NCBI RefSeq assembly: GCF_027587175.1
Contig: NZ_JAPCID010000014.1
Location: 1-64,000 of the forward strand
Length of the DNA: 64,000 bases
Origin: Solirubrobacter deserti
Lineage (GTDB): Bacteria > Actinomycetota > Thermoleophilia > Solirubrobacterales > Solirubrobacteraceae
Reading direction: 5' to 3'
The notes below the pieces were generated by a model. It was not told where the DNA came from and made no database searches. It was given only the letters and a program-made list of their open reading frames with translations. Positions 1-64,000 of this stretch are shown piece after piece. Numbering within the stretch: position 1 is the stretch's first letter; every line of letters starts with the position of its first letter. The position numbers were made by a program, and so were the translations under genes.

Positions 1-88
1 GCCGACGCCGGCTCCCGCGCCGGCCGCCCCGGCCGCGTCTTCGCCGCCCGACACGGAGGCGCCGACGCCGGCTCCCGCGCCGGCCGCC
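1..88. repeat. 28-bp direct repeat inside the dnaX linker
   Basis: Bases 1-28 recur exactly at 61-88, and a shorter piece (GAGGCGCCGACGCCGG) occurs at 54-69 and 199-214. The repeat stays in frame and encodes Pro-Thr-Pro-Ala-type linker. It looks like linker growth by slippage or duplication, not a mobile element. Confidence 0.7.
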
Positions 89-1039
89 GCTTCGTCCTCG
101 CCGCCTGCCAGCGCGCCTTCGTCGCCCCGCGCCGAGGCGTCCTCGCCGCCCGCCGCTCCGTCCTCGCCGCCCGCCGCCGCGCTTTCGCCGCCTCCTGCCG
201 AGGCGCCGACGCCGGCCGCCGCCGCGACCCCCGCGCCGCCCGACGCTTCCTCTTCGCCGCCCGCGCCTCCCTCCGACGGCGCCCCGGAGCACCGGTACGG
301 CTCGCCGCCGCCCGCCCGGAACGTGGCGCCCGCGTACGGGGTCTCCGCCTCCGCCGACGACCCGCGCTACGAGTCGCCCCCCTTCATCGATCCGGGCGCT
401 CCGCCAGCCGCGGGCGAGGAGCCCCTGCGGGGGCGCACGGCGGTCGAGATCACGGCCGAGGTCGACGGGCAGCCGATCCAGGTGCGCACGACGTTGCCCG
501 GCGCCGGGAACGTGGCGCCCGAGGAGGCGCAGCAGGTCGCCGACGACGCCGCGGCCGCGGTCGCGCGCGATCTCGCGACGGAGGCGGACCCGACGCCGGC
601 GGTCGCGGCTGTCGCGCTGGTCGAGCCGGACGTGCCCGCGCCCGCTCCGAGCCTGGGCGTGTCGGTGGACATCGGTGAGCACTGGCAGGCGGTGGTGAGC
701 TCGCTGCGCGAGGGCACGCCGATGCTGGCCGCGGCGCTCGACGACTGCTCGCCGGTGCCCGAGGGCGAGGACGGATTGACGTTGCTGTGGCCCGAGGAGT
801 CGGCGTTCTTGAAGAAGAAGGCCGAGGCGCCCGCGAACAAGGACGCGCTGGTGCAGGCGATCCGCGCGGTGACGGGCTCTTCGCTGCGGCTCGCGTACGA
901 GCTGCGCGCGGCGGGGGCGCCCACTCCGGCCGCTGCGGCGCTCGCGGCGGCACCGACGCTTTCGGACGAAGACCTGGTGAAGCGATTCATGGACGAGTTC
1001 GACGCCGAACTCCTGCCCGACGAGCCCGAGGAGACCTGA
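2..1039 (+). CDS. dnaX: DNA polymerase III subunit gamma/tau, C-terminal part (5' cut by window edge)
   Basis: This is the 3' end of the clamp-loader subunit gene; the frame is open from base 2 to the TGA. The first ~100 codons are a low-complexity Pro/Ala/Ser linker. The last ~130 residues form a folded tail typical of DnaX domain V, with LTLLWPEESAFLKKK, then NKDALVQAIRAVTG, ending in LVKRFMDEFDAELL. The ATPase domain lies outside the window. The order dnaX-ybaB-recR downstream is the classical conserved arrangement and supports the call. Its stop overlaps the ybaB start by one base (TGATG), so the two genes are translationally coupled. Confidence 0.85.
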   Translation, partial: PTPAPAPAAPAASSPPDTEAPTPAPAPAAASSSPPASAPSSPRAEASSPPAAPSSPPAAALSPPPAEAPTPAAAATPAPPDASSSPPAPPSDGAPEHRYGSPPPARNVAPAYGVSASADDPRYESPPFIDPGAPPAAGEEPLRGRTAVEITAEVDGQPIQVRTTLPGAGNVAPEEAQQVADDAAAAVARDLATEADPTPAVAAVALVEPDVPAPAPSLGVSVDIGEHWQAVVSSLREGTPMLAAALDDCSPVPEGEDGLTLLWPEESAFLKKKAEAPANKDALVQAIRAVTGSSLRLAYELRAAGAPTPAAAALAAAPTLSDEDLVKRFMDEFDAELLPDEPEET

Positions 1040-1485
1040 TGCCCCAGCCGCCCAACCTCCAGAAGATGCTCGCCGAAGCGCAGGCGATGCTCGCGCAGCA
1101 GCAGGAGGCCCAAGAGGCCCTGAAGGCCGAGACCGTGGACGCCAGCACCGGCGGCGGCACGGTCAAGATCGTGATGAGCGGCGACCTGCGCGTGCAGACG
1201 CTCGAGATCGACCCCGACGCGGTCGACCCCGAAGACGTCGAGATGCTCCAGGACCTGATCATCGCCGCGCTCAACGAGGCGATCCGCAAGGCCGAGGAGC
1301 TCCAGCAGAGCCGGCTCGGCGGCGCCGAGCAGGGCGGCTTTGACCCGATGAGCGCGCTCGAGTCGCTCGGCCTGGGCGGGATGGGCGGTCTCGGCGGCCC
1401 CGGCGGCGGCGCCGCGGGCCTCCCGGGCGGCATGCCCGGTGGCGCCCCGAACCGCGCCGCACGCCGGGCCCAGAAGAAGAAGTAA
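1039..1485 (+). CDS. ybaB: YbaB/EbfC family nucleoid-associated protein
   Basis: A 148-residue member of the small DNA-binding YbaB/EbfC family, which binds DNA as a dimer and is usually encoded between dnaX and recR. The core spans residues ~5-95 (PNLQKMLAEAQAML, then GGGTVKIVMSGDLRVQTLEI and DPEDVEMLQDLIIAALNEAI). It is followed by an unusual Gly/Met/Pro-rich tail of about 45 residues ending in basic RRAQKKK; most family members stop near residue 105. The ATG at 1039 is chosen because it overlaps the dnaX stop and gives the family N-terminus. Confidence 0.92.
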   Translation: MPQPPNLQKMLAEAQAMLAQQQEAQEALKAETVDASTGGGTVKIVMSGDLRVQTLEIDPDAVDPEDVEMLQDLIIAALNEAIRKAEELQQSRLGGAEQGGFDPMSALESLGLGGMGGLGGPGGGAAGLPGGMPGGAPNRAARRAQKKK

Positions 1486-1501
1486 GCCGCGGACCACTAG
1501 C

Positions 1502-2095
1502 TTGCTCGCCCCTCCCCTCCAGCGGCTCGTCACCGAGCTGTCCAAGCTGCCGGGGATCGGCAACCGCACCGCCCAGCGCCTCGCGTTCCACATGCTCCGC
1601 ACCTCCGAGCAGGACGCGTTCGCGCTCGCCGAGGCGATCCGCGACGTCAAGCTCAAGATCACCCTGTGCGAGATCTGCTTCAACCTCGCCGAGGGCCCGC
1701 GCTGCACGATCTGCCTGGACGAGCGTCGCGACCTCTCCTCGTTGTGCGTGGTGGAGGAGGCGCAGGACGTGATCCCGATCGAGCGCACGCATGAGTTCCG
1801 CGGCCGCTACCACGTGCTCGGCGGGGCGCTGAGCCCGATCGACGGCGTGGAGCCCGAGGACCTGCGCCTGAGCCAGCTCTACGCGCGCATGGACGGCGTG
1901 CGTGAGGTCGTGCTGGCCACGAACCCGACCACGACGGGGGAGGCGACGGCGCTGCACATCGCGGCGGCGCTGCACGAGCGGGCGCCGGACGTCGCGGTGA
2001 CGCGGCTGGCCAGCGGCTTGCCCGTGGGCGGGGACCTCGAGTACGCCGACGAAGTCACGCTCGGCCGCGCGTTCGCGGGCCGCCGGGCACTGTGA
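1502..2095 (+). CDS. recR: Recombination mediator RecR
   Basis: RecR works with RecF/RecO to load RecA onto gapped DNA. With a TTG start at 1502 the protein is 197 residues, the usual length. It shows the helix-hairpin-helix LPGIGNRTAQRLAFHML (residues 16-32), a C4 zinc finger (Cys56, 59, 68, 71) and a Toprim domain beginning LCVVEEAQDV. No ATG lies in a suitable place; an upstream ATG at 1439 would add 21 residues overlapping ybaB and is less likely. No Shine-Dalgarno is obvious before the TTG, so the exact start is uncertain. Confidence 0.93.
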   Translation: MLAPPLQRLVTELSKLPGIGNRTAQRLAFHMLRTSEQDAFALAEAIRDVKLKITLCEICFNLAEGPRCTICLDERRDLSSLCVVEEAQDVIPIERTHEFRGRYHVLGGALSPIDGVEPEDLRLSQLYARMDGVREVVLATNPTTTGEATALHIAAALHERAPDVAVTRLASGLPVGGDLEYADEVTLGRAFAGRRAL

Positions 2096-2126
2096 CGCGT
2101 ACGGGCGGCTCGTCGGCCTGAGGCGC

Positions 2127-2143
2127 CCGCGGCGATCCCGCGG
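2127..2143. terminator. Possible weak terminator hairpin between recR and the minus-strand gene
   Basis: CCGCGG (2127-2132) and CCGCGG (2138-2143) can pair around a 5-base loop between two convergent genes. There is no T-tract, so the assignment is weak. Confidence 0.3.
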
Positions 2144-2148
2144 CGGAC

Positions 2149-3093
2149 CTAGCCGCTCTCGCGCTTGGCGCCGTCCGTGCCCGCTTCGCGAGCGTCCGCC
2201 AGCGCGCGGGCCAGCGCGCTCTCCGCGCGCCGCGCCGTGGCCCGGGCCCGCGTCCATGCGCGCCGGTCGCGCCGGTTCGCCGCGCGCTCGAGCGCCCGGT
2301 ATGCGTCCGCGCTCGCCCGCAGGGCGCTGATCAGCGCCGGCCCGCCCTCGGCGTCGGTGGCGCTCCGCTCCAGCCGCGCAGCCGCCTTCAAGTGCGCCTG
2401 GCGCAGCCGGGCCGCGGCGCGCGCCTGGCCGCCCGGCGTCTTGGCGCGCCGGATCGCGGTGCGGTCGTCGACCCGCGCGGTGTCGAGCTCGATCAAGGCC
2501 GCCGGCAGCTGGATCTGGAAGGCCGCGGACGCGCTCGGCGGCAGCGTCGACGCGTCCGCGACGGCGAGCCCGCGCACGCCGTTGAGGCAGCCGACCGGCA
2601 GATCGCCGGCGTTGCCAGGCACGGCGCAGGCCACGGTCACGACGCCCTGCGAGGTCGGCACGACCGCCGCGTCGAGCCGCCACCGCCCCGCGGACAACCC
2701 GCGGTAGAACCACGCGGGGATACCGGCGAGCCGCCCGGCGGACGGGCGCGGCGCGTCGCCGCGCAACCCGGCGGGCAGCAGCGTCCCGTCCTCGGCGTAC
2801 TGCAAGGTCGCGACGAACACCGTGTTCAAGCCGGGATAGGGCGCGAAGCCGAGCGAACGATCGATCGCGAAGCCCGGCACGGCCGGCGCGCGGTCCAGCT
2901 GCGTCCAGCCCGGGTCGGGCTGCAGGCGCAGCCGTCCCAGGCTGACCTGCGTCGTCTCGTCCTCGCGCGGCGCGGCGGGCCCGGACTCGGGATCGTCGTC
3001 GCGCAACGCGGAGCCGACGTTGCCCGAGAGCAGGAAGCCGCCCACGATGGCCGCGGCGACCACCAGAGCGGTGGCCGCCCACTGAACCCTCAT
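2149..3093 (-). CDS. Membrane-anchored protein of unknown function
   Basis: I do not recognise a family. The 314-residue product has an N-terminal hydrophobic anchor (WAATALVVAAAIVGGFLLSG), a middle region with two Cys (VACAVPG, GCLNG) and a C-terminal Arg/Ala-rich helical segment rich in predicted coiled-coil. It is probably extracytoplasmic and anchored by its N-terminus. The ATG at 3093 is preferred over a GTG three codons upstream because a TAGCGT -10-like hexamer sits exactly 7 bases before it (3101-3106), fitting the leaderless pattern of this genome. Confidence 0.6.
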   Translation of the reverse strand: MRVQWAATALVVAAAIVGGFLLSGNVGSALRDDDPESGPAAPREDETTQVSLGRLRLQPDPGWTQLDRAPAVPGFAIDRSLGFAPYPGLNTVFVATLQYAEDGTLLPAGLRGDAPRPSAGRLAGIPAWFYRGLSAGRWRLDAAVVPTSQGVVTVACAVPGNAGDLPVGCLNGVRGLAVADASTLPPSASAAFQIQLPAALIELDTARVDDRTAIRRAKTPGGQARAAARLRQAHLKAAARLERSATDAEGGPALISALRASADAYRALERAANRRDRRAWTRARATARRAESALARALADAREAGTDGAKRESG

Positions 3094-3100
3094 GGCCGGC

Positions 3101-3106
3101 ACGCTA
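3101..3106 (-). promoter_or_regulatory. TAnnnT -10-like element, leaderless start of the 2149-3093 gene
   Basis: TAGCGT on the minus strand, followed by 7 bases and then ATG. No Shine-Dalgarno is present. Confidence 0.45.
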
Positions 3107-3115
3107 GCGCGCGGC

Positions 3116-3610
3116 TCATCCGGAGGAGTCGAAGCCCTTGCCGACGAACGACGGGCTCTTCTTCTGCGGCGGCGCGGCGGGACGCGACGGCGTCACGGGG
3201 CGGCTCGGCGCAACCGGACGGGCGGGCGCGACGGGGGTGGAGGTCGAAGCCGGCGCTCGGGTCACCGGCGCCGCGGGGGCGGACCGCCGCGCGGGCGCGG
3301 CCGGCGCCTTCTTGCGCTTCGGCTTGCGCTTGGGCTCCTTGACGCCGTGCAGCGCCGGCAACTCCGGGACCGCCGACAGCGCCGCACGGCGCGTGTTCGA
3401 CGCGGTCTCGGTGACCTGGTTGACCGCGGGCGTCCCGCTCTTGACGGCGTTCGCCGCCGAGGCGGTGGGCACGGGGTCGGCCTGGGTGCGCAACGCGGCA
3501 CCGACCGTGAGCGCGAGCACGAACGCGGCGATGGCGAGCAACGGCGCGACGGTGAGCGGGCCGGCCGGCCGGCGGCGACGTCCACGGAACGAAAGAGGGA
3601 GATTGGTCAT
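3116..3610 (-). CDS. Pro/Ala-rich anchored protein of unknown function
   Basis: A 164-residue protein with a basic N-terminus (FRGRRRRPAG), one transmembrane helix (residues ~20-42), then an extracytoplasmic Lys-rich stretch (KEPKRKPKRKKAP) and a Pro/Thr/Ala linker with PSRPVTPSRPAAPP-like repeats, ending in SFVGKGFDSSG. No catalytic domain is visible. Its ATG overlaps the stop of the upstream secreted-protein gene (ATGA), so it is the last gene of a three-gene operon. Role unknown; a cell-wall-spanning or scaffold protein is possible. Confidence 0.55.
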   Translation of the reverse strand: MTNLPLSFRGRRRRPAGPLTVAPLLAIAAFVLALTVGAALRTQADPVPTASAANAVKSGTPAVNQVTETASNTRRAALSAVPELPALHGVKEPKRKPKRKKAPAAPARRSAPAAPVTRAPASTSTPVAPARPVAPSRPVTPSRPAAPPQKKSPSFVGKGFDSSG

Positions 3611-4491
3611 GTCGACTTCGGACAGGCGGTGTAGGCCCCGCGGGCGGATAGGCAGCGATCGAGCCGGAAGGGCGCTTTGCCCTTGCGGATGACGAGAACG
3701 GTGGACTTGCCGTAGTAGCCGGCACGCCGGACACGGACCTCGATCCGCGTCCTGGCCGGCAGATGACGCTCGAACGCCCGCACGCGGACCGTCCGTTGAC
3801 GCGTTGAGTAGGTCTTGCGCGGGCACCCCGAGCCCTTGCAGGTCACGGAGATCGACGACCGCTTGGGGGCACGCACGGAGAAGAGCGTGATGTTCGCGCC
3901 GCGCGCGCTCAGCGTGCCGCGGAGGCGCACGGTCGGCGCGGGGCGCATCATGCGCAGGTTCGAGCCCGACTGGTGCAGGACGGTTCCCTGGGTGGGGACG
4001 GGCGTCGGCTGCGGCGGCACGGCGTCGAAGACCTGCGGCGTCGGTTCCGGCGTGGGCGTGGGCGTGGGCGTCGGCGTGGCCGTGGGCACGGGCGCCGGGC
4101 GCGGCGCCACCGCGGCCGTGGTGTCGGAGACCTTGGCGTCACGGTTGCGACCGGAGCCGACGGAGACCCACACGCGCATGAACCGGCCGAGGTCGCCGTC
4201 CTGGAGGACGTACGTCGCGTCCGGGGACGTCTGCGCGGCCTGGCACGACCACCAGTCGCGCGGCGACTCGCAGCGCAGCCAGGAGTACGACGGCGTGAGG
4301 TGCGGCGGCGTCCAGGACGCGGACGCGGACAGCTGCTGCCCGACCTGGGCGATGCCCGAGATCACCGGGTTGCCGCGGATGTCGGCGGCGTGTGCCGTCG
4401 AAGCGGACAGGCCGAGCGCCAGCGCCGCGGTCAGCGCCGCGGCGACACCGCGGCTCCTGGAGGCGGCGTTCACCGCGAGCCGGCGGGACAC
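3607..4491 (-). CDS. Secreted Pro/Thr-linker protein (tandem paralogue 2)
   Basis: A 294-residue exported protein. It has a signal peptide (cleavage probably after STAHA), then an Ig-like/beta domain with NPVISGIAQVGQQLSASAS and a Trp/Cys core (WLRCESP...WWSCQA). A Pro/Thr linker (PTATPTPTPTPTPEPTP) follows. The C-terminal domain has VTCKGSGCPRK, RAFERHLPARTRIEV and a terminal Cys pair (RCL...ACP). The same architecture is encoded immediately upstream (4470-5414), so the genes arose by tandem duplication. The function is unknown; a cell-surface role is inferred. Confidence 0.65.
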   Translation of the reverse strand: MSRRLAVNAASRSRGVAAALTAALALGLSASTAHAADIRGNPVISGIAQVGQQLSASASWTPPHLTPSYSWLRCESPRDWWSCQAAQTSPDATYVLQDGDLGRFMRVWVSVGSGRNRDAKVSDTTAAVAPRPAPVPTATPTPTPTPTPEPTPQVFDAVPPQPTPVPTQGTVLHQSGSNLRMMRPAPTVRLRGTLSARGANITLFSVRAPKRSSISVTCKGSGCPRKTYSTRQRTVRVRAFERHLPARTRIEVRVRRAGYYGKSTVLVIRKGKAPFRLDRCLSARGAYTACPKST

Positions 4492-5414
4492 TTCTGCACC
4501 TTTCCGGTCGCCGGCGACAGGCAGGCGTCACTGCGCACCGGCGCCTTGCCGCGGCGGATCTTGAACACGGTCCGCTTGCCCACATAGCCCGGCTGGGTCA
4601 ACGTGACGGTGAGCCGCGTGCCGGAGCGCAGGTTGCGCTCGAACGCCCGCATGCGCGTGTTGAGGCGGCTGCGCTTGGCGGGCGACCAGCGCTTGGCCGG
4701 GCAGGAGGACGAGCCCGAGCAGGTGACGGTGAGCGTGGCGGCCCGTGGCGCCTTCACCGAGAGGGACGTGACCAGCGCGCCGTTGGTCGAGAGCACGCCG
4801 CGCATGCGGACGATCGGCGCCGGCCGCATCATCCGGTTCGACGTCGTCTCCTCCAGGACCTGACCCGTCGTGGGGACGGGCGTCGGTATCGGCGTGGCGA
4901 CGAACGGCACCGGGGTCGGCTCAGGCGTGGGCGTCGGCTCGGGGGTCGCCGTGGCCGTCGGGATGGGCGTCGGCGTGGCGGCGGTCACGCGGACGGGGCC
5001 GCGGGTGGCGCTGACCGGCAGCAGGCACTCGGACGCCGGGTTGCAGTCGGCGCCGCCAGGAAACTTGATCGATCTCGCCACGGCGATGTAGCGACCGTTG
5101 TCCTCCGGCCGCAGGCGGTAGGCCTGCTGGCGCTCGGACACGACGGCGCAGCTGACCGCGAACGGACCCGGGCAGCTCCACCACTGCCACGTCGTGGACG
5201 TGTTGTTCGGGAACGGGCTGGCCCAGGTGCCGCCGCTCGCTATCAGCTGGTTGCCAACCACAGGTGTGCCGGAGATCGTCGGGAGGCTCAGGTACTGGAA
5301 CACGGAGTCGCGGACCTGAGCGGCGGCCGGACCGGCACACGCCAGCGCCGCCAGGACGCTCACCGTCCCCGCCATCGCCCGTCGCGCCCGTCCTCTGGTC
5401 ACCGAAGCTGCCAC
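4470..5414 (-). CDS. Secreted Pro/Thr-linker protein (tandem paralogue 1)
   Basis: A 314-residue paralogue of the next gene downstream. It has a signal peptide ending near AGPAAAQ, a beta domain (LPTISGTPVVGNQLIASGG, then WQWWSCPG and SCAVV), a Pro/Thr linker with PTPEPTPTPEPTPVP repeats, and a C-terminal module with VTCSGSSSCPAKRW, MRAFERNLRSGTR and a final Cys pair. The start is GTG at 5414, and its 3' end overlaps the downstream gene by 22 bases. TAGGCG lies 7 bases upstream of the GTG, a weak -10 candidate. No enzymatic motif is visible. Confidence 0.65.
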   Translation of the reverse strand: MAASVTRGRARRAMAGTVSVLAALACAGPAAAQVRDSVFQYLSLPTISGTPVVGNQLIASGGTWASPFPNNTSTTWQWWSCPGPFAVSCAVVSERQQAYRLRPEDNGRYIAVARSIKFPGGADCNPASECLLPVSATRGPVRVTAATPTPIPTATATPEPTPTPEPTPVPFVATPIPTPVPTTGQVLEETTSNRMMRPAPIVRMRGVLSTNGALVTSLSVKAPRAATLTVTCSGSSSCPAKRWSPAKRSRLNTRMRAFERNLRSGTRLTVTLTQPGYVGKRTVFKIRRGKAPVRSDACLSPATGKVQKCPAGSR

Positions 5415-5561
5415 TTCCCGCCGCCTATGCCCGCCCTACCGAGTTCAATGGTGCTCTCGGACGCGAACATCCACAAGTCGTCCAATCGTCCAGGTACTTG
5501 CTCAACCCCTGGAGAGGCCGAACGTTTCACGGGTCGAGCGGCAGCCTATCCCACCGACTCC

Positions 5562-5567
5562 TAGACT
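5562..5567 (+). promoter_or_regulatory. TAnnnT -10-like element for lysC (leaderless)
   Basis: TAGACT lies 7 bases before the GTG of lysC at 5575, with no Shine-Dalgarno between. The rest of the 160-base gap 5415-5574 shows no other gene or clear structure. Confidence 0.55.
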
Positions 5568-5574
5568 TGCCAGC

Positions 5575-6833
<1,259 letters not shown>

Positions 6834-6837
<4 letters not shown>

Positions 6838-7862
6838 GCCAGTACAAGGTCGCAGTCGTCGGCGCCACCGGCGCCGTGGGCACCGTCATGCTGCAGAAGC
6901 TGAAGGAGCGCAACTTCCCGGCGGCGGAGATCGTCCCGTTCGCGTCCGCGCGCAGCGCCGGCAAGCAGCTCGACGGGTTCGGGACGATCCGCCCACTCGA
7001 CGACGAGTCCATCCAGGGCTTCGACCTCGCGCTGTTCAGCGCGGGCGCGGGCACGAGCCGCGAGTGGGCGCACAAGTTCGTCGAGGCCGGCGCGGTCGTC
7101 GTCGACAACTCGTCCGCGTTCCGCCGCGACCCGGAGATCCCGCTCGTGGTCTCCGAGGTCAACCCGGAGGCGCTGGAGAACCACAAGGGCCTGATCGCGA
7201 ACCCGAACTGCTCCACGATGCAGCTGATGGTCGCGCTGAAGCCGATCTACGACGCGGCCGGCATCGACCGACTGAACGTCTCCACGTACCAGTCCGTCTC
7301 CGGCACCGGCGTGAAGGCCGTCGCCGAGCTCGAGGCTCAGACGCGCGCGGCGCTCAACGGCGACCCGCTGCCGGACCCCTCGATCTACCCGCACCACATC
7401 GCGTTCAACGTGCTGGGCGGCGCCGGGAACTTCCCCGAGGGCGACGACCACACCGACGAAGAGCGCAAGATGATGTTCGAGACGCGCAAGATCCTCGGCG
7501 ACGAGAGCATCCGCATCGCGGTCACGTGCGCGCGCGTGCCCGTGCGCAGCTCGCACTCGGAGTCGGTCACGCTCGAGACGCGGGATGAGCTGAGCGTCGA
7601 GGCCGCGCGCGAGCTGCTCGCCGGCGCTCCCGGGCTCGTCCTCGTCGACGACCCGAGCACGCACGGCTACCCGACCGCGCTCGACAGCGCCGGGCGCGAC
7701 GAGGTCTTCGTCGGCCGACTGCGGCGCGACCCGACGCACGAGCGCGGCCTGCAGATGTGGGTCGTGAGCGACAACCTGCTCAAGGGCGCGGCGACCAACG
7801 CCGTGCAGATCGCCGAAGTCCTCCACGAGCGATCGCTGGTTCGGGTTTCGACCCCCGCCTGA
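6834..7862 (+). CDS. asd: Aspartate-semialdehyde dehydrogenase
   Basis: Reduces beta-aspartyl phosphate to aspartate semialdehyde with NADPH. The 342-residue protein has the dinucleotide fold VAVVGATGAVG (residues 6-16), the catalytic cysteine in NPNCSTMQ (Cys126) and the phosphate/substrate segment RVPVRSSHSESV with the active-site His. The ATG at 6834 overlaps the lysC TGA. A strong terminator follows at 7925, closing the two-gene operon. Confidence 0.97.
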
Positions 7863-7924
7863 GCGGCAACACATATCTCGAGCCGATCTTCAACCAACAG
7901 GACGGCAAGGGGTACGAAACATGA

Positions 7925-7950
7925 CAGGGCGGGCCTTCGGGCCCGCCCTG
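7925..7950 (+). terminator. Rho-independent-type terminator after lysC-asd
   Basis: CAGGGCGGGCC (7925-7935) pairs perfectly with GGCCCGCCCTG (7940-7950) around a TTCG tetraloop, followed by CGTCCTTCTT. It gives an 11-bp GC-rich stem 62 bases after the asd stop. Confidence 0.8.
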
Positions 7951-7975
7951 CGTCCTTCTTGGGTAACGGACGCAC

Positions 7976-8629
7976 ATGCGTCTGTATCCCGCGTCCGCCA
8001 CGGCGCGCACCCGCACCCTCGTCCGCGACCTGGTGGTGGTCGGGCTGCTCGCCGTGTTCGCCTGGACGGGCGTGAAGACGCATGACGCGATCCTCGAGTT
8101 GACCTCGATCGGCCGCGGCATCCAGGACTCGGGCCGCGCGATCTCCGCCACCACGCGCAACACGGCGAGTGCGGTCGACAACGCGTTCGCCGACGCGGGC
8201 AACGCCGTGAACGGCATCCCGCTGGTCGGCGGGCAGCTGGGCGGCACGCTGCGCCGGGCGCCCTCCGACGCGACGAGCGCGCTGCGCGCCGAGGGCGACG
8301 AGCAGGGCGGCCGGATCGTGCGGCTCGGAGTCGAGCAGGTGCGGCGAACCGAGCGGGCGGCGAACTGGGTCGGCTGGCTGGTCTTCCTGCTCCCGAGCGT
8401 CGTCCTGCTCGCCTGGTTCGTGCCCAAGCGGAGCCGGCAGGTGCTCGCCATGGCGACCGCGCACCGCACGCTCAGCCACGCGCCCGAGCACATCCTCGCC
8501 GCCCGGGCCGCCTACAGCCTCGACTACAAGACCCTGCGCCGCTACACCCAGGACCCGTTCGGCGACCTCGCCGCGGGCCGCCACGACGCGCTCGTGACGG
8601 CCCTGCGCCGGGAGTCCGGGTTGCCCTAA
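7976..8629 (+). CDS. Two-helix membrane protein of unknown function
   Basis: A 217-residue protein with one transmembrane helix near residues 19-37 (LVVVGLLAVFAWTG) and a second near 130-150 (WVGWLVFLLPSVVLLAWFV). The ~95-residue segment between them is rich in Ala/Thr/Gly and probably extracytoplasmic; a basic cytoplasmic tail follows. I see no known domain. TAACGG 6 bases before the ATG is a poor -10 candidate. Its last 4 bases overlap the convergent sdhE-like gene. Confidence 0.6.
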   Translation: MRLYPASATARTRTLVRDLVVVGLLAVFAWTGVKTHDAILELTSIGRGIQDSGRAISATTRNTASAVDNAFADAGNAVNGIPLVGGQLGGTLRRAPSDATSALRAEGDEQGGRIVRLGVEQVRRTERAANWVGWLVFLLPSVVLLAWFVPKRSRQVLAMATAHRTLSHAPEHILAARAAYSLDYKTLRRYTQDPFGDLAAGRHDALVTALRRESGLP

Positions 8630-9537
8630 GCCGGCGCGCCCGCGACCACCGACGTCGACCAGTCGATGACCGACGACGGCTTGACGACGTGCTTGTTCAT
8701 CCCCAGCTCCTTGGGCTCGAGCCCCATGGCGAGGCCGAGCAGCTGGGGGAGGTGCAGCACCGGCATGTTCAGCGGCCGGCCGACCGCGGCGGCCGCGGCG
8801 GGCTGCTGCAGGTCGAGGTTGAGGTGGCACAGCGGGCAGGGCGTGACCAGGCAGTCGGCCTCGGCGTCGATCGCGTCGCCCACGTGACGCCCCGCCTGCT
8901 TGAGCGAAGCCTCTTTGTTCATGGTGATGATCGGGAACCCGCAGCACTTGTACTGGCCCGCGTAGTCGACGACCGTGCCGCCCAGCGCGTCGATCAGCTG
9001 GTGCAGGTACGTGTCGCGCGGGTGTGAGCGGTCGATGCCGAGCCGGTCGGTGGGCCGCACGATGTAGCAGCCGTAGAACGGCCCGACGCGCAGGTCCTTC
9101 AGCGGGCGCTTCACGCGCCGGCGGACCTCGTCGAGCCCGATTTCCTCGACCAGCAGCCACAGGAAGTGCTTGTTGGTGATGCCCTTCTCGTAGGTGAGCC
9201 CTTCGGCCGAGAGCGTCTCGTTGACGTGGTCGCGGTAGGGCGTGTTCGCGTCCAGGCGCTCCTGGCACTCGCTCTGCGCGCCCTGGCAGGTCGAGCAGAT
9301 GTTCATCATCAGGTCGGCGCCCTTGGCGATCTCCTGCTGCGCCAGCGCGAACGTCCGCGCGTTCAGCGTGTCCGCGAGCTCCTGGTTGTGCTCGGCGATC
9401 ACGCCGGCGCCGCAGCAGGCGGCGCGGTCGAGCTCGACGAGCTCGATGTCGAACAGCGGCGCGACTCGCGCCATGGCGCCGTGCAGCTCAGGGGCGAAGC
9501 CGCGGCTGACGCAGCCGGGCCAGTACGCGACTTTCAC
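8626..9537 (-). CDS. HdrB/SdhE-type succinate dehydrogenase subunit (two CCG domains)
   Basis: A 303-residue Cys-rich subunit. It has two CCG domains, each with C...CC...CxxC: Cys9, AACCGAG, CSTC in the first, and CYIV, KCCGFP, CPLC in the second, as in heterodisulfide reductase HdrB and SdhE. It is the third gene of an sdhA-sdhB-this operon, with its GTG overlapping the sdhB stop. No SdhC/SdhD membrane anchors are encoded nearby, so this subunit probably replaces them in attaching the complex to the membrane and passing electrons to quinone. This matches the non-classical SdhABE type known from archaea and some bacteria. Confidence 0.85.
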   Translation of the reverse strand: MKVAYWPGCVSRGFAPELHGAMARVAPLFDIELVELDRAACCGAGVIAEHNQELADTLNARTFALAQQEIAKGADLMMNICSTCQGAQSECQERLDANTPYRDHVNETLSAEGLTYEKGITNKHFLWLLVEEIGLDEVRRRVKRPLKDLRVGPFYGCYIVRPTDRLGIDRSHPRDTYLHQLIDALGGTVVDYAGQYKCCGFPIITMNKEASLKQAGRHVGDAIDAEADCLVTPCPLCHLNLDLQQPAAAAAVGRPLNMPVLHLPQLLGLAMGLEPKELGMNKHVVKPSSVIDWSTSVVAGAPA

Positions 9538-10637
9538 TGGTTCGGGCTCCTCTCGGCCGGCAGCTGGCTGCCGGCGGCGTCGGCGTGCATCGACGGCGGG
9601 TTGTCGTCCTCTTCCTCGCCCACGACGTAGAGGTTGAGCTCGTAGCGCTCCTCACGGTCGTGGACGTCGCGGAAGATCCGCTTGACCTCCTTGGAGGCCT
9701 TGTGCTTGTGCAACAGCGCCCCCGCCGGCGTGACCTTGCCGCGCTGCAGCGCGCGCAGGATCACGGGCAGCGAGGTCACGAGCTCGGGCACCGCGCGCGG
9801 GTGGAACTTGCCGCCGTAGGAGTCCGGCAGCAGGTCCGCCTCGTGCAGCAGGCCGTTCTTCTCGATGTTCTTGACGAACGCGTGCTCGTGGCGGTAGCCG
9901 TTGTTGCGGTCCTCGATGCCGTGGTCGGCGCTCGCGATCCGCCGCAGCCGCATGATCTGGGACATCGGCGCGACGCCCTTCGGGCACGCCTCGATGCAGT
10001 TGAAGCAGTGCGTGCAGTCGTAGATGCCGTGCGGGTCCTCGGCGAGGTCGCGCAGGCGCTCCTCGTGCTGGCCGTCGCGCGGATCGCCGACGAAGCGGTA
10101 CGCCTTGGCCAGCGCCGCGGGGCCGATGAACAGCGGGTCGACCTCCATCGACAGGCAGTCCGACACGCACGCGCCGCACTGGATGCAGGCCATCGTCTGC
10201 GTGATGTCGATCATCGACTCCGGCGCGACGATGTACTCGCGCTCGGGCGGGTCCCCGTCGGGCAGCAGCCACGGCGTGACGCGCCGCATCTTCTTCCAGT
10301 GCACAGCGTCCATGTCGACGATCAGGTCCTTGAGGACCGGCATGTTGCCCATCGGCTCCACGACGATCACGCCGTCGGGCGCGTCCTCACAGGCCTTGTC
10401 GAGGTGCATGTGGCACGCGAGGTTCGGCTTGCCGTTGATGCGTACACCGCACGAGCCGCAGATCGCGGCGCGGCATGAACACCGGATGCCGATCGACCCG
10501 TCCTGGCGGTCCTTGGCCTGCAGGATGCCGTCGAGCACCGAGCGGTGCCCGTCCAGGTCGATCTCGAAGTCGTCCCAGTGGGCCGCCTCGCCCGATTCGG
10601 GCGAGTACCGGCGGATACGAAGCGTGTACTCAGGCAC
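9534..10637 (-). CDS. sdhB: Succinate dehydrogenase iron-sulfur subunit
   Basis: The 367-residue iron-sulfur subunit transfers electrons from the flavoprotein. The plant-type [2Fe-2S] motif CSCRAAICGSCG...LAC lies near residues 53-75. Two ferredoxin-like cluster motifs follow: CIQCGACVSDC and CTHCFNCIEACPKGV. At 367 residues it is over 100 longer than classical SdhB; the extra length is a C-terminal extension after the last cluster, ending in an acidic tail. The GTG at 10637 is chosen because it overlaps the sdhA stop by one base and gives the normal N-terminus (PEYTLRIRRY). Confidence 0.93.
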   Translation of the reverse strand: MPEYTLRIRRYSPESGEAAHWDDFEIDLDGHRSVLDGILQAKDRQDGSIGIRCSCRAAICGSCGVRINGKPNLACHMHLDKACEDAPDGVIVVEPMGNMPVLKDLIVDMDAVHWKKMRRVTPWLLPDGDPPEREYIVAPESMIDITQTMACIQCGACVSDCLSMEVDPLFIGPAALAKAYRFVGDPRDGQHEERLRDLAEDPHGIYDCTHCFNCIEACPKGVAPMSQIMRLRRIASADHGIEDRNNGYRHEHAFVKNIEKNGLLHEADLLPDSYGGKFHPRAVPELVTSLPVILRALQRGKVTPAGALLHKHKASKEVKRIFRDVHDREERYELNLYVVGEEEDDNPPSMHADAAGSQLPAERSPNQ

Positions 10638-12322
10638 TAGTAGGTCCTCTCCTGCGGTTCCCACTTCGTGATGGTGACGGGCGAGTAGCTGACCTTCGGC
10701 GCGTCGCCGCCGTTCATCGACAGGTCGATGTGCTTGAGCCACTCGTCGTCGTTGCGCTTGGGGAAGTCGGTGCGGAACTGCGCCCCGCGCGACTCCCTGC
10801 GCTCCAGCGCGCCGACGACGATGCACTCGGCCACATCCAGCATGTACCCGAGCTCGAGCGCTCCGAGCACGTCCTGGTTGAAGACCGTGCCGCGATCGTC
10901 GATGGTCGCGAAGCGGGCCTCGTCCTTGAGCCGGCGCACGACCTCGTGCGCCTCGGTGAGCCCCGCGTGGTCGCGGAACACGGCGACCTTCTCGTTCATC
11001 ATCGTGCCGAGCTCGTCGCGGATCTCCGACACCCGCCGTCCGCCCGAGCGGTTCATCAGGTCCGCGATCTCGCGCTCCTGGTCGCGCACCTGGGCGCGGG
11101 AGGCGGTGATCGCGGGCATGCCGGCCGCGCGCGCCGCGGCGTGCTCGCCCGAGCGGCGGCCGAAGATCAACGTGTCCAGCAGCGAGTTCGCGCCCAGGCG
11201 GTTGCCGCCGTGCACGGACACGCACGCGACCTCTCCCGCCGCGTAGAGCCCCGGGATCGACGTCGCGCCGTTGATGTCGGCCTTGACGCCGCCCATGATG
11301 TAGTGGCAGCCGGGGCGGATGCGGATCGGCTCGCGGGTGATGTCCACGCCCGCGAAGTCGCGCCCGATGTTGACGATCTCGCGCAGCGCCTCGAGCGTGC
11401 GCTTGCGCGGCACCTTCGTGATGTCCAGCGCGACCGTGCCGTCGGGGAAGCCGCGGCCCTCGTTGATCTCGGTCTGCTCGGCGCGGCTCACCACGTCACG
11501 CGAGGCGAGCTCCATCTTGTTGGGCGCGTACTTCTCCATGAAGCGCTCGCCCTCGGCGTTGTAGAGGTGCGCGCCCTCGCCGCGGGCGCCCTCCGTGATC
11601 AGGATCCCGTTCCCCTGCAGCGTCGTGGGGTGGTACTGGATCATCTCCATGTCCATCAGCGGTGCGCCGATCCGGTACGCCTGCGCGATCCCGTCGCCCG
11701 TGCAGATGAGGGCGTTGGTGGTCGGCTTGAAGCACTGGCCGGCGCCGCCGGAGGCGAGGATCGTGGACTTGGCGGTGAACAGCTCCATCGCGCCGTCACG
11801 GATGTTGCGGGCGATCGCGCCGACGCAGTTGCCCTCGTCGTCCTGCGCGAGGCCGGTGATGAACCACTCCTCGTAGCGGTCGATCTGCTCGTGGTGTTTC
11901 ATCAGCTGCTCGTAGAGCACGTGCAGCAACGCCTGACCGGTGATGTCGGCGATGTAGTAGGTACGGGCGGCGGAGGCGCCGCCGAAGGCGCGAGTGCCGA
12001 GCTTGCCCTCGGCGCTGCGGTGGAACGTGACGCCCGCGTGCTCGAGCCAGAGCACCTCGTTCGGGGCCTCACGACACATGATCTCGATCGCGTCCTGGTC
12101 ACCGAGGTAGTCCGACCCCTTGACGGTGTCGAACGCGTGCGATTCCCAGGAGTCGTCAGGGTTCAAGGCTGCGTTGATGCCGCCGGCGGCGGCGTTCGAA
12201 TGCGACCTGACGGGGTGGACCTTGGACATGATCGCCACCGTCGCGCCCGCGCGAGCAGCTGCGAGAGCGGCCCTCTGGCCGGCCAAACCGGCACCGATGA
12301 TCAACACGTCATGGACGGGCAT
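10637..12322 (-). CDS. sdhA: Succinate dehydrogenase/fumarate reductase flavoprotein subunit
   Basis: The 561-residue catalytic subunit oxidises succinate to fumarate in the TCA cycle. It shows the FAD-binding [10 protein letters not shown] (residues 10-19), the covalent-flavin histidine region [13 protein letters not shown] (His41), QYHPTTL in the capping domain and [23 protein letters not shown] near the C-terminal FAD-binding part. It is first in an sdhA-sdhB-sdhE-like operon. A -10-like TAGGGT lies 6 bases before the ATG, suggesting a leaderless mRNA. Confidence 0.96.
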
Positions 12323-12328
12323 GGCCGC

Positions 12329-12334
12329 ACCCTA
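12329..12334 (-). promoter_or_regulatory. TAnnnT -10-like element for sdhA (leaderless)
   Basis: TAGGGT on the minus strand lies 6 bases upstream of the sdhA ATG, with no Shine-Dalgarno. Confidence 0.5.
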
Positions 12335-12363
12335 CTGGGCGAGGCGGGCGAATGTGACGCTCG

Positions 12364-13530
12364 CTACGAGGGCGCGAGGCGGGCTTGTAGCGCCCGTGAC
12401 ACTTGGTCCAGCGTCACGACGCCACGTAAGCGGCCGTCGGCGTCCACTGCCATCAGTGCGCCGAGGCGGCGCAACGGCTCGGACGTGATCAAGGACTCCA
12501 GCGGCGTGTCCGTGCGCACCTGCGCGGAGTCGGCGACGTGCGCGCGGACGGGCACGGCGCCGTCCTCGTGCAGCGCGGCGTGCTCGACCGCGGCGCGGTG
12601 CGCGAGGCCGACGAACGTGCCGTCGCTCTCCACGACGGCGAACCACGGCCAGCCCTGGTAGCGCAGGAAGAACTCGTCGTAGGCCCGCTCGGTCGGCGTC
12701 TCGGCCGGGATCGTCACGGGCTCTGAGTCCATGATGTCGCCGGCGGTGATGCCCTCCAGGCGCGTGATGAAGGTCGACTGCGCGACCGCGGCGCGCGCCG
12801 CGCTGCCGAGCATCCAGCCGAGGATGATGTACCAGAGGCCGCTGAACGACCCGTCTGCATCGCCGCGCGCGTCGATCAGCAGGAAGACGCCGTAGCCGAT
12901 CATCAGCGCGGCGAACGCCTGCCCGACCCAGCCGGAGATCTTGGTCGCCGTGTGGCGGTTGCCGGTGGCCTTCCACACCGCCGCGCGCGCGATCCGCCCG
13001 CCGTCGAGCGGGAACGCGGGAATCATGTTGAGCACGAACAGCAGCGCGTTGGCGAGCGCGGTGAACGCGAGCGTGACCTCCAGCAGCGTGCCCGCACCCG
13101 TGCCGAACGTCGCCGCGTCGGCGAAGCGGTCGCCGGTGAGCGCCATCGCCGCCGCGCCGAACAGCAGCGTCAGCAGCAGCGTCACCGCGGGCCCGGCCGC
13201 CGCGACGCGGAACTCCTCGCCGGGCGTCTCGGAGTCGCGGTCGGCGCGCATGAAGCCGCCGAAGAAGAACAGGTCGATGCCGCCGACCCCGATGCCTTCA
13301 CGGCGCGCCGCCAGCGCGTGGCCGAGCTCGTGCAGCACGATCGAGCCGAAGAACAGGAACGCGGACACGACCACGGCCAGGAAGCCCTGGCCCTCGCCGG
13401 TCACCGCCCGGTCGAACGGTTCACGCAGCCACAGGATCCAGACGAACAGGACAAGGAACCACGAGTAGTGGACCCCGACCCGGAAACCGAAGAGCTTGAA
13501 CAGCTGGACTGAGGCGCCACCGCCGAACAC
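12364..13530 (-). CDS. Site-2 protease family (M50) membrane metalloprotease with CBS domains
   Basis: An intramembrane zinc protease of the S2P/M50 family. With a GTG start at 13530 it is 388 residues and has several transmembrane helices. HELGH (His67, Glu68, His71) forms the active site, and NMIPAFPLDGGRI supplies the third ligand. A C-terminal CBS pair (~residues 250-380, starting near ITAGDIMDSEPVTIP) is typical of the M50 subgroup with regulatory CBS domains. Substrates are unknown; the family often cleaves anti-sigma factors. The start is uncertain because longer frames would run into the divergent mdh gene. Confidence 0.85.
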   Translation of the reverse strand: MFGGGASVQLFKLFGFRVGVHYSWFLVLFVWILWLREPFDRAVTGEGQGFLAVVVSAFLFFGSIVLHELGHALAARREGIGVGGIDLFFFGGFMRADRDSETPGEEFRVAAAGPAVTLLLTLLFGAAAMALTGDRFADAATFGTGAGTLLEVTLAFTALANALLFVLNMIPAFPLDGGRIARAAVWKATGNRHTATKISGWVGQAFAALMIGYGVFLLIDARGDADGSFSGLWYIILGWMLGSAARAAVAQSTFITRLEGITAGDIMDSEPVTIPAETPTERAYDEFFLRYQGWPWFAVVESDGTFVGLAHRAAVEHAALHEDGAVPVRAHVADSAQVRTDTPLESLITSEPLRRLGALMAVDADGRLRGVVTLDQVSRALQARLAPS

Positions 13531-13546
13531 GTGTGACGAATGGTGA

Positions 13547-14566
<1,020 letters not shown>

Positions 14567-14580
14567 CTGTGAGTTGAACT

Positions 14581-14603
14581 GAGTCCCCGCACCGCGGGGA
14601 CTC
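14581..14603. terminator. Bidirectional terminator between mdh and the winged-helix gene
   Basis: GAGTCCCCGC (14581-14590) pairs with GCGGGGACTC (14594-14603) around a 3-base loop. The 10-bp perfect stem lies between convergent genes and is followed by ACTCACTCCT on the plus strand. Confidence 0.7.
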
Positions 14604-14605
14604 AC

Positions 14606-15031
14606 TCACTCCTCCGCGGCGCTCTGGCGCAGATGCCAGCCGCGGCCGGACTTGGTGACCTTGCCCTCCTCGGCGAGGCCGGGCATCACGCGGTACAGGT
14701 AGTTCTGCTGGATCCCCATCGCCTCGGCGAGCTCGGGGATGGTGATCCCGGGGCGTTCCTTGACCAGGTCCAGCGCCTGCGCGGCGCGCGTGCCGCCGCC
14801 CTTGGGGCGGCCGCGGCGACCGCCGCTGGAGGACCCGCCGGAGCCGCGCCGCGTGCGGCGCGCCGGGGCCGAACTGCTCGCCGCCGCGGGACGTGCCGGA
14901 GCGGTCCCGTTGCCGATGCCGCTGAGGGCGCTGTCGGCCGCCTGGAGCAGCTCGTACTCCTCGACGTAGGGCTTGAGCTCCTTCAGGCGCGCCTGGATCT
15001 CTTTGCGCTTCTCGTCGAGAAAGTCCGCCAT
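14606..15031 (-). CDS. Winged-helix DNA-binding protein with AT-hook-like linker
   Basis: A 141-residue protein in three parts. Residues 1-40 form an acidic/basic coiled-coil (MADFLDEKRKEIQARLKELK). Residues ~45-80 are a flexible Ala/Ser/Gly linker with a GRRGRPKGGG AT-hook-like core. The C-terminal winged helix-turn-helix covers ~80-135 (ITIPELAEAMGIQQNYLYRV). It probably binds DNA as a dimer and may act as a nucleoid-type protein or a specific regulator; its target is unknown. Confidence 0.7.
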   Translation of the reverse strand: MADFLDEKRKEIQARLKELKPYVEEYELLQAADSALSGIGNGTAPARPAAASSSAPARRTRRGSGGSSSGGRRGRPKGGGTRAAQALDLVKERPGITIPELAEAMGIQQNYLYRVMPGLAEEGKVTKSGRGWHLRQSAAEE

Positions 15032-15090
15032 CTCAGTGTGACTCCGGGCAATGGGTTAACTGGGTACCCGGAACGGTAGACCATGCAGGG

Positions 15091-15111
15091 AAAAACGGCG
15101 CACGCGCCGTT
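15091..15111 (-). terminator. Rho-independent terminator of the SDR-SRPBCC operon
   Basis: Read on the minus strand, AACGGCGC pairs with GCGCCGTT (15094-15111) and is followed by a run of T (AAAAA at 15091-15095 on the plus strand). It begins 6 bases after the stop of the SRPBCC gene. Confidence 0.75.
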
Positions 15112-15116
15112 GCCGG

Positions 15117-15560
15117 TCAGTGTTCTAGTAGTGCTTTGAGTTGCTCAAGTGAGCGCTTGGCCTCACGTTCAGGCACACCTCCCACCACCACACGGGAAGC
15201 GGCCGCGCCGAGGATTCCACCCGGGGCCTTGAACTCGTTCTCGTACTCGAAATGGGTGCCTTCACCCTTTGCGGTGAGGCGGTAGGCCGTGCGCGCGTAG
15301 GAGCCGGCGGGGCCCCGCCCCTCCCACGTCGCGCGGTGCGGGCGGTCGGCTTCGGTGAGCGTCCAGTGCACCTTGAAGTTGGCGTGTCGCAGGCACAGCG
15401 TCTGGTCCATCTCGTAGCCCATCCTCGGTTCACCGGAATCCGCTCGATTGACCTTGCGGTGAATCGTCACCCACTCGTGCAACCGGTCTGGATCCAGCAT
15501 CACCTCGTACACCTGCTCCGGGGGTGCATCGATGTCGATCTTCGCGCGCACCAGGGTCAT
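15117..15560 (-). CDS. SRPBCC (START-like) family protein
   Basis: A 147-residue single-domain protein of the polyketide cyclase/START-like fold. It starts TLVRAKIDIDAPPEQVYEVMLDPDRLHEW, the standard opening strand and helix, and carries a hydrophobic-pocket pattern (WTLTEADRPHRATWEGRGP, GTHFEYENEF). Ligand unknown. Its ATG overlaps the stop of the upstream SDR gene (ATGA), so the two are co-translated and may act on the same lipid-like compound (inference). Confidence 0.8.
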   Translation of the reverse strand: MTLVRAKIDIDAPPEQVYEVMLDPDRLHEWVTIHRKVNRADSGEPRMGYEMDQTLCLRHANFKVHWTLTEADRPHRATWEGRGPAGSYARTAYRLTAKGEGTHFEYENEFKAPGGILGAAASRVVVGGVPEREAKRSLEQLKALLEH

Positions 15561-16480
15561 CGCACTTGCACCTCCATGTCGCGCAGCGCGCGCTCCACCG
15601 CCGGTTCGAAGCGGTGCAGCCGCACCCCGAACGCGGCGGCGGCGCCGTCGTCACGAGGGAGCAGGTCGTGTTCGAGTGATTCCATCAACGGTTCGATCAG
15701 TCCCGGGTCCTCACCGGCCACCGCGGCGGCCACCACGGACGCGACCGGTGTGAGATTGAACCCCAACGACACGGCGGGACGGTCGATCATCATGACGTCA
15801 GCGATACGGCGCAGCATGTCCGCGTAGCTCATCGCGTCCGGACCGCCCACGTCCCAGGCCCGGCCCGCGTGCCGCGCCGACAGCGCCGCGCCCGCGGCGA
15901 GGAACTCGAGCACGTCGCGGCCGTCGATCGGCTGCGTGCGGTTCGTGCTCCACGCCGGCAGCGCGAGCACCGGCAGTCGCTCCAGCAGCCGCACGAGGAA
16001 GACGAACGAGCGCGAACGGGCGCCGACGACGAGCGAGGCGCGCAGCGCCACCGACTCCGGCACGGCGTCCAGCAGCGCCTGCTCGACCGCCAGCCGCGAC
16101 GCGAGATGGCGCGAGATGGAGCCGTCGTGCGGCACCAGCCCGCCGAGGTAGACGATCCGGCGCACGCCGGCGTCCGCGGCGGTCCTCGCGAACGCCTCGG
16201 CCTGGCGGCGCTCGATGTCCACGAAGGCGCCCGGAGCGCCCTCCATCGAGTGGATCAGGTAGTAGGCGACCTCGACGCCGTCGAGCGCGCGCTCGAGTCC
16301 TTCGCCGGTGGTCGCGTCCCCGAGCACGAGCTCGTCGAGCTCGACGCCCGCCGCGCGGACGCGCTCCGCCGACCGCGCGAAGCCGCGCACGCTGTGCCCG
16401 TCGCGGACGAGGCGCGGCACGAGTGCCGCGCCGACGTAGCCCGACACGCCGGTTACCAAGGTCTGCAAGCCGCCGCCCAT
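15557..16480 (-). CDS. NAD(P)-binding SDR / NmrA-type epimerase family protein
   Basis: A 307-residue extended SDR-like protein. The Rossmann motif TGVSGYVGAALVPRLV lies near the N-terminus, and YYLIHSMEG plus RIVYLGGLVP are typical of the atypical SDR/COG0702-type family. The substrate is unknown. The ATG at 16480 was chosen over a longer frame because it gives the conserved start right before the Rossmann strand and has a GGAGAG ribosome-binding site upstream. The gene is co-operonic with the SRPBCC protein. Confidence 0.8.
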   Translation of the reverse strand: MGGGLQTLVTGVSGYVGAALVPRLVRDGHSVRGFARSAERVRAAGVELDELVLGDATTGEGLERALDGVEVAYYLIHSMEGAPGAFVDIERRQAEAFARTAADAGVRRIVYLGGLVPHDGSISRHLASRLAVEQALLDAVPESVALRASLVVGARSRSFVFLVRLLERLPVLALPAWSTNRTQPIDGRDVLEFLAAGAALSARHAGRAWDVGGPDAMSYADMLRRIADVMMIDRPAVSLGFNLTPVASVVAAAVAGEDPGLIEPLMESLEHDLLPRDDGAAAAFGVRLHRFEPAVERALRDMEVQVR

Positions 16481-16517
16481 GCTCTCCAGCGTGACAGGCG
16501 CCAAAACACCCGGAGAT

Positions 16518-16537
16518 TGCGGGGTCCCCACCCCGCA
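16518..16537. repeat. 20-bp inverted repeat in the 16481-16698 intergenic region
   Basis: TGCGGGGT-CCCC-ACCCCGCA is a perfect 8-bp palindrome arm pair with a 4-base spacer. A second related pair (ACCCCG at 16561-16566, CGGGGT at 16573-16578) and a third TTTTGCGGGA copy follow. They lie in the 218-base divergent gap and could be operators or hairpins. Confidence 0.5.
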
Positions 16538-16698
16538 CAACGGGAGGAAAAGCGGCGTTTACCCCGTATTTGCGGGGTTTTCACGGAATCCCTGCGTTTT
16601 GCGGGAGGCGCGGCTGGGAAGCCCTTGAAGGCCCCGGGTGGCTCCGCTTTGATCGCCCTCGTCCTGTTGCGGAGTCGTAAACGAGGGAGTCCTTCCGG

Positions 16699-16944
16699 GT
16701 GTCAGTAGTTGCAGCGCCACAGCGTGCCAAGCGGTCCAAGAAGGTCACGTGCGAAGACTGCTTCTTCGCCCGCAACGGCCTCTGCGCGCTGAACCTCGAC
16801 GAGGCCTGCCCGACGTACCGGCCCGACCACCCCGACGGGCTGCGGCCGCCGAGCCAGATGCGGTTCGTGTTCCGCCAGGAGCGCCGCCGCCAGGTCGGCT
16901 GGGCGTTCCCGGACGCCCAGGAACAGGCGCGGCTGCACGGCTAG
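16699..16944 (+). CDS. Small four-cysteine protein, probable zinc ribbon
   Basis: An 81-residue protein with four Cys in the spacing of a small metal-binding motif: CEDC, GLC and EACPTYRP (residues ~18-40). A basic C-terminal tail follows (RQERRRQVGWAF). GTG start at 16699 with a GAGGGA ribosome-binding site 10 bases upstream. I do not know its function; DNA- or RNA-binding is plausible. Its TAG stop overlaps a -10-like TAGACT (16942-16947) that would serve the antiporter operon downstream. Confidence 0.65.
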   Translation: MSVVAAPQRAKRSKKVTCEDCFFARNGLCALNLDEACPTYRPDHPDGLRPPSQMRFVFRQERRRQVGWAFPDAQEQARLHG

Positions 16945-16947
16945 ACT
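16942..16947 (+). promoter_or_regulatory. TAnnnT -10-like element for the antiporter operon
   Basis: TAGACT overlaps the stop codon of the preceding gene. With the usual 6-8 base spacing the transcript would begin near 16954-16955, exactly at the structured leader described next. Confidence 0.45.
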
Positions 16948-16954
16948 TCACGGC

Positions 16955-17009
16955 GGTGTGCCGGGAAGCCTGGTCGGCGATTTCGTCGCCGACCCCTGAG
17001 GTTTTCCCG
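16955..17009 (+). promoter_or_regulatory. Structured 5' leader of the Na+/H+ antiporter operon, candidate riboswitch (nhaA-I-like)
   Basis: The leader folds into nested helices. GGTCGGCGA (16972-16980) pairs with TCGCCGACC (16986-16994), a perfect 9-bp stem. CCT (16969-16971) can pair with AGG (16999-17001). CGGGAA (16962-16967) pairs with TTCCCG (17004-17009), whose last base is the G of the GTG start codon. So the outer helix buries the start. Position and gene context (ArsB/NhaD permease, CBS, NhaA) match the cation-sensing nhaA-type riboswitches. The family assignment is from memory and untested. Confidence 0.55.
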
Positions 17010-18253
17010 TGGCCTTCGCCATCGCCGTCTTCGTCCTCGCCCTCGCGCTCATCGCGTCCGAGCGCGTCGACCGCACCAAGATCGCCCTGCTGGGCGCGAC
17101 GCTCGTCGTCCTCGCCGGCACGCTCGACCAGGAGCAGGCGATCGAGGCGGTCGACTTCAACACGATCGGTCTGCTCGTCGGGATGATGATCATGGTCCGG
17201 GTCACCGAGACCACGGGCGTCTACACGTGGCTGGCGATCCGCGCCGGCCAGCTCTCGAAGGGCCGGCCGCTGGCCGTCGTGCTTGCGCTGGCGATCACCA
17301 CGGCCGTCCTGTCGGCGTTCCTGGACAACGTCACGACGATCCTGCTCGTCGTCCCGATCACGTTTCTACTCGCCGATGCGCTCGACGTAGATCCCATCCC
17401 GCTGATCGTGATCGAGATCGTGGCGTCGAACATCGGCGGCACCGCGACGTTGATCGGCGACCCGCCCAACATCCTCATCGCGGGCCACACCGGGCTCTCG
17501 TTCGGTGCCTTCATCGCCAACCTCGCGCCGATCGTGATCGTCACCCTCGCCGTGATCATCCCTGGGCTGTACTTGGCCTTTCGCTCCCGGCTGCAGATCG
17601 CGCCCGAAGCGCGGAAGCGTGTCATGGCGCTCGACGCCGCCAAGTCGATCGAGGACGCCGGCGAGGCCAAGCGCACGGTCCCGATCCTTGTGCTGACGAT
17701 CCTCGTCTTCTTCATCCACAAGCCGCTGCATCTCGAGCCGGCCACCGTCGCGCTCGCCGGCGCCGCGGTCACCCTGCTCATGAGCCGGCAGTCGCTCGCG
17801 GGCACGGTGTCGTCGATCGAATGGCTGACGTTGTTCTTCCTGATCGGCCTGTTCGTGATGGTCGGTGCGCTGGAGGAGACGGGCGCGCTCGAGGAGGTGG
17901 CGAACGGGATCGCGAACGTCACGGACGGCAACCGCACGGCCGAGCTGCTCGGGATCCTGTGGGTGTCCGCGGTCGGCTCGGGCCTGGTGGACAACATCCC
18001 GTTCACGGCGGCGATGATCCCCGTGGTCGACTCGCTCGCGGAGGACGACGCGTACTGGTGGGCGCTCGCGCTCGGCGCGTGCTTCGGCGGCAACGCGACG
18101 ATCGTCGCCGCGGCCTGCAACGTCGCCGCCTCCGGCATGGCGGCGCGGGCGGGCAACCCGATCGGCTTCGTCTTCTTCCTGCGCTGCGGGCTCCCGGTGA
18201 CCGTGGTGTCATTGATCCTGGCCACCGGCTACGTGATGCTGAGGTACGCATGA
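17009..18253 (+). CDS. ArsB/NhaD-family ion permease (probable Na+/H+ antiporter)
   Basis: A 414-residue polytopic membrane protein of the ion-transporter (ArsB/NhaD/SLC13) superfamily with about 10-12 helices. It shows the two inverted half-repeats with the unwound-helix motifs FLDNVTTILLVVPIT and LVDNIPFTAAMIPVV. NIGGTATLIGDPPNILIAG and CFGGNATIVAAACNVAA follow them. The genes downstream, a CBS-domain protein and NhaA, are coupled by overlaps, so Na+/H+ exchange is the best guess. The GTG start lies inside the outer helix of the structured leader. Confidence 0.85.
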   Translation: MAFAIAVFVLALALIASERVDRTKIALLGATLVVLAGTLDQEQAIEAVDFNTIGLLVGMMIMVRVTETTGVYTWLAIRAGQLSKGRPLAVVLALAITTAVLSAFLDNVTTILLVVPITFLLADALDVDPIPLIVIEIVASNIGGTATLIGDPPNILIAGHTGLSFGAFIANLAPIVIVTLAVIIPGLYLAFRSRLQIAPEARKRVMALDAAKSIEDAGEAKRTVPILVLTILVFFIHKPLHLEPATVALAGAAVTLLMSRQSLAGTVSSIEWLTLFFLIGLFVMVGALEETGALEEVANGIANVTDGNRTAELLGILWVSAVGSGLVDNIPFTAAMIPVVDSLAEDDAYWWALALGACFGGNATIVAAACNVAASGMAARAGNPIGFVFFLRCGLPVTVVSLILATGYVMLRYA

Positions 18254-18678
18254 CCCCTCCTGTGCTGCACGTCGACGACACCGTCGAGACCGCGGTGCGC
18301 ACGCTCGTCGAGAGCGAGCTGTCCGCGCTGCCCGTCCTCGACGAGCGTGAGCGCTTCGCGGGGGTGTTCGGCGAGCGCGAGTTCATGGAGGCGCTGTTCC
18401 CGGGTTACCTCGGCCAGCTCAAGAGCGCCGCATTCCTACGCCACTCGATCGACGACGCGCTCGAGAAGCGCGACACGTGCCGGACCGAGCGCGTGCGCGA
18501 TCACATGAACACCGAGCACGTCGAAGTCGGCCCCGACCACTCCGACCTGCAGGTGGCCGAGATCTTCCTTCACCACCGCGTGCTGATCGTCCCGGTGGTC
18601 GACGACGGCCGCGTGGTCGGACTGATCGCGCGGCGCGAGTTCTTCCGTGAGCTCGCGCAGAAGTTCCTGCGCTCGTGA
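18250..18678 (+). CDS. CBS-domain pair protein
   Basis: A 142-residue protein made of two CBS motifs: TVETAVRTLVESELSALPVLDE and DLQVAEIFLHHRVLIVPVVDDGRVVGLIARREFF. Such pairs bind adenosine nucleotides and regulate partner proteins. It is wedged between two antiporter genes with ATGA/GTGA overlaps on both sides. That suggests it senses cellular energy or nucleotides and modulates one or both transporters (inference). Confidence 0.85.
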   Translation: MTPPVLHVDDTVETAVRTLVESELSALPVLDERERFAGVFGEREFMEALFPGYLGQLKSAAFLRHSIDDALEKRDTCRTERVRDHMNTEHVEVGPDHSDLQVAEIFLHHRVLIVPVVDDGRVVGLIARREFFRELAQKFLRS

Positions 18679-19757
18679 CCGACCGCATACGCGAGTTCCT
18701 CCACGACGAGGCCGCGGGCGGGCTCGCGATCCTCGCCGCCACGATCGCCGCGCTGTTGTGGGCCAACCTCGGCCCGGACTACGACGGCTTCTGGCACACG
18801 GAGCTCGGGCCGCTGGACCTGCACCACTGGGTCAACGACGGGTTGATGGCGCTGTTCTTCCTCATCGTCGGGCTCGAGATCAAGCGCGAGGTCGTCGACG
18901 GGCGCCTCCAGGACGCGCGCACGGCCGCGCTGCCGGCGCTGGCCGCGGTCGGCGGGGTGGTCGCCCCGATCGTGATCTTCGTCGCGCTGGTCGCGGGCGG
19001 GGAGGGTGCGCAGGGCTGGGCGATCGCGTGCGCGACCGACATCGCGTTCGCCGTCGGGCTGATCGCCCTGCTCGGCGACCGCGTGAGCGACGGGACGCGC
19101 GTGTTCTTGCTCGCGGTCGCGATCGTCGACGACATCATCGCCATCGCGATCATCGCCGTCTTCTACGCCGAGGGCGTCTCGCTCACATGGCTGCTGGCCG
19201 CGGCGGCGCTCGTGGTCGTCATCAAGCTCGTGCCCAGGCTGTGGCTCCCGCTCGGGGTCCTGCTCTGGATCGCTGTCCATGAATCCGGCGTGCACGCGAC
19301 GATCGCCGGCGTCGCGGTCGGGCTGCTGCTGCCGCTGGCGATCGGGGAGCGCGTCGAGCACCGGCTGCATCCGTGGAGCGCGTTCGTGGTGGTGCCGCTG
19401 TTCGCGCTCGCGAACGCGGGCATCGAGTTCGGCGGCGGCGCACTCGGCGACGCGCTGTCGAGCACGCTGGTGTGGGCGATCGTCGCGGGGCTGGTGGCCG
19501 GCAAGCTGCTCGGCGTGAGCGGCGCCACGCTCGCCGCGCTGCGCGGCGGTGGCACGCTGCCGGCGGGCATGCCGCGGCGCGAGCTCTACGGCGTGGCCGC
19601 GGCGGCGGGCATCGGGTTCACGGTCTCGCTGTTCATCGCCGATCTGGCGTTCGACGATCCCGCGCTCGTCGAGCGGGCCAAGATCGGGATCTTCGCCGGG
19701 TCGCTGCTCAGCGGTCTGCTGGGCTGGGCGGTACTGTCCCGGGCCAGGAGGGTCTGA
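18675..19757 (+). CDS. nhaA: Na+/H+ antiporter NhaA
   Basis: Electrogenic Na+(Li+)/H+ exchange for pH and sodium homeostasis at the inner membrane. The 360-residue protein opens with FLHDEAAGGLAILAATIAAL, then GLMALFFLIVGLEIKRE. The unwound helix ATDIAFAVGLIALLG and the ion-site aspartate pair in VDDIIAIAII correspond to Asp163/164 of E. coli. GIGFTVSLFIADLAF is the conserved late helix. It is third in the operon led by the structured RNA element. Confidence 0.97.
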   Translation: MTDRIREFLHDEAAGGLAILAATIAALLWANLGPDYDGFWHTELGPLDLHHWVNDGLMALFFLIVGLEIKREVVDGRLQDARTAALPALAAVGGVVAPIVIFVALVAGGEGAQGWAIACATDIAFAVGLIALLGDRVSDGTRVFLLAVAIVDDIIAIAIIAVFYAEGVSLTWLLAAAALVVVIKLVPRLWLPLGVLLWIAVHESGVHATIAGVAVGLLLPLAIGERVEHRLHPWSAFVVVPLFALANAGIEFGGGALGDALSSTLVWAIVAGLVAGKLLGVSGATLAALRGGGTLPAGMPRRELYGVAAAAGIGFTVSLFIADLAFDDPALVERAKIGIFAGSLLSGLLGWAVLSRARRV

Positions 19758-19764
19758 GAAGACG

Positions 19765-20529
19765 GTGCGCATCACGGTTCTGGGCAAGTCCCCGGCCTGG
19801 CAGGACGCCGATGGCGCCTGCTCGGGCTACCTCGTCGAAGGCGGCGGGCAGACCGTGCTGCTCGACTGCGGGCCGGGCGTGTTCGCCAAGCTGCGCGGCG
19901 TCGTCGCCTACGAGGACGTCGACGCGATCGTCATCAGCCACCTGCACGCCGACCACGTGATGGACCTCGTGCCGTTCGCGTCCGGCATCCGCTACCGGCC
20001 GTGGGAGGGCGAGCCGCCGCGCCCGCGCCTGTACGCCCCGCCGGGCGCGCCGGACGTGTTCACCAAGCTGTGCGAGGGCGGGAGCATGAGCCCCGACCAT
20101 CTCGAGCTCGCGTTCGAGCTGTCGCAGTACGATCCGGCGGAGCCGCTCGCGCTCGGCGACCTCGCGGTGCGCTTCCAGCCCGTTCCGCACTACATCCCGG
20201 CCAACGCCGTGGAGTTCGCCGCCGACGGCGCGCGGTTCACCTTCGGCGCCGACTGCGGGCCCAGCGAGGCGCTGTGCACGTTCGCGGAGGGCACCGACCT
20301 GTTGATGCTCGAGGCGACGCTGCTCGAGCCCGAGCCGCCGGAGGACCGCGGGCACCTGACGCCGTTCGAGGCGGGCGAGCACGCCGAGCGCGCACGCGCC
20401 AAGCGGCTGGTATTGACGCACTTCGCGGCCGAGGCGGGCGCGGACTGGGTGTGCTCGGAGGCCGCGCGCGCGTTCGGCGGGCCGGTCGAAGCCGCCCACG
20501 AAGGTGTGAGCTTCACGCTCGAAAAGTAA
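19765..20529 (+). CDS. MBL-fold metallohydrolase (RNase Z-like / PhnP-like)
   Basis: A 254-residue metallo-beta-lactamase-fold hydrolase. It shows the dinuclear metal motif HLHADH (residues 59-64), GADCGPSEAL for the next ligand and LVLTHFA for the terminal His. The family contains RNase Z and arylsulfatase/cAMP phosphodiesterase-like enzymes; the substrate cannot be told from sequence. The GTG at 19765 follows the nhaA stop by 7 bases, so it may be transcribed with that operon. Confidence 0.8.
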   Translation: MRITVLGKSPAWQDADGACSGYLVEGGGQTVLLDCGPGVFAKLRGVVAYEDVDAIVISHLHADHVMDLVPFASGIRYRPWEGEPPRPRLYAPPGAPDVFTKLCEGGSMSPDHLELAFELSQYDPAEPLALGDLAVRFQPVPHYIPANAVEFAADGARFTFGADCGPSEALCTFAEGTDLLMLEATLLEPEPPEDRGHLTPFEAGEHAERARAKRLVLTHFAAEAGADWVCSEAARAFGGPVEAAHEGVSFTLEK

Positions 20530-20562
20530 AGAACTTCTTACTTGCGGCCGATCACACAGGCC

Positions 20563-21588
20563 GTGACCCCCGCCACCGCAGCCATGGATGGCGTTCGGCT
20601 GCTCTCCCACCGGCCGTCCGTCCTCTACAAGGTCGAGCACCTTGCGTCAGAGCCCGCCGCGGGCGACATCGCCGTCGAGGGTCTGCTGATCGCCGGTCCG
20701 GGCTGGGACGAGCGCCTGCGGTCGGTCATCAAGGCGCTGTCGATCTCCGAGCGCGCGTGCCTGTTCGCGGTGCGCCTGGCCGACGAGCAGAGCCTCCCCG
20801 TCCCCGCCGAGACGCTGCTCGATCGCACGCGCACGGACTGGTTTCCCGAGTTCCTCTCGCACGGCCGGATGCGCCCGCACTTCCAGCCGATCGTCGACCT
20901 GCGCAGCGGCCTCCCGTACGGCCGCGAGGCGCTGATGCGCGGGATGCTGGGCACGGTCGAGCTGCGCGGCGCCGAGCTGCTGGCCGCCGCCGAGGCCCAC
21001 GACGCGCTGTTCTCCTTCGACTACCGGGCGCGCACCGCCGCCCTCGAGGTCGGGCTGCCGCTGCTGCCGCCGGGCGAGATCCTGTTCGTCAACCTCGACC
21101 CGCGCGCGTCGCTGGACGTCGAGTCCTCGATGCGCACGACGTGGCCGGTCGTCGGCCGCCTGGGCGCCGACCCGTCGCGGTTGTGCCTGGAGATCGTCAA
21201 GCCCGAGCGCTGCCTGGACCGCGACCTGCTGGAGGCGATGGTCCGCGAGCACCGCAAGCGCGGCGCGCTGGTCGCGCTCGACGATCTCTCCGGCGGCCCG
21301 GACTCGCTGGCCTGCCTGGAGCTGCTCAAGCCCGACGTGGCCAAGATCGACACCGCGCTGACCGCCGGCATCCAGCACTCGGTCGCGCGCCGCGCGCTGG
21401 TCAAGGCGCTCGTGGCCTGCGCGCACGAGCTGGGCGCGAAGGTCGTCGCCGAGGGCGTCGAGCGCGTGGACGAGTTCCGCGCGATGGCCGAGCTCGGCGT
21501 GGATCTCGGGCAGGGCTTCTACTTCGGACAGCCGACGGAGAAGCCGATGGCGGTCGAGCCCCGGCTCGTCCGGCCTACCGCACTCTGA
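20563..21588 (+). CDS. EAL-domain protein (probable cyclic-di-GMP phosphodiesterase)
   Basis: A ~341-residue protein whose C-terminal ~240 residues form an EAL domain. The key motifs are kept: REALMRG (EALxR), NLDP, LEIVKPE, LDDLSGGPDSL, DVAKID, AEGVE and GQGFYFGQP. It therefore probably hydrolyses c-di-GMP. Small deviations (DDLSGG instead of DDFGTG, an inserted KP in the LEITE motif) leave activity unproved. The N-terminal ~95 residues resemble no domain I know. TTG 20542, GTG 20563 and ATG 20584 are all possible starts. No GGDEF partner lies in the window. Confidence 0.85.
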   Translation: MTPATAAMDGVRLLSHRPSVLYKVEHLASEPAAGDIAVEGLLIAGPGWDERLRSVIKALSISERACLFAVRLADEQSLPVPAETLLDRTRTDWFPEFLSHGRMRPHFQPIVDLRSGLPYGREALMRGMLGTVELRGAELLAAAEAHDALFSFDYRARTAALEVGLPLLPPGEILFVNLDPRASLDVESSMRTTWPVVGRLGADPSRLCLEIVKPERCLDRDLLEAMVREHRKRGALVALDDLSGGPDSLACLELLKPDVAKIDTALTAGIQHSVARRALVKALVACAHELGAKVVAEGVERVDEFRAMAELGVDLGQGFYFGQPTEKPMAVEPRLVRPTAL

Positions 21589-22603
21589 GCGCGACGCTCG
21601 CGTAGCCGGCGACCTTCAGGCGCATCGTCTGCGGCGCGCGGCGCTCGAGCGACGCGCGCGCCGCCCGGCTGAGCTTGAGCGTCAACCGCTTGGTGCCGTT
21701 CGGGCGCACCGAGACGCGCCCGCTCGCGACCCGCTTGCCCGCGCGGGTGAGCGTGACCGGCAGCGTGCACGTCTGCGTCAGCGGGCAGCGCGCGGTGAGC
21801 GTCAGCGTGCCGGCCTTCGAGACGCGCGGGCGGCTCGGGATGCGCAGGAACGAGCGCGTCGTGTAGCGCGCCTCCTGCTCGCCGAGGATCTCCAGCTCAC
21901 CCGTCGGTGCCGGGGCGGGCGGGCGCACGTGCGGGCCCTGCACCGTCGGGTTCTCGAAGGTCATCGGCCAGGTCGCGACCGCGTGGTTGCCGGCGGCGTC
22001 GGTCACCAGCAGCACCAGGTCCGCCTGCTCGCCGTTGAAGCGGGCCGTGTCGAAGCGCAGCGTCTGCGTCCCGCGCGCGGGGCAGTCGACGCCCAGCGCG
22101 CGGTCGATCGTCGCGTCCGCGGGGGTGAGCTCGGTGCAGGCGCCGAAGGCGGCGGAGGCGACCGGCTGCCCGTCGATCGTCGCGACCACCCGTTCCAGTC
22201 CCACGCCGGCGTCGGCCGCGCTGACCGGCAGTTCCAGCGTCCCGCTCGCCCGGCTCGGCCGCGGGACCTCCAGCGTGGGCGCCGTGTCGTCGGTCACCGT
22301 CAGGGCCGCCGAGCGCAGCTCGATCGTCTCGGCCTCCAGCAGCAGCTCGCGTCCGCTCGCCGGCCCGGAGAACACGCCTTCGGCCGGGCCGTCCAGGCGC
22401 TCGAGCTCGCGGCCGGCGGTCGCGACGAACCGCCCCGTGACCTTCCGCTCGTAGCTCACGTGCGTGAGGTCCGCGGGCACCGTCAGCCGCAGCGAGGCCC
22501 CCGTCATGGGCTGGCTCGCCCGGAACGTGACCTCAGCGCCCTGCGCCGGCGCGGCGACGGCGAGCGCTGACAACGCGACGAGACCCACCAACGACCGGTG
22601 CAT
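21575..22603 (-). CDS. Secreted beta-sandwich (Ig-like) protein
   Basis: A 342-residue exported protein with a signal peptide ending near APAQG. It contains beta-rich repeats: DDTAPTLEVPRPSRASG and SAADAGVGLERVVATIDGQ look like bacterial Ig-like domains. A disulfide-type Cys pair lies in the middle (FGACTEL...VDCPARG). The C-terminal domain has TARCPLTQTCTLPVTLTRAG. The C-terminal module resembles those of the two secreted paralogues at 3607-5414. The ATG has TAGGTT 6 bases upstream (leaderless type). Its 3' end overlaps the convergent EAL gene by 14 bases. Function unknown. Confidence 0.65.
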   Translation of the reverse strand: MHRSLVGLVALSALAVAAPAQGAEVTFRASQPMTGASLRLTVPADLTHVSYERKVTGRFVATAGRELERLDGPAEGVFSGPASGRELLLEAETIELRSAALTVTDDTAPTLEVPRPSRASGTLELPVSAADAGVGLERVVATIDGQPVASAAFGACTELTPADATIDRALGVDCPARGTQTLRFDTARFNGEQADLVLLVTDAAGNHAVATWPMTFENPTVQGPHVRPPAPAPTGELEILGEQEARYTTRSFLRIPSRPRVSKAGTLTLTARCPLTQTCTLPVTLTRAGKRVASGRVSVRPNGTKRLTLKLSRAARASLERRAPQTMRLKVAGYASVALRVR

Positions 22604-22609
22604 CTCAGG

Positions 22610-22615
22610 AACCTA
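22610..22615 (-). promoter_or_regulatory. TAnnnT -10-like element for the secreted Ig-like gene (leaderless)
   Basis: TAGGTT on the minus strand, 6 bases before the ATG at 22603. Confidence 0.5.
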
Positions 22616-22649
22616 GCGCGTGGGTAGATCGTTAGCCTTGGACTTCGGT

Positions 22650-23083
22650 ATGGCACAAGAGCGGGATCTGTTCGCGAATTTCGAGCGCATGCGGCGCCAG
22701 ATGGACGAGTTGTTCGACCGCGGCTTCGCGCCGCAGCGCCGCGGCGGCTTCTCGCCCGCGGTCGACGTGTTCTACGCCAGCGACCCGCCGCGGGCGATCG
22801 TGCGCGCCGACCTCGCCGGCATCGACCCCGGCCAGGTGTCGCTCGAGGTCCGCGGCCGCGAGCTGCTGCTCTCCGGCCAGCGGGAGGCCGAGCCGCCCTC
22901 CGACGACCGCGTTTACCAGCAGATGGAGATCGAGCGCGGGCCGTTCCGGCGCGTCGTCGCGCTCGGCGCCGAGGTGGACGCGGACGCCGCCGACGCCACC
23001 TACGAGGACGGCATCCTCACCGTCGAGCTCCCGTTGAGCCGCCCGTCGCGCCCCCAGACCGTCCCCATCCGCGGGACGGAGCG

Positions 23084-23087
<4 letters not shown>
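22650..23087 (+). CDS. Hsp20/alpha-crystallin small heat-shock protein
   Basis: A 145-residue ATP-independent chaperone. The alpha-crystallin domain runs from ~residue 35 (FSPAVDVFYASDPPRAIVRADLAGI in two strands) to ~135. It includes VSLEVRGRELLLSGQRE and the EDGILTVELPL signature (A-x-x-x-n-GvL type). The ATG at 22650 gives the usual start (MAQERDLFANFERMRR). Its stop overlaps the lon GTG, so holdase and protease are made together. No HAIR or CIRCE operator was found upstream. Confidence 0.92.
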
Positions 23088-25456
<2,369 letters not shown>

Positions 25457-25479
25457 AAGCGGAGGCGAAGCGAGGAGCC

Positions 25480-25938
25480 ATGGCGAACAAGAAGGTCAAG
25501 CAGGCCGGGAAGGCCGCGCAGACGGCGCGGACCAACCCGTACGTGACGCGGATCATCGAGGACGAGGATCTGCGCCAGAACATCGTCCAGGCCTTCGAGT
25601 CCGCTCGCGACGCGTACTCGCGGCTGAACAACGGCAAGAGCCCGACGAAGCAGATCTTCGAGGACAAGAAGCTCCAGAAGCACATCCGCGAGTCCGCGGA
25701 CGGCGTCCGCAACGCGAGCGTTGCGCTCTATGAGGCGCCCAAGAAGCGCAAGAGCGGTGGCGGCGGCTTCGGGCGCGTCCTGCTGCTCGGCGTCGTCGGC
25801 GGCGCGGTCGCGCTCGCGCTGTCCGAGGGGCTGCGCAAGAAGGTGCTCGACGCGCTGTTCGGCGCCGAGGAGGAGTTCGAGTACACCTCGACCACCTCTT
25901 CGCCCTCGAGCACGCCGACCGCGGGCACCACGGCCTAG
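25480..25938 (+). CDS. Small membrane-associated protein of unknown function
   Basis: A 152-residue protein with a basic N-terminus ([16 protein letters not shown]), an amphipathic middle ([20 protein letters not shown]), one hydrophobic helix ([19 protein letters not shown]) and a Ser/Thr tail. The start is set by a CGAGGAG ribosome-binding site just upstream of ATG 25480. It lies 23 bases after lon and before a terminator, so it is probably the last gene of the hsp20-lon unit. No family recognised. Confidence 0.65.
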
Positions 25939-25962
25939 GCGCCACGCGAGATCCGTTCGGTG

Positions 25963-25987
25963 AGAGGGCGCCCGCCGGGCGCCCTCT
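25963..25987 (+). terminator. Terminator closing the hsp20-lon unit
   Basis: AGAGGGCGCCC (25963-25973) pairs with GGGCGCCCTCT (25977-25987) around a 3-base loop: an 11-bp perfect stem followed by TGCGTTTCG. Confidence 0.75.
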
Positions 25988-25996
25988 TGCGTTTCG

Positions 25997-26002
25997 TAGG
26001 CT
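25997..26002 (+). promoter_or_regulatory. TAnnnT -10-like element for the aldo/keto reductase gene (leaderless)
   Basis: TAGGCT lies 8 bases before ATG 26011, with no Shine-Dalgarno. Confidence 0.5.
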
Positions 26003-26010
26003 CTTGGCCC

Positions 26011-26892
26011 ATGGACGTCTACGGGCTCTGCCTCGGCGGCAACGTGTTCGGCTGGACCATCGACCGCGAGCAGTCGTTCGCCGTGCTCGACGCCTACGTC
26101 GAGGCCGGCGGCAACTTCATCGACACCGCCGACACCTACATGCGCCCCAACCAGGGCATCTCGGAGACGATCATCGGCGAGTGGATGGCCGCGCGCGGCA
26201 ACCGCGACCAGCTCGTCATCGCGACCAAGGTCGGCTCGGACGGCGGGCTCTCGGCGGAGAACATCCTGTCGCGCGTGGATGCTTCCTTGCGCCGGCTCCA
26301 GACCGACCGCATCGACCTCTACTACGCGCACAAGGACGTCGGCGACGTCCCCGTCGAGGAGACCGTGCGGGCGTTCGACCAGACCGTGCGCGACGGCAAG
26401 GTGCTGCACGTGGCGGCGTCCAACGTCCCGCCCGAGCGGCTGGTCCGGTCGCTGGAGCTGGCCGAGCGCGAAGGGCTCGCGCGGTACGAGTGGCTGCAGC
26501 CGCACTACAACCTCGTCGAGCGCGAGGGCTATGAGCGCGACTACGCGCCGATCGTCGAGCGCTTCGGGCTGCAGGTCGCGCCCTACTACGCGCTGGCGTC
26601 CGGCTTCTTGACCGGCAAGTACCAGCCGGGCGACACCGGCGGCGACTCGCCGCGCGCCGAGCGCGCGCTCAGCTACATGGACGAGCGCGGCGAGCGCGTG
26701 CTGGCGGCGCTGAACGACGTCGCCGCGGTGCGGGGTGCCGCGGTCGCCGCCGTCGCCGTGTCGTGGCTGCTGGCCAAGCCGGGCGTCGTCTCACCGATCG
26801 CGAGCGCCCGCACGCCCGAGCAGCTCGCCCAGATTCTCCCGATCGAGCTTTCCGACGACGACATCACCCGACTGGACGAGGCATCGGCCTGA
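26011..26892 (+). CDS. Aldo/keto reductase
   Basis: A 293-residue (beta/alpha)8 NADPH-dependent oxidoreductase. It has the catalytic Asp/Tyr in FIDTADTYMRPNQG, Lys in VIATKVGSDGG and the conserved DLYYAHKDVGDVPVEETV segment. The C-terminal cofactor segment is VVSPIASARTPEQL. It is closest in pattern to the YajO/Tas-like branch; the substrate is unknown. The stop overlaps the start of an O-methyltransferase gene by one base (TGATG). Confidence 0.9.
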   Translation: MDVYGLCLGGNVFGWTIDREQSFAVLDAYVEAGGNFIDTADTYMRPNQGISETIIGEWMAARGNRDQLVIATKVGSDGGLSAENILSRVDASLRRLQTDRIDLYYAHKDVGDVPVEETVRAFDQTVRDGKVLHVAASNVPPERLVRSLELAEREGLARYEWLQPHYNLVEREGYERDYAPIVERFGLQVAPYYALASGFLTGKYQPGDTGGDSPRAERALSYMDERGERVLAALNDVAAVRGAAVAAVAVSWLLAKPGVVSPIASARTPEQLAQILPIELSDDDITRLDEASA

Positions 26893-27458
26893 TGGACGCG
26901 ACACGACAGACCTTCCTGGACGAGCTCTACGCCCACGGGCGCGACGTCCCCGAGGCGCTTCGCAACGTGGAGCCCGAGGCCGCCGAGCTGCTCGGCGTGC
27001 TCGTACGCGCGCTCGGCGCGCAGCGCGTGCTGGAAATCGGCACCTCCAACGGTTACTCGACGATCTGGCTCGGCGACGCGGTGCAGGCGGTGGGCGGCCG
27101 TGTGATCAGCGTCGAGATCGACCCGGAGCGCACCGCGCTCGCGCAGGACAACCTCACGCAGGCCGGCGTCGACCGCTGCGTCGAGGTGCGCACGCAGGAC
27201 GCGGCCGAGGCGCTCACGGCGTTCGAGGACGCGTCGTTCGACCTGATCTTCCTGGACGCCGAGCGCCGCGAGTACGCCTCCTACTGGCCGGACCTCGTGC
27301 GCGTGCTGCGCGACCGCGGCGTGCTGGTGGTCTCCAACACGCTCTCGCACGCCAAGGAGCTCGTCGAGTTCTCCGAGCTCGTCTACTCCGCCGAGGGCGT
27401 CACCTCGACGCTGCTCACGGTCGGCGCCGGCGTGCTGCTGGTCGTCAAGTCGCCGTGA
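26892..27458 (+). CDS. O-methyltransferase, class I SAM-dependent
   Basis: A 188-residue methyltransferase of the caffeoyl-CoA/catechol O-methyltransferase-like family (COG4122 type). SAM motif I is VLEIGTSNGYSTIWLG, the acidic motif II is VISVEIDPER and LIFLDAERREYASYW carries the post-motif acidic residue. The ATG overlaps the aldo/keto reductase stop. The 3' end overlaps the convergent AraC-type gene by 14 bases. Substrate unknown. Confidence 0.85.
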   Translation: MDATRQTFLDELYAHGRDVPEALRNVEPEAAELLGVLVRALGAQRVLEIGTSNGYSTIWLGDAVQAVGGRVISVEIDPERTALAQDNLTQAGVDRCVEVRTQDAAEALTAFEDASFDLIFLDAERREYASYWPDLVRVLRDRGVLVVSNTLSHAKELVEFSELVYSAEGVTSTLLTVGAGVLLVVKSP

Positions 27459-28362
27459 GGCGGTGCTCCTGCGGTGAGATGCCGCGCAGGCGCTTGAACG
27501 CGGTCGAGAGCGCGAAGCTGGAGCCGTAGCCGACCTGGGGCGCGACGGAGCCGACCGTGGCGCCCGGCTCGAGCAGCAGGTCGGCGGCGAGCGCGATCCG
27601 CCAGCCGGTGAGGAAGCTCATCGGCGGCTCGCCCACGAGGTCGTTGAAGCGGCGCGCGAGCGCGGCGCGGGAGACGCCGATGCGGCGGGCGAGCTCCGCG
27701 ATCGTCCACGGGTGCGCGGGCTCGGTGTGGAGCATCTTGATCGCCGGGCCGACGATCGGGTCGGCGTAGGCGCGGTACCAGCCCGGCGCCTCGGGGCGCG
27801 AGAAATACGCGCGCAGGGTGGCGATGAGCAGCAGGTCGAGCAGGCGGTCGAGCACGGCCTCCTGGCCCGGCTGGTCCTTGATGATCTCGTCCGAGAGCAG
27901 CGGGACGAGCGGGGAGTCCAGCCGCTCGACGAGCAGCGGCGGGAGCGCGCGCAGCAGGCGGGTGCTGATCTCGCCCGCGTGCTCGTAGACGCCGGTGAGC
28001 ATGATCGTGTCGCCGCCGGGCATGCCCCAGCTGCGCGTGTCGAAGCGGTTCAGCAGCTTCATCGGCTGACCGTCCGGCGCGACGCACTCCTGGCCGGGCA
28101 GGATGATCGCCTGCGGGTCGGCGTGCGGGCGGTCGCCCATCGTCCAGTGGTCGGGCCCGCGCGTGATCGCGATGTCGCCCGGGTGCAGCTGCACCGGATC
28201 ACCCTCGGCCGGCGTGATCCAGGCCGTGCCGCTCACGACGGCGTTGAGCGTGAGCGGCGACTCGTCCTCGAGCCGCAGGCCCCACGGCGGCGTGAACGTG
28301 GAGCGCAGCAGGAACGCCCCGCGCGCGCGGGGGCCGTCGAGCAGTCCGGCGATGGCGTCCAT
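27445..28362 (-). CDS. AraC-family transcriptional regulator with cupin-type sensor domain
   Basis: A 305-residue regulator. The N-terminal half is the AraC-associated cupin (SPLTLNAVVSGTAWITPAEGDPVQLHPGDIAI). The C-terminal double HTH is AELARRIGVSRAALARRFNDLVGEPPMSFL followed by VGYGSSFALSTAFKRLRGISP. It is divergent from the NmrA-like reductase gene (28438) across a 75-base gap containing the palindrome GCATGC. That gene is the likely target, and this type of pair is common in Actinobacteria. ATG 28362 was preferred over upstream in-frame Met. Confidence 0.88.
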   Translation of the reverse strand: MDAIAGLLDGPRARGAFLLRSTFTPPWGLRLEDESPLTLNAVVSGTAWITPAEGDPVQLHPGDIAITRGPDHWTMGDRPHADPQAIILPGQECVAPDGQPMKLLNRFDTRSWGMPGGDTIMLTGVYEHAGEISTRLLRALPPLLVERLDSPLVPLLSDEIIKDQPGQEAVLDRLLDLLLIATLRAYFSRPEAPGWYRAYADPIVGPAIKMLHTEPAHPWTIAELARRIGVSRAALARRFNDLVGEPPMSFLTGWRIALAADLLLEPGATVGSVAPQVGYGSSFALSTAFKRLRGISPQEHRLTAT

Positions 28363-28437
28363 GCTGTGGACGATGACGCATGCATACGCGCATTTCAACT
28401 ATGGATCGTCTAGCGAATCGCCGGTTCAATCCTGGCC

Positions 28438-29229
28438 ATGAAGACGCTCATCACCTCCTCCACCGGAAAGACCGGCCGCCGCATCCTCGACCGCCTCGCC
28501 GCGCAGGGCGTGGACGTGCGCGGCGTGTCCCGCTCCACGGGCTTCGACTGGGAGAGCCCGTCGACCTGGGCCTCCGCCCTCGAGGGCATCGAGGTCGCTT
28601 ACATCGCCTACTACCCCGACCTCGCGGTCGATGGTGCCGCCGACACCGTCCACGCCTTCGCGCGCCAGGCGGCTGCGGCGGGCGTGCGCCGGCTCGTGCT
28701 GCTCTCCGGCCGTGGCGAGCCGGAGGCCCAGCGTGCCGAGGAGCTCGTGGCCTCGGTCGGCACCGAGTGGACCGTCGTGCGCTGCTCCTGGTTCGCGCAG
28801 AACTTCAGCGAGAGCATGTTCCTCGACGGCATCCTGGCCGGCAGGGTCGAGCTGCCCGCCGACGCCATCCCCGAGCCGTTCGTGGACGTCGAGGACATCG
28901 TCGAGGTGGCCACGCTAGCGCTCACGCAGGACGGCCACCACGGCGAGATCTACGAGCTCACCGGCCCGCGTGCGCTGACGATGGAGCAGGCGGTCGCGGA
29001 GATCGCCCGCGCCGCCGGCAAGCCGATCAGCTACGCGCGCGTCTCGCCCGAGCAGTACCGCGAGAGCGCCCCGCCCGAGTACGCCGACATCGTCCTGTTC
29101 CTGATGACCGAGCTGCTCGACGGCCGCAACGCCGAGCCGCAGGACGGCGTTCAGCGCGCGCTCGGCCGCCCGCCGCGCGACTTCGCCGAGTACGCCGAGC
29201 GCACGGCCGCGACGGGGGTGTGGGGATGA
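28438..29229 (+). CDS. NmrA/NAD(P)H-binding SDR family protein
   Basis: A 263-residue atypical SDR. It opens MKTLITSSTGKTGRRILDRL (Rossmann phosphate loop) and has VRRLVLLSGRGEPEAQRAEE, VVRCSWFAQNFSE and YELTGPRALTMEQAV, typical of NmrA-like sensors/reductases. It is divergent from the AraC regulator. Its stop overlaps the start of a broken cupin gene (ATGA), so the original operon was reductase plus cupin protein. Confidence 0.85.
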   Translation: MKTLITSSTGKTGRRILDRLAAQGVDVRGVSRSTGFDWESPSTWASALEGIEVAYIAYYPDLAVDGAADTVHAFARQAAAAGVRRLVLLSGRGEPEAQRAEELVASVGTEWTVVRCSWFAQNFSESMFLDGILAGRVELPADAIPEPFVDVEDIVEVATLALTQDGHHGEIYELTGPRALTMEQAVAEIARAAGKPISYARVSPEQYRESAPPEYADIVLFLMTELLDGRNAEPQDGVQRALGRPPRDFAEYAERTAATGVWG

Positions 29230-29590
29230 TCGCCACGCTCGAGAACCCGGTCACGGGCGAGCGCTTCACCTTCACCGAGGTCCCGCCGGGCGTCACGCAC
29301 GCGTTCGCGGACGCGGCGCCGGCGAGGCGCACATGAAGATCGAGGTCACGCCCGCGCGGGAGATGCACGCGCTGTTCGCCGCGGTCGTGGAGCTGGCCCA
29401 GGCCGGCCGCATGAGCCGCCGCGGCCTGCCGCGCAACCTGCGGGACCTGGCGACGCTCGCGCACCGCTACGCCACCGAGGCGTCCGTGCCGCTGCTCGGC
29501 GCGCGGGCGCAGCGCTGGCTGATGGCGCCGCTAGCGCGCCGGCGGCAGCGGCTCGAGCACCGTGCGGCGAATGTGCTCGTAGACCACTGA
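29226..29590 (+). pseudogene. Remnant of a cupin-domain protein gene (internal deletion plus frameshift)
   Basis: The first frame (29226-29336) encodes ENPVTGERFTFTE, the standard N-terminus of actinobacterial cupin proteins. It jumps directly to VPPGVTHAFADAAP, which is the end of the cupin barrel, so about 50 barrel residues (the metal-binding strands) are missing. It then stops. A second frame (29333-29590) continues MKIEVTPAREMHALFAAVVELAQAGR, the helical C-terminal tail of the same family. One missing base near 29320 would join them as DAAPGEAHMKIEVTP. Both lesions make a functional cupin unlikely. Confidence 0.65.
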
Positions 29591-29893
29591 GGAATTCACG
29601 CTCGCGACCTCGGGGCGTTCGGTGAGGCGGTCGACGACGAACGCGTACAGGGCGTTCGTGTCGGGCACGGCGACGTGCAGCAGGAAGTCCGCGTCACCCG
29701 ACAGCACGAACGCGCCCACCAACTCGGGCAGGTCGCCGACCCAGTTGCGGAACGCCTCGACGATCTCGCGTGTCGGCGGCCGGATCGTCACCGCGATCAG
29801 CGCCTGCACATGGCGGCCGAGCGCGCCGAGATCGATGTCGGCGTGGTAGCCGCGGATCACGCCCTCGGCCCGCAGCGCCCGCACGCGCTCCTC
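29531..29893 (-). pseudogene. Lrp/AsnC-type regulator lacking its DNA-binding domain
   Basis: The frame encodes EERVRALRAEGVIRGYHADIDLGALG and the RAM effector domain (VQALIAVTIRPPTREIVEAF, LVGAFVLSGDADFLLHVAV). It breaks off upstream exactly where the helix-turn-helix should be; the preceding ~50 residues are absent in every frame. The recognition-helix remnant ERVRALRAEGVI shows this is a truncation, not a stand-alone domain gene. It is divergent from the damaged DUF2000 gene, its probable former partner. A GTG at 29884 could still express the RAM domain. Confidence 0.65.
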
Positions 29894-29934
29894 TGAATCG
29901 CATCGGCCGCAGCGATGCTGTCATTCCCGCCGAG

Positions 29935-30329
29935 ATGACGAAAGGCGTGCTGGTGGTGGATGAAGCCCTCGCGCCCGGCCTGGCGGCGAACGCCGCGGCC
30001 GTGATGGCGATGACGCTCGGGACGAAGGTCCCGGCGTTGATCGGCGAGGACTTGGCCGACGGCGCGGGCGAGACCCATGCGGGGCTGTTCCGGACCGGGT
30101 TGCCGGTGCTCGAAGCGCCGCGGGCCACGTTGCGCGAGCTGCGGGCGAAGGCGATCGCGGCCGAGGTCGGCGTCGTCGGGATGCGGGTCAACGGCCAGCA
30201 GACCAACGACTACGCGGAGTTCACGGCGCGCTGGCGACGCTCACGGAGCCGGAGTACCTCGGGCTCGCGCTCTACGGCCTGGCCAAGACGGTCCGCGGGC
30301 TCACGGGTGCCCTCGCGCTGCTGCGTTAG
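29935..30329 (+). pseudogene. DUF2000 family gene with a C-terminal frameshift
   Basis: ATG 29935 starts VLVVDEALAPGLAANAAAVMAM, a clear DUF2000 N-terminus. The frame continues to NDYAEFTAR near 30231. There it runs on as a low-quality Arg/Ser frame. The expected C-terminus, LATLTEPEYLGLALYGLAK then GLTGALALLR and a stop at 30327-30329, lies in the next frame. A single missing base around 30229-30231 explains it. The gene borders the truncated AsnC regulator. Confidence 0.7.
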
Positions 30330-31753
30330 CCGAGCTCGCGCAGGGCGGCGCGGGATCGCTCGCGCACCGCGTCGAGGTCGTCGAGGCGCGAGAGCGTCCG
30401 CAGTGGCATCCGCATCCGGCGGTTGCCGCTCAGGCGCTCCTGGTGGCGGTCCATGAAGTCCCAGTACAGGGCCGTCACCGGGCACGCGTCCTCGCCCGCG
30501 CGCACGTTGGGCTCGTACCGGCAGCCCCCGCAGAACGTCGACATCTTGTTGATGTAGTTGCCGCCCGCCGCGTAGGGCTTGGACATCATCTCGCCCCCGT
30601 CGGCGTACAGCGCCATCCCGGCGGCGTTCGGCGCCATCACCCACTCGGCGCCGTCGATGAACGAGCCCTGGAACCAGCGCACCGCCTCCCACGGCTTCAC
30701 GCCGGCCAGCAGGAGGATGTTGCTGAGCACCATCAGGCGCTCGATGTGGTTGGCGTACGCGTCCTCGTTGACGCCCTGCACGACCGTGTCGAGGCAGTTC
30801 CAGCCGGTCGGCTCGCCCCAGAACGCGGCTGGGAGCTCCCGTTGCGCGCCGAGCGCGTTGCCGCGGTCGCGCCGCTGCCAGTACATGCCCCACACGTACT
30901 CGCGCCAGCCGATGATCTGGCGCACGAAGCCCTCGACCGACGCCGGCGGCGCGTGCCCGTCGCGGTAGGCCTGCTCCGCCGCGCGCACGGCGCGCAGCGG
31001 CTCGAGCACGCCGAGGTTGAGCGGCGCGCTGAGCTGAGAGTGGAAGACGACGTGGTCGTCGCCGACCATCGCGTCCTGCCAGGGGCCGAACTCCGGCAGG
31101 CGGTCGCGGACGAACGCGTCCAGCGCGTCCCGCGCCTCGCCCGGCGTCGCCGCGACCTGGCGCGGGCCGTCGGCGCCCCACAGCTCGACGCCGTCGAGCG
31201 CGTCGAGGTCACGCCGGACCTGCGCGTCGATCTCGTCCTCCCGCGGGCGCCACGGCTCGGGCGTGAGCAGCCCGGCCTTCGGCGGGCGGCGGTTCTCGTG
31301 GTCGTAGTTCCAGCGCTCGCCCTCGGGCTGGCCGTCCGCGTCGAGCAGCACGCCCAGCCGGCGGCGCTGCGCGCGGTAGAAGTCCTCCATCAGCAGCCGC
31401 TTGCGGCCGTGAGCCCACTCGTCGAACCCGCCCAAAAACTGGTTCGATGCGACGAACCGCACGCCCAGCCGCCGTAGGGCGGCGCGCGCGCCCGCGTTGT
31501 TGGGCTCGGCGCACACCACATCGCGGCGGTCCTTCAGCGCGTCGGCGAACGAGTCCGCGCGCACGTACTCGGCGTTCTCGAGCTCGGCCGCGAAGTGCCG
31601 CATCGCGCTGAACACGAGGTGCGCCCGGCGTCGGTGCGTCCGCACCCGCCGCAGCGGCGCGAGCGCCTCCACGAACAGCACCCGCTCGGCACCGTCGAGC
31701 GCCGGGTTGTCGCGCATCAGCTGGTCGCCGAGGATCAGCGCGGTGTGGCCCAT
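30326..31753 (-). CDS. Cryptochrome/photolyase family protein, FeS-BCP type
   Basis: A 475-residue flavoprotein of the deoxyribodipyrimidine photolyase-related (COG3046, PhrB/CryB) family, repairing UV photoproducts or sensing light. Four cysteines, Cys320, 408, 411 and 424 (WNCLD, FCGGC, DACPVT), match the [4Fe-4S] ligand spacing known for Agrobacterium PhrB (88, 3 and 13 residues apart). The N-terminal Rossmann-like domain starts HTALILGDQLMRDNPAL; the FAD domain contains WREYVWGMYWQRRD. The ATG at 31753 fits the family. The stop overlaps the DUF2000 remnant. Confidence 0.92.
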   Translation of the reverse strand: MGHTALILGDQLMRDNPALDGAERVLFVEALAPLRRVRTHRRRAHLVFSAMRHFAAELENAEYVRADSFADALKDRRDVVCAEPNNAGARAALRRLGVRFVASNQFLGGFDEWAHGRKRLLMEDFYRAQRRRLGVLLDADGQPEGERWNYDHENRRPPKAGLLTPEPWRPREDEIDAQVRRDLDALDGVELWGADGPRQVAATPGEARDALDAFVRDRLPEFGPWQDAMVGDDHVVFHSQLSAPLNLGVLEPLRAVRAAEQAYRDGHAPPASVEGFVRQIIGWREYVWGMYWQRRDRGNALGAQRELPAAFWGEPTGWNCLDTVVQGVNEDAYANHIERLMVLSNILLLAGVKPWEAVRWFQGSFIDGAEWVMAPNAAGMALYADGGEMMSKPYAAGGNYINKMSTFCGGCRYEPNVRAGEDACPVTALYWDFMDRHQERLSGNRRMRMPLRTLSRLDDLDAVRERSRAALRELG

Positions 31754-31790
31754 CGCAGGCGGTACGGCCGTGACTGGGTAGACCGGTCAC

Positions 31791-32180
31791 ATGGCTCCTT
31801 CGACCGACGAACTCGAGCGGACGCTCCTCAACGACCTGCAGACGCTGCACGACATGGTCTCCAGCGACGACTCCTTCGACCGGGACCTCTACCGCGCGCT
31901 GACCGGCACCCAGTGGCACCGGGAGGGCGGCGGTCACGTGTCCTTCAGCTTCAAGCGCGCCGAGGAGATCGTGAACGCGCAGCGCGCCCGCAAGGACCGC
32001 GACCCGCTGACGCTCAACCAGACGGGCGGCGAGGGCACCGTGAGCGAGCGGATCGCCTCCGCCCTGCGCGACCAGGGCTGGTCCCCGCGCCCGCTGGATC
32101 CGGACGTCCACGACGACTCCCACGTCGACAGCGGCGCCGACGGCCCCCCGCGCGGTGGCACCCACCGCAAAGACGTCTAG
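31791..32180 (+). CDS. Hypothetical protein, 129 residues
   Basis: A soluble, charged protein beginning MAPSTDELERTLLNDLQTLHDM, with SDDSFDRDLYRALTGTQWHRE and GHVSFSFKRAEEIVNAQRARK in the middle and a disordered acidic tail. No domain recognised. It is divergent from the photolyase gene across 37 bases, so it may share its regulation. It ends 14 bases before the left palindrome of the transposase element. Confidence 0.6.
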   Translation: MAPSTDELERTLLNDLQTLHDMVSSDDSFDRDLYRALTGTQWHREGGGHVSFSFKRAEEIVNAQRARKDRDPLTLNQTGGEGTVSERIASALRDQGWSPRPLDPDVHDDSHVDSGADGPPRGGTHRKDV

Positions 32181-32194
32181 GGTCGACCCCAACC

Positions 32195-32227
32195 TTTCCT
32201 AAAGAGGGACTGTCCCTCTTTAGGAAA
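32195..32227. repeat. Left 33-bp palindrome of the transposase element
   Basis: TTTCCTAAAGAGGGAC (32195-32210), a central T, then GTCCCTCTTTAGGAAA (32212-32227): 16-bp perfect arms. Confidence 0.9.
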
Positions 32228-32264
32228 AGGGGGCGAATGAGGGCGCCGCCGCACTAGGACAGGC

Positions 32265-32825
32265 ATGCCTCGACAGCCCCGTGCCGAGCTCGAAGCCGGC
32301 GTCTATCACGTGTACGCCCGCGGTAACCGCAGGCAGTCGATCTTTTTCGACGACCGCGACCGTCGGCGGTACGTCGCGTTGCTGGCGAGCGTGGTCGGAC
32401 GGACCGGATGGCTGTGTCTGTCCTATTGCCTCATGGGCAACCACGTTCACCTCCTGATCGAGACCCGGGAACCGAACCTGGGCGTCGGGATGCACCTGCT
32501 GCAGGGCGGCTACGCGCAGTACTTCAACCGCCGGCACGGCGTCTCCGGCCGCTTGTTCCAGAGCCGGTTCGACGCGGTGGCGATCGAGAGCGATCACCAG
32601 CTGTGGCTCACCGCTGCCTACGTCGCGCGCAATCCGGTCTCGGCCGGTCTGTGCGAGACGGCCTCGGACTGGCTCTGGAGCAGCCACGCCGACGTGGTGT
32701 ACCGATGCGCGCCGGACTGGCTCGCTGACGACCGCCTCCTGTCCTATTTCGCGGCGGACGGTGGGCGCGCTCTCGACCGCTACGAATCGCTTGTCGGCCT
32801 CCAGTTGCGCGATCGCGTTTCCTAA
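32265..32825 (+). CDS. REP-associated tyrosine (Y1) transposase
   Basis: A 186-residue single-strand transposase of the IS200/IS605-type TnpA_REP branch. It has the opening YHVYARGNRRQSIFFDDRDR, the HUH metal motif in MGNHVHLLIE and the conserved GRLFQSRFDAVAIESD. The Tyr nucleophile probably lies in the WLTAAYVARNPVSAGL helix (family knowledge: Y in the AYVxxNPV region). Its TAA stop lies inside the right palindrome. There is no TnpB partner. Confidence 0.92.
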   Translation: MPRQPRAELEAGVYHVYARGNRRQSIFFDDRDRRRYVALLASVVGRTGWLCLSYCLMGNHVHLLIETREPNLGVGMHLLQGGYAQYFNRRHGVSGRLFQSRFDAVAIESDHQLWLTAAYVARNPVSAGLCETASDWLWSSHADVVYRCAPDWLADDRLLSYFAADGGRALDRYESLVGLQLRDRVS

Positions 32826-32850
32826 AGAGGGACAGTCCCTCTTTAGGAAA
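32818..32850. repeat. Right 33-bp palindrome of the transposase element
   Basis: TTTCCTAAAGAGGGAC (32818-32833), a central A, then GTCCCTCTTTAGGAAA (32835-32850). It carries the stop codon of the transposase (plus strand) and of the ester-cyclase-like gene (minus strand). Confidence 0.9.
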
Positions 32851-33406
32851 ACGAGGCCTGCCAGGGCGCGGTGCCGGCCGCGATCGCGCGGCGGACGCGG
32901 CGCTTGGCGATCGCCATCCCGACGAGGTAGGCCGGCTTCGGCGGGACCCAGCCGAGCTGGGTGGCCATGCCGAGGTCGTCGCGGTTGGCGCGGTGCTCGG
33001 TGGCCTGGCCGTCGCGGATCGTGAACCAGTGGGTCTGGCCGATCACGGCCTCGCGCCCGGTGGGCGGGAAGGCCTCCTTGACGTCGCCCGCGGCGTCGCA
33101 GACCACGAAGTCGCCCGTATGGCGGACGTGCATCTCGCAGCGGACGGCGACGAGCTCGCCGGCCTCGGCGACGTCGAGGATCTCGAACGCGAGCGACCCG
33201 AACGCGGACCGCAGCCAGTGGCGCGTCGCGAGCAGACCGAGCGGGCCCTCCTGCCGGCACTCGACCGGCTCGTTGTGGGCTTCGTGGTTGACGTGGTCGG
33301 GCGCGACGAGGCGCTCGGCGTCGGCGAGCGAGACCGAGTCGCCGGAGATCAGGCGCATGTTGGCCAGCGCGACGGCGGTCGCGCCGGCGGTGAGAGACGA
33401 GGTCAT
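32843..33406 (-). CDS. SnoaL-like (NTF2 fold) ester cyclase family protein
   Basis: A 187-residue cone-fold protein of the SnoaL-like family. It has ADAERLVAPDHVNHEA, LRSAFGSLAFEILDVAEAGELVAVRCEM and GQTHWFTIRDGQATEHRANRDDLG, characteristic of the stress-related ester cyclase branch. The last codons (...SFS-stop) are supplied by the right palindrome of the transposase element, so the natural C-terminus was changed by the insertion. Function beyond the fold is unknown. Confidence 0.75.
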   Translation of the reverse strand: MTSSLTAGATAVALANMRLISGDSVSLADAERLVAPDHVNHEAHNEPVECRQEGPLGLLATRHWLRSAFGSLAFEILDVAEAGELVAVRCEMHVRHTGDFVVCDAAGDVKEAFPPTGREAVIGQTHWFTIRDGQATEHRANRDDLGMATQLGWVPPKPAYLVGMAIAKRRVRRAIAAGTAPWQASFS

Positions 33407-33440
33407 GCTCAGCAGGACGTCGCGGCCCCGCTGCCCATTC

Positions 33441-33842
33441 CTAGCGGTTGAAGCCGCCGATCACCGGCACCCAGGACGGGATGCCCCAGATCGCGACCGC
33501 GATACCGATCGCGGCGACGCCGAGGACCACCGCGATGGCGACGATGATCCGCTGCGTGCGCGTGGTCTCCTTCGCCGTCATCTTGGCCTTCTCGGCCTGC
33601 TCGAGCGCGACCTCGAGCAGGCGCGCGGCCCACGCGAACTCGAGCGACAGGATCGCGAGCCCGATCGGGATCACCGCCAGCGCGGGGCCCGGGAAGACGA
33701 CCATCACCAGCCCGGCGATGAGCACCGTGAAGCCGACCACGACGAGGCCGATCCGGACGATCAACCCCCGGTCCTTGTGGGTGGCGCGCTGTGCGCGCAG
33801 GCGGTCGATCAGCGGTGGCTTGGCGGCGTTCTCGTCGCTCAT
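33441..33842 (-). CDS. PGPGW-family transmembrane protein (TIGR02611-like)
   Basis: A 133-residue membrane protein. Two adjacent helices surround the signature VVFPGPALAVIPIGLAILSLEFAWA, and a third helix lies near the C-terminus (IIVAIAVVLGVAAIGIAVAIW). It matches the PGPGW domain in arrangement; the function is unknown. Its start overlaps the stop of the M23 peptidase gene downstream of it in the same operon (ATGA joint at 33839-33842). Confidence 0.8.
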   Translation of the reverse strand: MSDENAAKPPLIDRLRAQRATHKDRGLIVRIGLVVVGFTVLIAGLVMVVFPGPALAVIPIGLAILSLEFAWAARLLEVALEQAEKAKMTAKETTRTQRIIVAIAVVLGVAAIGIAVAIWGIPSWVPVIGGFNR

Positions 33843-35038
33843 TGCTCCTCGATGAAATCACGGACCTCGACCAGCGTCCCCGGCCGTTCGGCCGTATCGG
33901 GCCGGGAGGCCGAGCCGGCGCGCTTCTGCCACGCGACCAGGAACGGGTTCGGGTCCACGGCGTCGCCGCCGTTGGGATGGATCTCGAAATGGACGTGCGG
34001 CGGGGTCGGTTCGGCGTCGCCCGTGTTGCCGACGTAGCCGAGCACCTCACCTGCCTCCACCCGGCGGCGGTTGACCGCGTTGGCCGAGAACGCCGACAGG
34101 TGCGCGTAGAAGAACTGGTCGCCGCTGTCGGCGTAGACCCACAGGCGGTTGCCGGAGATCGGCAGCGTGCCGACGTTGGCCAGCTCGCCGTCGGCCACCG
34201 CCACGACCGGCGTGCCGAAGTCGGCGAAGATGTCGTTGCCCGCGTGCGGACGGCCCGTGCTCGCGCGCGGCGCGCCGAACGGACCGCCGATCGTCGCGCG
34301 GCCGCCGACCGGGAACACGAACCGCTTGCTCATCAGCCGCTCGCGCCAGGACTGGCGGTTGCGCGGCCGCGGCGTCGGGGTCGGCGTGGCGGTCCGCTCC
34401 GGCTCGGCGGTGGGCTCCGCCGTGGGCGTCGCGGTCGGGTCCGGGTCCGGGTCCGGCGTGGCCGAACCGCCTCCGGCGCCGGACACGCTCGCGGACACGT
34501 CTGCGACCACCACCTCGGTGCCGGCGGGGATGCCGTCGACTTCGCTGGTGAGCTCGACGATCAGCCCGGCGCCGCCCTGGTTGGCCGTCACGACGCCCTG
34601 CTCGAACTGGAACGTCTTGGTGCCCTTGACCTCGTCGTATTCCTCGTCGCCGATCGTGAGCCCGCTGACGAGTCCGCTGTACTTCACGCGGCCGCCCGTG
34701 GTCACGGCCTTGCGCTGCACGAACGCCACGGTCACCAGCCCGCCGAACAGCTCCAGGTCGTTCGCTTCCGCGGTGGCCTCCGCGGACCCCTCCGACACCG
34801 ACGTCACGACGGACACGAACCCGTCCCCGAGCACAATCCCTTCAGGCGTCTCGGCCGACAGGCTGCTGGAGGCGGAGTCCTCGCCGGACGCGCGCACACG
34901 CGTGACCCGCCCGAGGTCGCCGGTGATCACCGCGGCCGTCGCGGTGGCCTTCCCCGAGCTCTGTGCCGGCGCCGACGCGACCACGAACCCCGCCACGAGC
35001 ACGACCAGCACGAGCGCTGCGAGGGTTCGAACCGGCAC
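33839..35038 (-). CDS. Secreted M23-family peptidoglycan peptidase
   Basis: A 399-residue exported protein. It has a signal peptide (ALVLVVLVAGFVVASAPAQS), a ~170-residue beta-rich N-domain without known relatives, a Pro/Thr/Asp linker (PDPDPDPTATPTAEPTAEP) and a LytM/M23 domain at ~residues 240-370. Zinc ligands are visible in RPHAGNDIF and PPHVHFEIH; these match the HxxxD and HxH motifs. It probably cleaves peptidoglycan cross-links or activates amidases. GTG start at 35038. Confidence 0.88.
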   Translation of the reverse strand: MPVRTLAALVLVVLVAGFVVASAPAQSSGKATATAAVITGDLGRVTRVRASGEDSASSSLSAETPEGIVLGDGFVSVVTSVSEGSAEATAEANDLELFGGLVTVAFVQRKAVTTGGRVKYSGLVSGLTIGDEEYDEVKGTKTFQFEQGVVTANQGGAGLIVELTSEVDGIPAGTEVVVADVSASVSGAGGGSATPDPDPDPTATPTAEPTAEPERTATPTPTPRPRNRQSWRERLMSKRFVFPVGGRATIGGPFGAPRASTGRPHAGNDIFADFGTPVVAVADGELANVGTLPISGNRLWVYADSGDQFFYAHLSAFSANAVNRRRVEAGEVLGYVGNTGDAEPTPPHVHFEIHPNGGDAVDPNPFLVAWQKRAGSASRPDTAERPGTLVEVRDFIEEQ

Positions 35039-35098
35039 CCAAAGAGTGTGCCAGACCGTACCGCGCGCCCGACGACGCTCCTATACGGTCCGCCCCTC

Positions 35099-36046
35099 GT
35101 GCCGGACCCAGCGATCATCGCGGAGGGGTTGCAGAAGTCCTACGGCAAGGTCGAAGCCCTCAGGGGAGTCGACCTGCGCGCCGAGGCGGGTTCCGTGCTG
35201 GGCCTGCTCGGCCCGAACGGTGCCGGGAAGACGACCGCCGTCCGCATCCTCACCACCCTGCTCGAGGCCGACGCCGGCAGCGCGCGCGTCGCCGGCCTGG
35301 ACGTCAAGGCCGACGCCAAGCAGCTGCGCGGCCGCATCGGCCTCGCGGGCCAGTACGCGGCCGTCGACGAGAACCTGACCGGGTTCGAGAACCTCGACAT
35401 GGTCGGGCGGCTCTACCACCTCGGCAAGCCGACGGCGCGCGAGCGCGCCCGCGACCTGCTCGAGCGCTTCGACCTCTCCGACGCCGCCGACCGTCCCGCC
35501 AAGACCTACTCCGGCGGCATGCGGCGCCGGCTGGATCTGGCCGCGGCGCTCGTCGCGCACCCGCCCGTCGTGTTCCTCGACGAGCCCACCACGGGCCTGG
35601 ACCCGCGCAGCCGCATCGGCCTGTGGGAGACGATCGAGGCGCGCGTGGCCGAGGGCACGACCGTCCTGCTCACCACGCAGTACCTCGACGAGGCCGACCG
35701 CCTCGCGGACCGGATCGCGGTCATCGACCACGGCACGGTGATCGCCGAGGGCACCTCCGACGAGCTCAAGAGCCAGATCGGCGGCGAGCGGCTCGAGGTC
35801 AAGCTGCGCGACACGGCTGACGAGGAGAAGGCGATCCGCGCGCTGGGCGGCATCTGCGACGACGTCCACGCCGAGTTCCCGCTCGTCACCGTGCCCGGCC
35901 ACATCCCGGTGGCGGACGCCGTGCGCGCGCTCGACGACGCCGGCGTGGCGATCGACGACATCGCGGTCCGGCGCCCCACGCTGGACGACGTGTTCCTCAC
36001 CCTCACCGGCCGCCCCGCGGAGGAGGTGGAGGACAGCGATGCCTGA
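35099..36046 (+). CDS. Daunorubicin-resistance-type ABC transporter ATP-binding protein (DrrA-like)
   Basis: A 315-residue ABC ATPase. It has Walker A GPNGAGKTTA, signature YSGGMRRRLDLAAAL, Walker B VVFLDEPTTGLDPRSR and the His switch in LLTTQYLDEADRLADRI. It also has the DrrA-type C-terminal extension (~75 residues, ending VRRPTLDDVFLTLTG). It pairs with the permease gene downstream, which it overlaps by 8 bases, to form an exporter of unknown substrate. The GTG at 35099 gives the family start; TACGGT lies 9 bases before it. Confidence 0.93.
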   Translation: MPDPAIIAEGLQKSYGKVEALRGVDLRAEAGSVLGLLGPNGAGKTTAVRILTTLLEADAGSARVAGLDVKADAKQLRGRIGLAGQYAAVDENLTGFENLDMVGRLYHLGKPTARERARDLLERFDLSDAADRPAKTYSGGMRRRLDLAAALVAHPPVVFLDEPTTGLDPRSRIGLWETIEARVAEGTTVLLTTQYLDEADRLADRIAVIDHGTVIAEGTSDELKSQIGGERLEVKLRDTADEEKAIRALGGICDDVHAEFPLVTVPGHIPVADAVRALDDAGVAIDDIAVRRPTLDDVFLTLTGRPAEEVEDSDA

Positions 36047-36800
36047 GATGGTCGCCGACGCGCTGGTGATCCTCAAGCGCAACCTGATCAAGTTCCGCCG
36101 CCAGCCCGAGATGCTGATCGGCTACACGATCCAGCCGATCATGTTCGTGCTGCTGTTCGTGTACGTGTTCGGCGGCTCGATCGACACCGGGATGGACTAC
36201 GAGGACTTCCTGATCCCGGGGATCATCGTCCAGAACATCACCTTCGGCGGCGCGCTGACCGCGGTCGGGCTGGTGGAGGACCTCAACAAGGGCCTGATCG
36301 ATCGCTTCCGGTCGCTGCCGATGGCGCGGAGCGCCGTGCTCGCCGGCCGCACGCTCGCCGACGTGGTGGTGAACCTGTTCGGCGTGATCATCGTGATCCT
36401 CGTCGGCTACGTGGTCGGCTTCCGCTTCAGCACGAGCGTGCCGGAGGTGCTGTACGGGATCCTGCTGTTGCTGCTGTTCGGCTACGCCTTCAGCTGGATC
36501 TTCGCGCTCGTCGGCCTGTACTCCACCAGCGCCGAGAGCGCACAGCAGATCGGCTTCACCGTCATCTTCCCGATCACGTTCATCTCGTCGGCGTTCGTTC
36601 CCATTCAAAACATGCCCGCGCCGCTGGAGGCGTTCGCCGAAGTGAACCCGTTCACCCTCGCGGTCGATGCCATGCGCCACCTGTTCGTCGGCACACCGGC
36701 GGGCGATTCCGTGTGGCAGGCGACGTTGTGGTCGGTCGGTCTGGTGGCGGTCTTCGCGCCATTGGCGGTAATGAAATACCGCAAGGTGAGCGCGCGCTAG
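36039..36800 (+). CDS. ABC-2 type transporter permease (DrrB-like)
   Basis: A 253-residue six-helix permease. It starts with an amphipathic LVILKRNLIKFRRQPEML and has GIIVQNITFGGALTAVGLVEDLNKGLIDRFRSLPM, the ABC-2 core loop. The C-terminal FISSAFVPIQNMPAPLEAFAEVNPFT is also typical. It forms the membrane part of the exporter with the ATPase encoded just upstream. Such pairs export lipids, antibiotics or glycans; nothing here fixes the substrate. Confidence 0.92.
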   Translation: MPEMVADALVILKRNLIKFRRQPEMLIGYTIQPIMFVLLFVYVFGGSIDTGMDYEDFLIPGIIVQNITFGGALTAVGLVEDLNKGLIDRFRSLPMARSAVLAGRTLADVVVNLFGVIIVILVGYVVGFRFSTSVPEVLYGILLLLLFGYAFSWIFALVGLYSTSAESAQQIGFTVIFPITFISSAFVPIQNMPAPLEAFAEVNPFTLAVDAMRHLFVGTPAGDSVWQATLWSVGLVAVFAPLAVMKYRKVSAR

Positions 36801-36872
36801 GCTGAGAACGTCACACAAATCACGTGCTCGTGCAGGGGTGCTTGAGCGCGTGGGAACGGGAGGCAGTTCGTT

Positions 36873-37748
36873 TTGCGACGTTCACTAACGCCGGCGATGC
36901 TGGCATGCCTTTTGCTGGCCGCACCCGCCGCTGAGGCGCGGGTCGAGACCAAGCAGGTGAGCCAGTCCAAGAGCTCGGTCACGAGCTACTGGACCGCCGA
37001 GCGCATGAAGGCGGCCACGCCGGCCGAGAAGCGGTTCGGGGGAGCCGCGCCCGGCCAGGCCCGCAAGGCCGCGTTGCCGTGGACCTCGGAGGAAGTCACG
37101 ACGCCCTACACGCAGGCGCCGACCTCCACGCACGGCAAGGTGTTCTTCACCCTCGGCGGCAACGACTACGTGTGCTCGGGCACCGCGCTGCTGAGCGGCA
37201 ACAAGTCCGTGGTCTGGACCGCGGGCCACTGCGTCAACGAGGGCCCGGGTGCGTTCGCCACCAACTGGGAGTTCGTGCCCGCCTACAAGGACGGCTCGGC
37301 CCCGCTCGGCGTCTACGTCGCCGAGAACCTGTACACACCGACGGCGTGGCGCAACTCCGGCGACTTCAGCTACGACCTCGGCGCGGCCGTGGTCGCCCCG
37401 GCGGGCGGCACCGCGCTCACCGACCGTGTCGGCGGTCGCGGGATCGCGTTCAACACGGCCCGCAACCAGACGTACACCTCGTACGGCTATCCGGCTGCGC
37501 CGCCGTTCGGCGGCGAGCGCCTGTGGCGCTGCAACTCCGGGCTGCAGACCAGCGACACGTCGGCCAATCCGGCGACGCTGGGCATCGGCTGCGACATGAC
37601 CGGCGGCTCTTCAGGCGGCGGCTGGATCGTCGGCTCCAACGTCGTCAGCGTGAACTCGTACGGCTACAACAACCAGCCGGACGTGATGTACGGGCCCTAC
37701 CAGGGCTCGGTCGCGCAGTCGCTCTACAACGCGGCGGCCGCGGGTTAG
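36873..37748 (+). CDS. Secreted trypsin-like serine protease (glutamyl endopeptidase-like)
   Basis: A 291-residue exported protease. It has a signal peptide (residues 1-~22, ending AAEA), a ~60-residue propeptide and a chymotrypsin-fold domain with the triad visible: His in WTAGHCV, Asp in YDLGAAVVAP and Ser in CDMTGGSSGGGW. Two Cys pairs flank the His and Ser loops. The TTG start at 36873 is supported by a GGGAGG ribosome-binding site about 10 bases upstream. It follows the ABC exporter by 72 bases but has its own leader. Confidence 0.9.
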   Translation: MRRSLTPAMLACLLLAAPAAEARVETKQVSQSKSSVTSYWTAERMKAATPAEKRFGGAAPGQARKAALPWTSEEVTTPYTQAPTSTHGKVFFTLGGNDYVCSGTALLSGNKSVVWTAGHCVNEGPGAFATNWEFVPAYKDGSAPLGVYVAENLYTPTAWRNSGDFSYDLGAAVVAPAGGTALTDRVGGRGIAFNTARNQTYTSYGYPAAPPFGGERLWRCNSGLQTSDTSANPATLGIGCDMTGGSSGGGWIVGSNVVSVNSYGYNNQPDVMYGPYQGSVAQSLYNAAAAG

Positions 37749-37759
37749 ACGCGGATCGG

Positions 37760-37785
37760 GGGCGGCGCGCACCGGCGCGCCGCCC
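37760..37785. terminator. Hairpin terminator between convergent protease and cupredoxin genes
   Basis: GGGCGGCGCGC (37760-37770) pairs with GCGCGCCGCCC (37775-37785) around a 4-base loop: an 11-bp perfect stem with no T-run. It probably serves both strands. Confidence 0.6.
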
Positions 37786-37793
37786 ACGGCTCG

Positions 37794-38297
37794 CTACTTG
37801 ACGGTGATCTCGCCCAGCATCCAGGGGTGGATCGCGCAGACGAAGGCGAGCTTCGTGCCGGCCTTCGCGGTGACCTCGAAGGTGACCTTGCCCTTGGCGG
37901 GCAGCCAGATCGAGTCCCCCGCGGTGTCGAAGCCCTCGCCGCCGGCCTCGACGAGCTCGGTCTTGGCCTCCATCGACTCCGGGTCGGCGCCGTGCGCCTC
38001 CATCAGCGGGCCGCACTCCTTGCACTCCATGATCGCCTGATCGCCCTTCGGGAGCTTCTTGATCAGCGACAGCGAGTGGGGCTGACCCATCGTGGACTTG
38101 TCGCGCAGCGTGACGGTCGCGCCGGACTTGACCGAGTACTTGTTCGCGTCCCAGCGCTGGTCGTCCTGGACGTAGGCGTTGGCCTTGACCTTCATGCCGC
38201 CGATGGCGGTGATCGTGTTGGCCTTGGGCGCGGCGAAGGCGGGAGCGGCGACAGCCAGGGAGGCGAGCGCGGCCACCGCGGAGATGCGACGGATCAT
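37794..38297 (-). CDS. Exported cupredoxin (plastocyanin-like) protein
   Basis: A 167-residue exported copper protein. The signal peptide ends near PAFAAP. The fold ends in the type-1 copper motif CAIHPWM (Cys, His and Met ligands); the first His is probably in GQPHSLSL. An extra MECKECGPLMEAHG insertion with two Cys lies in the middle. It is probably an electron carrier. The copper motif recurs in three proteins at 50200-52230. ATG 38297 was chosen; an in-frame ATG three codons upstream is equally possible. Confidence 0.8.
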   Translation of the reverse strand: MIRRISAVAALASLAVAAPAFAAPKANTITAIGGMKVKANAYVQDDQRWDANKYSVKSGATVTLRDKSTMGQPHSLSLIKKLPKGDQAIMECKECGPLMEAHGADPESMEAKTELVEAGGEGFDTAGDSIWLPAKGKVTFEVTAKAGTKLAFVCAIHPWMLGEITVK

Positions 38298-38390
38298 GGG
38301 CGCCATCCAAGACCGACGCCGCCCGGGTTGCATCGGGGATTCCCCTAGTCGTAGGCCCAATGGCCGATCGAAACCCGGCGACGTCATTCC

Positions 38391-38396
38391 TACGGT
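38391..38396 (+). promoter_or_regulatory. TAnnnT -10-like element for the 38404 gene (leaderless)
   Basis: TACGGT lies 7 bases before ATG 38404, with no Shine-Dalgarno. Confidence 0.5.
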
Positions 38397-38403
38397 GCAG
38401 CGC

Positions 38404-38964
38404 ATGCTCGATGGCATCCATCCTTCTGCTGGCGAGCCGCTCCCGTTCGCCGACACCGTCCACATCCGAGCGTTCACGCTCGACAACGGGTTCGTCGTCT
38501 ACGCCGCGCGCGGCGCCGGCGGGTCCGCCCGCGCGCAGTACCTCAACCACTGGCACGAGGCGAAGTTCGGCGGCGGGTTCGTCGACGCGCCGCTGTACGT
38601 GCACGAGGCCGACGCGCCGTGGGTCGACGTGCCGCACACCACGTTCGCGCGGCGCGAGACCGTCGACGGCGACTTCGAGCTGATCCCGATCCCGGGTCAC
38701 ACGCCGGGCGCGACCGCGTTCCTGTGGCGCCGGATGCTCTTCACCGGCGACTCGATCTTCCTCGACGGCGACCAGTGGCGGGCCGCCGTGCTCGACGACA
38801 GCGACCGCGAGGCCTACATCGCCAGCGTCGAGCGCCTGAAGACGGTCGAGTTCGACTGGCTCGTGCCGTGGGCGGCGAGCGCCGACGGGCCGTGGTACGC
38901 GCCCGCCGACGCGGCCCAGCTGGACGCGATCATCGAGCGGCTGCGGCGCGGCGAGGACCGCTAG
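38404..38964 (+). CDS. MBL-fold-like protein with an altered metal site
   Basis: A 186-residue metallo-beta-lactamase-fold protein. PIPGHTPGATAFLW and MLFTGDSIFLDGDQW match the later metal motifs. The usual HxHxDH is replaced by YLNHWHEAKFG, so only part of the metal site remains. It is also shorter than normal family members. It may be a non-hydrolytic or mono-metal variant; the substrate is unknown. The stop overlaps the convergent permease gene by 4 bases. Confidence 0.7.
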   Translation: MLDGIHPSAGEPLPFADTVHIRAFTLDNGFVVYAARGAGGSARAQYLNHWHEAKFGGGFVDAPLYVHEADAPWVDVPHTTFARRETVDGDFELIPIPGHTPGATAFLWRRMLFTGDSIFLDGDQWRAAVLDDSDREAYIASVERLKTVEFDWLVPWAASADGPWYAPADAAQLDAIIERLRRGEDR

Positions 38965-40619
38965 GCGCTCAACCACAGAACGGCGAAGCCGCACGCGGTC
39001 ACGAGGCAGGCGGCGAGGATCGGTACGCCGAAGCGGGCGAACTGCGCTTCGCTGTAACCGCCGGGCTGCAGCACCATCAAGTTGGACTGGTGGCTGTAGG
39101 GATTGATGAGCGTGAACGAGACGCAGGTGCCGACCAGGGCGAGCACCAGCACCGGGTCGGCGCCGAGCTCGTCCGCCAGCGACAGCGCGACGGGCGTGAC
39201 GATCGCCGCGGTGGCCGCGTTGGTGACGAGGTTCGTCGTCACCGTGGTCGCGACGGCGAGCACGAGCACGAGCCCGAGGGTCCCGTCCGAGAGGTCGGCG
39301 ATCGCGTCGGAGATGACGTCCGCGAGGCCGCTCTCGACGACGATCGCGCCGAGGCCGATCGAGGCCGCGAGCAGGGCGAGAACCCGGGGCTCGAGTGCGC
39401 GTGCGGCGGACCGCGGTGTGATCACGCCGGTCAGCACCATCAGCACGGCGCCGCCCGCGGCGGCGACTTCGGCGGCCACCAGCCCGAAGGACGCGGCGAT
39501 CACCACGCACAGCAGGACGCCGAGCGCGACGAGCGTCTTCGACGGCTGCGGCGCCCGGCTCGTCGCCCGCTGCCAGAGCGCCACGGCGGGGCTGCGCGCG
39601 ACCGCCTCCTCGCTCTCGCCCGTGACGTAACAGGTCTCACCCGGGCTCAGGTCGGTCTCGTGCAGCGGGCGATCGCTGCGGGCAGCGATGATCCGCAGCG
39701 ATCCGTCGCGTTCGAGCTCGTGCAGCGAGACGGGCTCGCCGGCGCCGACGCTGACGGCGTACAGCCGCTGCGCCGACGTGCCGAACAGCGGCGTCGCCCA
39801 GAGCGCCGCGATCCCCTCCTCGGTGGCGTTGAACACGAGCAGATCGCCGGCCTCGATCCGCTCTTGCGGGCCGAGCGTCGTGCCCCAGCGCTCGATGCCG
39901 ACCAGCTCGTACTCCTGCGTCCGGTCGATCCCGAGCGTCGTCGCGCGGCGGTGCTCGGCGCGCGCCGGTGTGTTGACGCGGATCTCGACGCGCCAGTCCT
40001 GGCTGCGGGCCGCGGTGTCCACCGCTCCGCGGAGCGCGCGCCGGCCGGTCAGGTAGGTCACGACGGCGCCGACCAGCGCGACCGGCAGCGCGACGGCCGC
40101 GAACGACAGCATCCCCATGTCCACACCCCGCTCGCCGGCGATCCCGGCGATCACCAGGTTCGAGCTGGTGCCGATCAGCGTCACCGAGCCCGCCAAGGTC
40201 GTGACGTGTGCGATCGGCAGCAGCACCTCCCGGGCCGGGATGCGCTTGGTCTGCTCCAGCTGCCGCGCGGCGGGGATCAGCATCGCCACCAACGGCGTCG
40301 TGTTGATCAACGCCGAGCCGAGGCCGATCGGCACCGCCAGCCGGCGGAAGACCTGCTGCGCGGTCGTGGTCGACGCCAGCAGCGCCCAGGTGGCGCGCGA
40401 GACCACCCCGGTCTGGACGATGCCCCGGGCGATCACCAGCATCGCCGCGATCGTGATCACACCCGGGTTGCTGAGTCCCGAGGCGAGCTCGTTCACCGGC
40501 GCGACGCCGATGATCGCGGCGAGGACCAGCGCGACCAGGAGCGCGAGCAGCGGGTCGATCCTGCCCGAGGCCATCGCAGCGAGCGCGCCGACGACGAGGG
40601 CGGCGGCGACCCACAGCAT
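38961..40619 (-). CDS. SLC13-family permease with TrkA-C (RCK_C) domains
   Basis: A 552-residue transporter of the DASS/ArsB superfamily. N- and C-terminal membrane halves (each with a P-loop-like SALINTTPLVAMLIPA or NLVTNAATAAIVTPVALSLA helix pair) flank a cytoplasmic insert of about 180 residues. The insert contains two TrkA-C-like regulatory domains (YELVGIERWGTTLGPQERIEAGD, then SLHELERDGSLRIIAARSDRPL). GTSSNLVIAGI is the conserved substrate motif. The substrate may be sulfate, a dicarboxylate or another anion. It is six bases downstream of the amidotransferase gene. Confidence 0.85.
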   Translation of the reverse strand: MLWVAAALVVGALAAMASGRIDPLLALLVALVLAAIIGVAPVNELASGLSNPGVITIAAMLVIARGIVQTGVVSRATWALLASTTTAQQVFRRLAVPIGLGSALINTTPLVAMLIPAARQLEQTKRIPAREVLLPIAHVTTLAGSVTLIGTSSNLVIAGIAGERGVDMGMLSFAAVALPVALVGAVVTYLTGRRALRGAVDTAARSQDWRVEIRVNTPARAEHRRATTLGIDRTQEYELVGIERWGTTLGPQERIEAGDLLVFNATEEGIAALWATPLFGTSAQRLYAVSVGAGEPVSLHELERDGSLRIIAARSDRPLHETDLSPGETCYVTGESEEAVARSPAVALWQRATSRAPQPSKTLVALGVLLCVVIAASFGLVAAEVAAAGGAVLMVLTGVITPRSAARALEPRVLALLAASIGLGAIVVESGLADVISDAIADLSDGTLGLVLVLAVATTVTTNLVTNAATAAIVTPVALSLADELGADPVLVLALVGTCVSFTLINPYSHQSNLMVLQPGGYSEAQFARFGVPILAACLVTACGFAVLWLSA

Positions 40620-40625
40620 CGCGCG

Positions 40626-41480
40626 TCAGTCGTCGCGCTCGTAGGCCTGCGACTGCTGCGCGCGGCCGGACAGCACCATGGGGTGGCGCGGCGGCTCGGT
40701 CAGGACCGTCTGGCGGTCGAGCTCGAGCTCGGGCCCGACGTGGATGAGCTCGCCGACGCCGACGTCCTGCCAGCCGGGGTTCGCGTCCATCCGCTCGCTG
40801 GCGATCACCACCATCCGCTGGTCGCCGCGCGGGTTGGCCTGCATGCTGAACGTGCCGTGGGCGTCACGCTCGACCAGCGGCCCGCCGCCGGCGTGCTCGA
40901 GCACCAGCAACGGATTGTGCTCGGGATAGCGGAAGGCCCACAGGTGCCCGACCTCGCCGAGCACGAAGTTGATGCTGTAGAGCTCGTAGCCGTCGGCGAG
41001 CTCGCGGACGGCCGCGGTGATGCCGGCACGGACGTCGCCGCCGGCGGCGCGGATGTGCAGCGTGATCAGCGCGAAGACGCGCTCGGAGTCGGTCTCGCCG
41101 CTCACCACGGCCCGCTGCTCCCCGAGCCGGTGCTCGAGCCGCTCGAGATCGCCGACGACGCCGTTGTGGGCGAACATCCGCCCGTCCTGGAAGAACGGGT
41201 GTGTGTTCTGCAGGGACACGCCGCCGGTGTCGGCGTAGCGCAGGTGCGCGAGGAACTGACACGCCTCCGCGTGGCGCGCGACCCCGTGATAGAGGCGATC
41301 GCCCGCGGCCCGCACCGGGTTGCGGACCAGCAGCAGCGCCGAGTCGGCGCTCAGCGTCGCGAGCCCGAAGCCGTCGGCGTTGACCTCACTCTGCGCCGCG
41401 AGCGATGTGGGCGCCTCCAGCAGCCAGAAGTCGGCCTCGACGTCCTGGCCCCCGGCGTGCAGTGCGAACAGGCGACACAT
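40626..41480 (-). CDS. Class II glutamine amidotransferase (EgtC/YafJ-like)
   Basis: A 284-residue Ntn-hydrolase. Cys2 (MCRLFALHAG) is the nucleophile after Met removal; HLRYADTGGVSLQNTHPF and FAHNGVVGDLE are the glutamine-site motifs. This stand-alone GATase type includes EgtC of ergothioneine synthesis and YafJ. No other egt genes are near, so the role is open. A TAGTGT sits 9 bases before the ATG, inside the end of glyQS. Confidence 0.85.
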   Translation of the reverse strand: MCRLFALHAGGQDVEADFWLLEAPTSLAAQSEVNADGFGLATLSADSALLLVRNPVRAAGDRLYHGVARHAEACQFLAHLRYADTGGVSLQNTHPFFQDGRMFAHNGVVGDLERLEHRLGEQRAVVSGETDSERVFALITLHIRAAGGDVRAGITAAVRELADGYELYSINFVLGEVGHLWAFRYPEHNPLLVLEHAGGGPLVERDAHGTFSMQANPRGDQRMVVIASERMDANPGWQDVGVGELIHVGPELELDRQTVLTEPPRHPMVLSGRAQQSQAYERDD

Positions 41481-41500
41481 GCGCTCGCAACACTACGCCC

Positions 41501-42838
41501 TCACCCGCCGATGCGCTCCTCGAGGATGCGCGCGAGGTCGGCCACCGGGACGCGCTCCTGCGTCAACGAGTCGCGGTCGCGCAGCGTGACGGTGTCGTCC
41601 TCGAGCGTCTGGTGGTCGACGGTGACGCCGAACGGCGTGCCGATCTCGTCCTGGCGCCGGTAGCGCTTGCCGATGTGGCCGCCCTCGTCGTACTCGGCGG
41701 ACATCCGCTTGCGCAGGTCGGTGTAGATGTCGCGCGCCTTCTCGGGGTGGCCGTCCTTGCGCAGCAGCGGGAGGACGGCCACCTTGATCGGCGCCATCGT
41801 CGGGTGCAGGCGCAGCACGGTGCGGGTCTCGCCGCCGATGTCGTCCTGGTCGTAGGCCTCGCACAGCAGCGCGAGCATCGTGCGGCCGAGGCCGGCGGCG
41901 GGCTCGATGACGTGCGGGAGATAGCCCTGGCCGGTCTGCGGGTCCTTCCACTCCAGCTTCTCGCGCGAGAACTGGGCGTGCTGGGTGAGGTCGAAGTTGC
42001 CGCGGTTGGCGACGCCCTCGAGCTCGGACCAGCCGATCGGGTACAGGTACTCGACGTCGCTGGTGCCGGACGAGTAGTGGCTGAGTTCCTCGGCGTCGTG
42101 CGGGCGCAGGCGCAGGCGCTCGGGGCTGATGCCGAGCTTGACGTACCAGTTCAGGCGCTCCTGGCACCAGTACTCGTACCACTGCTCGGCCTCATCCGGG
42201 GGGACGAAGAACTCCATCTCCATCTGCTCGAACTCGAGCGTGCGGAAGATGAAGTTGCCCGGCGTGATCTCGTTGCGGAACGACTTGCCGATCTGCGCGA
42301 TGCCGAACGGCGGCTTCTTGCGCGCGTAGTTGAGCGTCTGCTTGAAGTCCAGGAAGATGCCCTGCGCGGTCTCGGGGCGCAGGTAGACCGTCGAGCCCTC
42401 CTCCTGCACGGGCCCGATGTTGGTCTGGAACATCAGGTTGAACGCGCGCGGCTCGCTCAGGTCACCGCCGCAGGTCGGGCACTTGACGAGCGCCGGGTCC
42501 TCACCCTTGGCCTCGGCTTCCTCCTGCAGGTGGTCCAGCCGGTAGCGCTTCTTGCACTTGCCCAGGCACTGGACGAGCGGATCGCTGAAGCCGGCGAGGT
42601 GGCCGGAGGCCTCCCACGTGCGCGGGTGCTGGATGATCGCCGAGTCCAGGGCGACGATGTCGTCGCGCTCCTGGATCATCGCCTTCCACCACGCGTCGGT
42701 GACGTTGCGCTTGAGCAGGACTCCGTAGTGCCCGTAGTCGTAGGTGTTGGCGATGCCGCCGTAGATCTCGGAGGCAGGGAAGATCAGGCCGCGCCGCTTG
42801 CAGAGCGCGACGACCTCGTCCATGGAGCTTGCGGGCAT
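41501..42838 (-). CDS. glyQS: Glycyl-tRNA synthetase (alpha2, eukaryote/actinobacterial type)
   Basis: A 445-residue class II aminoacyl-tRNA synthetase charging tRNA-Gly. It opens MDEVVALCKRRGLIFPASEIYGG, with a zinc-type insert (LVKCPTCGGDL), motif 2 region FGIAQIGKSFRNEITPGNFIFRT and motif 3 AAGLGRTMLALL. The C-terminal anticodon-binding domain starts near VAVLPLLRKDG. The ATG at 42838 gives the family start, and TAAGAT lies 8 bases upstream. Confidence 0.97.
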   Translation of the reverse strand: MPASSMDEVVALCKRRGLIFPASEIYGGIANTYDYGHYGVLLKRNVTDAWWKAMIQERDDIVALDSAIIQHPRTWEASGHLAGFSDPLVQCLGKCKKRYRLDHLQEEAEAKGEDPALVKCPTCGGDLSEPRAFNLMFQTNIGPVQEEGSTVYLRPETAQGIFLDFKQTLNYARKKPPFGIAQIGKSFRNEITPGNFIFRTLEFEQMEMEFFVPPDEAEQWYEYWCQERLNWYVKLGISPERLRLRPHDAEELSHYSSGTSDVEYLYPIGWSELEGVANRGNFDLTQHAQFSREKLEWKDPQTGQGYLPHVIEPAAGLGRTMLALLCEAYDQDDIGGETRTVLRLHPTMAPIKVAVLPLLRKDGHPEKARDIYTDLRKRMSAEYDEGGHIGKRYRRQDEIGTPFGVTVDHQTLEDDTVTLRDRDSLTQERVPVADLARILEERIGG

Positions 42839-42846
42839 GGGACCGC

Positions 42847-42852
42847 ATCTTA
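42847..42852 (-). promoter_or_regulatory. TAnnnT -10-like element for glyQS (leaderless)
   Basis: TAAGAT on the minus strand, 8 bases before the ATG at 42838. A TAAACT on the plus strand (42859-42864) is the candidate -10 for the divergent fmdB-type gene. Confidence 0.5.
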
Positions 42853-42877
42853 GGCGGCTAAACTCGCCAGTCCGTCT

Positions 42878-43192
42878 ATGCCCATTTACGAGTACCGCTG
42901 CGAGAACGGCCATCACTTCGACGTGATGCAGAAGATGACCGACAGTCCGGTGACCGAGTGCCAGGAGTGCGGCGCTCCGGTCCAGCGCGTCTTCCACCCC
43001 GTAGCTGTCCACTTCAAGGGGTCGGGCTTCTACAACACGGACTACGGCACCGCCAAGCGCAACCGCCAGACCGCGGCCTCCGCGGATTCCGGCGCGGACA
43101 AGCACGACGCCAAGCAGGCGGAGAAGAAGTCCTCGGACAGCTCGTCGAGCGCGTCCACGTCGTCCTCGACGCCCGCGAAGTCGGACACATAA
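42878..43192 (+). CDS. FmdB-family zinc ribbon protein
   Basis: A 104-residue protein. The N-terminal zinc ribbon has Cys in YEYRCENGHHF and TECQECGAPVQRVF, followed by the family's conserved FKGSGFYNTDYG. A Ser/Lys-rich disordered tail makes up the last 40 residues. FmdB proteins are of uncertain role, often linked to regulation. It is divergent from glyQS over 39 bases. Confidence 0.88.
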   Translation: MPIYEYRCENGHHFDVMQKMTDSPVTECQECGAPVQRVFHPVAVHFKGSGFYNTDYGTAKRNRQTAASADSGADKHDAKQAEKKSSDSSSSASTSSSTPAKSDT

Positions 43193-43200
43193 GCGTTTCT

Positions 43201-43220
43201 GATCCGGGTTCCCACGGATC
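43201..43220 (+). terminator. Possible terminator after the fmdB-type gene
   Basis: GATCCG (43201-43206) can pair with CGGATC (43215-43220), followed by TTCATTT. The stem is short, so confidence is low. Confidence 0.35.
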
Positions 43221-43265
43221 TTCATTTGCGCTCGTGTGGTCGGGTGGTGACACTCGACCGCGTCC

Positions 43266-44180
43266 ATGTCTGCCCGCCACGTCACGCTCCTCGCCGCCCT
43301 CGCCGCCATCTGGGGCGGCTCCTACCTGCTGATCAAGTACGCGCTCGAGGGCTTCTCGGCCGCGATGATCGTGTCGCTGCGCTGCCTGCTGGCGTCGATC
43401 GTGCTGTACGCCGTGCTGCGCGTCACCGGGCAGGCGTCGCGGGCGTGGCGTGACGTGCGCGAGCGTCCGTGGTGGGCGCTGATCCTGAGCCTGAGCGCGG
43501 TGACCGCGCCGTTCCTGCTGATCACCTACGGCGAGCACGTCGTGCCGTCCGGGCTGACGGCGGTGCTGATCTCGCCCGCGTCGCTGTTCATCGCGCTGCT
43601 GGCGCCGTTCCTGCTGCCGTCCGAGCGGATCGACCGCCGGCAGGGCGTCGGGATGCTGCTCGGGCTGGCGGGCGTGATCCTGATCGTCGGCGTCGAGTCC
43701 GTGCACTCCTTGAAGGAGTTCCTGGGCGCGATGGCGATGGTCGGCGCGGCGTTCTTCTACGGGCTCTCGAGCTTCGTGGTCAAGGGCAAGTACGGCAACC
43801 TGGCCGCGGTGCAGACCACGTGGATCAGCGTGACGCTGGCCGGCCTGGTGACGCTGCCCATCGGGGTGGCGACGACGCCGGGGAACACGCCCGACGCCGG
43901 CTCGGTGGCGGCGCTGGTCGCACTCGGCGTGCTCGGCACCGCCCTGGCGTTCGTCATCTACTACGAGCTGATCGGGGCCGTCGGCGCCGGGCGCGCGGCG
44001 CTGGTCTCCTACCTGGCGCCGGGCGTGGCGCTGTTCTACGGCGCGATCTTCCTCGACGAGGCGATCACCGTCGCGGCGATCATCGGCCTGGTCGTGATCC
44101 TCGCCGGCGTCGCGATCGCCTCGCGGCCGAAGAAGGTCGCCGCTGCGGCGGGTACGCCGGCGATGGCGCGCGCTTCCTGA
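43266..44180 (+). CDS. EamA/DMT-superfamily transporter
   Basis: A 304-residue, ten-helix permease made of two EamA repeats. Repeat 1 begins LLAALAAIWGGSYLLIKYALEG and has LRCLLASIVLYA. Repeat 2 begins FLGAMAMVGAAFFYGLSSFVVKG and has SYLAPGVALFYGAIFLDEAITVAAIIGLVVILAG. It is probably an exporter of metabolites or amino acids. The basic C-terminal tail follows AGVAIASRPKK. It precedes the acyl-CoA dehydrogenase pair, which has its own -10. Confidence 0.9.
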   Translation: MSARHVTLLAALAAIWGGSYLLIKYALEGFSAAMIVSLRCLLASIVLYAVLRVTGQASRAWRDVRERPWWALILSLSAVTAPFLLITYGEHVVPSGLTAVLISPASLFIALLAPFLLPSERIDRRQGVGMLLGLAGVILIVGVESVHSLKEFLGAMAMVGAAFFYGLSSFVVKGKYGNLAAVQTTWISVTLAGLVTLPIGVATTPGNTPDAGSVAALVALGVLGTALAFVIYYELIGAVGAGRAALVSYLAPGVALFYGAIFLDEAITVAAIIGLVVILAGVAIASRPKKVAAAAGTPAMARAS

Positions 44181-44188
44181 CGGCGTGT

Positions 44189-44194
44189 TAGTTT
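44189..44194 (+). promoter_or_regulatory. TAnnnT -10-like element for the acyl-CoA dehydrogenase operon (leaderless)
   Basis: TAGTTT lies 7 bases before GTG 44202, with no Shine-Dalgarno. Confidence 0.5.
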
Positions 44195-44201
44195 CCGCCG
44201 C

Positions 44202-45326
44202 GTGGACCTGACGCTCTCGCCGGCGGAGGAGGAGTTCCGCGACACGCTGCGCGCGTGGATCGCCGACCACCATCCCGGGCGTGAGCCCGACGGGGACGAG
44301 GCGTCGTTCACGTTCCGCCGCGACTGGCAGCGCGCCCTCAACGAGCGCGGCTGGGCCGGGCTCACGTGGCCGACCGAGTACGGCGGGGCGGGCGCGACGC
44401 AGATCGAGCAGGCGATCCTGTTCGAGGAGTTCGCGCGGGCGCGCGCGCCACAGCTCGCGAACGTCCTCGGGCTCACCATGGGCGGGCCGACGGTGATCGC
44501 CCACGGCACGGACGAGCAGAAGGAGCGGTTCCTGGCGCCCATCCTGAGCGCGGACGAGATCTGGTGCCAGGGGTTCTCCGAGCCCGAGTCGGGCTCCGAC
44601 CTCGCGTCGCTCAAGACCAAGGCCGTGCTGGACGGCGACGCGTACGTCGTCACGGGCCAGAAGGTCTGGACCACGTACGCGCATCACTCCAAGTGGTGCA
44701 TGCTCCTCGCGCGCACGAACCCGGACGCGCCCAAGCACCGCGGGCTCACCTACTTCCTGCTGGACATGGAGCAGGACGGCGTCGAGGTGCGGCCGCTGGT
44801 GCAGATCACGGGCGAGGCCGAGTTCAACGAGCTGTTCATCGACGGCGCGCGGATTCCGGTCGAGAACGTCGTCGGCGGCGTCGACAACGGCTGGCGCGTG
44901 GCGATCACGACGTTGATGCACGAGCGCGCCGGGCTCGCGTTCGCGCTCCAGGCGCGCGTGCAGGTGGCGCTCAGCGAGCTCGCCGACGAGCTGAAGGGCA
45001 CGAAGGATCCGCTGATCCGGCAGCGCTTCGCTCAGGTCGCGATCGAGGCGCAGGTGCTGCGGCTGCTCGCCTACCGCGGGCTCACGTCGGCAGCGAAGGG
45101 CGGCGAGCCCGGGCCCGAGGGGTCGCTGGGCAAGTGGCTGTGGGCGGACCTCAACCAGGCGCTCACGACCCTGGGGTTGGACGCGCGCGGTCCGGCGGGG
45201 CAGCTGGTCGACGACGTCTGGACCTACCGCTTCCTGCGCGCCCGCGCGAACTCGATCGAAGGCGGGACCACCGAGATCCTCAAGAACATCGTCGCCGAGC
45301 GGGTGCTGGGGCTGCCGCGCGCATGA
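44202..45326 (+). CDS. Acyl-CoA dehydrogenase, FadE26/28-type subunit (gene 1 of pair)
   Basis: A 374-residue FAD-dependent dehydrogenase that introduces an alpha-beta double bond in an acyl-CoA. It has the flavin and substrate motifs WCQGFSEPESGSDLASLKTKA and VVTGQKVWTTYAHHSKWCMLLART. The C-terminal helix SIEGGTTEILKNIVAERVLG carries the usual catalytic-glutamate region. It overlaps a second, shorter dehydrogenase gene by 4 bases. Such adjacent, unlike subunits form heterotetramers in the actinobacterial steroid side-chain enzymes (ChsE1-ChsE2), a likely model here. Confidence 0.9.
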   Translation: MDLTLSPAEEEFRDTLRAWIADHHPGREPDGDEASFTFRRDWQRALNERGWAGLTWPTEYGGAGATQIEQAILFEEFARARAPQLANVLGLTMGGPTVIAHGTDEQKERFLAPILSADEIWCQGFSEPESGSDLASLKTKAVLDGDAYVVTGQKVWTTYAHHSKWCMLLARTNPDAPKHRGLTYFLLDMEQDGVEVRPLVQITGEAEFNELFIDGARIPVENVVGGVDNGWRVAITTLMHERAGLAFALQARVQVALSELADELKGTKDPLIRQRFAQVAIEAQVLRLLAYRGLTSAAKGGEPGPEGSLGKWLWADLNQALTTLGLDARGPAGQLVDDVWTYRFLRARANSIEGGTTEILKNIVAERVLGLPRA

Positions 45327-46291
45327 ACTTCGAGCTCACCGAGGACCAGCGCGAGATCAAGCGCACGGCACGCGACTGGCTCGCGGCGCGCTACCCGATC
45401 GCGCGGGTGCGGGAGATCGCGCTCGACGGCGCCGCGGACGACACCTGGGACGAGGTCGTAGAGCTCGGCTGGCCGGAGATCACCGACTTCGGGATGGTCG
45501 AGCTGGCGGTCGTGGCCGAGGAGCTGGGAGCGTCCCTGGCGCCGACGCCGCTCGCCTCGCACTGGGCCGCCCGGCTGCTGCATCCGGAGCTGGAGGGGCG
45601 CGGGACCGTGGCCATGTGGGACGAGGGCGGGACCGATCCCGCCGCGTCCACGATGGACGGCCCGGCCGGGACGAAGATCGCGGTGCCGGCGGCCGAAGGC
45701 GCCGACGTGTTCATCGTCACCGCGTCCGGCGGGCGTCACTTCGCGGTGCCGTCCTCGGCCGCCACGGTCGAGCCCGCCCGCGCGCTGGACCCGACCCGGC
45801 CGCTCTCCACCGTCACGTTCGACGGCGCCGGCGAGGAGCTCTCCGGCGACCACTTCGGCCGCGCCTGGCACGCGATCGCGGTCGCCGCGGCGGCGGAGTC
45901 CGTGGGGGTTGCCGCTCGGGTCACCGCCATGTCGGTGCAGTACGCGAAGGAGCGCAAGCAGTTCGACCGCCCGATCGGGTCCTACCAGGCCGTCTCCCAC
46001 GCGTGCGCGCAGATGTTCCTCGAGACCGAGGGCGCCCGCAACGTCGTGCTCTGGGCCGCGTGGGCGCTCGACCATGATCCGGACGCCGCGTTCATGGCCG
46101 CCAACTCCGCGAAGGCCTACGCGAGCGACGCCGCCGTCAACGTCTGCCGCTCAGCCCTGCAGGTCCACGGCGGCATCGGCTTCACGTGGGAGCACGACCT
46201 GCACCTGTTCCTCAAGCGCGCCGAGGCGAACGCCCGCGCGTTCGGCGACTCCACCTGGCACCGCGAGCAGGTCGCGGCGGCCCACCTCTAA
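45323..46291 (+). CDS. Acyl-CoA dehydrogenase, smaller partner subunit (gene 2 of pair)
   Basis: A 322-residue partner. It opens MNFELTEDQREIKRTARDWLA and ends with ALQVHGGIGFTWEHDLHLFLKRA, both family hallmarks. The middle is compressed and Ala/Asp-rich, and the usual GSD flavin motif is not obvious. This is typical of the non-canonical subunit in heteromeric FadE complexes. It starts with an ATGA overlap on the first dehydrogenase. The C-terminus overlaps the convergent LCP gene by 4 bases. Confidence 0.85.
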   Translation: MNFELTEDQREIKRTARDWLAARYPIARVREIALDGAADDTWDEVVELGWPEITDFGMVELAVVAEELGASLAPTPLASHWAARLLHPELEGRGTVAMWDEGGTDPAASTMDGPAGTKIAVPAAEGADVFIVTASGGRHFAVPSSAATVEPARALDPTRPLSTVTFDGAGEELSGDHFGRAWHAIAVAAAAESVGVAARVTAMSVQYAKERKQFDRPIGSYQAVSHACAQMFLETEGARNVVLWAAWALDHDPDAAFMAANSAKAYASDAAVNVCRSALQVHGGIGFTWEHDLHLFLKRAEANARAFGDSTWHREQVAAAHL

Positions 46292-47415
46292 CGCAGGAAA
46301 CGGTCGACGGCGCGCTGCTTGCTCGCCTCGTCCACGGTGAGGCCGGCGCCACCGTCCGGCAACGTGACCGTGCCCGTGGGCTTGAGCACGTTCGGCTTGG
46401 CGGTGCCGGCGCTCAGCTCCGCGCCGACGACGCCGAGCAGCGTCGGGCCGGACATGTCCGAGCGGATCGCCTTGGGCGCGGCCCAGGAGACCCAGGGCAG
46501 GCGGATGAACGTCTCCAAGGAAGTGACCTTGTCCTTGATCGAGTTCATGATCTTCTGCTGGCGGCGGGCGCGGGTGAGGTCGGACTCGCGCGGGTTGCAC
46601 TCGTTCTTGCGCGTGCGGGCGAGGGCGAGCGCCTGCCGGCCGTCGATCTCCTGCTCGCCGGCCTTCAGGCGCAGCGTGTAGCCGCCGTTCTTGAAGCCGC
46701 CGTTGATGCGGGAGACGACGCAGCCGCCGCGGTAGGTCACGCCGCCGAGCGCGTCGATCAGCTGCGGGAAGTTCTCGAAGTTGACCTCGACGAGGTGGTT
46801 GACCGGGATGCCGAGGTAGCTCTCGACCGTGCGGATCGCCAGCGCCGGGCCGCCGAGCGCGTAGGCGGCGTTGATCTTGTTCTGGCCGTGCCCCGGGATC
46901 TCCACGACGGTGTCGCGCGGGATGGACAGGGTCGCGTTGCTGCCGCCGCCGATGCGCAGCAGCAGGATCGAGTCCGACCGGGACGCCTCGCCGATCTTGT
47001 TCGCACCGGGCTCCTTGGAGTCCTTGGTGCGGGCGTCCGATCCGAGGACGAGCACCGTGTTCGGCGACGTGAGCGGGTAGCCGGCCCCGCCGAGCTCGGC
47101 GTCGGCGGCGTCGGACACCGAGGCCGACTGGATCTGGGCCGAGATCAGGAACAGCACCAGCGAGATCGCCAACCACGCGACGACGCCGGTGACCAGCCAG
47201 CGCAGCAGCCGCCAGACGCCGAAGCGCCGGCGGTGCCCCGGGCGGCGCCGCGGAAACGGCAGCCGGCGGCGGCGTCGCGGCGGTGGCGCTTCGTCCCAGC
47301 CCTGCGGCGCGGGCGGCTCCGGCTGCACCGCACCGTCGTCGTCGCGCCGCCGGAAGAGCTTCGGCTTGGAGCGATAAACCGTGTACGGAGGCTTGTCGTC
47401 GGGGGAATCGGCCAT
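46288..47415 (-). CDS. LytR-CpsA-Psr (LCP) family protein
   Basis: A 375-residue membrane-anchored phosphotransferase that attaches glycopolymers to peptidoglycan. It has a long basic, Pro-rich cytoplasmic N-terminus (PPPRRRRRLPFPRRRPG), one transmembrane helix near residue 75-92 and the LCP domain. The active-site elements include SDSILLLRI, TLSIPRDTVVEIPGHGQNKINAAYALGG and LALARTRKNECNPRESDLTRARRQQ. The ATG is 24 bases from the divergent ROK kinase start. Confidence 0.93.
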   Translation of the reverse strand: MADSPDDKPPYTVYRSKPKLFRRRDDDGAVQPEPPAPQGWDEAPPPRRRRRLPFPRRRPGHRRRFGVWRLLRWLVTGVVAWLAISLVLFLISAQIQSASVSDAADAELGGAGYPLTSPNTVLVLGSDARTKDSKEPGANKIGEASRSDSILLLRIGGGSNATLSIPRDTVVEIPGHGQNKINAAYALGGPALAIRTVESYLGIPVNHLVEVNFENFPQLIDALGGVTYRGGCVVSRINGGFKNGGYTLRLKAGEQEIDGRQALALARTRKNECNPRESDLTRARRQQKIMNSIKDKVTSLETFIRLPWVSWAAPKAIRSDMSGPTLLGVVGAELSAGTAKPNVLKPTGTVTLPDGGAGLTVDEASKQRAVDRFLR

Positions 47416-47425
47416 GCGGGAGCGG

Positions 47426-47431
47426 TAGTGT
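47426..47431 (+). promoter_or_regulatory. TAnnnT -10-like element for the ROK kinase gene (leaderless)
   Basis: TAGTGT lies 8 bases before ATG 47440, in the 24-base divergent gap. Confidence 0.5.
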
Positions 47432-47439
47432 TGGCCGAC

Positions 47440-48495
47440 ATGGCCGAGGGCTACGTCATCGGCGTCGACCTCGGCGGCACGAAGCTGCTGGCGGGAGCGG
47501 TCGGCGCGGATCTATCGGTGATCCACCGTACCAACCGCCCTGTCTATGGGCTCTCGCAGGATGAACTCGTGCAGATGGTCGCCGATGCGGTCGACGAGAT
47601 CAGAACCGCGGTCGGCGAGATCCGGGCGATCGGGTTCGGGATCCCGTGCACATTCGACTCGCGCAGCGGGATGGCGGTGCAGGCCGTCAACGTCCCGCTC
47701 AAGGACATCGCCTTCGGCGACGTGATGGCCGAGCGCCTGCAGATGCCGGTCGTCGTGGACAACGACGCCAACTGCCATACCGTGTGCGAGTCGCGGCTCG
47801 GCGTGGCCAAGGGTGCGACCGAGGTGACGCTGCTCACGCTCGGCACCGGGATCGGCGGCGGCCTGCTGCTGCGCGGCGAGGTCTACCGCGGCTGGATCAT
47901 GGGCGGCGCCGAGATGGGGCACATGATCGTCGACATGGACGGCCGCCCGTGCCAGGGCAACTGCCCCAACTGGGGCTGCCTGGAGTCGGTGGCGTCCGGC
48001 ACCGCGCTCGTGCGCGAGGCGTCGCTGGCCGTGGCCAAGCGCCCCGACACCGCGCTCGGCGAGGCGCTCGAGGAGGGCCGTGAGCTCACCGGCCCGCTGA
48101 TCACCGAGCTGGCCACCGCCGGGGACCCGGTGGCCCGGGACGCGATCGAGACGATCGGCCGCGCGCTCGGCGTCGGCATCGTCAACCTCGTGAACACGTT
48201 CAACCCGCAGGTGGTCGTGATCGGCGGCGGCGTGATCGCGGCCGGGGAACTGCTGCTCGAGCCGGCTCGAGAGGTGATGCGCCAGCGCGCGCTCTCGCCG
48301 GCGAAGGACGTCGTGCGCGTCGAAGCCGCGCGCTTCGGCCCGGAGGCGGGGATGATCGGCGCGGGCCTGCTCGCCCGCGACCTGCTCGACGGCAAGCCGA
48401 CGGGCGCGATCGAAGCCGGCGTCACTCGCCTGGCGGCTCGCGACGCTGCGAGTACTCGCCCAGCGGGCTCGCACTCGCGCGAATCGTCATCGTGA
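47440..48495 (+). CDS. ROK-family glucokinase
   Basis: A 351-residue sugar kinase. It has the phosphate motif IGVDLGGTKLLAGAV, the sugar site VVDNDANCHTVCE, TLGTGIGGGLLL and a zinc motif CQGNCPNWGCLES; the last is characteristic of ROK proteins. Glucose phosphorylation is the likely role, but other hexoses are possible. It lacks an N-terminal HTH, so it is an enzyme, not a repressor. The GTGA overlap couples it to rsmI. Confidence 0.9.
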   Translation: MAEGYVIGVDLGGTKLLAGAVGADLSVIHRTNRPVYGLSQDELVQMVADAVDEIRTAVGEIRAIGFGIPCTFDSRSGMAVQAVNVPLKDIAFGDVMAERLQMPVVVDNDANCHTVCESRLGVAKGATEVTLLTLGTGIGGGLLLRGEVYRGWIMGGAEMGHMIVDMDGRPCQGNCPNWGCLESVASGTALVREASLAVAKRPDTALGEALEEGRELTGPLITELATAGDPVARDAIETIGRALGVGIVNLVNTFNPQVVVIGGGVIAAGELLLEPAREVMRQRALSPAKDVVRVEAARFGPEAGMIGAGLLARDLLDGKPTGAIEAGVTRLAARDAASTRPAGSHSRESSS

Positions 48496-49295
48496 GCGGG
48501 CGCCTGGTCGTCTGCCCGACCCCGATCGGGAACCTCGAGGACATCACGCTGCGCGTGCTCGCGGCGCTGCGGGAGGCGGACGTGATCGCGTGCGAGGACA
48601 CCCGCCACACGCAGGGCCTGCTCAGGCGCCATGGCATCGAGGCCCGGCTCGTCTCCTACCACGAGCACAACGAGCGCGCCCGCGCGGCTGAGCTCGTCGA
48701 GCGCATGCGCGAGGGCGCGACGGTGGCGCTGGTCAGCGACGCCGGCATGCCGCTCGTCAGCGACCCCGGCTATGACCTCGTCCAGGCCGCGATCGCCGCC
48801 GACCTGCGTGTCGAGGTGCTGCCCGGCCCGTCGGCGACGCTCACCGCGCTCGTCGCCAGCGGCCTGCCCAACGATGCCTGGCGCTTCGCGGGCTTTCTCC
48901 CGCGCAAGGCGGGTCCGCTGCGGGAGGTGTTCGCAGCGCCGGAGACCGTCGTGGCGTTCGAGTCGCCGCGGCGCGTCGGTGCGTCGCTGAAGATCCTCGC
49001 CGACCTGGACCCCGAGCGCCCCGTCGCCGTCTGCCGCGAGCTGACGAAGCTGCACGAGGAGATCGTCCGCGGGAGCGCCGCCGAACTCGCGGGGCGCTAC
49101 GCCGACCAGGACCCGCGCGGCGAGATCGTCCTCGTGATCGGGGGCGCGCCGAAATCCGCGGGACTCGATCCGGAGGCGGTCGAGGCCGTGCGGGCCTTGG
49201 TCGACGCGGGAGCCCGCGCGAAGACGGCCGCGAAGGTCGTCTCCGACCTCACCGGCGCGCCCTCGAACGAGCTCTACCGCGCTCTGTTGACCTGA
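48492..49295 (+). CDS. rsmI: 16S rRNA (cytidine(1402)-2'-O)-methyltransferase RsmI
   Basis: A 267-residue tetrapyrrole-methylase-fold SAM enzyme that modifies C1402 of 16S rRNA in the P site. It opens VVCPTPIGNLEDITLRVL, then IACEDTRHTQGLL, VALVSDAGMPLVSDPGY and VLPGPSATLTALVASGLP. The C-terminal RsmI HTH-like segment ends ASNELYRALLT-like (PSNELYRALLT). The GTG start overlaps the glucokinase stop. The 3' end overlaps the convergent copper oxidase by 22 bases. Confidence 0.95.
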   Translation: MSGRLVVCPTPIGNLEDITLRVLAALREADVIACEDTRHTQGLLRRHGIEARLVSYHEHNERARAAELVERMREGATVALVSDAGMPLVSDPGYDLVQAAIAADLRVEVLPGPSATLTALVASGLPNDAWRFAGFLPRKAGPLREVFAAPETVVAFESPRRVGASLKILADLDPERPVAVCRELTKLHEEIVRGSAAELAGRYADQDPRGEIVLVIGGAPKSAGLDPEAVEAVRALVDAGARAKTAAKVVSDLTGAPSNELYRALLT

Positions 49296-50203
49296 TAGGT
49301 CCCGATCATCCCGGCCATCATGTGCGACTCCACGTGGCAGTGGTACATCCACGTGCCGGGGTCGCGCTCGCGCCAGCGGATGCGGGCCGACTCGGCCGGG
49401 CCGAGCGTGATGGTGTCCACCGGCACGCCCAGCGGGTTGCGCCAGCGGTGGCCGTGGACGTGGAACGTGTGGTGCTCGGAGCCGATCACGGCGACGTCCC
49501 ACTGCACGAGCTCGCCGACGCGGGACTTGAACACCGGCGTGTTGCCGACGAACGCGCGCCCGTTGACGGCCTGGAACTGGCCCATGGGCGAGAAGATCAC
49601 GACGTACTCGCGGTCCGGCGCGCGCTCCTTGCGGCCCAGGATCGAGAGCATCCCGAACATCCCGCCCTCCAGCGACGGCGTCATGTCCGGCCCGTGATCG
49701 TGATACGGCCACGCGCCCGCGGAGTCCTTGCCCGCGGTGAGCTTGTAGGTCCACGTCTGACCGGGCTTGACGTCCGCGTCCTTGCCGGAGTAGCCGGGCA
49801 GGTAGGAGCCGTCGGAGTCGGGCTTGTACTCGACGCCGTGGAAGTGCATCGAGTGCGACCGGTTGAACGCCGTGTCGAGGTTCTTGAAGTGCACGCGGAT
49901 CTTGTCGCCGACGCGGGCGCGGATCAGCGGCCCCGGGATGAGGTCGGTGTTGCCCGAGCCGGGCGCCGACACGTTCGCCAGCGGCTTCTTCCAGCCCTTC
50001 GTGTAGCGCCGGTAGACGACCGTGCCGAAGACGGTCTGCTCGGGGGTGAGCTTGGTGTCGTGGATCGCGTCGCGCTGGTTGGGCGCGATGTTGAGCGTCA
50101 CCGGCACGGCGGCCACCCAGTACTCGCGGGTGGCCGCCGACGCGGACGGGGCCGCGAGCAAGCTCGCGGCCCCGCACAGCACCATTGCGGTCAGGCGCCT
50201 CAC
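49274..50203 (-). CDS. Exported two-domain multicopper oxidase
   Basis: A 309-residue secreted oxidase. The signal peptide ends near SASAA. Domain 1 has the trinuclear ligands HFHG (His120, 122) and HDHG (His168, 170). Domain 2 has HTFHVHGH (His245, 248, 250, 252) and the type-1/trinuclear motif HCHVESHMMAGM (His288, Cys289, His290, His294, Met299). All four copper motifs are intact. Two-domain size resembles small laccases, which work as trimers. It overlaps the upstream cupredoxin gene (GTGA). Confidence 0.9.
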   Translation of the reverse strand: MRRLTAMVLCGAASLLAAPSASAATREYWVAAVPVTLNIAPNQRDAIHDTKLTPEQTVFGTVVYRRYTKGWKKPLANVSAPGSGNTDLIPGPLIRARVGDKIRVHFKNLDTAFNRSHSMHFHGVEYKPDSDGSYLPGYSGKDADVKPGQTWTYKLTAGKDSAGAWPYHDHGPDMTPSLEGGMFGMLSILGRKERAPDREYVVIFSPMGQFQAVNGRAFVGNTPVFKSRVGELVQWDVAVIGSEHHTFHVHGHRWRNPLGVPVDTITLGPAESARIRWRERDPGTWMYHCHVESHMMAGMIGTYQVNRAR

Positions 50204-51255
50204 TGAACGGTGACGGAACCGACCATGAACGGGTGGATGACGCAGTAGTACGTGTACTTGCCGGGCGTGTCGAACTTCACGCTCGCCTCGCCGGGCAGCG
50301 GCGTGCCGGACGCGGCGTCCAGGACGCCGGAGTTCCAGAAGCCGTTGCCGTGCAGCGTCGGGCTCATCGAGACGGGCGTGACGTCGCTCGGGTAGATCGC
50401 CTTCGGGTCGATCGCCGGTGACTCGAACGACTTGGCGATCGCGCCGATGTAGGAGTTCGGGTCGGTGATGTCGCCCGGACCGAACGTGGCCGTGTGCGGC
50501 TCGTAGCTGCCCTTGGTCATCGCGAACTTGACCGTGGTGCCCGGGGCGACGGTGAGGTTCGCCGGAACCATGCCCAGGTACTCGACGCCGCCCTTGGCCG
50601 CCACGCCGAGCGCGACGGTGCTGGCCGGCTGCTCGGCCGTGGCGAGGCCCTCGGCGGCGGCGAGGGCCGCGTCGGACTGCTTCTTGATCGCGGCCGCGTC
50701 CTGCTTGGCCGTCGGCGTCTTGGCGCCCTTCTTGACGACCTTGACCGTCGCCTTCATGCCGTTGTGGATGTCGCAGTAGACGGTGTACCTACCGGCCTTG
50801 GAGAACTTGACCGTCATCGGCTTGGCCTTCTCGCTCGGCAGGCCCGACTGGATGGCCTCGGCGCCCGTGTAGGTGAACTTCTTGCCGAAGCCGGCCGCGG
50901 CCACGACCGCCGGGTTCAGGCCCATCGCGTCCTGGCCGTTGAACCAGAACGGGGCGCCCGCGGCGTCGTTGAGGCCCGCGACCTTCTGGCCGCTGGGGAT
51001 GAGGAACGGCGCCGCGCCCTCACCCTTCTTGGGCACGTGGACGTTGTGGAAGCCGGCCGGGACGAACTTCACCGAATCACCGGCGGCCACCGTCAGCTTG
51101 CTCGGGAAGAACGCGTTGGCGACCGTCGCCTCGCCGAGCTTCTTGGTCGTCGCCGGCGGTGAGCCGACGTACATCTCTTTCGTCTTCGCCTGCGCCATGG
51201 CCGGCACAGCAAGCGTGATCACGGCGGCGGCGACCACGGTGCGGAGGGGATTCAT
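50200..51255 (-). CDS. Exported double-cupredoxin protein
   Basis: A 351-residue exported protein. The signal peptide ends near AMAQAK. Cupredoxin domain 1 is residues ~30-180, with FHNVHV and the copper motif YCDIHNGM. Domain 2 is ~205-351, with SYEPHTATF and YCVIHPFM. A Lys/Ala-rich helix links them (QDAAAIKKQSDAALAAAEGLA). It probably donates or accepts electrons for the multicopper oxidase encoded just downstream and coupled to it by a GTGA overlap. Confidence 0.85.
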   Translation of the reverse strand: MNPLRTVVAAAVITLAVPAMAQAKTKEMYVGSPPATTKKLGEATVANAFFPSKLTVAAGDSVKFVPAGFHNVHVPKKGEGAAPFLIPSGQKVAGLNDAAGAPFWFNGQDAMGLNPAVVAAAGFGKKFTYTGAEAIQSGLPSEKAKPMTVKFSKAGRYTVYCDIHNGMKATVKVVKKGAKTPTAKQDAAAIKKQSDAALAAAEGLATAEQPASTVALGVAAKGGVEYLGMVPANLTVAPGTTVKFAMTKGSYEPHTATFGPGDITDPNSYIGAIAKSFESPAIDPKAIYPSDVTPVSMSPTLHGNGFWNSGVLDAASGTPLPGEASVKFDTPGKYTYYCVIHPFMVGSVTVQ

Positions 51256-51402
51256 GCGGAGCAAGAAACGCCGCCACGCAGCGGAAGTCAAGCGTTCGAC
51301 CAAACTGTGGTGCTGGCTCGTGAGCGGGGTGCGGCTATCCGCCCTGAGGACGGCGGAGAACTCCATCGCACCGCTTTGGCGCACCCGAGATAGTCGCGTC
51401 CG

Positions 51403-52230
51403 ATGCGCCGCTGCCTGTTCCCGATCGCCGTCCTGCTCGCCCTGCCCGCGCCCGCCTTCGCGCAGCACGACCACGGCACCAAGCACGCTGGGCCCGCCGT
51501 CCCGATCTACAACGCGTCGTTCGCGGTTCCGCACCTGGACGTGCTCGCCGGCGACACGGTGACCTGGCACAACGCCTCCCTGCGCGCGCACGACGTGGCC
51601 GCCGAGGACCGCAGCTTCGCGTCCCCGCGCCTGCTGATGGACGCGATGTACGAGCACCGCTTCGACACGCCCGGGACCTACGCGTACCTGTGCCGGCTGC
51701 ACCCGGCGATGCGCGGCGGCATCGCGGTCCACCGGCTGCTCCTGGACGCCGCGAAGGAGCCCGCCGCGCCCGGCCGTCCGTACACGCTCAAGGGCCGCGC
51801 CGCGTTGCCGGACGGCGCGACCGTCTCGATCCAGGCCGACGGCGCCGAACGGGCCACGGCCACCGTCAAGGCCGGCGCGTTCAGCGCGACCTTCACGCCG
51901 AGCGCGACCGCGAGCTACACCGCGGTCGCGGGCGGGGAGTCCGCACCGCCCGTCCAGCTGCTGGTGCTCGACCGCAAGGTGAGCGCCGCGCAGCACGGCC
52001 GTACGGTCGTCGCCCGGGTCACGCCCGCGAGCCCCGGCGCCACCGTCGTCCTCCAGCTCAAGCTCAAGGAGCGCTTCGGCTGGTGGCCCGTGAAGGCGGC
52101 GAAGACAAATGCCGCGGGCAGCGTCCGGTTCAAGCTCCCGACAGACCGCAAGGTGCAGGCCCGCGTGCTGCTCACCGCGTCCGACGAGGCGACCGAGCTC
52201 GCGCGCAGCGCCACGTTCCGCCTACGCTAG
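51403..52230 (+). CDS. Exported cupredoxin with C-terminal beta-sandwich repeats
   Basis: A 275-residue exported protein. The signal peptide ends near PAFAQ, followed by His-rich HDHGTKHAG. The cupredoxin domain ends in the motif YLCRLHPAM (Cys, His, Met), with the first His probably in SLRAHDVA. Two beta-rich segments (residues ~115-275) look like Ig-type repeats. It is divergent from the double-cupredoxin/oxidase operon over 147 bases, so the three genes probably share regulation. GATAGT 8 bases before the ATG is a possible -10. Confidence 0.8.
   Translation: MRRCLFPIAVLLALPAPAFAQHDHGTKHAGPAVPIYNASFAVPHLDVLAGDTVTWHNASLRAHDVAAEDRSFASPRLLMDAMYEHRFDTPGTYAYLCRLHPAMRGGIAVHRLLLDAAKEPAAPGRPYTLKGRAALPDGATVSIQADGAERATATVKAGAFSATFTPSATASYTAVAGGESAPPVQLLVLDRKVSAAQHGRTVVARVTPASPGATVVLQLKLKERFGWWPVKAAKTNAAGSVRFKLPTDRKVQARVLLTASDEATELARSATFRLR
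52223..52228 (+). promoter_or_regulatory. TAnnnT -10-like element for the panE-like gene (leaderless)
   Basis: TACGCT, overlapping the end of the preceding gene, lies 7 bases before ATG 52236. Confidence 0.5.
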
Positions 52231-52235
52231 GCGGC

Positions 52236-53210
52236 ATGCCCAGGATCCTGGTGGTCGGCGGTGGCGCGATCGGCGGCATCACCGCCGCGGGAGCGGCCGC
52301 CGACGTCGTCGTGCTCGACGCCAACGAGGTGCACGCGGCCAAGCTCAACGACCCCGGCCTCGTCATCAACGGCGCCGACCCGCAGCCCCTGCGCGCGGTC
52401 ACCACGATCCAAGCGCTGGAGGGCGAGTTCGACTTCGCGCTGATCGCCGTCAAGTCCCCGCTGCACGCCACGGTGATCCCGCCGCTGGTGGAGCGCGGCG
52501 GCATCGGCGCGTTCGTCACGCTCGGCAACGGGCTCATCCAGGACCGGGTGGAGGCCATCGTCGGGAAGGGCAACCTGCTCGCCTGCCTCGTCGAGTGGGG
52601 CGGATCCAACGTCGGCCCGGGCGAACTGGTCCGCGACTCCGAGGGCGGATACGTGGTCGGCGAGCTCGACGGGGCGATCACCGACCGCGCGCGGGCGCTG
52701 GCCGAAGCGTTGCAGCCGCTCGGCCACACGCGTGTGACCGACAACGTGCGCGGCATGATCTGGACCAAGCTGCAGGTCAACTCGACCTTCACCGGGCTCT
52801 CGGCCATCTCCGGCCTGCGCTACGGCGGCGTCGCCGAGCAGGGTCCGGACGCCGTGTTCGCGCTGTGGGAGGAGGGCGTGCGGGTGGCCCGCGCGCAAGG
52901 GCTGGAGCTCGGCGAGATGCACGGCGTCCACGCGTACGAGTTCAGCCCCGAGGGCCTGGCGCGCATGATGGAGCACATGGCCAACGTGCGGCCCTCGATG
53001 CTGCAGGACCTCGACGCCGGCCGCGAGACCGAGGTCGACGTCGTCAACGGCGGCGTGGCGGCCAAGGGCCGGGAGCTGAACCTCCCGACCCCGTGCAACG
53101 ACAAGGTCGTCGAGCTCGTGCACTCGATGGAGCGCGGCGAGCGCGCTCCCAGCCCTGACTATCTCGCCTACGTCAGCGCCGCGCAGATCACGAGCGCGGC
53201 CGACAGCTGA
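52236..53210 (+). CDS. 2-dehydropantoate 2-reductase family protein
   Basis: A 324-residue NADPH-dependent reductase of the PanE/ApbA family. It has ILVVGGGAIGGITAAGAA (residues 4-21), GNGLIQDRVEAIVG, the catalytic-lysine region IWTKLQVNSTFTGL and SMLQDLDAGRETEVDVVNGG. True PanE makes pantoate for CoA; several family members act on other ketoacids, so the symbol is withheld. The 3' end overlaps the convergent DUF350 gene by 43 bases. Confidence 0.87.
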   Translation: MPRILVVGGGAIGGITAAGAAADVVVLDANEVHAAKLNDPGLVINGADPQPLRAVTTIQALEGEFDFALIAVKSPLHATVIPPLVERGGIGAFVTLGNGLIQDRVEAIVGKGNLLACLVEWGGSNVGPGELVRDSEGGYVVGELDGAITDRARALAEALQPLGHTRVTDNVRGMIWTKLQVNSTFTGLSAISGLRYGGVAEQGPDAVFALWEEGVRVARAQGLELGEMHGVHAYEFSPEGLARMMEHMANVRPSMLQDLDAGRETEVDVVNGGVAAKGRELNLPTPCNDKVVELVHSMERGERAPSPDYLAYVSAAQITSAADS

Positions 53211-53584
53211 ATGCCGGCGGTCACGTAGGCCGCCGGGTGCACCCGCTCGGTGGCGCCGTCGAAGCAGTGATCGGCCAGCTTGCCCGGGATCAGCATGTCG
53301 AGCGCGAGGAAGCCGATGGCCTGCGTGATCACGCCGACGAGCCCGAAGACGCCGGCGTCGACCAGGCCGTCCCAGCCCGCGCCCGTGAAGTAGATCGAGA
53401 ACCACAGGATCAGGCCGAGCGACACGAGGCCGGTGGCGGCGATCAGCCCGGCGCCTCGGTTGCCCTCCATGACGTGGCTGCCGAGATGCCCTGGCGTGAG
53501 CAGGTCGAGTGCGATGAACCCGACCAACAGGACGGCGAGGCCGACGCCGGAGTAGGCGAGGGTCTGCAGGACGAGCTCAAACAC
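53168..53584 (-). CDS. DUF350 family membrane protein (YjfL-like)
   Basis: A 138-residue, four-helix membrane protein. It has two DUF350 repeats: LLVGFIALDLLTPGHLGSHV and AIGFLALDMLIPGKLADHCF share the LDxLTPGxL core. It is last of a four-gene operon: potassium channel, lipoprotein, ATP-grasp enzyme, DUF350. The same set (yjfL, yjfM, yjfC-like) is found in E. coli. The molecular function is unknown. GTG 53584 is supported by a GAGAGGGAG ribosome-binding site. Confidence 0.85.
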   Translation of the reverse strand: MFELVLQTLAYSGVGLAVLLVGFIALDLLTPGHLGSHVMEGNRGAGLIAATGLVSLGLILWFSIYFTGAGWDGLVDAGVFGLVGVITQAIGFLALDMLIPGKLADHCFDGATERVHPAAYVTAGIQLSAALVICAALT

Positions 53585-53601
53585 GGATGGCGCTCCCTCT
53601 C

Positions 53602-54777
53602 TCAGTCATCTATTACGTGCGGAACGAACCGCGACAGGTTGTTCGTGACGAGCCCGTTCGACTCGCGGATGCCGAGCCCTGCCGGCTCCATGTCGACGGT
53701 CCACACGCCCAACACGGGGTGATTGCCGTCGTAGTCGCCGAGGTCGGTGTACTGCTGGACGACGAAGCCCTCCTCGCCGTAGCCCTGGTCAGGGCCGCGG
53801 TCCGCTTCGTCGCCGTCGATCACGATCACCGAGTTCGCGCCCTCTCGCGCGAGCAGCGGCTTCTTCACGTAGCTGGAGAGCTTGTGCTCCTCGCCCTCGA
53901 AGAACGCGGGAAGCAGGTTCGGGTGGTCCGGGTACAGGCGCCACAGCACCGGCAGGATGCCCTTGTTGGACCACATCATCTTCCAGATCGGCTCGATCCA
54001 CAGCGTCTGGTTCTGCTCGTCGCCCATCCGGTTCAGGGCGGCCTCCGCGAACTCCTCGTGGACGAGCCACTCCCACGGGTAGAGCTTGAAGATGCTGCGC
54101 ATCGAGCGCCCTTCGCGGTCCACGAAGCCGACGTGCTGGTGTAGGCCCATCTGCTCGATCGGCAGCAGCTCGCACGTGAACCCGGCCTCGCGCGCGACCT
54201 CGACCATGTAGGCCGCGGTCATGAAGTCCTCGCCGGACTTCTCCGCGCTGGTGTGGACGAAGTGCACGCGGTCGCCCGGCAGCCGCGGCAGCAGCTCCTT
54301 CCAGCGCTGGACCAGCAGCTCGTGGACCATGTTCCACTGGTCGCCGCCCGCGCCGTAGACGTCCTGCACCCAGTGCCACTGGATCGCCGTCTCCACCAAC
54401 GCGGTCGGCGTGTCCGCGTTGTACTCGAGCATCTTGAAGCCGTCCTCGCCGTAGGCGAAGTCGAAGCGCCCGTAGACCATCGGCGGCTCGGACTCCCACG
54501 TCTCCTTGATGCGCGGGACCGCCCAGCCGGGGATGCCCAGCTCCGAGAACAGGTTGCTCTCGATGATGTAGTCACCGGCCTCGACGAGCATCTCCATCAG
54601 GAGGCGCACGCTCGCCTCCATCTCGTAGACCTCGTCGCTGGTGAGCGTGTACGCGTTCGACTCGTGCCAGTAGGGCATCATCGACCCGTCCGGCAGCTCG
54701 GTCTTCCAGTAGATGAGGCCCTGCTGCTCGATGATCGTCGGCCAGCCCTGGCGAGGCTCAACCTCGATCCGGTACAC
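53602..54777 (-). CDS. Glutathionylspermidine synthase-like ATP-grasp protein (YjfC/YgiC-like)
   Basis: A 391-residue ATP-grasp ligase resembling the synthetase half of glutathionylspermidine synthase. It has YGRFDFAYGEDGFKMLEYNADTPTALVE, WIEPIWKMMWSNKGILPVLW, VKKPLLAREGANSVIV and GIRESNGLVTNN, the ATP/Mg motifs of the family. It has no amidase domain. The true substrate of the stand-alone YgiC/YjfC group is not established; formation of an amide bond between a peptide and an amine is inferred. GTG start at 54777. Confidence 0.9.
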   Translation of the reverse strand: MYRIEVEPRQGWPTIIEQQGLIYWKTELPDGSMMPYWHESNAYTLTSDEVYEMEASVRLLMEMLVEAGDYIIESNLFSELGIPGWAVPRIKETWESEPPMVYGRFDFAYGEDGFKMLEYNADTPTALVETAIQWHWVQDVYGAGGDQWNMVHELLVQRWKELLPRLPGDRVHFVHTSAEKSGEDFMTAAYMVEVAREAGFTCELLPIEQMGLHQHVGFVDREGRSMRSIFKLYPWEWLVHEEFAEAALNRMGDEQNQTLWIEPIWKMMWSNKGILPVLWRLYPDHPNLLPAFFEGEEHKLSSYVKKPLLAREGANSVIVIDGDEADRGPDQGYGEEGFVVQQYTDLGDYDGNHPVLGVWTVDMEPAGLGIRESNGLVTNNLSRFVPHVIDD

Positions 54778-54783
54778 CGCGGC

Positions 54784-55173
54784 TCAGCCTCCGGAGGAGC
54801 GGGAGGAGGCGACCGAGCGCCCGACGCCGCTCGCGCTGGTGCCGCGGCTGGAGGAGCCGAAGCCGCCGCGGCGCGCGTTCTCCGCGACGTTGGAGGCCGA
54901 GACGCGCTCGCCGCCCTTGAGCTTGGTACCCGTGGTGTAGCGGCTGCCGCTGACGGGGCTGCCGCCGTAGAACCAGAAGAACGCGCCGCCGCCTCCGCCG
55001 TTGCCGGCGTAGGCCTCGTCGTCGCAGTAGCGGTTCTCGACGATCTGGTCGTTCTCGTCGACGCAGTACGCGCTCTCCTCGTCGTCGCCGCAGGCGGCGA
55101 ACGCGATCGCGAGGACGGGCACGGCCAGCAGCGGGACGGCGCGGGAACGGAGGCGTCGGCGTTCTGGGGTCAC
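54784..55173 (-). CDS. Gly-rich lipoprotein of the DUF1190/YgiB-like type
   Basis: A 129-residue predicted lipoprotein (lipobox AIAFAACG, Cys near residue 28). The mature part has YCVDENDQIVENRYCDDEAY, a Gly-rich AGNGGGGGAFFWFYGG and a Ser/Arg/Gly tail with RGGFGSSS. This pattern resembles DUF1190 proteins YgiB/YjfM, which sit beside the glutathionylspermidine synthase-like gene in E. coli. The position here supports the match. It starts with GTG overlapping the channel stop. Confidence 0.7.
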   Translation of the reverse strand: MTPERRRLRSRAVPLLAVPVLAIAFAACGDDEESAYCVDENDQIVENRYCDDEAYAGNGGGGGAFFWFYGGSPVSGSRYTTGTKLKGGERVSASNVAENARRGGFGSSSRGTSASGVGRSVASSRSSGG

Positions 55174-55640
55174 TTCATCTCTTCCTTGGAGGCCTCGTTG
55201 GCGTGGATGCGACGCAAGGCTTCGACCACCTCGGGGTGCGATACCCGCGCGCGGAGCTTGTCCATCTCCGCTTCAAGGATGGCCATCACGTGCTCAATAT
55301 CGTCGTCGAGCTCAGGAGTTTCGTCACGCCCGTGTATCCGGGCCTCGCGGATCTCGTCCGCGAGCAGGCCGGTGAGGATGGCGACGGAGCCGAGCCCGCC
55401 CGCCATCACGAACATCGCGACCCAGCGGCCGGCGATCGAATCCGGCGCGAAGTCGCCGTACCCCACCGTGGTGAGCGTGACGATCGCCCACCACATGCCG
55501 TCGATCCAGTCGACGGGGTTGTCGGGGGGATCGTTCTCGACGAGGCTGAAGAACCCCCCGCCGAGGATGACGGTGGACACCAGCAGGTACAGGCAGGCCC
55601 GTCCGGGAAACTGTGCGATGAAGCGCAGGATGCGGCTCAA
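55170..55640 (-). CDS. Two-helix potassium channel family protein
   Basis: A 156-residue K+ channel subunit. Two membrane helices flank the selectivity filter TLTTVGYGD (TVGYGD, residues 58-63), followed by a cytoplasmic acidic coiled-coil tail. It would form tetramers. TTG 55640 is chosen because TAGCCT lies 9 bases upstream and no ATG precedes the first helix. It is first in the operon with the lipoprotein, ATP-grasp and DUF350 genes, all coupled by overlaps or short gaps. Confidence 0.9.
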   Translation of the reverse strand: MSRILRFIAQFPGRACLYLLVSTVILGGGFFSLVENDPPDNPVDWIDGMWWAIVTLTTVGYGDFAPDSIAGRWVAMFVMAGGLGSVAILTGLLADEIREARIHGRDETPELDDDIEHVMAILEAEMDKLRARVSHPEVVEALRRIHANEASKEEMK

Positions 55641-55711
55641 GGAGACGCAAGGCTAACGAGAGTCGCGGCGGTCTGCATGCGGTACGAGTCCCGCTAACGT
55701 CTCCGGGCGCG

Positions 55712-57211
55712 ATGGCCTACTACGTCACGACGCCGATCTACTACGTCAACGCGGCGCCCCATCTGGGTCACGCGTACACCACGATCGGCGCCGACATCCT
55801 GGCCCGCCACATGCGCCAGCGCGGGGAGGAGGTCTTCTTCCTCACGGGCACGGACGAGCACGGCGAGCCCGTCGCGCAGGCGGCCGAGAAGCTCGGGATG
55901 ACGCCGAAGGAGCTCGCGGACAAGAACGCCGAGCGCTTCCTCGCGCTCGGCCCGCGCCTGAACACCACCAACGACTTCTTCATCCGCACGTCCGACCCGC
56001 GCCACAAGCGGCGCGTCCAGGACGTGATGCAGCGCATCCACGACAACGGCTTCACGTACAAGGGCGCCTACGAGGGCCTGTACTGCCCGCGCTGCGCGGA
56101 TTTCAAGACCGAGCAGGAGATCGGGCCCGACCAGACGTGCCCGATCCACAAGATCCCGCTCGAGCACCAGAGCGAGGAGAACTGGTTCTTCAAGCTCTCG
56201 GCCTTCCAGGAGCGCCTGGAGGCGTTGTACGCGGACCGGCCGGGCTTCGTGGCGCCGCGCTCGCGCTACAACGAGGCGCTGTCGTTCATCCAGGGCGGGC
56301 TCAACGACGTCTCGCTCTCGCGCTCCAAGCTCACGTGGGGCGTCGAGGTGCCGTGGGACGAGGGCCACGTCTTCTACGTCTGGTTCGACGCGCTGCTGAA
56401 CTACTACACGGCCTTGTCCTTCGCGCGCGAGGGCGAGGACCTCACCGACACGTTCTGGCCAGCGTTCCACATCATCGGCAAGGACATCCTGAAGTTCCAC
56501 GCCGTCTTCTGGCCCGCGATGCTGATGGCGGCGGACATCGAGGTGCCGCGCGAGATCTTCATCCACGGCTTCCTGCTGCTCAACGGCGAGAAGATGTCCA
56601 AGTCGCTCGGCAACGTGCTCGATCCGTTCGAGGTCATCGATCGCTTCGGCACCGATGCGCTGCGCTACTACTGCTTCCGCGAGGTCTCGTTCGGGCAGGA
56701 CGGCTCGGTCTCCACGGGCGGGTTCGAGGAGCGCTACACGAGCGAGCTCGCCAACGACTTCGGCAACCTCGCCAGCCGCGCGACGAACATGGTCGCGCGC
56801 TACTGCGACGGCGCGGCGCCCACGGCGGAGCTGGACCCGCTGCTCGCGAGCGACTTCGAAGGCCTGCTGGACGAGGTCAAGGCGCTGCTGGACAAGGCGG
56901 AGGTCACGCAGGCGCTGGACCGCATCTGGCAGCGCGTGCGGCGGCTGAACCGCTACGTCGAGGAGACGCAGCCGTGGCAGCTGGCCAAGGACGAGACGCA
57001 GGCCGAGCGGCTGCAGGTCGTCCTGCGCTCGCTCGCCGAGGGCCTGCGCGTGGTGACGGTCCTGCTCGTGCCCTACATCCCGGAGTCCACGGAGAAGCTG
57101 CTGGCCGCGCTCGGCACGCCGGACACCGACCTGGAGGGCGCCCGCTACGGCGCGCACCCCGGCGGGCAGCCGGTCGAGAAGGTCGCTCCGCTGTTCCCGA
57201 AGCCGGAATGA
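55712..57211 (+). CDS. metG: Methionyl-tRNA synthetase
   Basis: A 499-residue class I synthetase. It has PIYYVNAAPHLGHAYTT (the HIGH-type motif is HLGH), a zinc knuckle with YCPRCADF...TCPIH (about residues 125-150), KMSKS in LNGEKMSKSLGNVL (about residue 293) and an anticodon-binding helical domain. There is no C-terminal EMAP domain. It leads a six-gene operon joined by ATGA/GTGA overlaps. The 71-base leader has matching ends GGAGACG (55641-55647) and CGTCTCC (55698-55704). Confidence 0.97.
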   Translation: MAYYVTTPIYYVNAAPHLGHAYTTIGADILARHMRQRGEEVFFLTGTDEHGEPVAQAAEKLGMTPKELADKNAERFLALGPRLNTTNDFFIRTSDPRHKRRVQDVMQRIHDNGFTYKGAYEGLYCPRCADFKTEQEIGPDQTCPIHKIPLEHQSEENWFFKLSAFQERLEALYADRPGFVAPRSRYNEALSFIQGGLNDVSLSRSKLTWGVEVPWDEGHVFYVWFDALLNYYTALSFAREGEDLTDTFWPAFHIIGKDILKFHAVFWPAMLMAADIEVPREIFIHGFLLLNGEKMSKSLGNVLDPFEVIDRFGTDALRYYCFREVSFGQDGSVSTGGFEERYTSELANDFGNLASRATNMVARYCDGAAPTAELDPLLASDFEGLLDEVKALLDKAEVTQALDRIWQRVRRLNRYVEETQPWQLAKDETQAERLQVVLRSLAEGLRVVTVLLVPYIPESTEKLLAALGTPDTDLEGARYGAHPGGQPVEKVAPLFPKPE

Positions 57212-57951
57212 TCGACAGCCACACGCACCTGCACGCCGACCCCGCGGTCGCGGCCGAGTGGGTCGAGGCTGCGCGGGCGGTCGGCGTGAACCGCATCCTC
57301 ACGATCGGGACCGACGAGGAGTCCTGCGGCGCGGCGGTGCGGGCGGCCGAGGCGCACGAGGACGTCTTCTGCGCCGTCGGGCTGCACCCGAACTACACCA
57401 CCGACTACGCGGGGATCGAGTGGTTGCGCGCGCTCGCCGACCACCCGAAGGTGCGCGCGATCGGCGAGACCGGGCTGGACGACTTCCGCGACTACGCACC
57501 GCGGGGAGACCAGGAGCGCGCGTTCGCGGACCAGATCGCGCTCGCGCGCGAGGTCGGCAAGCCGCTGGTCATCCACACGCGCGCGGCCGACGAGGACACG
57601 ATCTCCACCCTGGCCCGCGACGCCGCGGAGCTCGAGGTCATCCTGCACTGCTTCTCGATGGCGGACCGGCTCCAGGAGTGCCTGGACCATGGCTGGTGGA
57701 TCTCGTTCGCCGGCAACGTGACCTACCCGAAGGCGAGCGACCTGGCCGAGGCCGCGGAGAAGGTGCCGCTGGACCGGCTGCTGGTCGAGACCGACGCCCC
57801 GTACCTGACGCCGCAGGCCGTGCGCAAGGAGCGCAACCGGCCGGCGTACGTCACCCACACCGCGCGCTTCATCGCCGAGCGTCGCGGGATCGCCTACGAA
57901 GAGCTGGAAGCCGCCGTCGAGGCGAACGCTGCCAAGCTCTTCGGCTGGTGA
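57208..57951 (+). CDS. TatD-family metal-dependent hydrolase
   Basis: A 247-residue TIM-barrel DNase/amidohydrolase. The metal ligands are visible: DSHTHLHAD at the N-terminus, AIGETGLD (Glu), VIHTRAAD, VILHCFS and LLVETDAPYLTP. TatD/YcfH enzymes act as 3'-5' nucleases in DNA repair and quality control. It is coupled to metG by an ATGA overlap and to rsmA by a GTGA overlap; the metG-tatD-rsmA order is common in Gram-positives. Confidence 0.95.
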   Translation: MIDSHTHLHADPAVAAEWVEAARAVGVNRILTIGTDEESCGAAVRAAEAHEDVFCAVGLHPNYTTDYAGIEWLRALADHPKVRAIGETGLDDFRDYAPRGDQERAFADQIALAREVGKPLVIHTRAADEDTISTLARDAAELEVILHCFSMADRLQECLDHGWWISFAGNVTYPKASDLAEAAEKVPLDRLLVETDAPYLTPQAVRKERNRPAYVTHTARFIAERRGIAYEELEAAVEANAAKLFGW

Positions 57952-58766
57952 CTCAGCCTTCTCAGCCCTCCATCCGGCGCATGCGCGAGTTCGGCGTGCG
58001 GCCGAACCGTGACCTGGGCCAGAACTTCCTCGTCGACTCGAACATCCTCGACGTCATCGGGCGTCTGGCCGAGCTCGACGAGTCCGACGTCGTGCTCGAG
58101 GTGGGCGGCGGGCTCGGCGTGCTGAGCGAGTACCTGGCCGAGCGGGTCGCGCACGTGCACGTCGTGGAGCTCGACCGTGGCCTGGAGCCGGCGCTGCGCG
58201 ACGCGCTGGACCCGTACGACAACACCAGCTTGCATTTAGCCGACGCGGTCAAGCTCGACCTCGATGCACTGGAGCCCGCTCCCACGAAGGTCGTCGCCAA
58301 CCTGCCGTACGGCGTGGCCGCGACCGTGATCCTGCGCACGACCGAGCTGGCGAGCGTCACCACGTGGGTGGCGATGGTGCAGAAGGAGGTGGGCGAGCGC
58401 TTCGCCGCGTCCGCCTCCACGCCCGCGTACGGCGTCCCGTCCGTGCTCGCCCAGCTCGCGTGCGACGTGCGCGTCGGCCGCAAGATCCCGCGCAACGTGT
58501 TCCACCCGGTGCCGAACGTCGACTCCGTGCTGGTGGTGCTGGAGCGCCATTCGCCCGCCCCGCCCGCGTCGCTGCGGACGCTCGTGCAGCGTGGCTTCAA
58601 GCACCGCCGCAAGGCGCTCGCGAAGTCGCTGGAGCTCTCGGGCGGCGGCAAGGACGAGCGTGACCGCGCCCGCGCCGCCCTGGAGGCGATCGGGAAGCCC
58701 GCCGACGCGCGCGCCGAGTCGCTGTCGCCGCCGGAGTGGCGTGCGCTGTGGGAGCGCCTGCGGTGA
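57948..58766 (+). CDS. rsmA: 16S rRNA dimethyladenosine transferase RsmA (KsgA)
   Basis: A 272-residue SAM-dependent enzyme that dimethylates A1518 and A1519 of 16S rRNA late in small-subunit assembly. It has LGQNFLVD (residues 23-30), motif I VVLEVGGGLGVLSEYLA and the catalytic NLPYG (residues 118-122). The C-terminal helical segment is RTLVQRGFKHRRKALAKSL. The GTG start gives the usual short N-terminus. Both its ends overlap neighbours by 4 bases. Confidence 0.97.
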   Translation: MTQPSQPSIRRMREFGVRPNRDLGQNFLVDSNILDVIGRLAELDESDVVLEVGGGLGVLSEYLAERVAHVHVVELDRGLEPALRDALDPYDNTSLHLADAVKLDLDALEPAPTKVVANLPYGVAATVILRTTELASVTTWVAMVQKEVGERFAASASTPAYGVPSVLAQLACDVRVGRKIPRNVFHPVPNVDSVLVVLERHSPAPPASLRTLVQRGFKHRRKALAKSLELSGGGKDERDRARAALEAIGKPADARAESLSPPEWRALWERLR

Positions 58767-59539
58767 GGGCGCCGGGGAAGGTCAACCTGTGCCTGCTGAT
58801 CGGCGCGCCCCGTCCCGATGGCCTGCACCCGCTGGTCTCGCTGGTGCAGCCGACGGACCTGGCCGACGAGTTGACGACGTCGCCCGGGGAGCGCGACGAG
58901 GTGATCTGCGCGGGCGTCGACGGCGAGAACCTCGCGTTGCGGGCGCTGCGGGAGTTCCGCGCGGCGACGGGGTGGGACGGGCCGCCGCTGCGGATCGAGA
59001 TCACCAAGCGGATCCCGATCGCGGCGGGCATGGCGGGTGGGTCGAGCGACGCGGCGGCCGCGCTGAGGCTGATCAGCGAAGCGAGTGGCATCCCCGTCCC
59101 CGACGACGTGCCGATGCGGCTCGGCGCCGACGTGACCGTGATGCTGCACGCGCAGCGCGCGCTGATGACCGGAGCGGGGGAGTTTGTGGAGCCGTTGCCC
59201 GGGAACAAGCCGCCGCTGATCGTCGTGCCGCTCGGCGCCGCGCTCGGCGCGGGTGAGGTGTACCGCGAGTTCGACGCGCACGACCGGCCGCGGACGCCGG
59301 AAGAGCTCGAAGCCGCCGCGGCCGCGTTGCGCGACGGGACGTTCGAGTACGTCAACGACCTGGAGCCCGCCGCGCGCCGTCTGTGCCCGCTGATCGACCC
59401 GGCGCTGGACGCCCTGCGCGCGGTCGGCGCCGAGCACGCGATGGTCACCGGATCCGGCCCGACGGTGTTCGGGATCAGCGCCGACCCGGAGGCCCTCGCC
59501 TTCCTGCAGCGCACGTACCCGCGTGCGGTGGCCGCGTGA
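58763..59539 (+). CDS. ispE: 4-diphosphocytidyl-2-C-methyl-D-erythritol kinase
   Basis: The 258-residue GHMP kinase of the MEP pathway, phosphorylating CDP-ME towards IPP/DMAPP. It opens VRAPGKVNLCLLIGAPRPDG, with the ATP loop IPIAAGMAGGSSDAAAALRL (residues 84-103) and VTGSGPTVFGI near the end. The start is GTG 58763, the GTGA overlap with rsmA. The pairing rsmA-ispE is the standard bacterial order. Confidence 0.95.
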   Translation: MRAPGKVNLCLLIGAPRPDGLHPLVSLVQPTDLADELTTSPGERDEVICAGVDGENLALRALREFRAATGWDGPPLRIEITKRIPIAAGMAGGSSDAAAALRLISEASGIPVPDDVPMRLGADVTVMLHAQRALMTGAGEFVEPLPGNKPPLIVVPLGAALGAGEVYREFDAHDRPRTPEELEAAAAALRDGTFEYVNDLEPAARRLCPLIDPALDALRAVGAEHAMVTGSGPTVFGISADPEALAFLQRTYPRAVAA

Positions 59540-61098
59540 AGTTCACCTGGCTGCTCGCGGCCGCGGCGCTCGCCGGCTGGCTGATCATCCGCCGCCACAA
59601 GCAGCACCGCTGGGTGCAGGTCGCCGAGGTGGTCGCGATCGTCGGCGCGTGCCTGGTCGGCCTCGGCGTGATCGAGCTGCCGAACTTCGAGCACATCCTC
59701 GAGGACGCCGGCCGCGCGCTGGGCAAGTGGACCTATCTGGCCGTCGGCCTGCTGGCGTTCCTGGAGACGGGCGCGTTCCTCGGGTTCGTCGCGCCGGGCG
59801 AGACGGCCGTGATCGTCGGTGGGCTGGTCGCCGGCCAGGGCGAGATCTCGCTGCTGGCACTGATCGGGATCGTGTGGGTGTGCTGCGTGCTGGGCGACCT
59901 GACCGCGTTCGAGCTCGGCCGCCGGCTCGGCCGCCAGTGGCTGCTCACGCACGGCGAGCGGCTGAAGATCACCGAGGAGCGCCTGCAGACGGTGGAGTCG
60001 TTCCTCGACAAGCGCGGTGCGATCTTCATCGTCTTCGGTCGCTTCCTCGGCCTCGTGCGCCCGCTGATCCCGTTCACGGCGGGCGCGTCGCGGATGCCGA
60101 TCCGGCGCTTCCTCCCGTACGACGTGCTCGCCGCGGGCCTGTGGTCGATCCTGTTCTGCACGCTCGGCTTCCTGTTCTGGCGGTCGATCGACCAGCTCAC
60201 GACCTACGTGTCGCGCGGGCTGTTCGCGCTCGGCACGACCGTGGTCGTGATCGGCGGGATCGTCGCGCTGGTTCACCTGCGGCGCAGCCCGGAGGCCCGC
60301 GCGAAGGTCCGCGAGTTCATCTCCGAGCACGACCAAGAGCCGGGCTGGAAGCACGTCGCGAAGGTCGCGCGCCCGCTGTGGCACATGCTGCTCAGCCCGG
60401 CGGCGAGGGTCGCGGACGTCGCCGCGCGCTTCACCGCCGACCGCGTCACGCCCGGCAACCTCGGCCTCGAGCTCACGACGCTGCTGACGTTCGCGCTGGC
60501 CGGCTCGTTCAGCTTCTTCCTGATCGGCGACGCGATCCTCAACAACCCCGAGCCGCGCATCGACCGCATGGCGGCCGACCTCGCCGAACGCCTGCGCAGC
60601 GAGACGCTGGTGGATGTCGCGCGGGTCGTGACCGAGATCGGCTCCTCGCCCGTCACCGCCGCGCTGACGCTCGCGACGGCGGGGTTCGCCGCGGTCAAGC
60701 GCCGCTGGATCGACGCCGTGGCGCTCGTCGTGGGCTGGCTCGCCGTGTGGGGCGCCGTCCACTCCACCAAGACGGCCTACGACCGCGACCGGCCCGCCGA
60801 GGCGTTCACGGACACGTTCAACCAGGCGTTCCCCTCGGGCCACACCGCGTACGCGATCGGGCTGATCGCGCTGGCGACCGTCCTCGTGCGCGCCGGCGTC
60901 GGCTGGGCGGTCCGCATCGCGCTCGTCACGGTGGTGGTCATCCTGGCCGTGATCGTCGGCGTGACGCGGATCTACCTGCGGGCGCACTTCCTCACCGACG
61001 TGCTCGGCGGCGCGGCCCTGGCGATCGCGATCTGGGCGATCGTGGGCACGTTCGCGTTGTTCGCCGGGCGCGTCCGCCACAATGTGCCCAGCCAATGA
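59536..61098 (+). CDS. DedA-PAP2 fusion membrane protein
   Basis: A 520-residue membrane protein. The N-terminal half (residues ~60-250) is a DedA/VTT domain with FLGFVAPGETAVIVGGLVAG and GRFLGLVRPLIPFTAGASRM. The C-terminal half (residues ~335-505) is a PAP2 phosphatase with KTAYDRDRP, PSGHTA and RIYLRAHFLTDVLGG. DedA proteins flip lipid carriers; PAP2 enzymes dephosphorylate lipid pyrophosphates such as undecaprenyl-PP. The fusion suggests combined recycling of the carrier lipid (inference), and it sits next to ispE, which feeds polyprenol synthesis. Both halves look intact. Confidence 0.9.
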   Translation: MKFTWLLAAAALAGWLIIRRHKQHRWVQVAEVVAIVGACLVGLGVIELPNFEHILEDAGRALGKWTYLAVGLLAFLETGAFLGFVAPGETAVIVGGLVAGQGEISLLALIGIVWVCCVLGDLTAFELGRRLGRQWLLTHGERLKITEERLQTVESFLDKRGAIFIVFGRFLGLVRPLIPFTAGASRMPIRRFLPYDVLAAGLWSILFCTLGFLFWRSIDQLTTYVSRGLFALGTTVVVIGGIVALVHLRRSPEARAKVREFISEHDQEPGWKHVAKVARPLWHMLLSPAARVADVAARFTADRVTPGNLGLELTTLLTFALAGSFSFFLIGDAILNNPEPRIDRMAADLAERLRSETLVDVARVVTEIGSSPVTAALTLATAGFAAVKRRWIDAVALVVGWLAVWGAVHSTKTAYDRDRPAEAFTDTFNQAFPSGHTAYAIGLIALATVLVRAGVGWAVRIALVTVVVILAVIVGVTRIYLRAHFLTDVLGGAALAIAIWAIVGTFALFAGRVRHNVPSQ

Positions 61099-61322
61099 GC
61101 GACAGCGAGAAGACCTACATCATCATCGGCGCCGCCGCGCTCGTCAGCCTCGTGGCCTGGCTCGTGCTGGTGGTCATCCCCGCGTGGAAGTCCTACTGGC
61201 GCCTGCGCGATCGGATCGTCGCGACCGTGCTCAGCGTCTACATCCTCGCCGCGTTCGTGCTCGCCGGCACCGGCGTCGGGCTCGCGGCGCTGTGGTACTT
61301 CAGCGACAGAGTCGAGTTGTAG
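61095..61322 (+). CDS. Small two-helix membrane protein
   Basis: A 75-residue protein with two hydrophobic helices (IIIGAAALVSLVAWLVLVVI and VLSVYILAAFVLAGTGVGLAALWYF, each quoted in part) joined by a basic loop WKSYWRLRDR. It is the last gene of the metG operon and begins with an ATGA overlap on the DedA-PAP2 gene. No family is recognised; it may be an accessory subunit of that protein. Confidence 0.7.
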   Translation: MSDSEKTYIIIGAAALVSLVAWLVLVVIPAWKSYWRLRDRIVATVLSVYILAAFVLAGTGVGLAALWYFSDRVEL

Positions 61323-61369
61323 AAGCAGGGGGGCATCCCCTCCGCCCCACCCCGATCATCCGACCTTGC

Positions 61370-61843
61370 TCACCGGTGTTCGAACGCGAGCATCAGCGGT
61401 AGCGCCTGGTAGAGCGCGTAGTCGCTCGTCGGCTGCAGGTCGTCCTCGCCCGGCAGCCAGACGCCCTCTTCGTCGGCGTCATACCAGGTGAGCTCGTGCT
61501 CCTCGATGCCCTCGTCGGTGTGGCGCAGGACGACCAGCGTCGTCTCCACGGCGGCTTCGAGATCGGGCGGCGTCGCGTCCGCGTCCAGCTCCGGATGCGT
61601 GTCGGGCCAGATGCCCAGCGCCTCGATCAGCCCGGAGTAGATGACGTCGGCCACCGGCTGCTCGAGCAGCGTGTACGTGTCGTCGGCCTCGGCCACCACG
61701 CGCAGCGCGCTCTGGCGCGGCAGGTCCACGTAGAAGCTCATCGCGGCGACGACGTCCATCGCGCTGCGCTCGATCCGGAAGACGTACGTCGGCTCGAGCG
61801 CGAGCGCGGCGAACTCCTCGCGCGTGACCGTCTGCTCGCTCAC
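61370..61843 (-). CDS. Hypothetical protein of the WXG/muralytic locus
   Basis: A 157-residue soluble acidic protein with no recognised domain. It has TREEFAALALEPTYVFRIERSAMD at the start, SFYVDLPRQSALRVV, an aromatic-rich ELTWYDADEEGVWLPGEDDL and ends YALYQALPLMLAFEHR. It starts at a GTG that overlaps the stop of the muralytic enzyme gene. An immunity, chaperone or regulatory role for the neighbouring secreted proteins is possible but unsupported. Confidence 0.55.
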   Translation of the reverse strand: MSEQTVTREEFAALALEPTYVFRIERSAMDVVAAMSFYVDLPRQSALRVVAEADDTYTLLEQPVADVIYSGLIEALGIWPDTHPELDADATPPDLEAAVETTLVVLRHTDEGIEEHELTWYDADEEGVWLPGEDDLQPTSDYALYQALPLMLAFEHR

Positions 61844-63471
61844 TGCGGCGGCCACCCGTAGCCCGTGACGTTGGCCAGCGGTACGGACTTCTCGTACACG
61901 CCGGTGCCGCCGCTCCCGCTCGTGTTGCCCGAGATGTAGTAGACGCTGTGGCCCTCGATCCGGGTCACGATCCCGATGTGATCGCTGGTGACGCCGCCGT
62001 TCTTCCAGTCGAACATGACGGCGGCGCCGATCCGCGGCGCGGTGTGCCAGTCGCCGCGGGCCTTGAAGTAGTCGATCCACTGCGAGACGGCCGCGTAGCC
62101 CTTGCCGTTCGGGCCCACCGGCTTGCCCGCCTGCGCGTAGGTCCAGGAGACGAAGTCCGCGCACCACGGCTCGGCCGGCCGGTTGGCCCAGGCGCTGAAC
62201 TTGTTGCCGTTGTTGCCGTACTCGTCGTAGCCCCGCTGGCCGCGCGCGATCTTCACCAGCGAGGCGCCGAAGCCCTTGCCGGCCGCCGGCGCGTCGCCGC
62301 TCGGGCGGGTGACCGGCTTGGGCACGGGCTGGCCGAGCAACGCCGCCCACGTCTTCTGCCCGACGACGCCGTCGCTGTCGAGCTTCTTGGCCCGCTGGAA
62401 GCGCTGCACCGCGGCCTGGGTGAGCGGGCCGAAGATGCCGTCGACAGCCAGCGGCCCGAACCCGAGCCGGTTCAGCAGCCGCTGGAGCGTCTTGACCGTC
62501 GCGCCCGTCGCGCCGCGCGCGAGCACCGGCTTGCGCGCGAGCTTGGCCTTGCCGGCACTGCGCCGTGAAGCGCCCGCGGGCTCGTCGATGCGGTTCGCGC
62601 GCTTGCGCAGGTCCTCGGCCTGGTCCTCGGCGCCGTTGCCCAGCGCACGCATCCGGTACTGGATCGCCGCGATCTCGGCGAGCACGTTGGTCCGGACCTG
62701 CGGCGGCAGCGTCACCTTGCTGGCCTGCGTCTTGATCAGCTGCGCGTCCCGGTCGAGCTCGTTGCTGGTGCGGGCCAGCAGGCTGGCGGCGGAGCGCATC
62801 TTGTCCGGGTCCAGGACGATCATCGGGCCGCGCTTGGCGCCCTCGTTGACGAGGCGCCCCCGGCCGCCGTTCTTGGCGCCCTTCTCGTCGTCGGAGACCG
62901 GTCCCGGAAGCTTGCGGTCGCCGTCTTCGCCGGGCGGGTCGAAGCCGATCGCGACGCCGGCGCCGACCGTGATCCCCACCATCGCCGTCGGCAGGAACGA
63001 GACGATCGCCTTGCGCCGGGCGAGGACGTCGGAGGAGTAGTTGTCCCCGGTGGTGCGCGAGTCCACGGCGCCGGAGCGGTAGCCCGCCAGCGCGCCGCCC
63101 ATGCCGGCGTTGTAGCCCGCCACGGCCACGCGCAGCCGGTCCTTCTCCGGGACGCCCTGCTCCTTCGCGTACTTCATGTTGCTCGCGATCAGCGAGGCGG
63201 CGTACATCGCGGAGGCGTCCACCGGCGGTGGCGAGCCGTGCTTGCGCAGGAAGTCCTGGTGGTAGCGGTCGTCGATCTGGAACACGCCGCGGCCGTGCCC
63301 GCCGTCGCCGTTGATGTTGCGCATGTTCGTCTCGCGCGAGGCGATCGCGAGCATCAGCCCGCGGGGCAGGTCGTAGCGCTCCTCGGCCTCCTGACACGCC
63401 CGGCGCAGGCCGATGGCCGCCGCGTTCTCGTACTCGCTGCGCAGCTGCGCTTGCGTCGGCATCGAGCTCAC
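61840..63471 (-). CDS. Multidomain muralytic enzyme: lysozyme-like, WXG-like helices, PG-binding, CHAP
   Basis: A 543-residue protein without a signal peptide. Residues ~20-135 are a lysozyme/SLT-like domain (AIASRETN with Glu47, GRGVFQID, AGYNAGMGG). A hydrophobic helix follows at ~154-176. Residues ~215-295 form helical WXG100-like repeats (LDPDKMRSAASLLARTSNEL). A peptidoglycan-binding domain lies at ~318-378 (TLQRLLNRLGFG, IFGPLTQAAVQRFQ). The CHAP amidase is at ~400-540, with Cys437 (PWCADFVSW) and His498 (SDHIGIV). It likely cleaves cell wall and may be exported by a type VII system. GTG start. Confidence 0.82.
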   Translation of the reverse strand: MSSMPTQAQLRSEYENAAAIGLRRACQEAEERYDLPRGLMLAIASRETNMRNINGDGGHGRGVFQIDDRYHQDFLRKHGSPPPVDASAMYAASLIASNMKYAKEQGVPEKDRLRVAVAGYNAGMGGALAGYRSGAVDSRTTGDNYSSDVLARRKAIVSFLPTAMVGITVGAGVAIGFDPPGEDGDRKLPGPVSDDEKGAKNGGRGRLVNEGAKRGPMIVLDPDKMRSAASLLARTSNELDRDAQLIKTQASKVTLPPQVRTNVLAEIAAIQYRMRALGNGAEDQAEDLRKRANRIDEPAGASRRSAGKAKLARKPVLARGATGATVKTLQRLLNRLGFGPLAVDGIFGPLTQAAVQRFQRAKKLDSDGVVGQKTWAALLGQPVPKPVTRPSGDAPAAGKGFGASLVKIARGQRGYDEYGNNGNKFSAWANRPAEPWCADFVSWTYAQAGKPVGPNGKGYAAVSQWIDYFKARGDWHTAPRIGAAVMFDWKNGGVTSDHIGIVTRIEGHSVYYISGNTSGSGGTGVYEKSVPLANVTGYGWPPQ

Positions 63472-63755
63472 CGCTTTGCCGGGACGGCGAGCCGCTGTGC
63501 CTCTTCGAGTGCCTGGGCCTCGCGGCGCAGGTAGTGGGCGAGCTCGTCGAGCTTGCCCTTGGTCTGCGCCGCCTGCACCTGCTGATCGTTGGCCCAGTGG
63601 CGCAGCCGCTGCGCGGCCGGCCCTTCGTACGGCAGGTCCGTCACGCGCGTGTTCATCTGGTGGGCGGCCTGCCCGACCTGGCGACCCATCGCCACGAGCT
63701 GGTCAGCGAGCCTCCGCATTCCGTGCACATCGCCCACCGGCACGCCCTTTGCCAC
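63468..63755 (-). CDS. WXG100-like helical protein
   Basis: A 95-residue all-alpha protein. GMRRLADQLVAMGRQVGQAAHQ, then a turn LPYEGPAAQRLRHW at the position of the WxG motif (here Y-E-G), then QTKGKLDELAHYLRREAQALEEA. It matches the size and hairpin layout of ESX substrates. GTG 63755 is chosen because it gives the standard length; an upstream frame to 63866 would run into the divergent WXG100 gene. It overlaps the muralytic enzyme gene (GTGA). Confidence 0.65.
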   Translation of the reverse strand: MAKGVPVGDVHGMRRLADQLVAMGRQVGQAAHQMNTRVTDLPYEGPAAQRLRHWANDQQVQAAQTKGKLDELAHYLRREAQALEEAQRLAVPAKR

Positions 63756-63854
63756 GCCCGGACCGTAACACAGACCAATCGGCTTTTGTCGAAGCGATTT
63801 GCCGGTAAGCTGGCCCGCGTACGCATTGGTGAAAGCGGCGAAGGGAGACGGAGC

Positions 63855-64000
63855 ATGTCGGGCCAAATCGGCGCCGAGATGGGCCAGTTGGACGCACTGC
63901 GCAAGAAGTTCGATCAGGAAGCCGTGAACGTCTCGCAGTTGACGTCGAGCATCGGCAGCCAGATGGGCTCGACGTGGTGGAAGGGCCCGGCGGCTGACCG
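63855..64000 (+). CDS. WXG100 family type VII secretion target (3' cut by window edge)
   Basis: The visible 48 residues have the WXG100 hairpin: MSGQIGAEMGQLDALRKKFD, LTSSIGSQMGSTWWKGPAADR with the W-x-G motif as WKG. ATG 63855 follows a GGGAGACGGA ribosome-binding site. Divergent from the minus-strand operon with the WXG-like protein and muralytic enzyme over a 99-base gap. The reading frame continues beyond base 64000. Confidence 0.85.
   Translation, partial: MSGQIGAEMGQLDALRKKFDQEAVNVSQLTSSIGSQMGSTWWKGPAAD

Follow-up and report, generated by a model that had tools for sequence, protein, structure and literature searches.

A conserved 25-nucleotide RNA hairpin in the leaders of actinobacterial cation-transport genes, a candidate alkali-cation riboswitch

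The Na+-II riboswitches are variants of the Li+-I riboswitch (the nhaA-I RNA, RF03057), and, to our knowledge, Na+ sensing at the level of gene expression in Actinomycetota, such as Streptomyces, Mycobacterium, Rhodococcus, and others, is largely open. Previous studies place the validated alkali-ion riboswitches in Firmicutes, Proteobacteria, Acidobacteria, and Verrucomicrobia (PMC9337991, PMC9646797). The Na+-I riboswitch is located in the leaders of a wide set of Na+-related transporter genes and is described by a two-helix, 55-position model, with members reported in the same four groups (PMC9337991). The Li+-II riboswitch was reported only in some Gammaproteobacteria (PMC9646797).

We analyzed a 64,000-nucleotide stretch of Solirubrobacter deserti DNA (the window), in which a structured leader precedes an operon of cation-transport genes (Table 1). 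An earlier sequence-only reading had named ArsB/NhaD, CBS, and NhaA genes in this operon, and the Pfam matches agree. It had also proposed the leader as an nhaA-I-like riboswitch candidate; a match to nhaA-I, nhaA-II, or DUF1646/Na+-I is not supported, with no Rfam match to these obtained even at E ≤ 10. When the window was scanned with all 4227 families of Rfam 15, none reached its gathering score. RF03057 (gathering score 37 bits) was without a match in the leader up to E 10, in the whole genome, for which a control genome was positive, and in the loci of 15 further members. The sodium model RF03071 likewise had no match in the leader, the whole genome (control genome positive), or the 15 further loci, and nhaA-II (Li+-II) had none in the window, in the leader up to E 10, or in those loci. 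Membership in any Rfam 15 family is rejected by these scans of the window, the leader, and the other members. The best sub-threshold match to the window, SAM-Chlorobi RNA (RF01724; 17.7 bits, E 0.5), was dismissed as chance, with half of the gathering score (35), several broken pairs, and absence from the other members.

Table 1. Features of the leader and the downstream operon, in positions of the window
Feature	Position	Strand	Basis or remark
Small Cys-containing ORF, 81 aa, upstream	16698..16944	+	No Pfam match
-10 hexamer TAGACT	16942..16947	+	7 nt before GG; predicted transcript start ~16954-16955
Conserved 25-nt RNA core, GGUG-U-GCCG-GGAAGCCUGGU-CGGC-G	16955..16979	+	Model R1, 43.1 bits, E 7e-8; invariant positions
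Conserved helix, 5' strand GCCG	16960..16963	+	Compensated double changes; pair counts
Conserved helix, 3' strand CGGC	16975..16978	+	Compensated double changes; pair counts
Alternative (anti-core) 9-bp stem, 5' arm GGTCGGCGA, includes conserved GGUCGGC	16972..16980	+	Sequence, RNAfold, spacer complementarity
Alternative 9-bp stem, 3' arm TCGCCGACC (RNA: UCGCCGACC), includes CGACC	16986..16994	+	CGACC enriched in spacers
Probable ribosome-binding site GAGG	16998..17001	+	3 nt 3' of the alternative stem; sequence
UUCCCG, partner of core CGGGAA (16962-16967), includes the G of the GTG start	17004..17009	+	Alternative fold
NhaD/ArsB-like transporter (CitMHS/NhaD-ArsB-type)	17009..18253	+	PF03600
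CBS-domain protein	18250..18678	+	PF00571
NhaA Na+/H+ antiporter	18675..19757	+	PF06965, E 6e-119

Among homologues of the NhaD-like protein, 7 of ~30 leaders, the window's own included, share the block GGNGN-GCCGGGAAGNCTGGTCGGC, and the others are without it. The consensus core is GGUGY-GCCG-GGAAGNCUGGU-CGGC-R, 25 nt in length, and a 28-position covariance model of it, R1, was used to search Actinomycetota genomes drawn evenly across the phylum. R1 matches 101 of 396 genomes, spread over 70 of 237 genera, and a single genome can have as many as nine copies; in the window's own class, it matches 65 of 249 genomes. The 150 Pseudomonadota and 149 Bacillota genomes searched gave no match. Scores of 40-46 bits are typical of the members, with a clear gap from the noise at ~16-25. 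A sequence pattern blind to structure, with up to two mismatches, draws the same picture of the distribution. A further pattern scan, of GTDB contigs, listed upwards of 100 loci, and among these matches, the full core is confined to Actinomycetota, those of other phyla being without the GG or the CGGC flank. Viral contigs contain no exact match to the element. A CCCCUG 3' of the core was discarded as a motif part, as it came from the search pattern and is not general in the unbiased model set.

The closest relatives of the NhaD-like protein are in genomes G001 and G004; the former has the leader, and the latter (locus L003) has no leader at all, the start of the NhaD-like gene nearly touching the stop of the upstream ORF, as in a natural deletion. 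At L003 and L004, the upstream gene ends in the same way as in the window. Nine copies occur in the 9.5 Mb genome G225, and some of them form tandems or lie only a few kb apart in clusters (L195, L209, L240-L243). At L244/L245 (G142:C124:55469-55821), two divergent elements ~300 bp apart each face one gene.

Of 223 elements, 149 have a TANNNT hexamer that ends 5-8 nt (in practice 6-8) before the GG, where shuffles give 4.6 ± 2.2, and this spacing indicates that the mRNA begins with the element. The transcript most likely starts at the GG or one base earlier, which in the window would place +1 at 16954 or 16955, in keeping with the start near 16955 that had been predicted from the TAGACT, itself present as read. 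In the window, the TAG stop of the 81-residue ORF overlaps the -10 hexamer.

Evidence for an RNA helix comes from the structure-blind pattern, with up to two mismatches. Among the matches listed, ten have one mismatch and 21 have two, and nine of these 21 double changes are exact Watson-Crick compensations of one GCCG/CGGC pair: GTCG/CGAC four times (three families), TCCG/CGGA three times (one genus), and GCTG/CAGC and GGCG/CGCC once each. Five families contribute the listed compensations, which involve all but one of the four helix pairs. Only 12 of 1710 possible double changes are compensatory, giving 0.15 expected by chance against the nine listed. A single mismatch that breaks the stem was seen once among the matches listed (G195), at a locus with no reference family within 2.5 kb. 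In addition, the covariation score of the helix is 0.195 against 0.119 ± 0.021, as high in none of 500 shuffles, and is also above every slid control. Thus the GCCG/CGGC element very likely forms a hairpin in the RNA, judged from these compensated changes and the covariation score. The sequence-only reading had named compensatory changes across related genomes as a check on its leader; they occur in this hairpin and not in the 9-bp and 6-bp helices that it had drawn.

The base before GCCG and the base after CGGC form a flanking pair that is seldom Watson-Crick. Across 226 elements, U.G occurs 101 times, C.A 70, A.A 19, and A.G 13, with only three C-G and nine U-A (chi-square p 5e-31, which is indicative only, as the sequences are related). 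As U.G and C.A share an isosteric wobble geometry, selection at this position seems to favor a non-Watson-Crick pair; both states are found inside one Streptomyces-type genome, G225. These patterns bear on whether the inverted repeat at +1 to +25 is instead a DNA operator bound by a transcription factor. The fixed position beside the -10 hexamer would suit an operator, and GCCG-N11-CGGC is also a palindrome in DNA, but changes in a single half-site should then outnumber symmetrical double changes, and among the matches listed they stand at one against nine. Furthermore, T/G and C/A at the flanking position do not extend the DNA palindrome, yet make an isosteric wobble in RNA, and the asymmetric loop is nearly invariant. 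The mutation pattern disfavors the operator, which we regard as very unlikely.

In the loop GGAAGNCUGGU, free variation is limited to a single position, and the 5' GGNG, which adjoins the hairpin, is invariant. Rarer loop changes are CUGGU to CGGGU in five members, a missing U in two members, and a few single-base exceptions. The CGGGU loop is carried by L208, L210, L213, L215, and L218 (core at 501); the classified genes behind it encode MrpA (L208, L210), an ABC ATPase (L213), and a Na+/Ca2+ exchanger (L215), none of them NhaA. By analogy with Na+-II versus Li+-I, the change from CUGGU to CGGGU is a possible specificity variant. A hairpin at the extreme 5' end could also serve constitutively to protect the mRNA from decay and nothing else, as its location would allow; however, the loop and the GGNG are far more constrained than stability needs, and the element is concentrated on genes of the ion-transport type, which leaves a purely protective hairpin hardly probable.

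We tallied the strongest downstream family within 2.5 kb of 138 non-redundant, model-found elements. The families are NhaA (56), MrpA (11), CPA1 exchanger (10), NhaD/ArsB-like (10), and Na+/Ca2+ exchanger (7), followed by ABC (7), APC-type (6), DUF2254 (5), P-type cation ATPase (2), membrane pyrophosphatase (1), and others. Twenty of the 138 elements are without a classified downstream gene, several owing to short DNA, and overall ~15-30% precede a gene with no obvious Na+ role (ABC, APC, DUF2254, STAS, SpoIIE) or none that was classified. Records annotated by others give the element 5' of nhaA on the Glutamicibacter plasmid pQL1 and 5' of an ArsB/NhaD gene on a Mycobacterium branderi plasmid; in a Rhodococcus record, it heads a group of hydrolase, potassium channel, and cation:proton antiporter genes just after nhaA. 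That unrelated families of ion transporters follow the same element argues for a shared ion signal, and this is our main argument.

The signal itself could differ from Na+ or Li+, being pH, K+, Mg2+/Ca2+, or a metabolite such as c-di-AMP. Some of the families move K+, Ca2+, or H+ (CPA1 annotated as K+/H+, the Na+/Ca2+ exchanger, the P-type ATPase), and the C.A flanking pair could be protonated. What the families have in common is nevertheless Na+ or H+ exchange, and a universal pH sensor is an unlikely role for the flanking pair, as its commoner U.G state carries nothing titratable near neutral pH. We consider a riboswitch for such another signal improbable.

Other downstream genes deserve mention in their own right. 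At L037, L089, L240, L242, and L284, in several actinomycetes and including plasmids, the element precedes genes for STAS-domain proteins (anti-sigma antagonist type) and SpoIIE phosphatases, a hint that stress-sigma partner switching receives this signal as well. DUF2254 membrane proteins lie repeatedly 3' of the element (L254, L260, L269), and this uncharacterized family may have an ion-related role. At L148:3057-4958, NhaA is fused to a C-terminal DsbA/thioredoxin-like domain.

The leader of the window (16955-17011) folds with RNAfold at -31.2 kcal/mol, against -18.4 ± 2.8 in shuffles (z -4.55, 0/200). The 9-bp stem and the 6-bp helix of the sequence-only reading are both perfect, the latter ending on the G of the GTG, and RNAfold recovers both. 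This alternative fold, the 9-bp stem plus the CGGGAA/UUCCCG pairing, is ~18 kcal/mol more stable than folds that keep the core hairpin, with which the 9-bp stem competes, and the nearest-neighbor energy model does not pick the conserved hairpin as the best fold. As a conserved aptamer, the two helices were rejected: the GGUCGGC strand alone is invariant and its partner varies. The CGGGAA/UUCCCG pairing is so far a feature of this one genome. The claim of a structured leader that probably controls translation of the antiporter operon is supported, with the drawn stems no longer the conserved unit; they look like an alternative (OFF) conformation.

The same competition is recognizable across members. 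With words of the ribosome-binding site set aside, no 5-mer in the spacer from core to start codon is more enriched than CGACC, which occurs in 27 of 78 leaders against 4.5 expected. It is complementary to the GGUCG of the core and mostly ends 10-23 nt short of the start codon, either at the ribosome-binding site or immediately 5' of it. Among the core segments, the 3' strand CUGGUCGGC matches its own spacers by complementarity better than shuffled ones (mean z -1.09 ± 0.18), with little or no such excess for the others, and it pairs downstream in 56 of 78 minimum-energy folds against 39.8 ± 3.8. A single model of the expression platform fits the leaders unequally, as the start codon of some follows the core after no more than 7-13 nt.

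In the mechanism that we propose, the core hairpin would form first as the RNA leaves the polymerase. With the ion bound, the core would hold and the ribosome-binding region would stay open (ON); without it, the CGACC-type segment would capture the core 3' strand GGUCGGC just upstream of the ribosome-binding site (OFF), which in the window would close the 9-bp stem and tie up the GTG start. As the core is transcribed first, a ligand could act only by holding it during transcription. The arrangement supports, without proving, a kinetically controlled ON switch.

The hairpin could alternatively be bound in trans, by an RNA or by an RNA-binding protein conserved in actinobacteria, with the translation of cation-stress genes repressed or activated as a result. 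A short hairpin with a nearly invariant loop and a very strict sequence would fit such a site, and a mixed gene set with stress-signaling genes (STAS, SpoIIE) would suit a regulon. Against this, the element stands before unrelated ion transporters on chromosomes and plasmids and in distant classes, no co-localized candidate regulator was noticed, and self-switching leaders typically show such complementarity of the core to the ribosome-binding region. We judge a protein or RNA bound in trans to be unlikely.

The element is a conserved, structured, probably cis-regulatory RNA absent from Rfam 15, of which we are nearly certain. It has the general features of a riboswitch: a conserved, structured 5' leader with covariation, functionally coherent, non-homologous genes downstream, and a plausible competing expression platform, the last not universal. 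The unusually small size that a 25-nt aptamer would have is a point against this reading. Taken together, we propose a translational riboswitch for an alkali cation, working as described above, with a probability of roughly 0.6; that a ligand binds, which ligand it is, and the ON direction are what we infer. Na+ would be more likely than Li+ as the ligand, and Na+ specifically is held with less confidence than the alkali-cation reading. Somewhat short of even odds, the element could be a new Na+ (or Li+) riboswitch class found throughout Actinomycetota and one of the smallest natural aptamers (~25 nt), formed from the first transcribed nucleotides. In the literature covered, with subscription papers and preprints lying outside it, strings of the core sequence were not found in such a role and no actinobacterial antiporter-leader motif was described.

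Few known ion-sensing RNAs would be as small as this one if 25 nt can select Na+. The element is short enough for quick synthesis and structural work, and its natural loop variants and the U.G/C.A pair are built-in specificity experiments.

For the comparison with nhaA-I, one of the closest known classes, genuine members were taken from Pseudomonadota, L319-L322 among them. Like the new element, nhaA-I lies 5' of nhaA and sometimes of nhaD, and at several of its loci (L320, L323, L325), GGGUG follows a -10-like hexamer by ~6-7 nt, a distance similar to that of the core here. However, nhaA-I is ~55 nt long, with a P1 hairpin, a CAGGU linker, and a P2 hairpin with a GGUCGGGCCGCC loop, whereas the new core consists of a single hairpin and lacks both CAGGU and P2; only the 5' GGUGY and UGGUCGG are common to both, and neither the nhaA-I model nor R1 recognizes the members of the other. 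From these shared strings, the new core may reuse the Li+-I ion pocket in a rearranged fold. Such 7-mer sharing has a chance level of ~2%, post hoc, so kinship with nhaA-I or convergence on one pocket is a lead only. Li+-II (nhaA-II) shares the nhaA leader setting with the new element, and Na+-I shares the leader location and the wide set of Na+-related genes; Na+-I is ligand-activated, whereas we infer activation for the new element. The element most likely works like Li+-I, Li+-II, and Na+-I, though it is a member of none of them.
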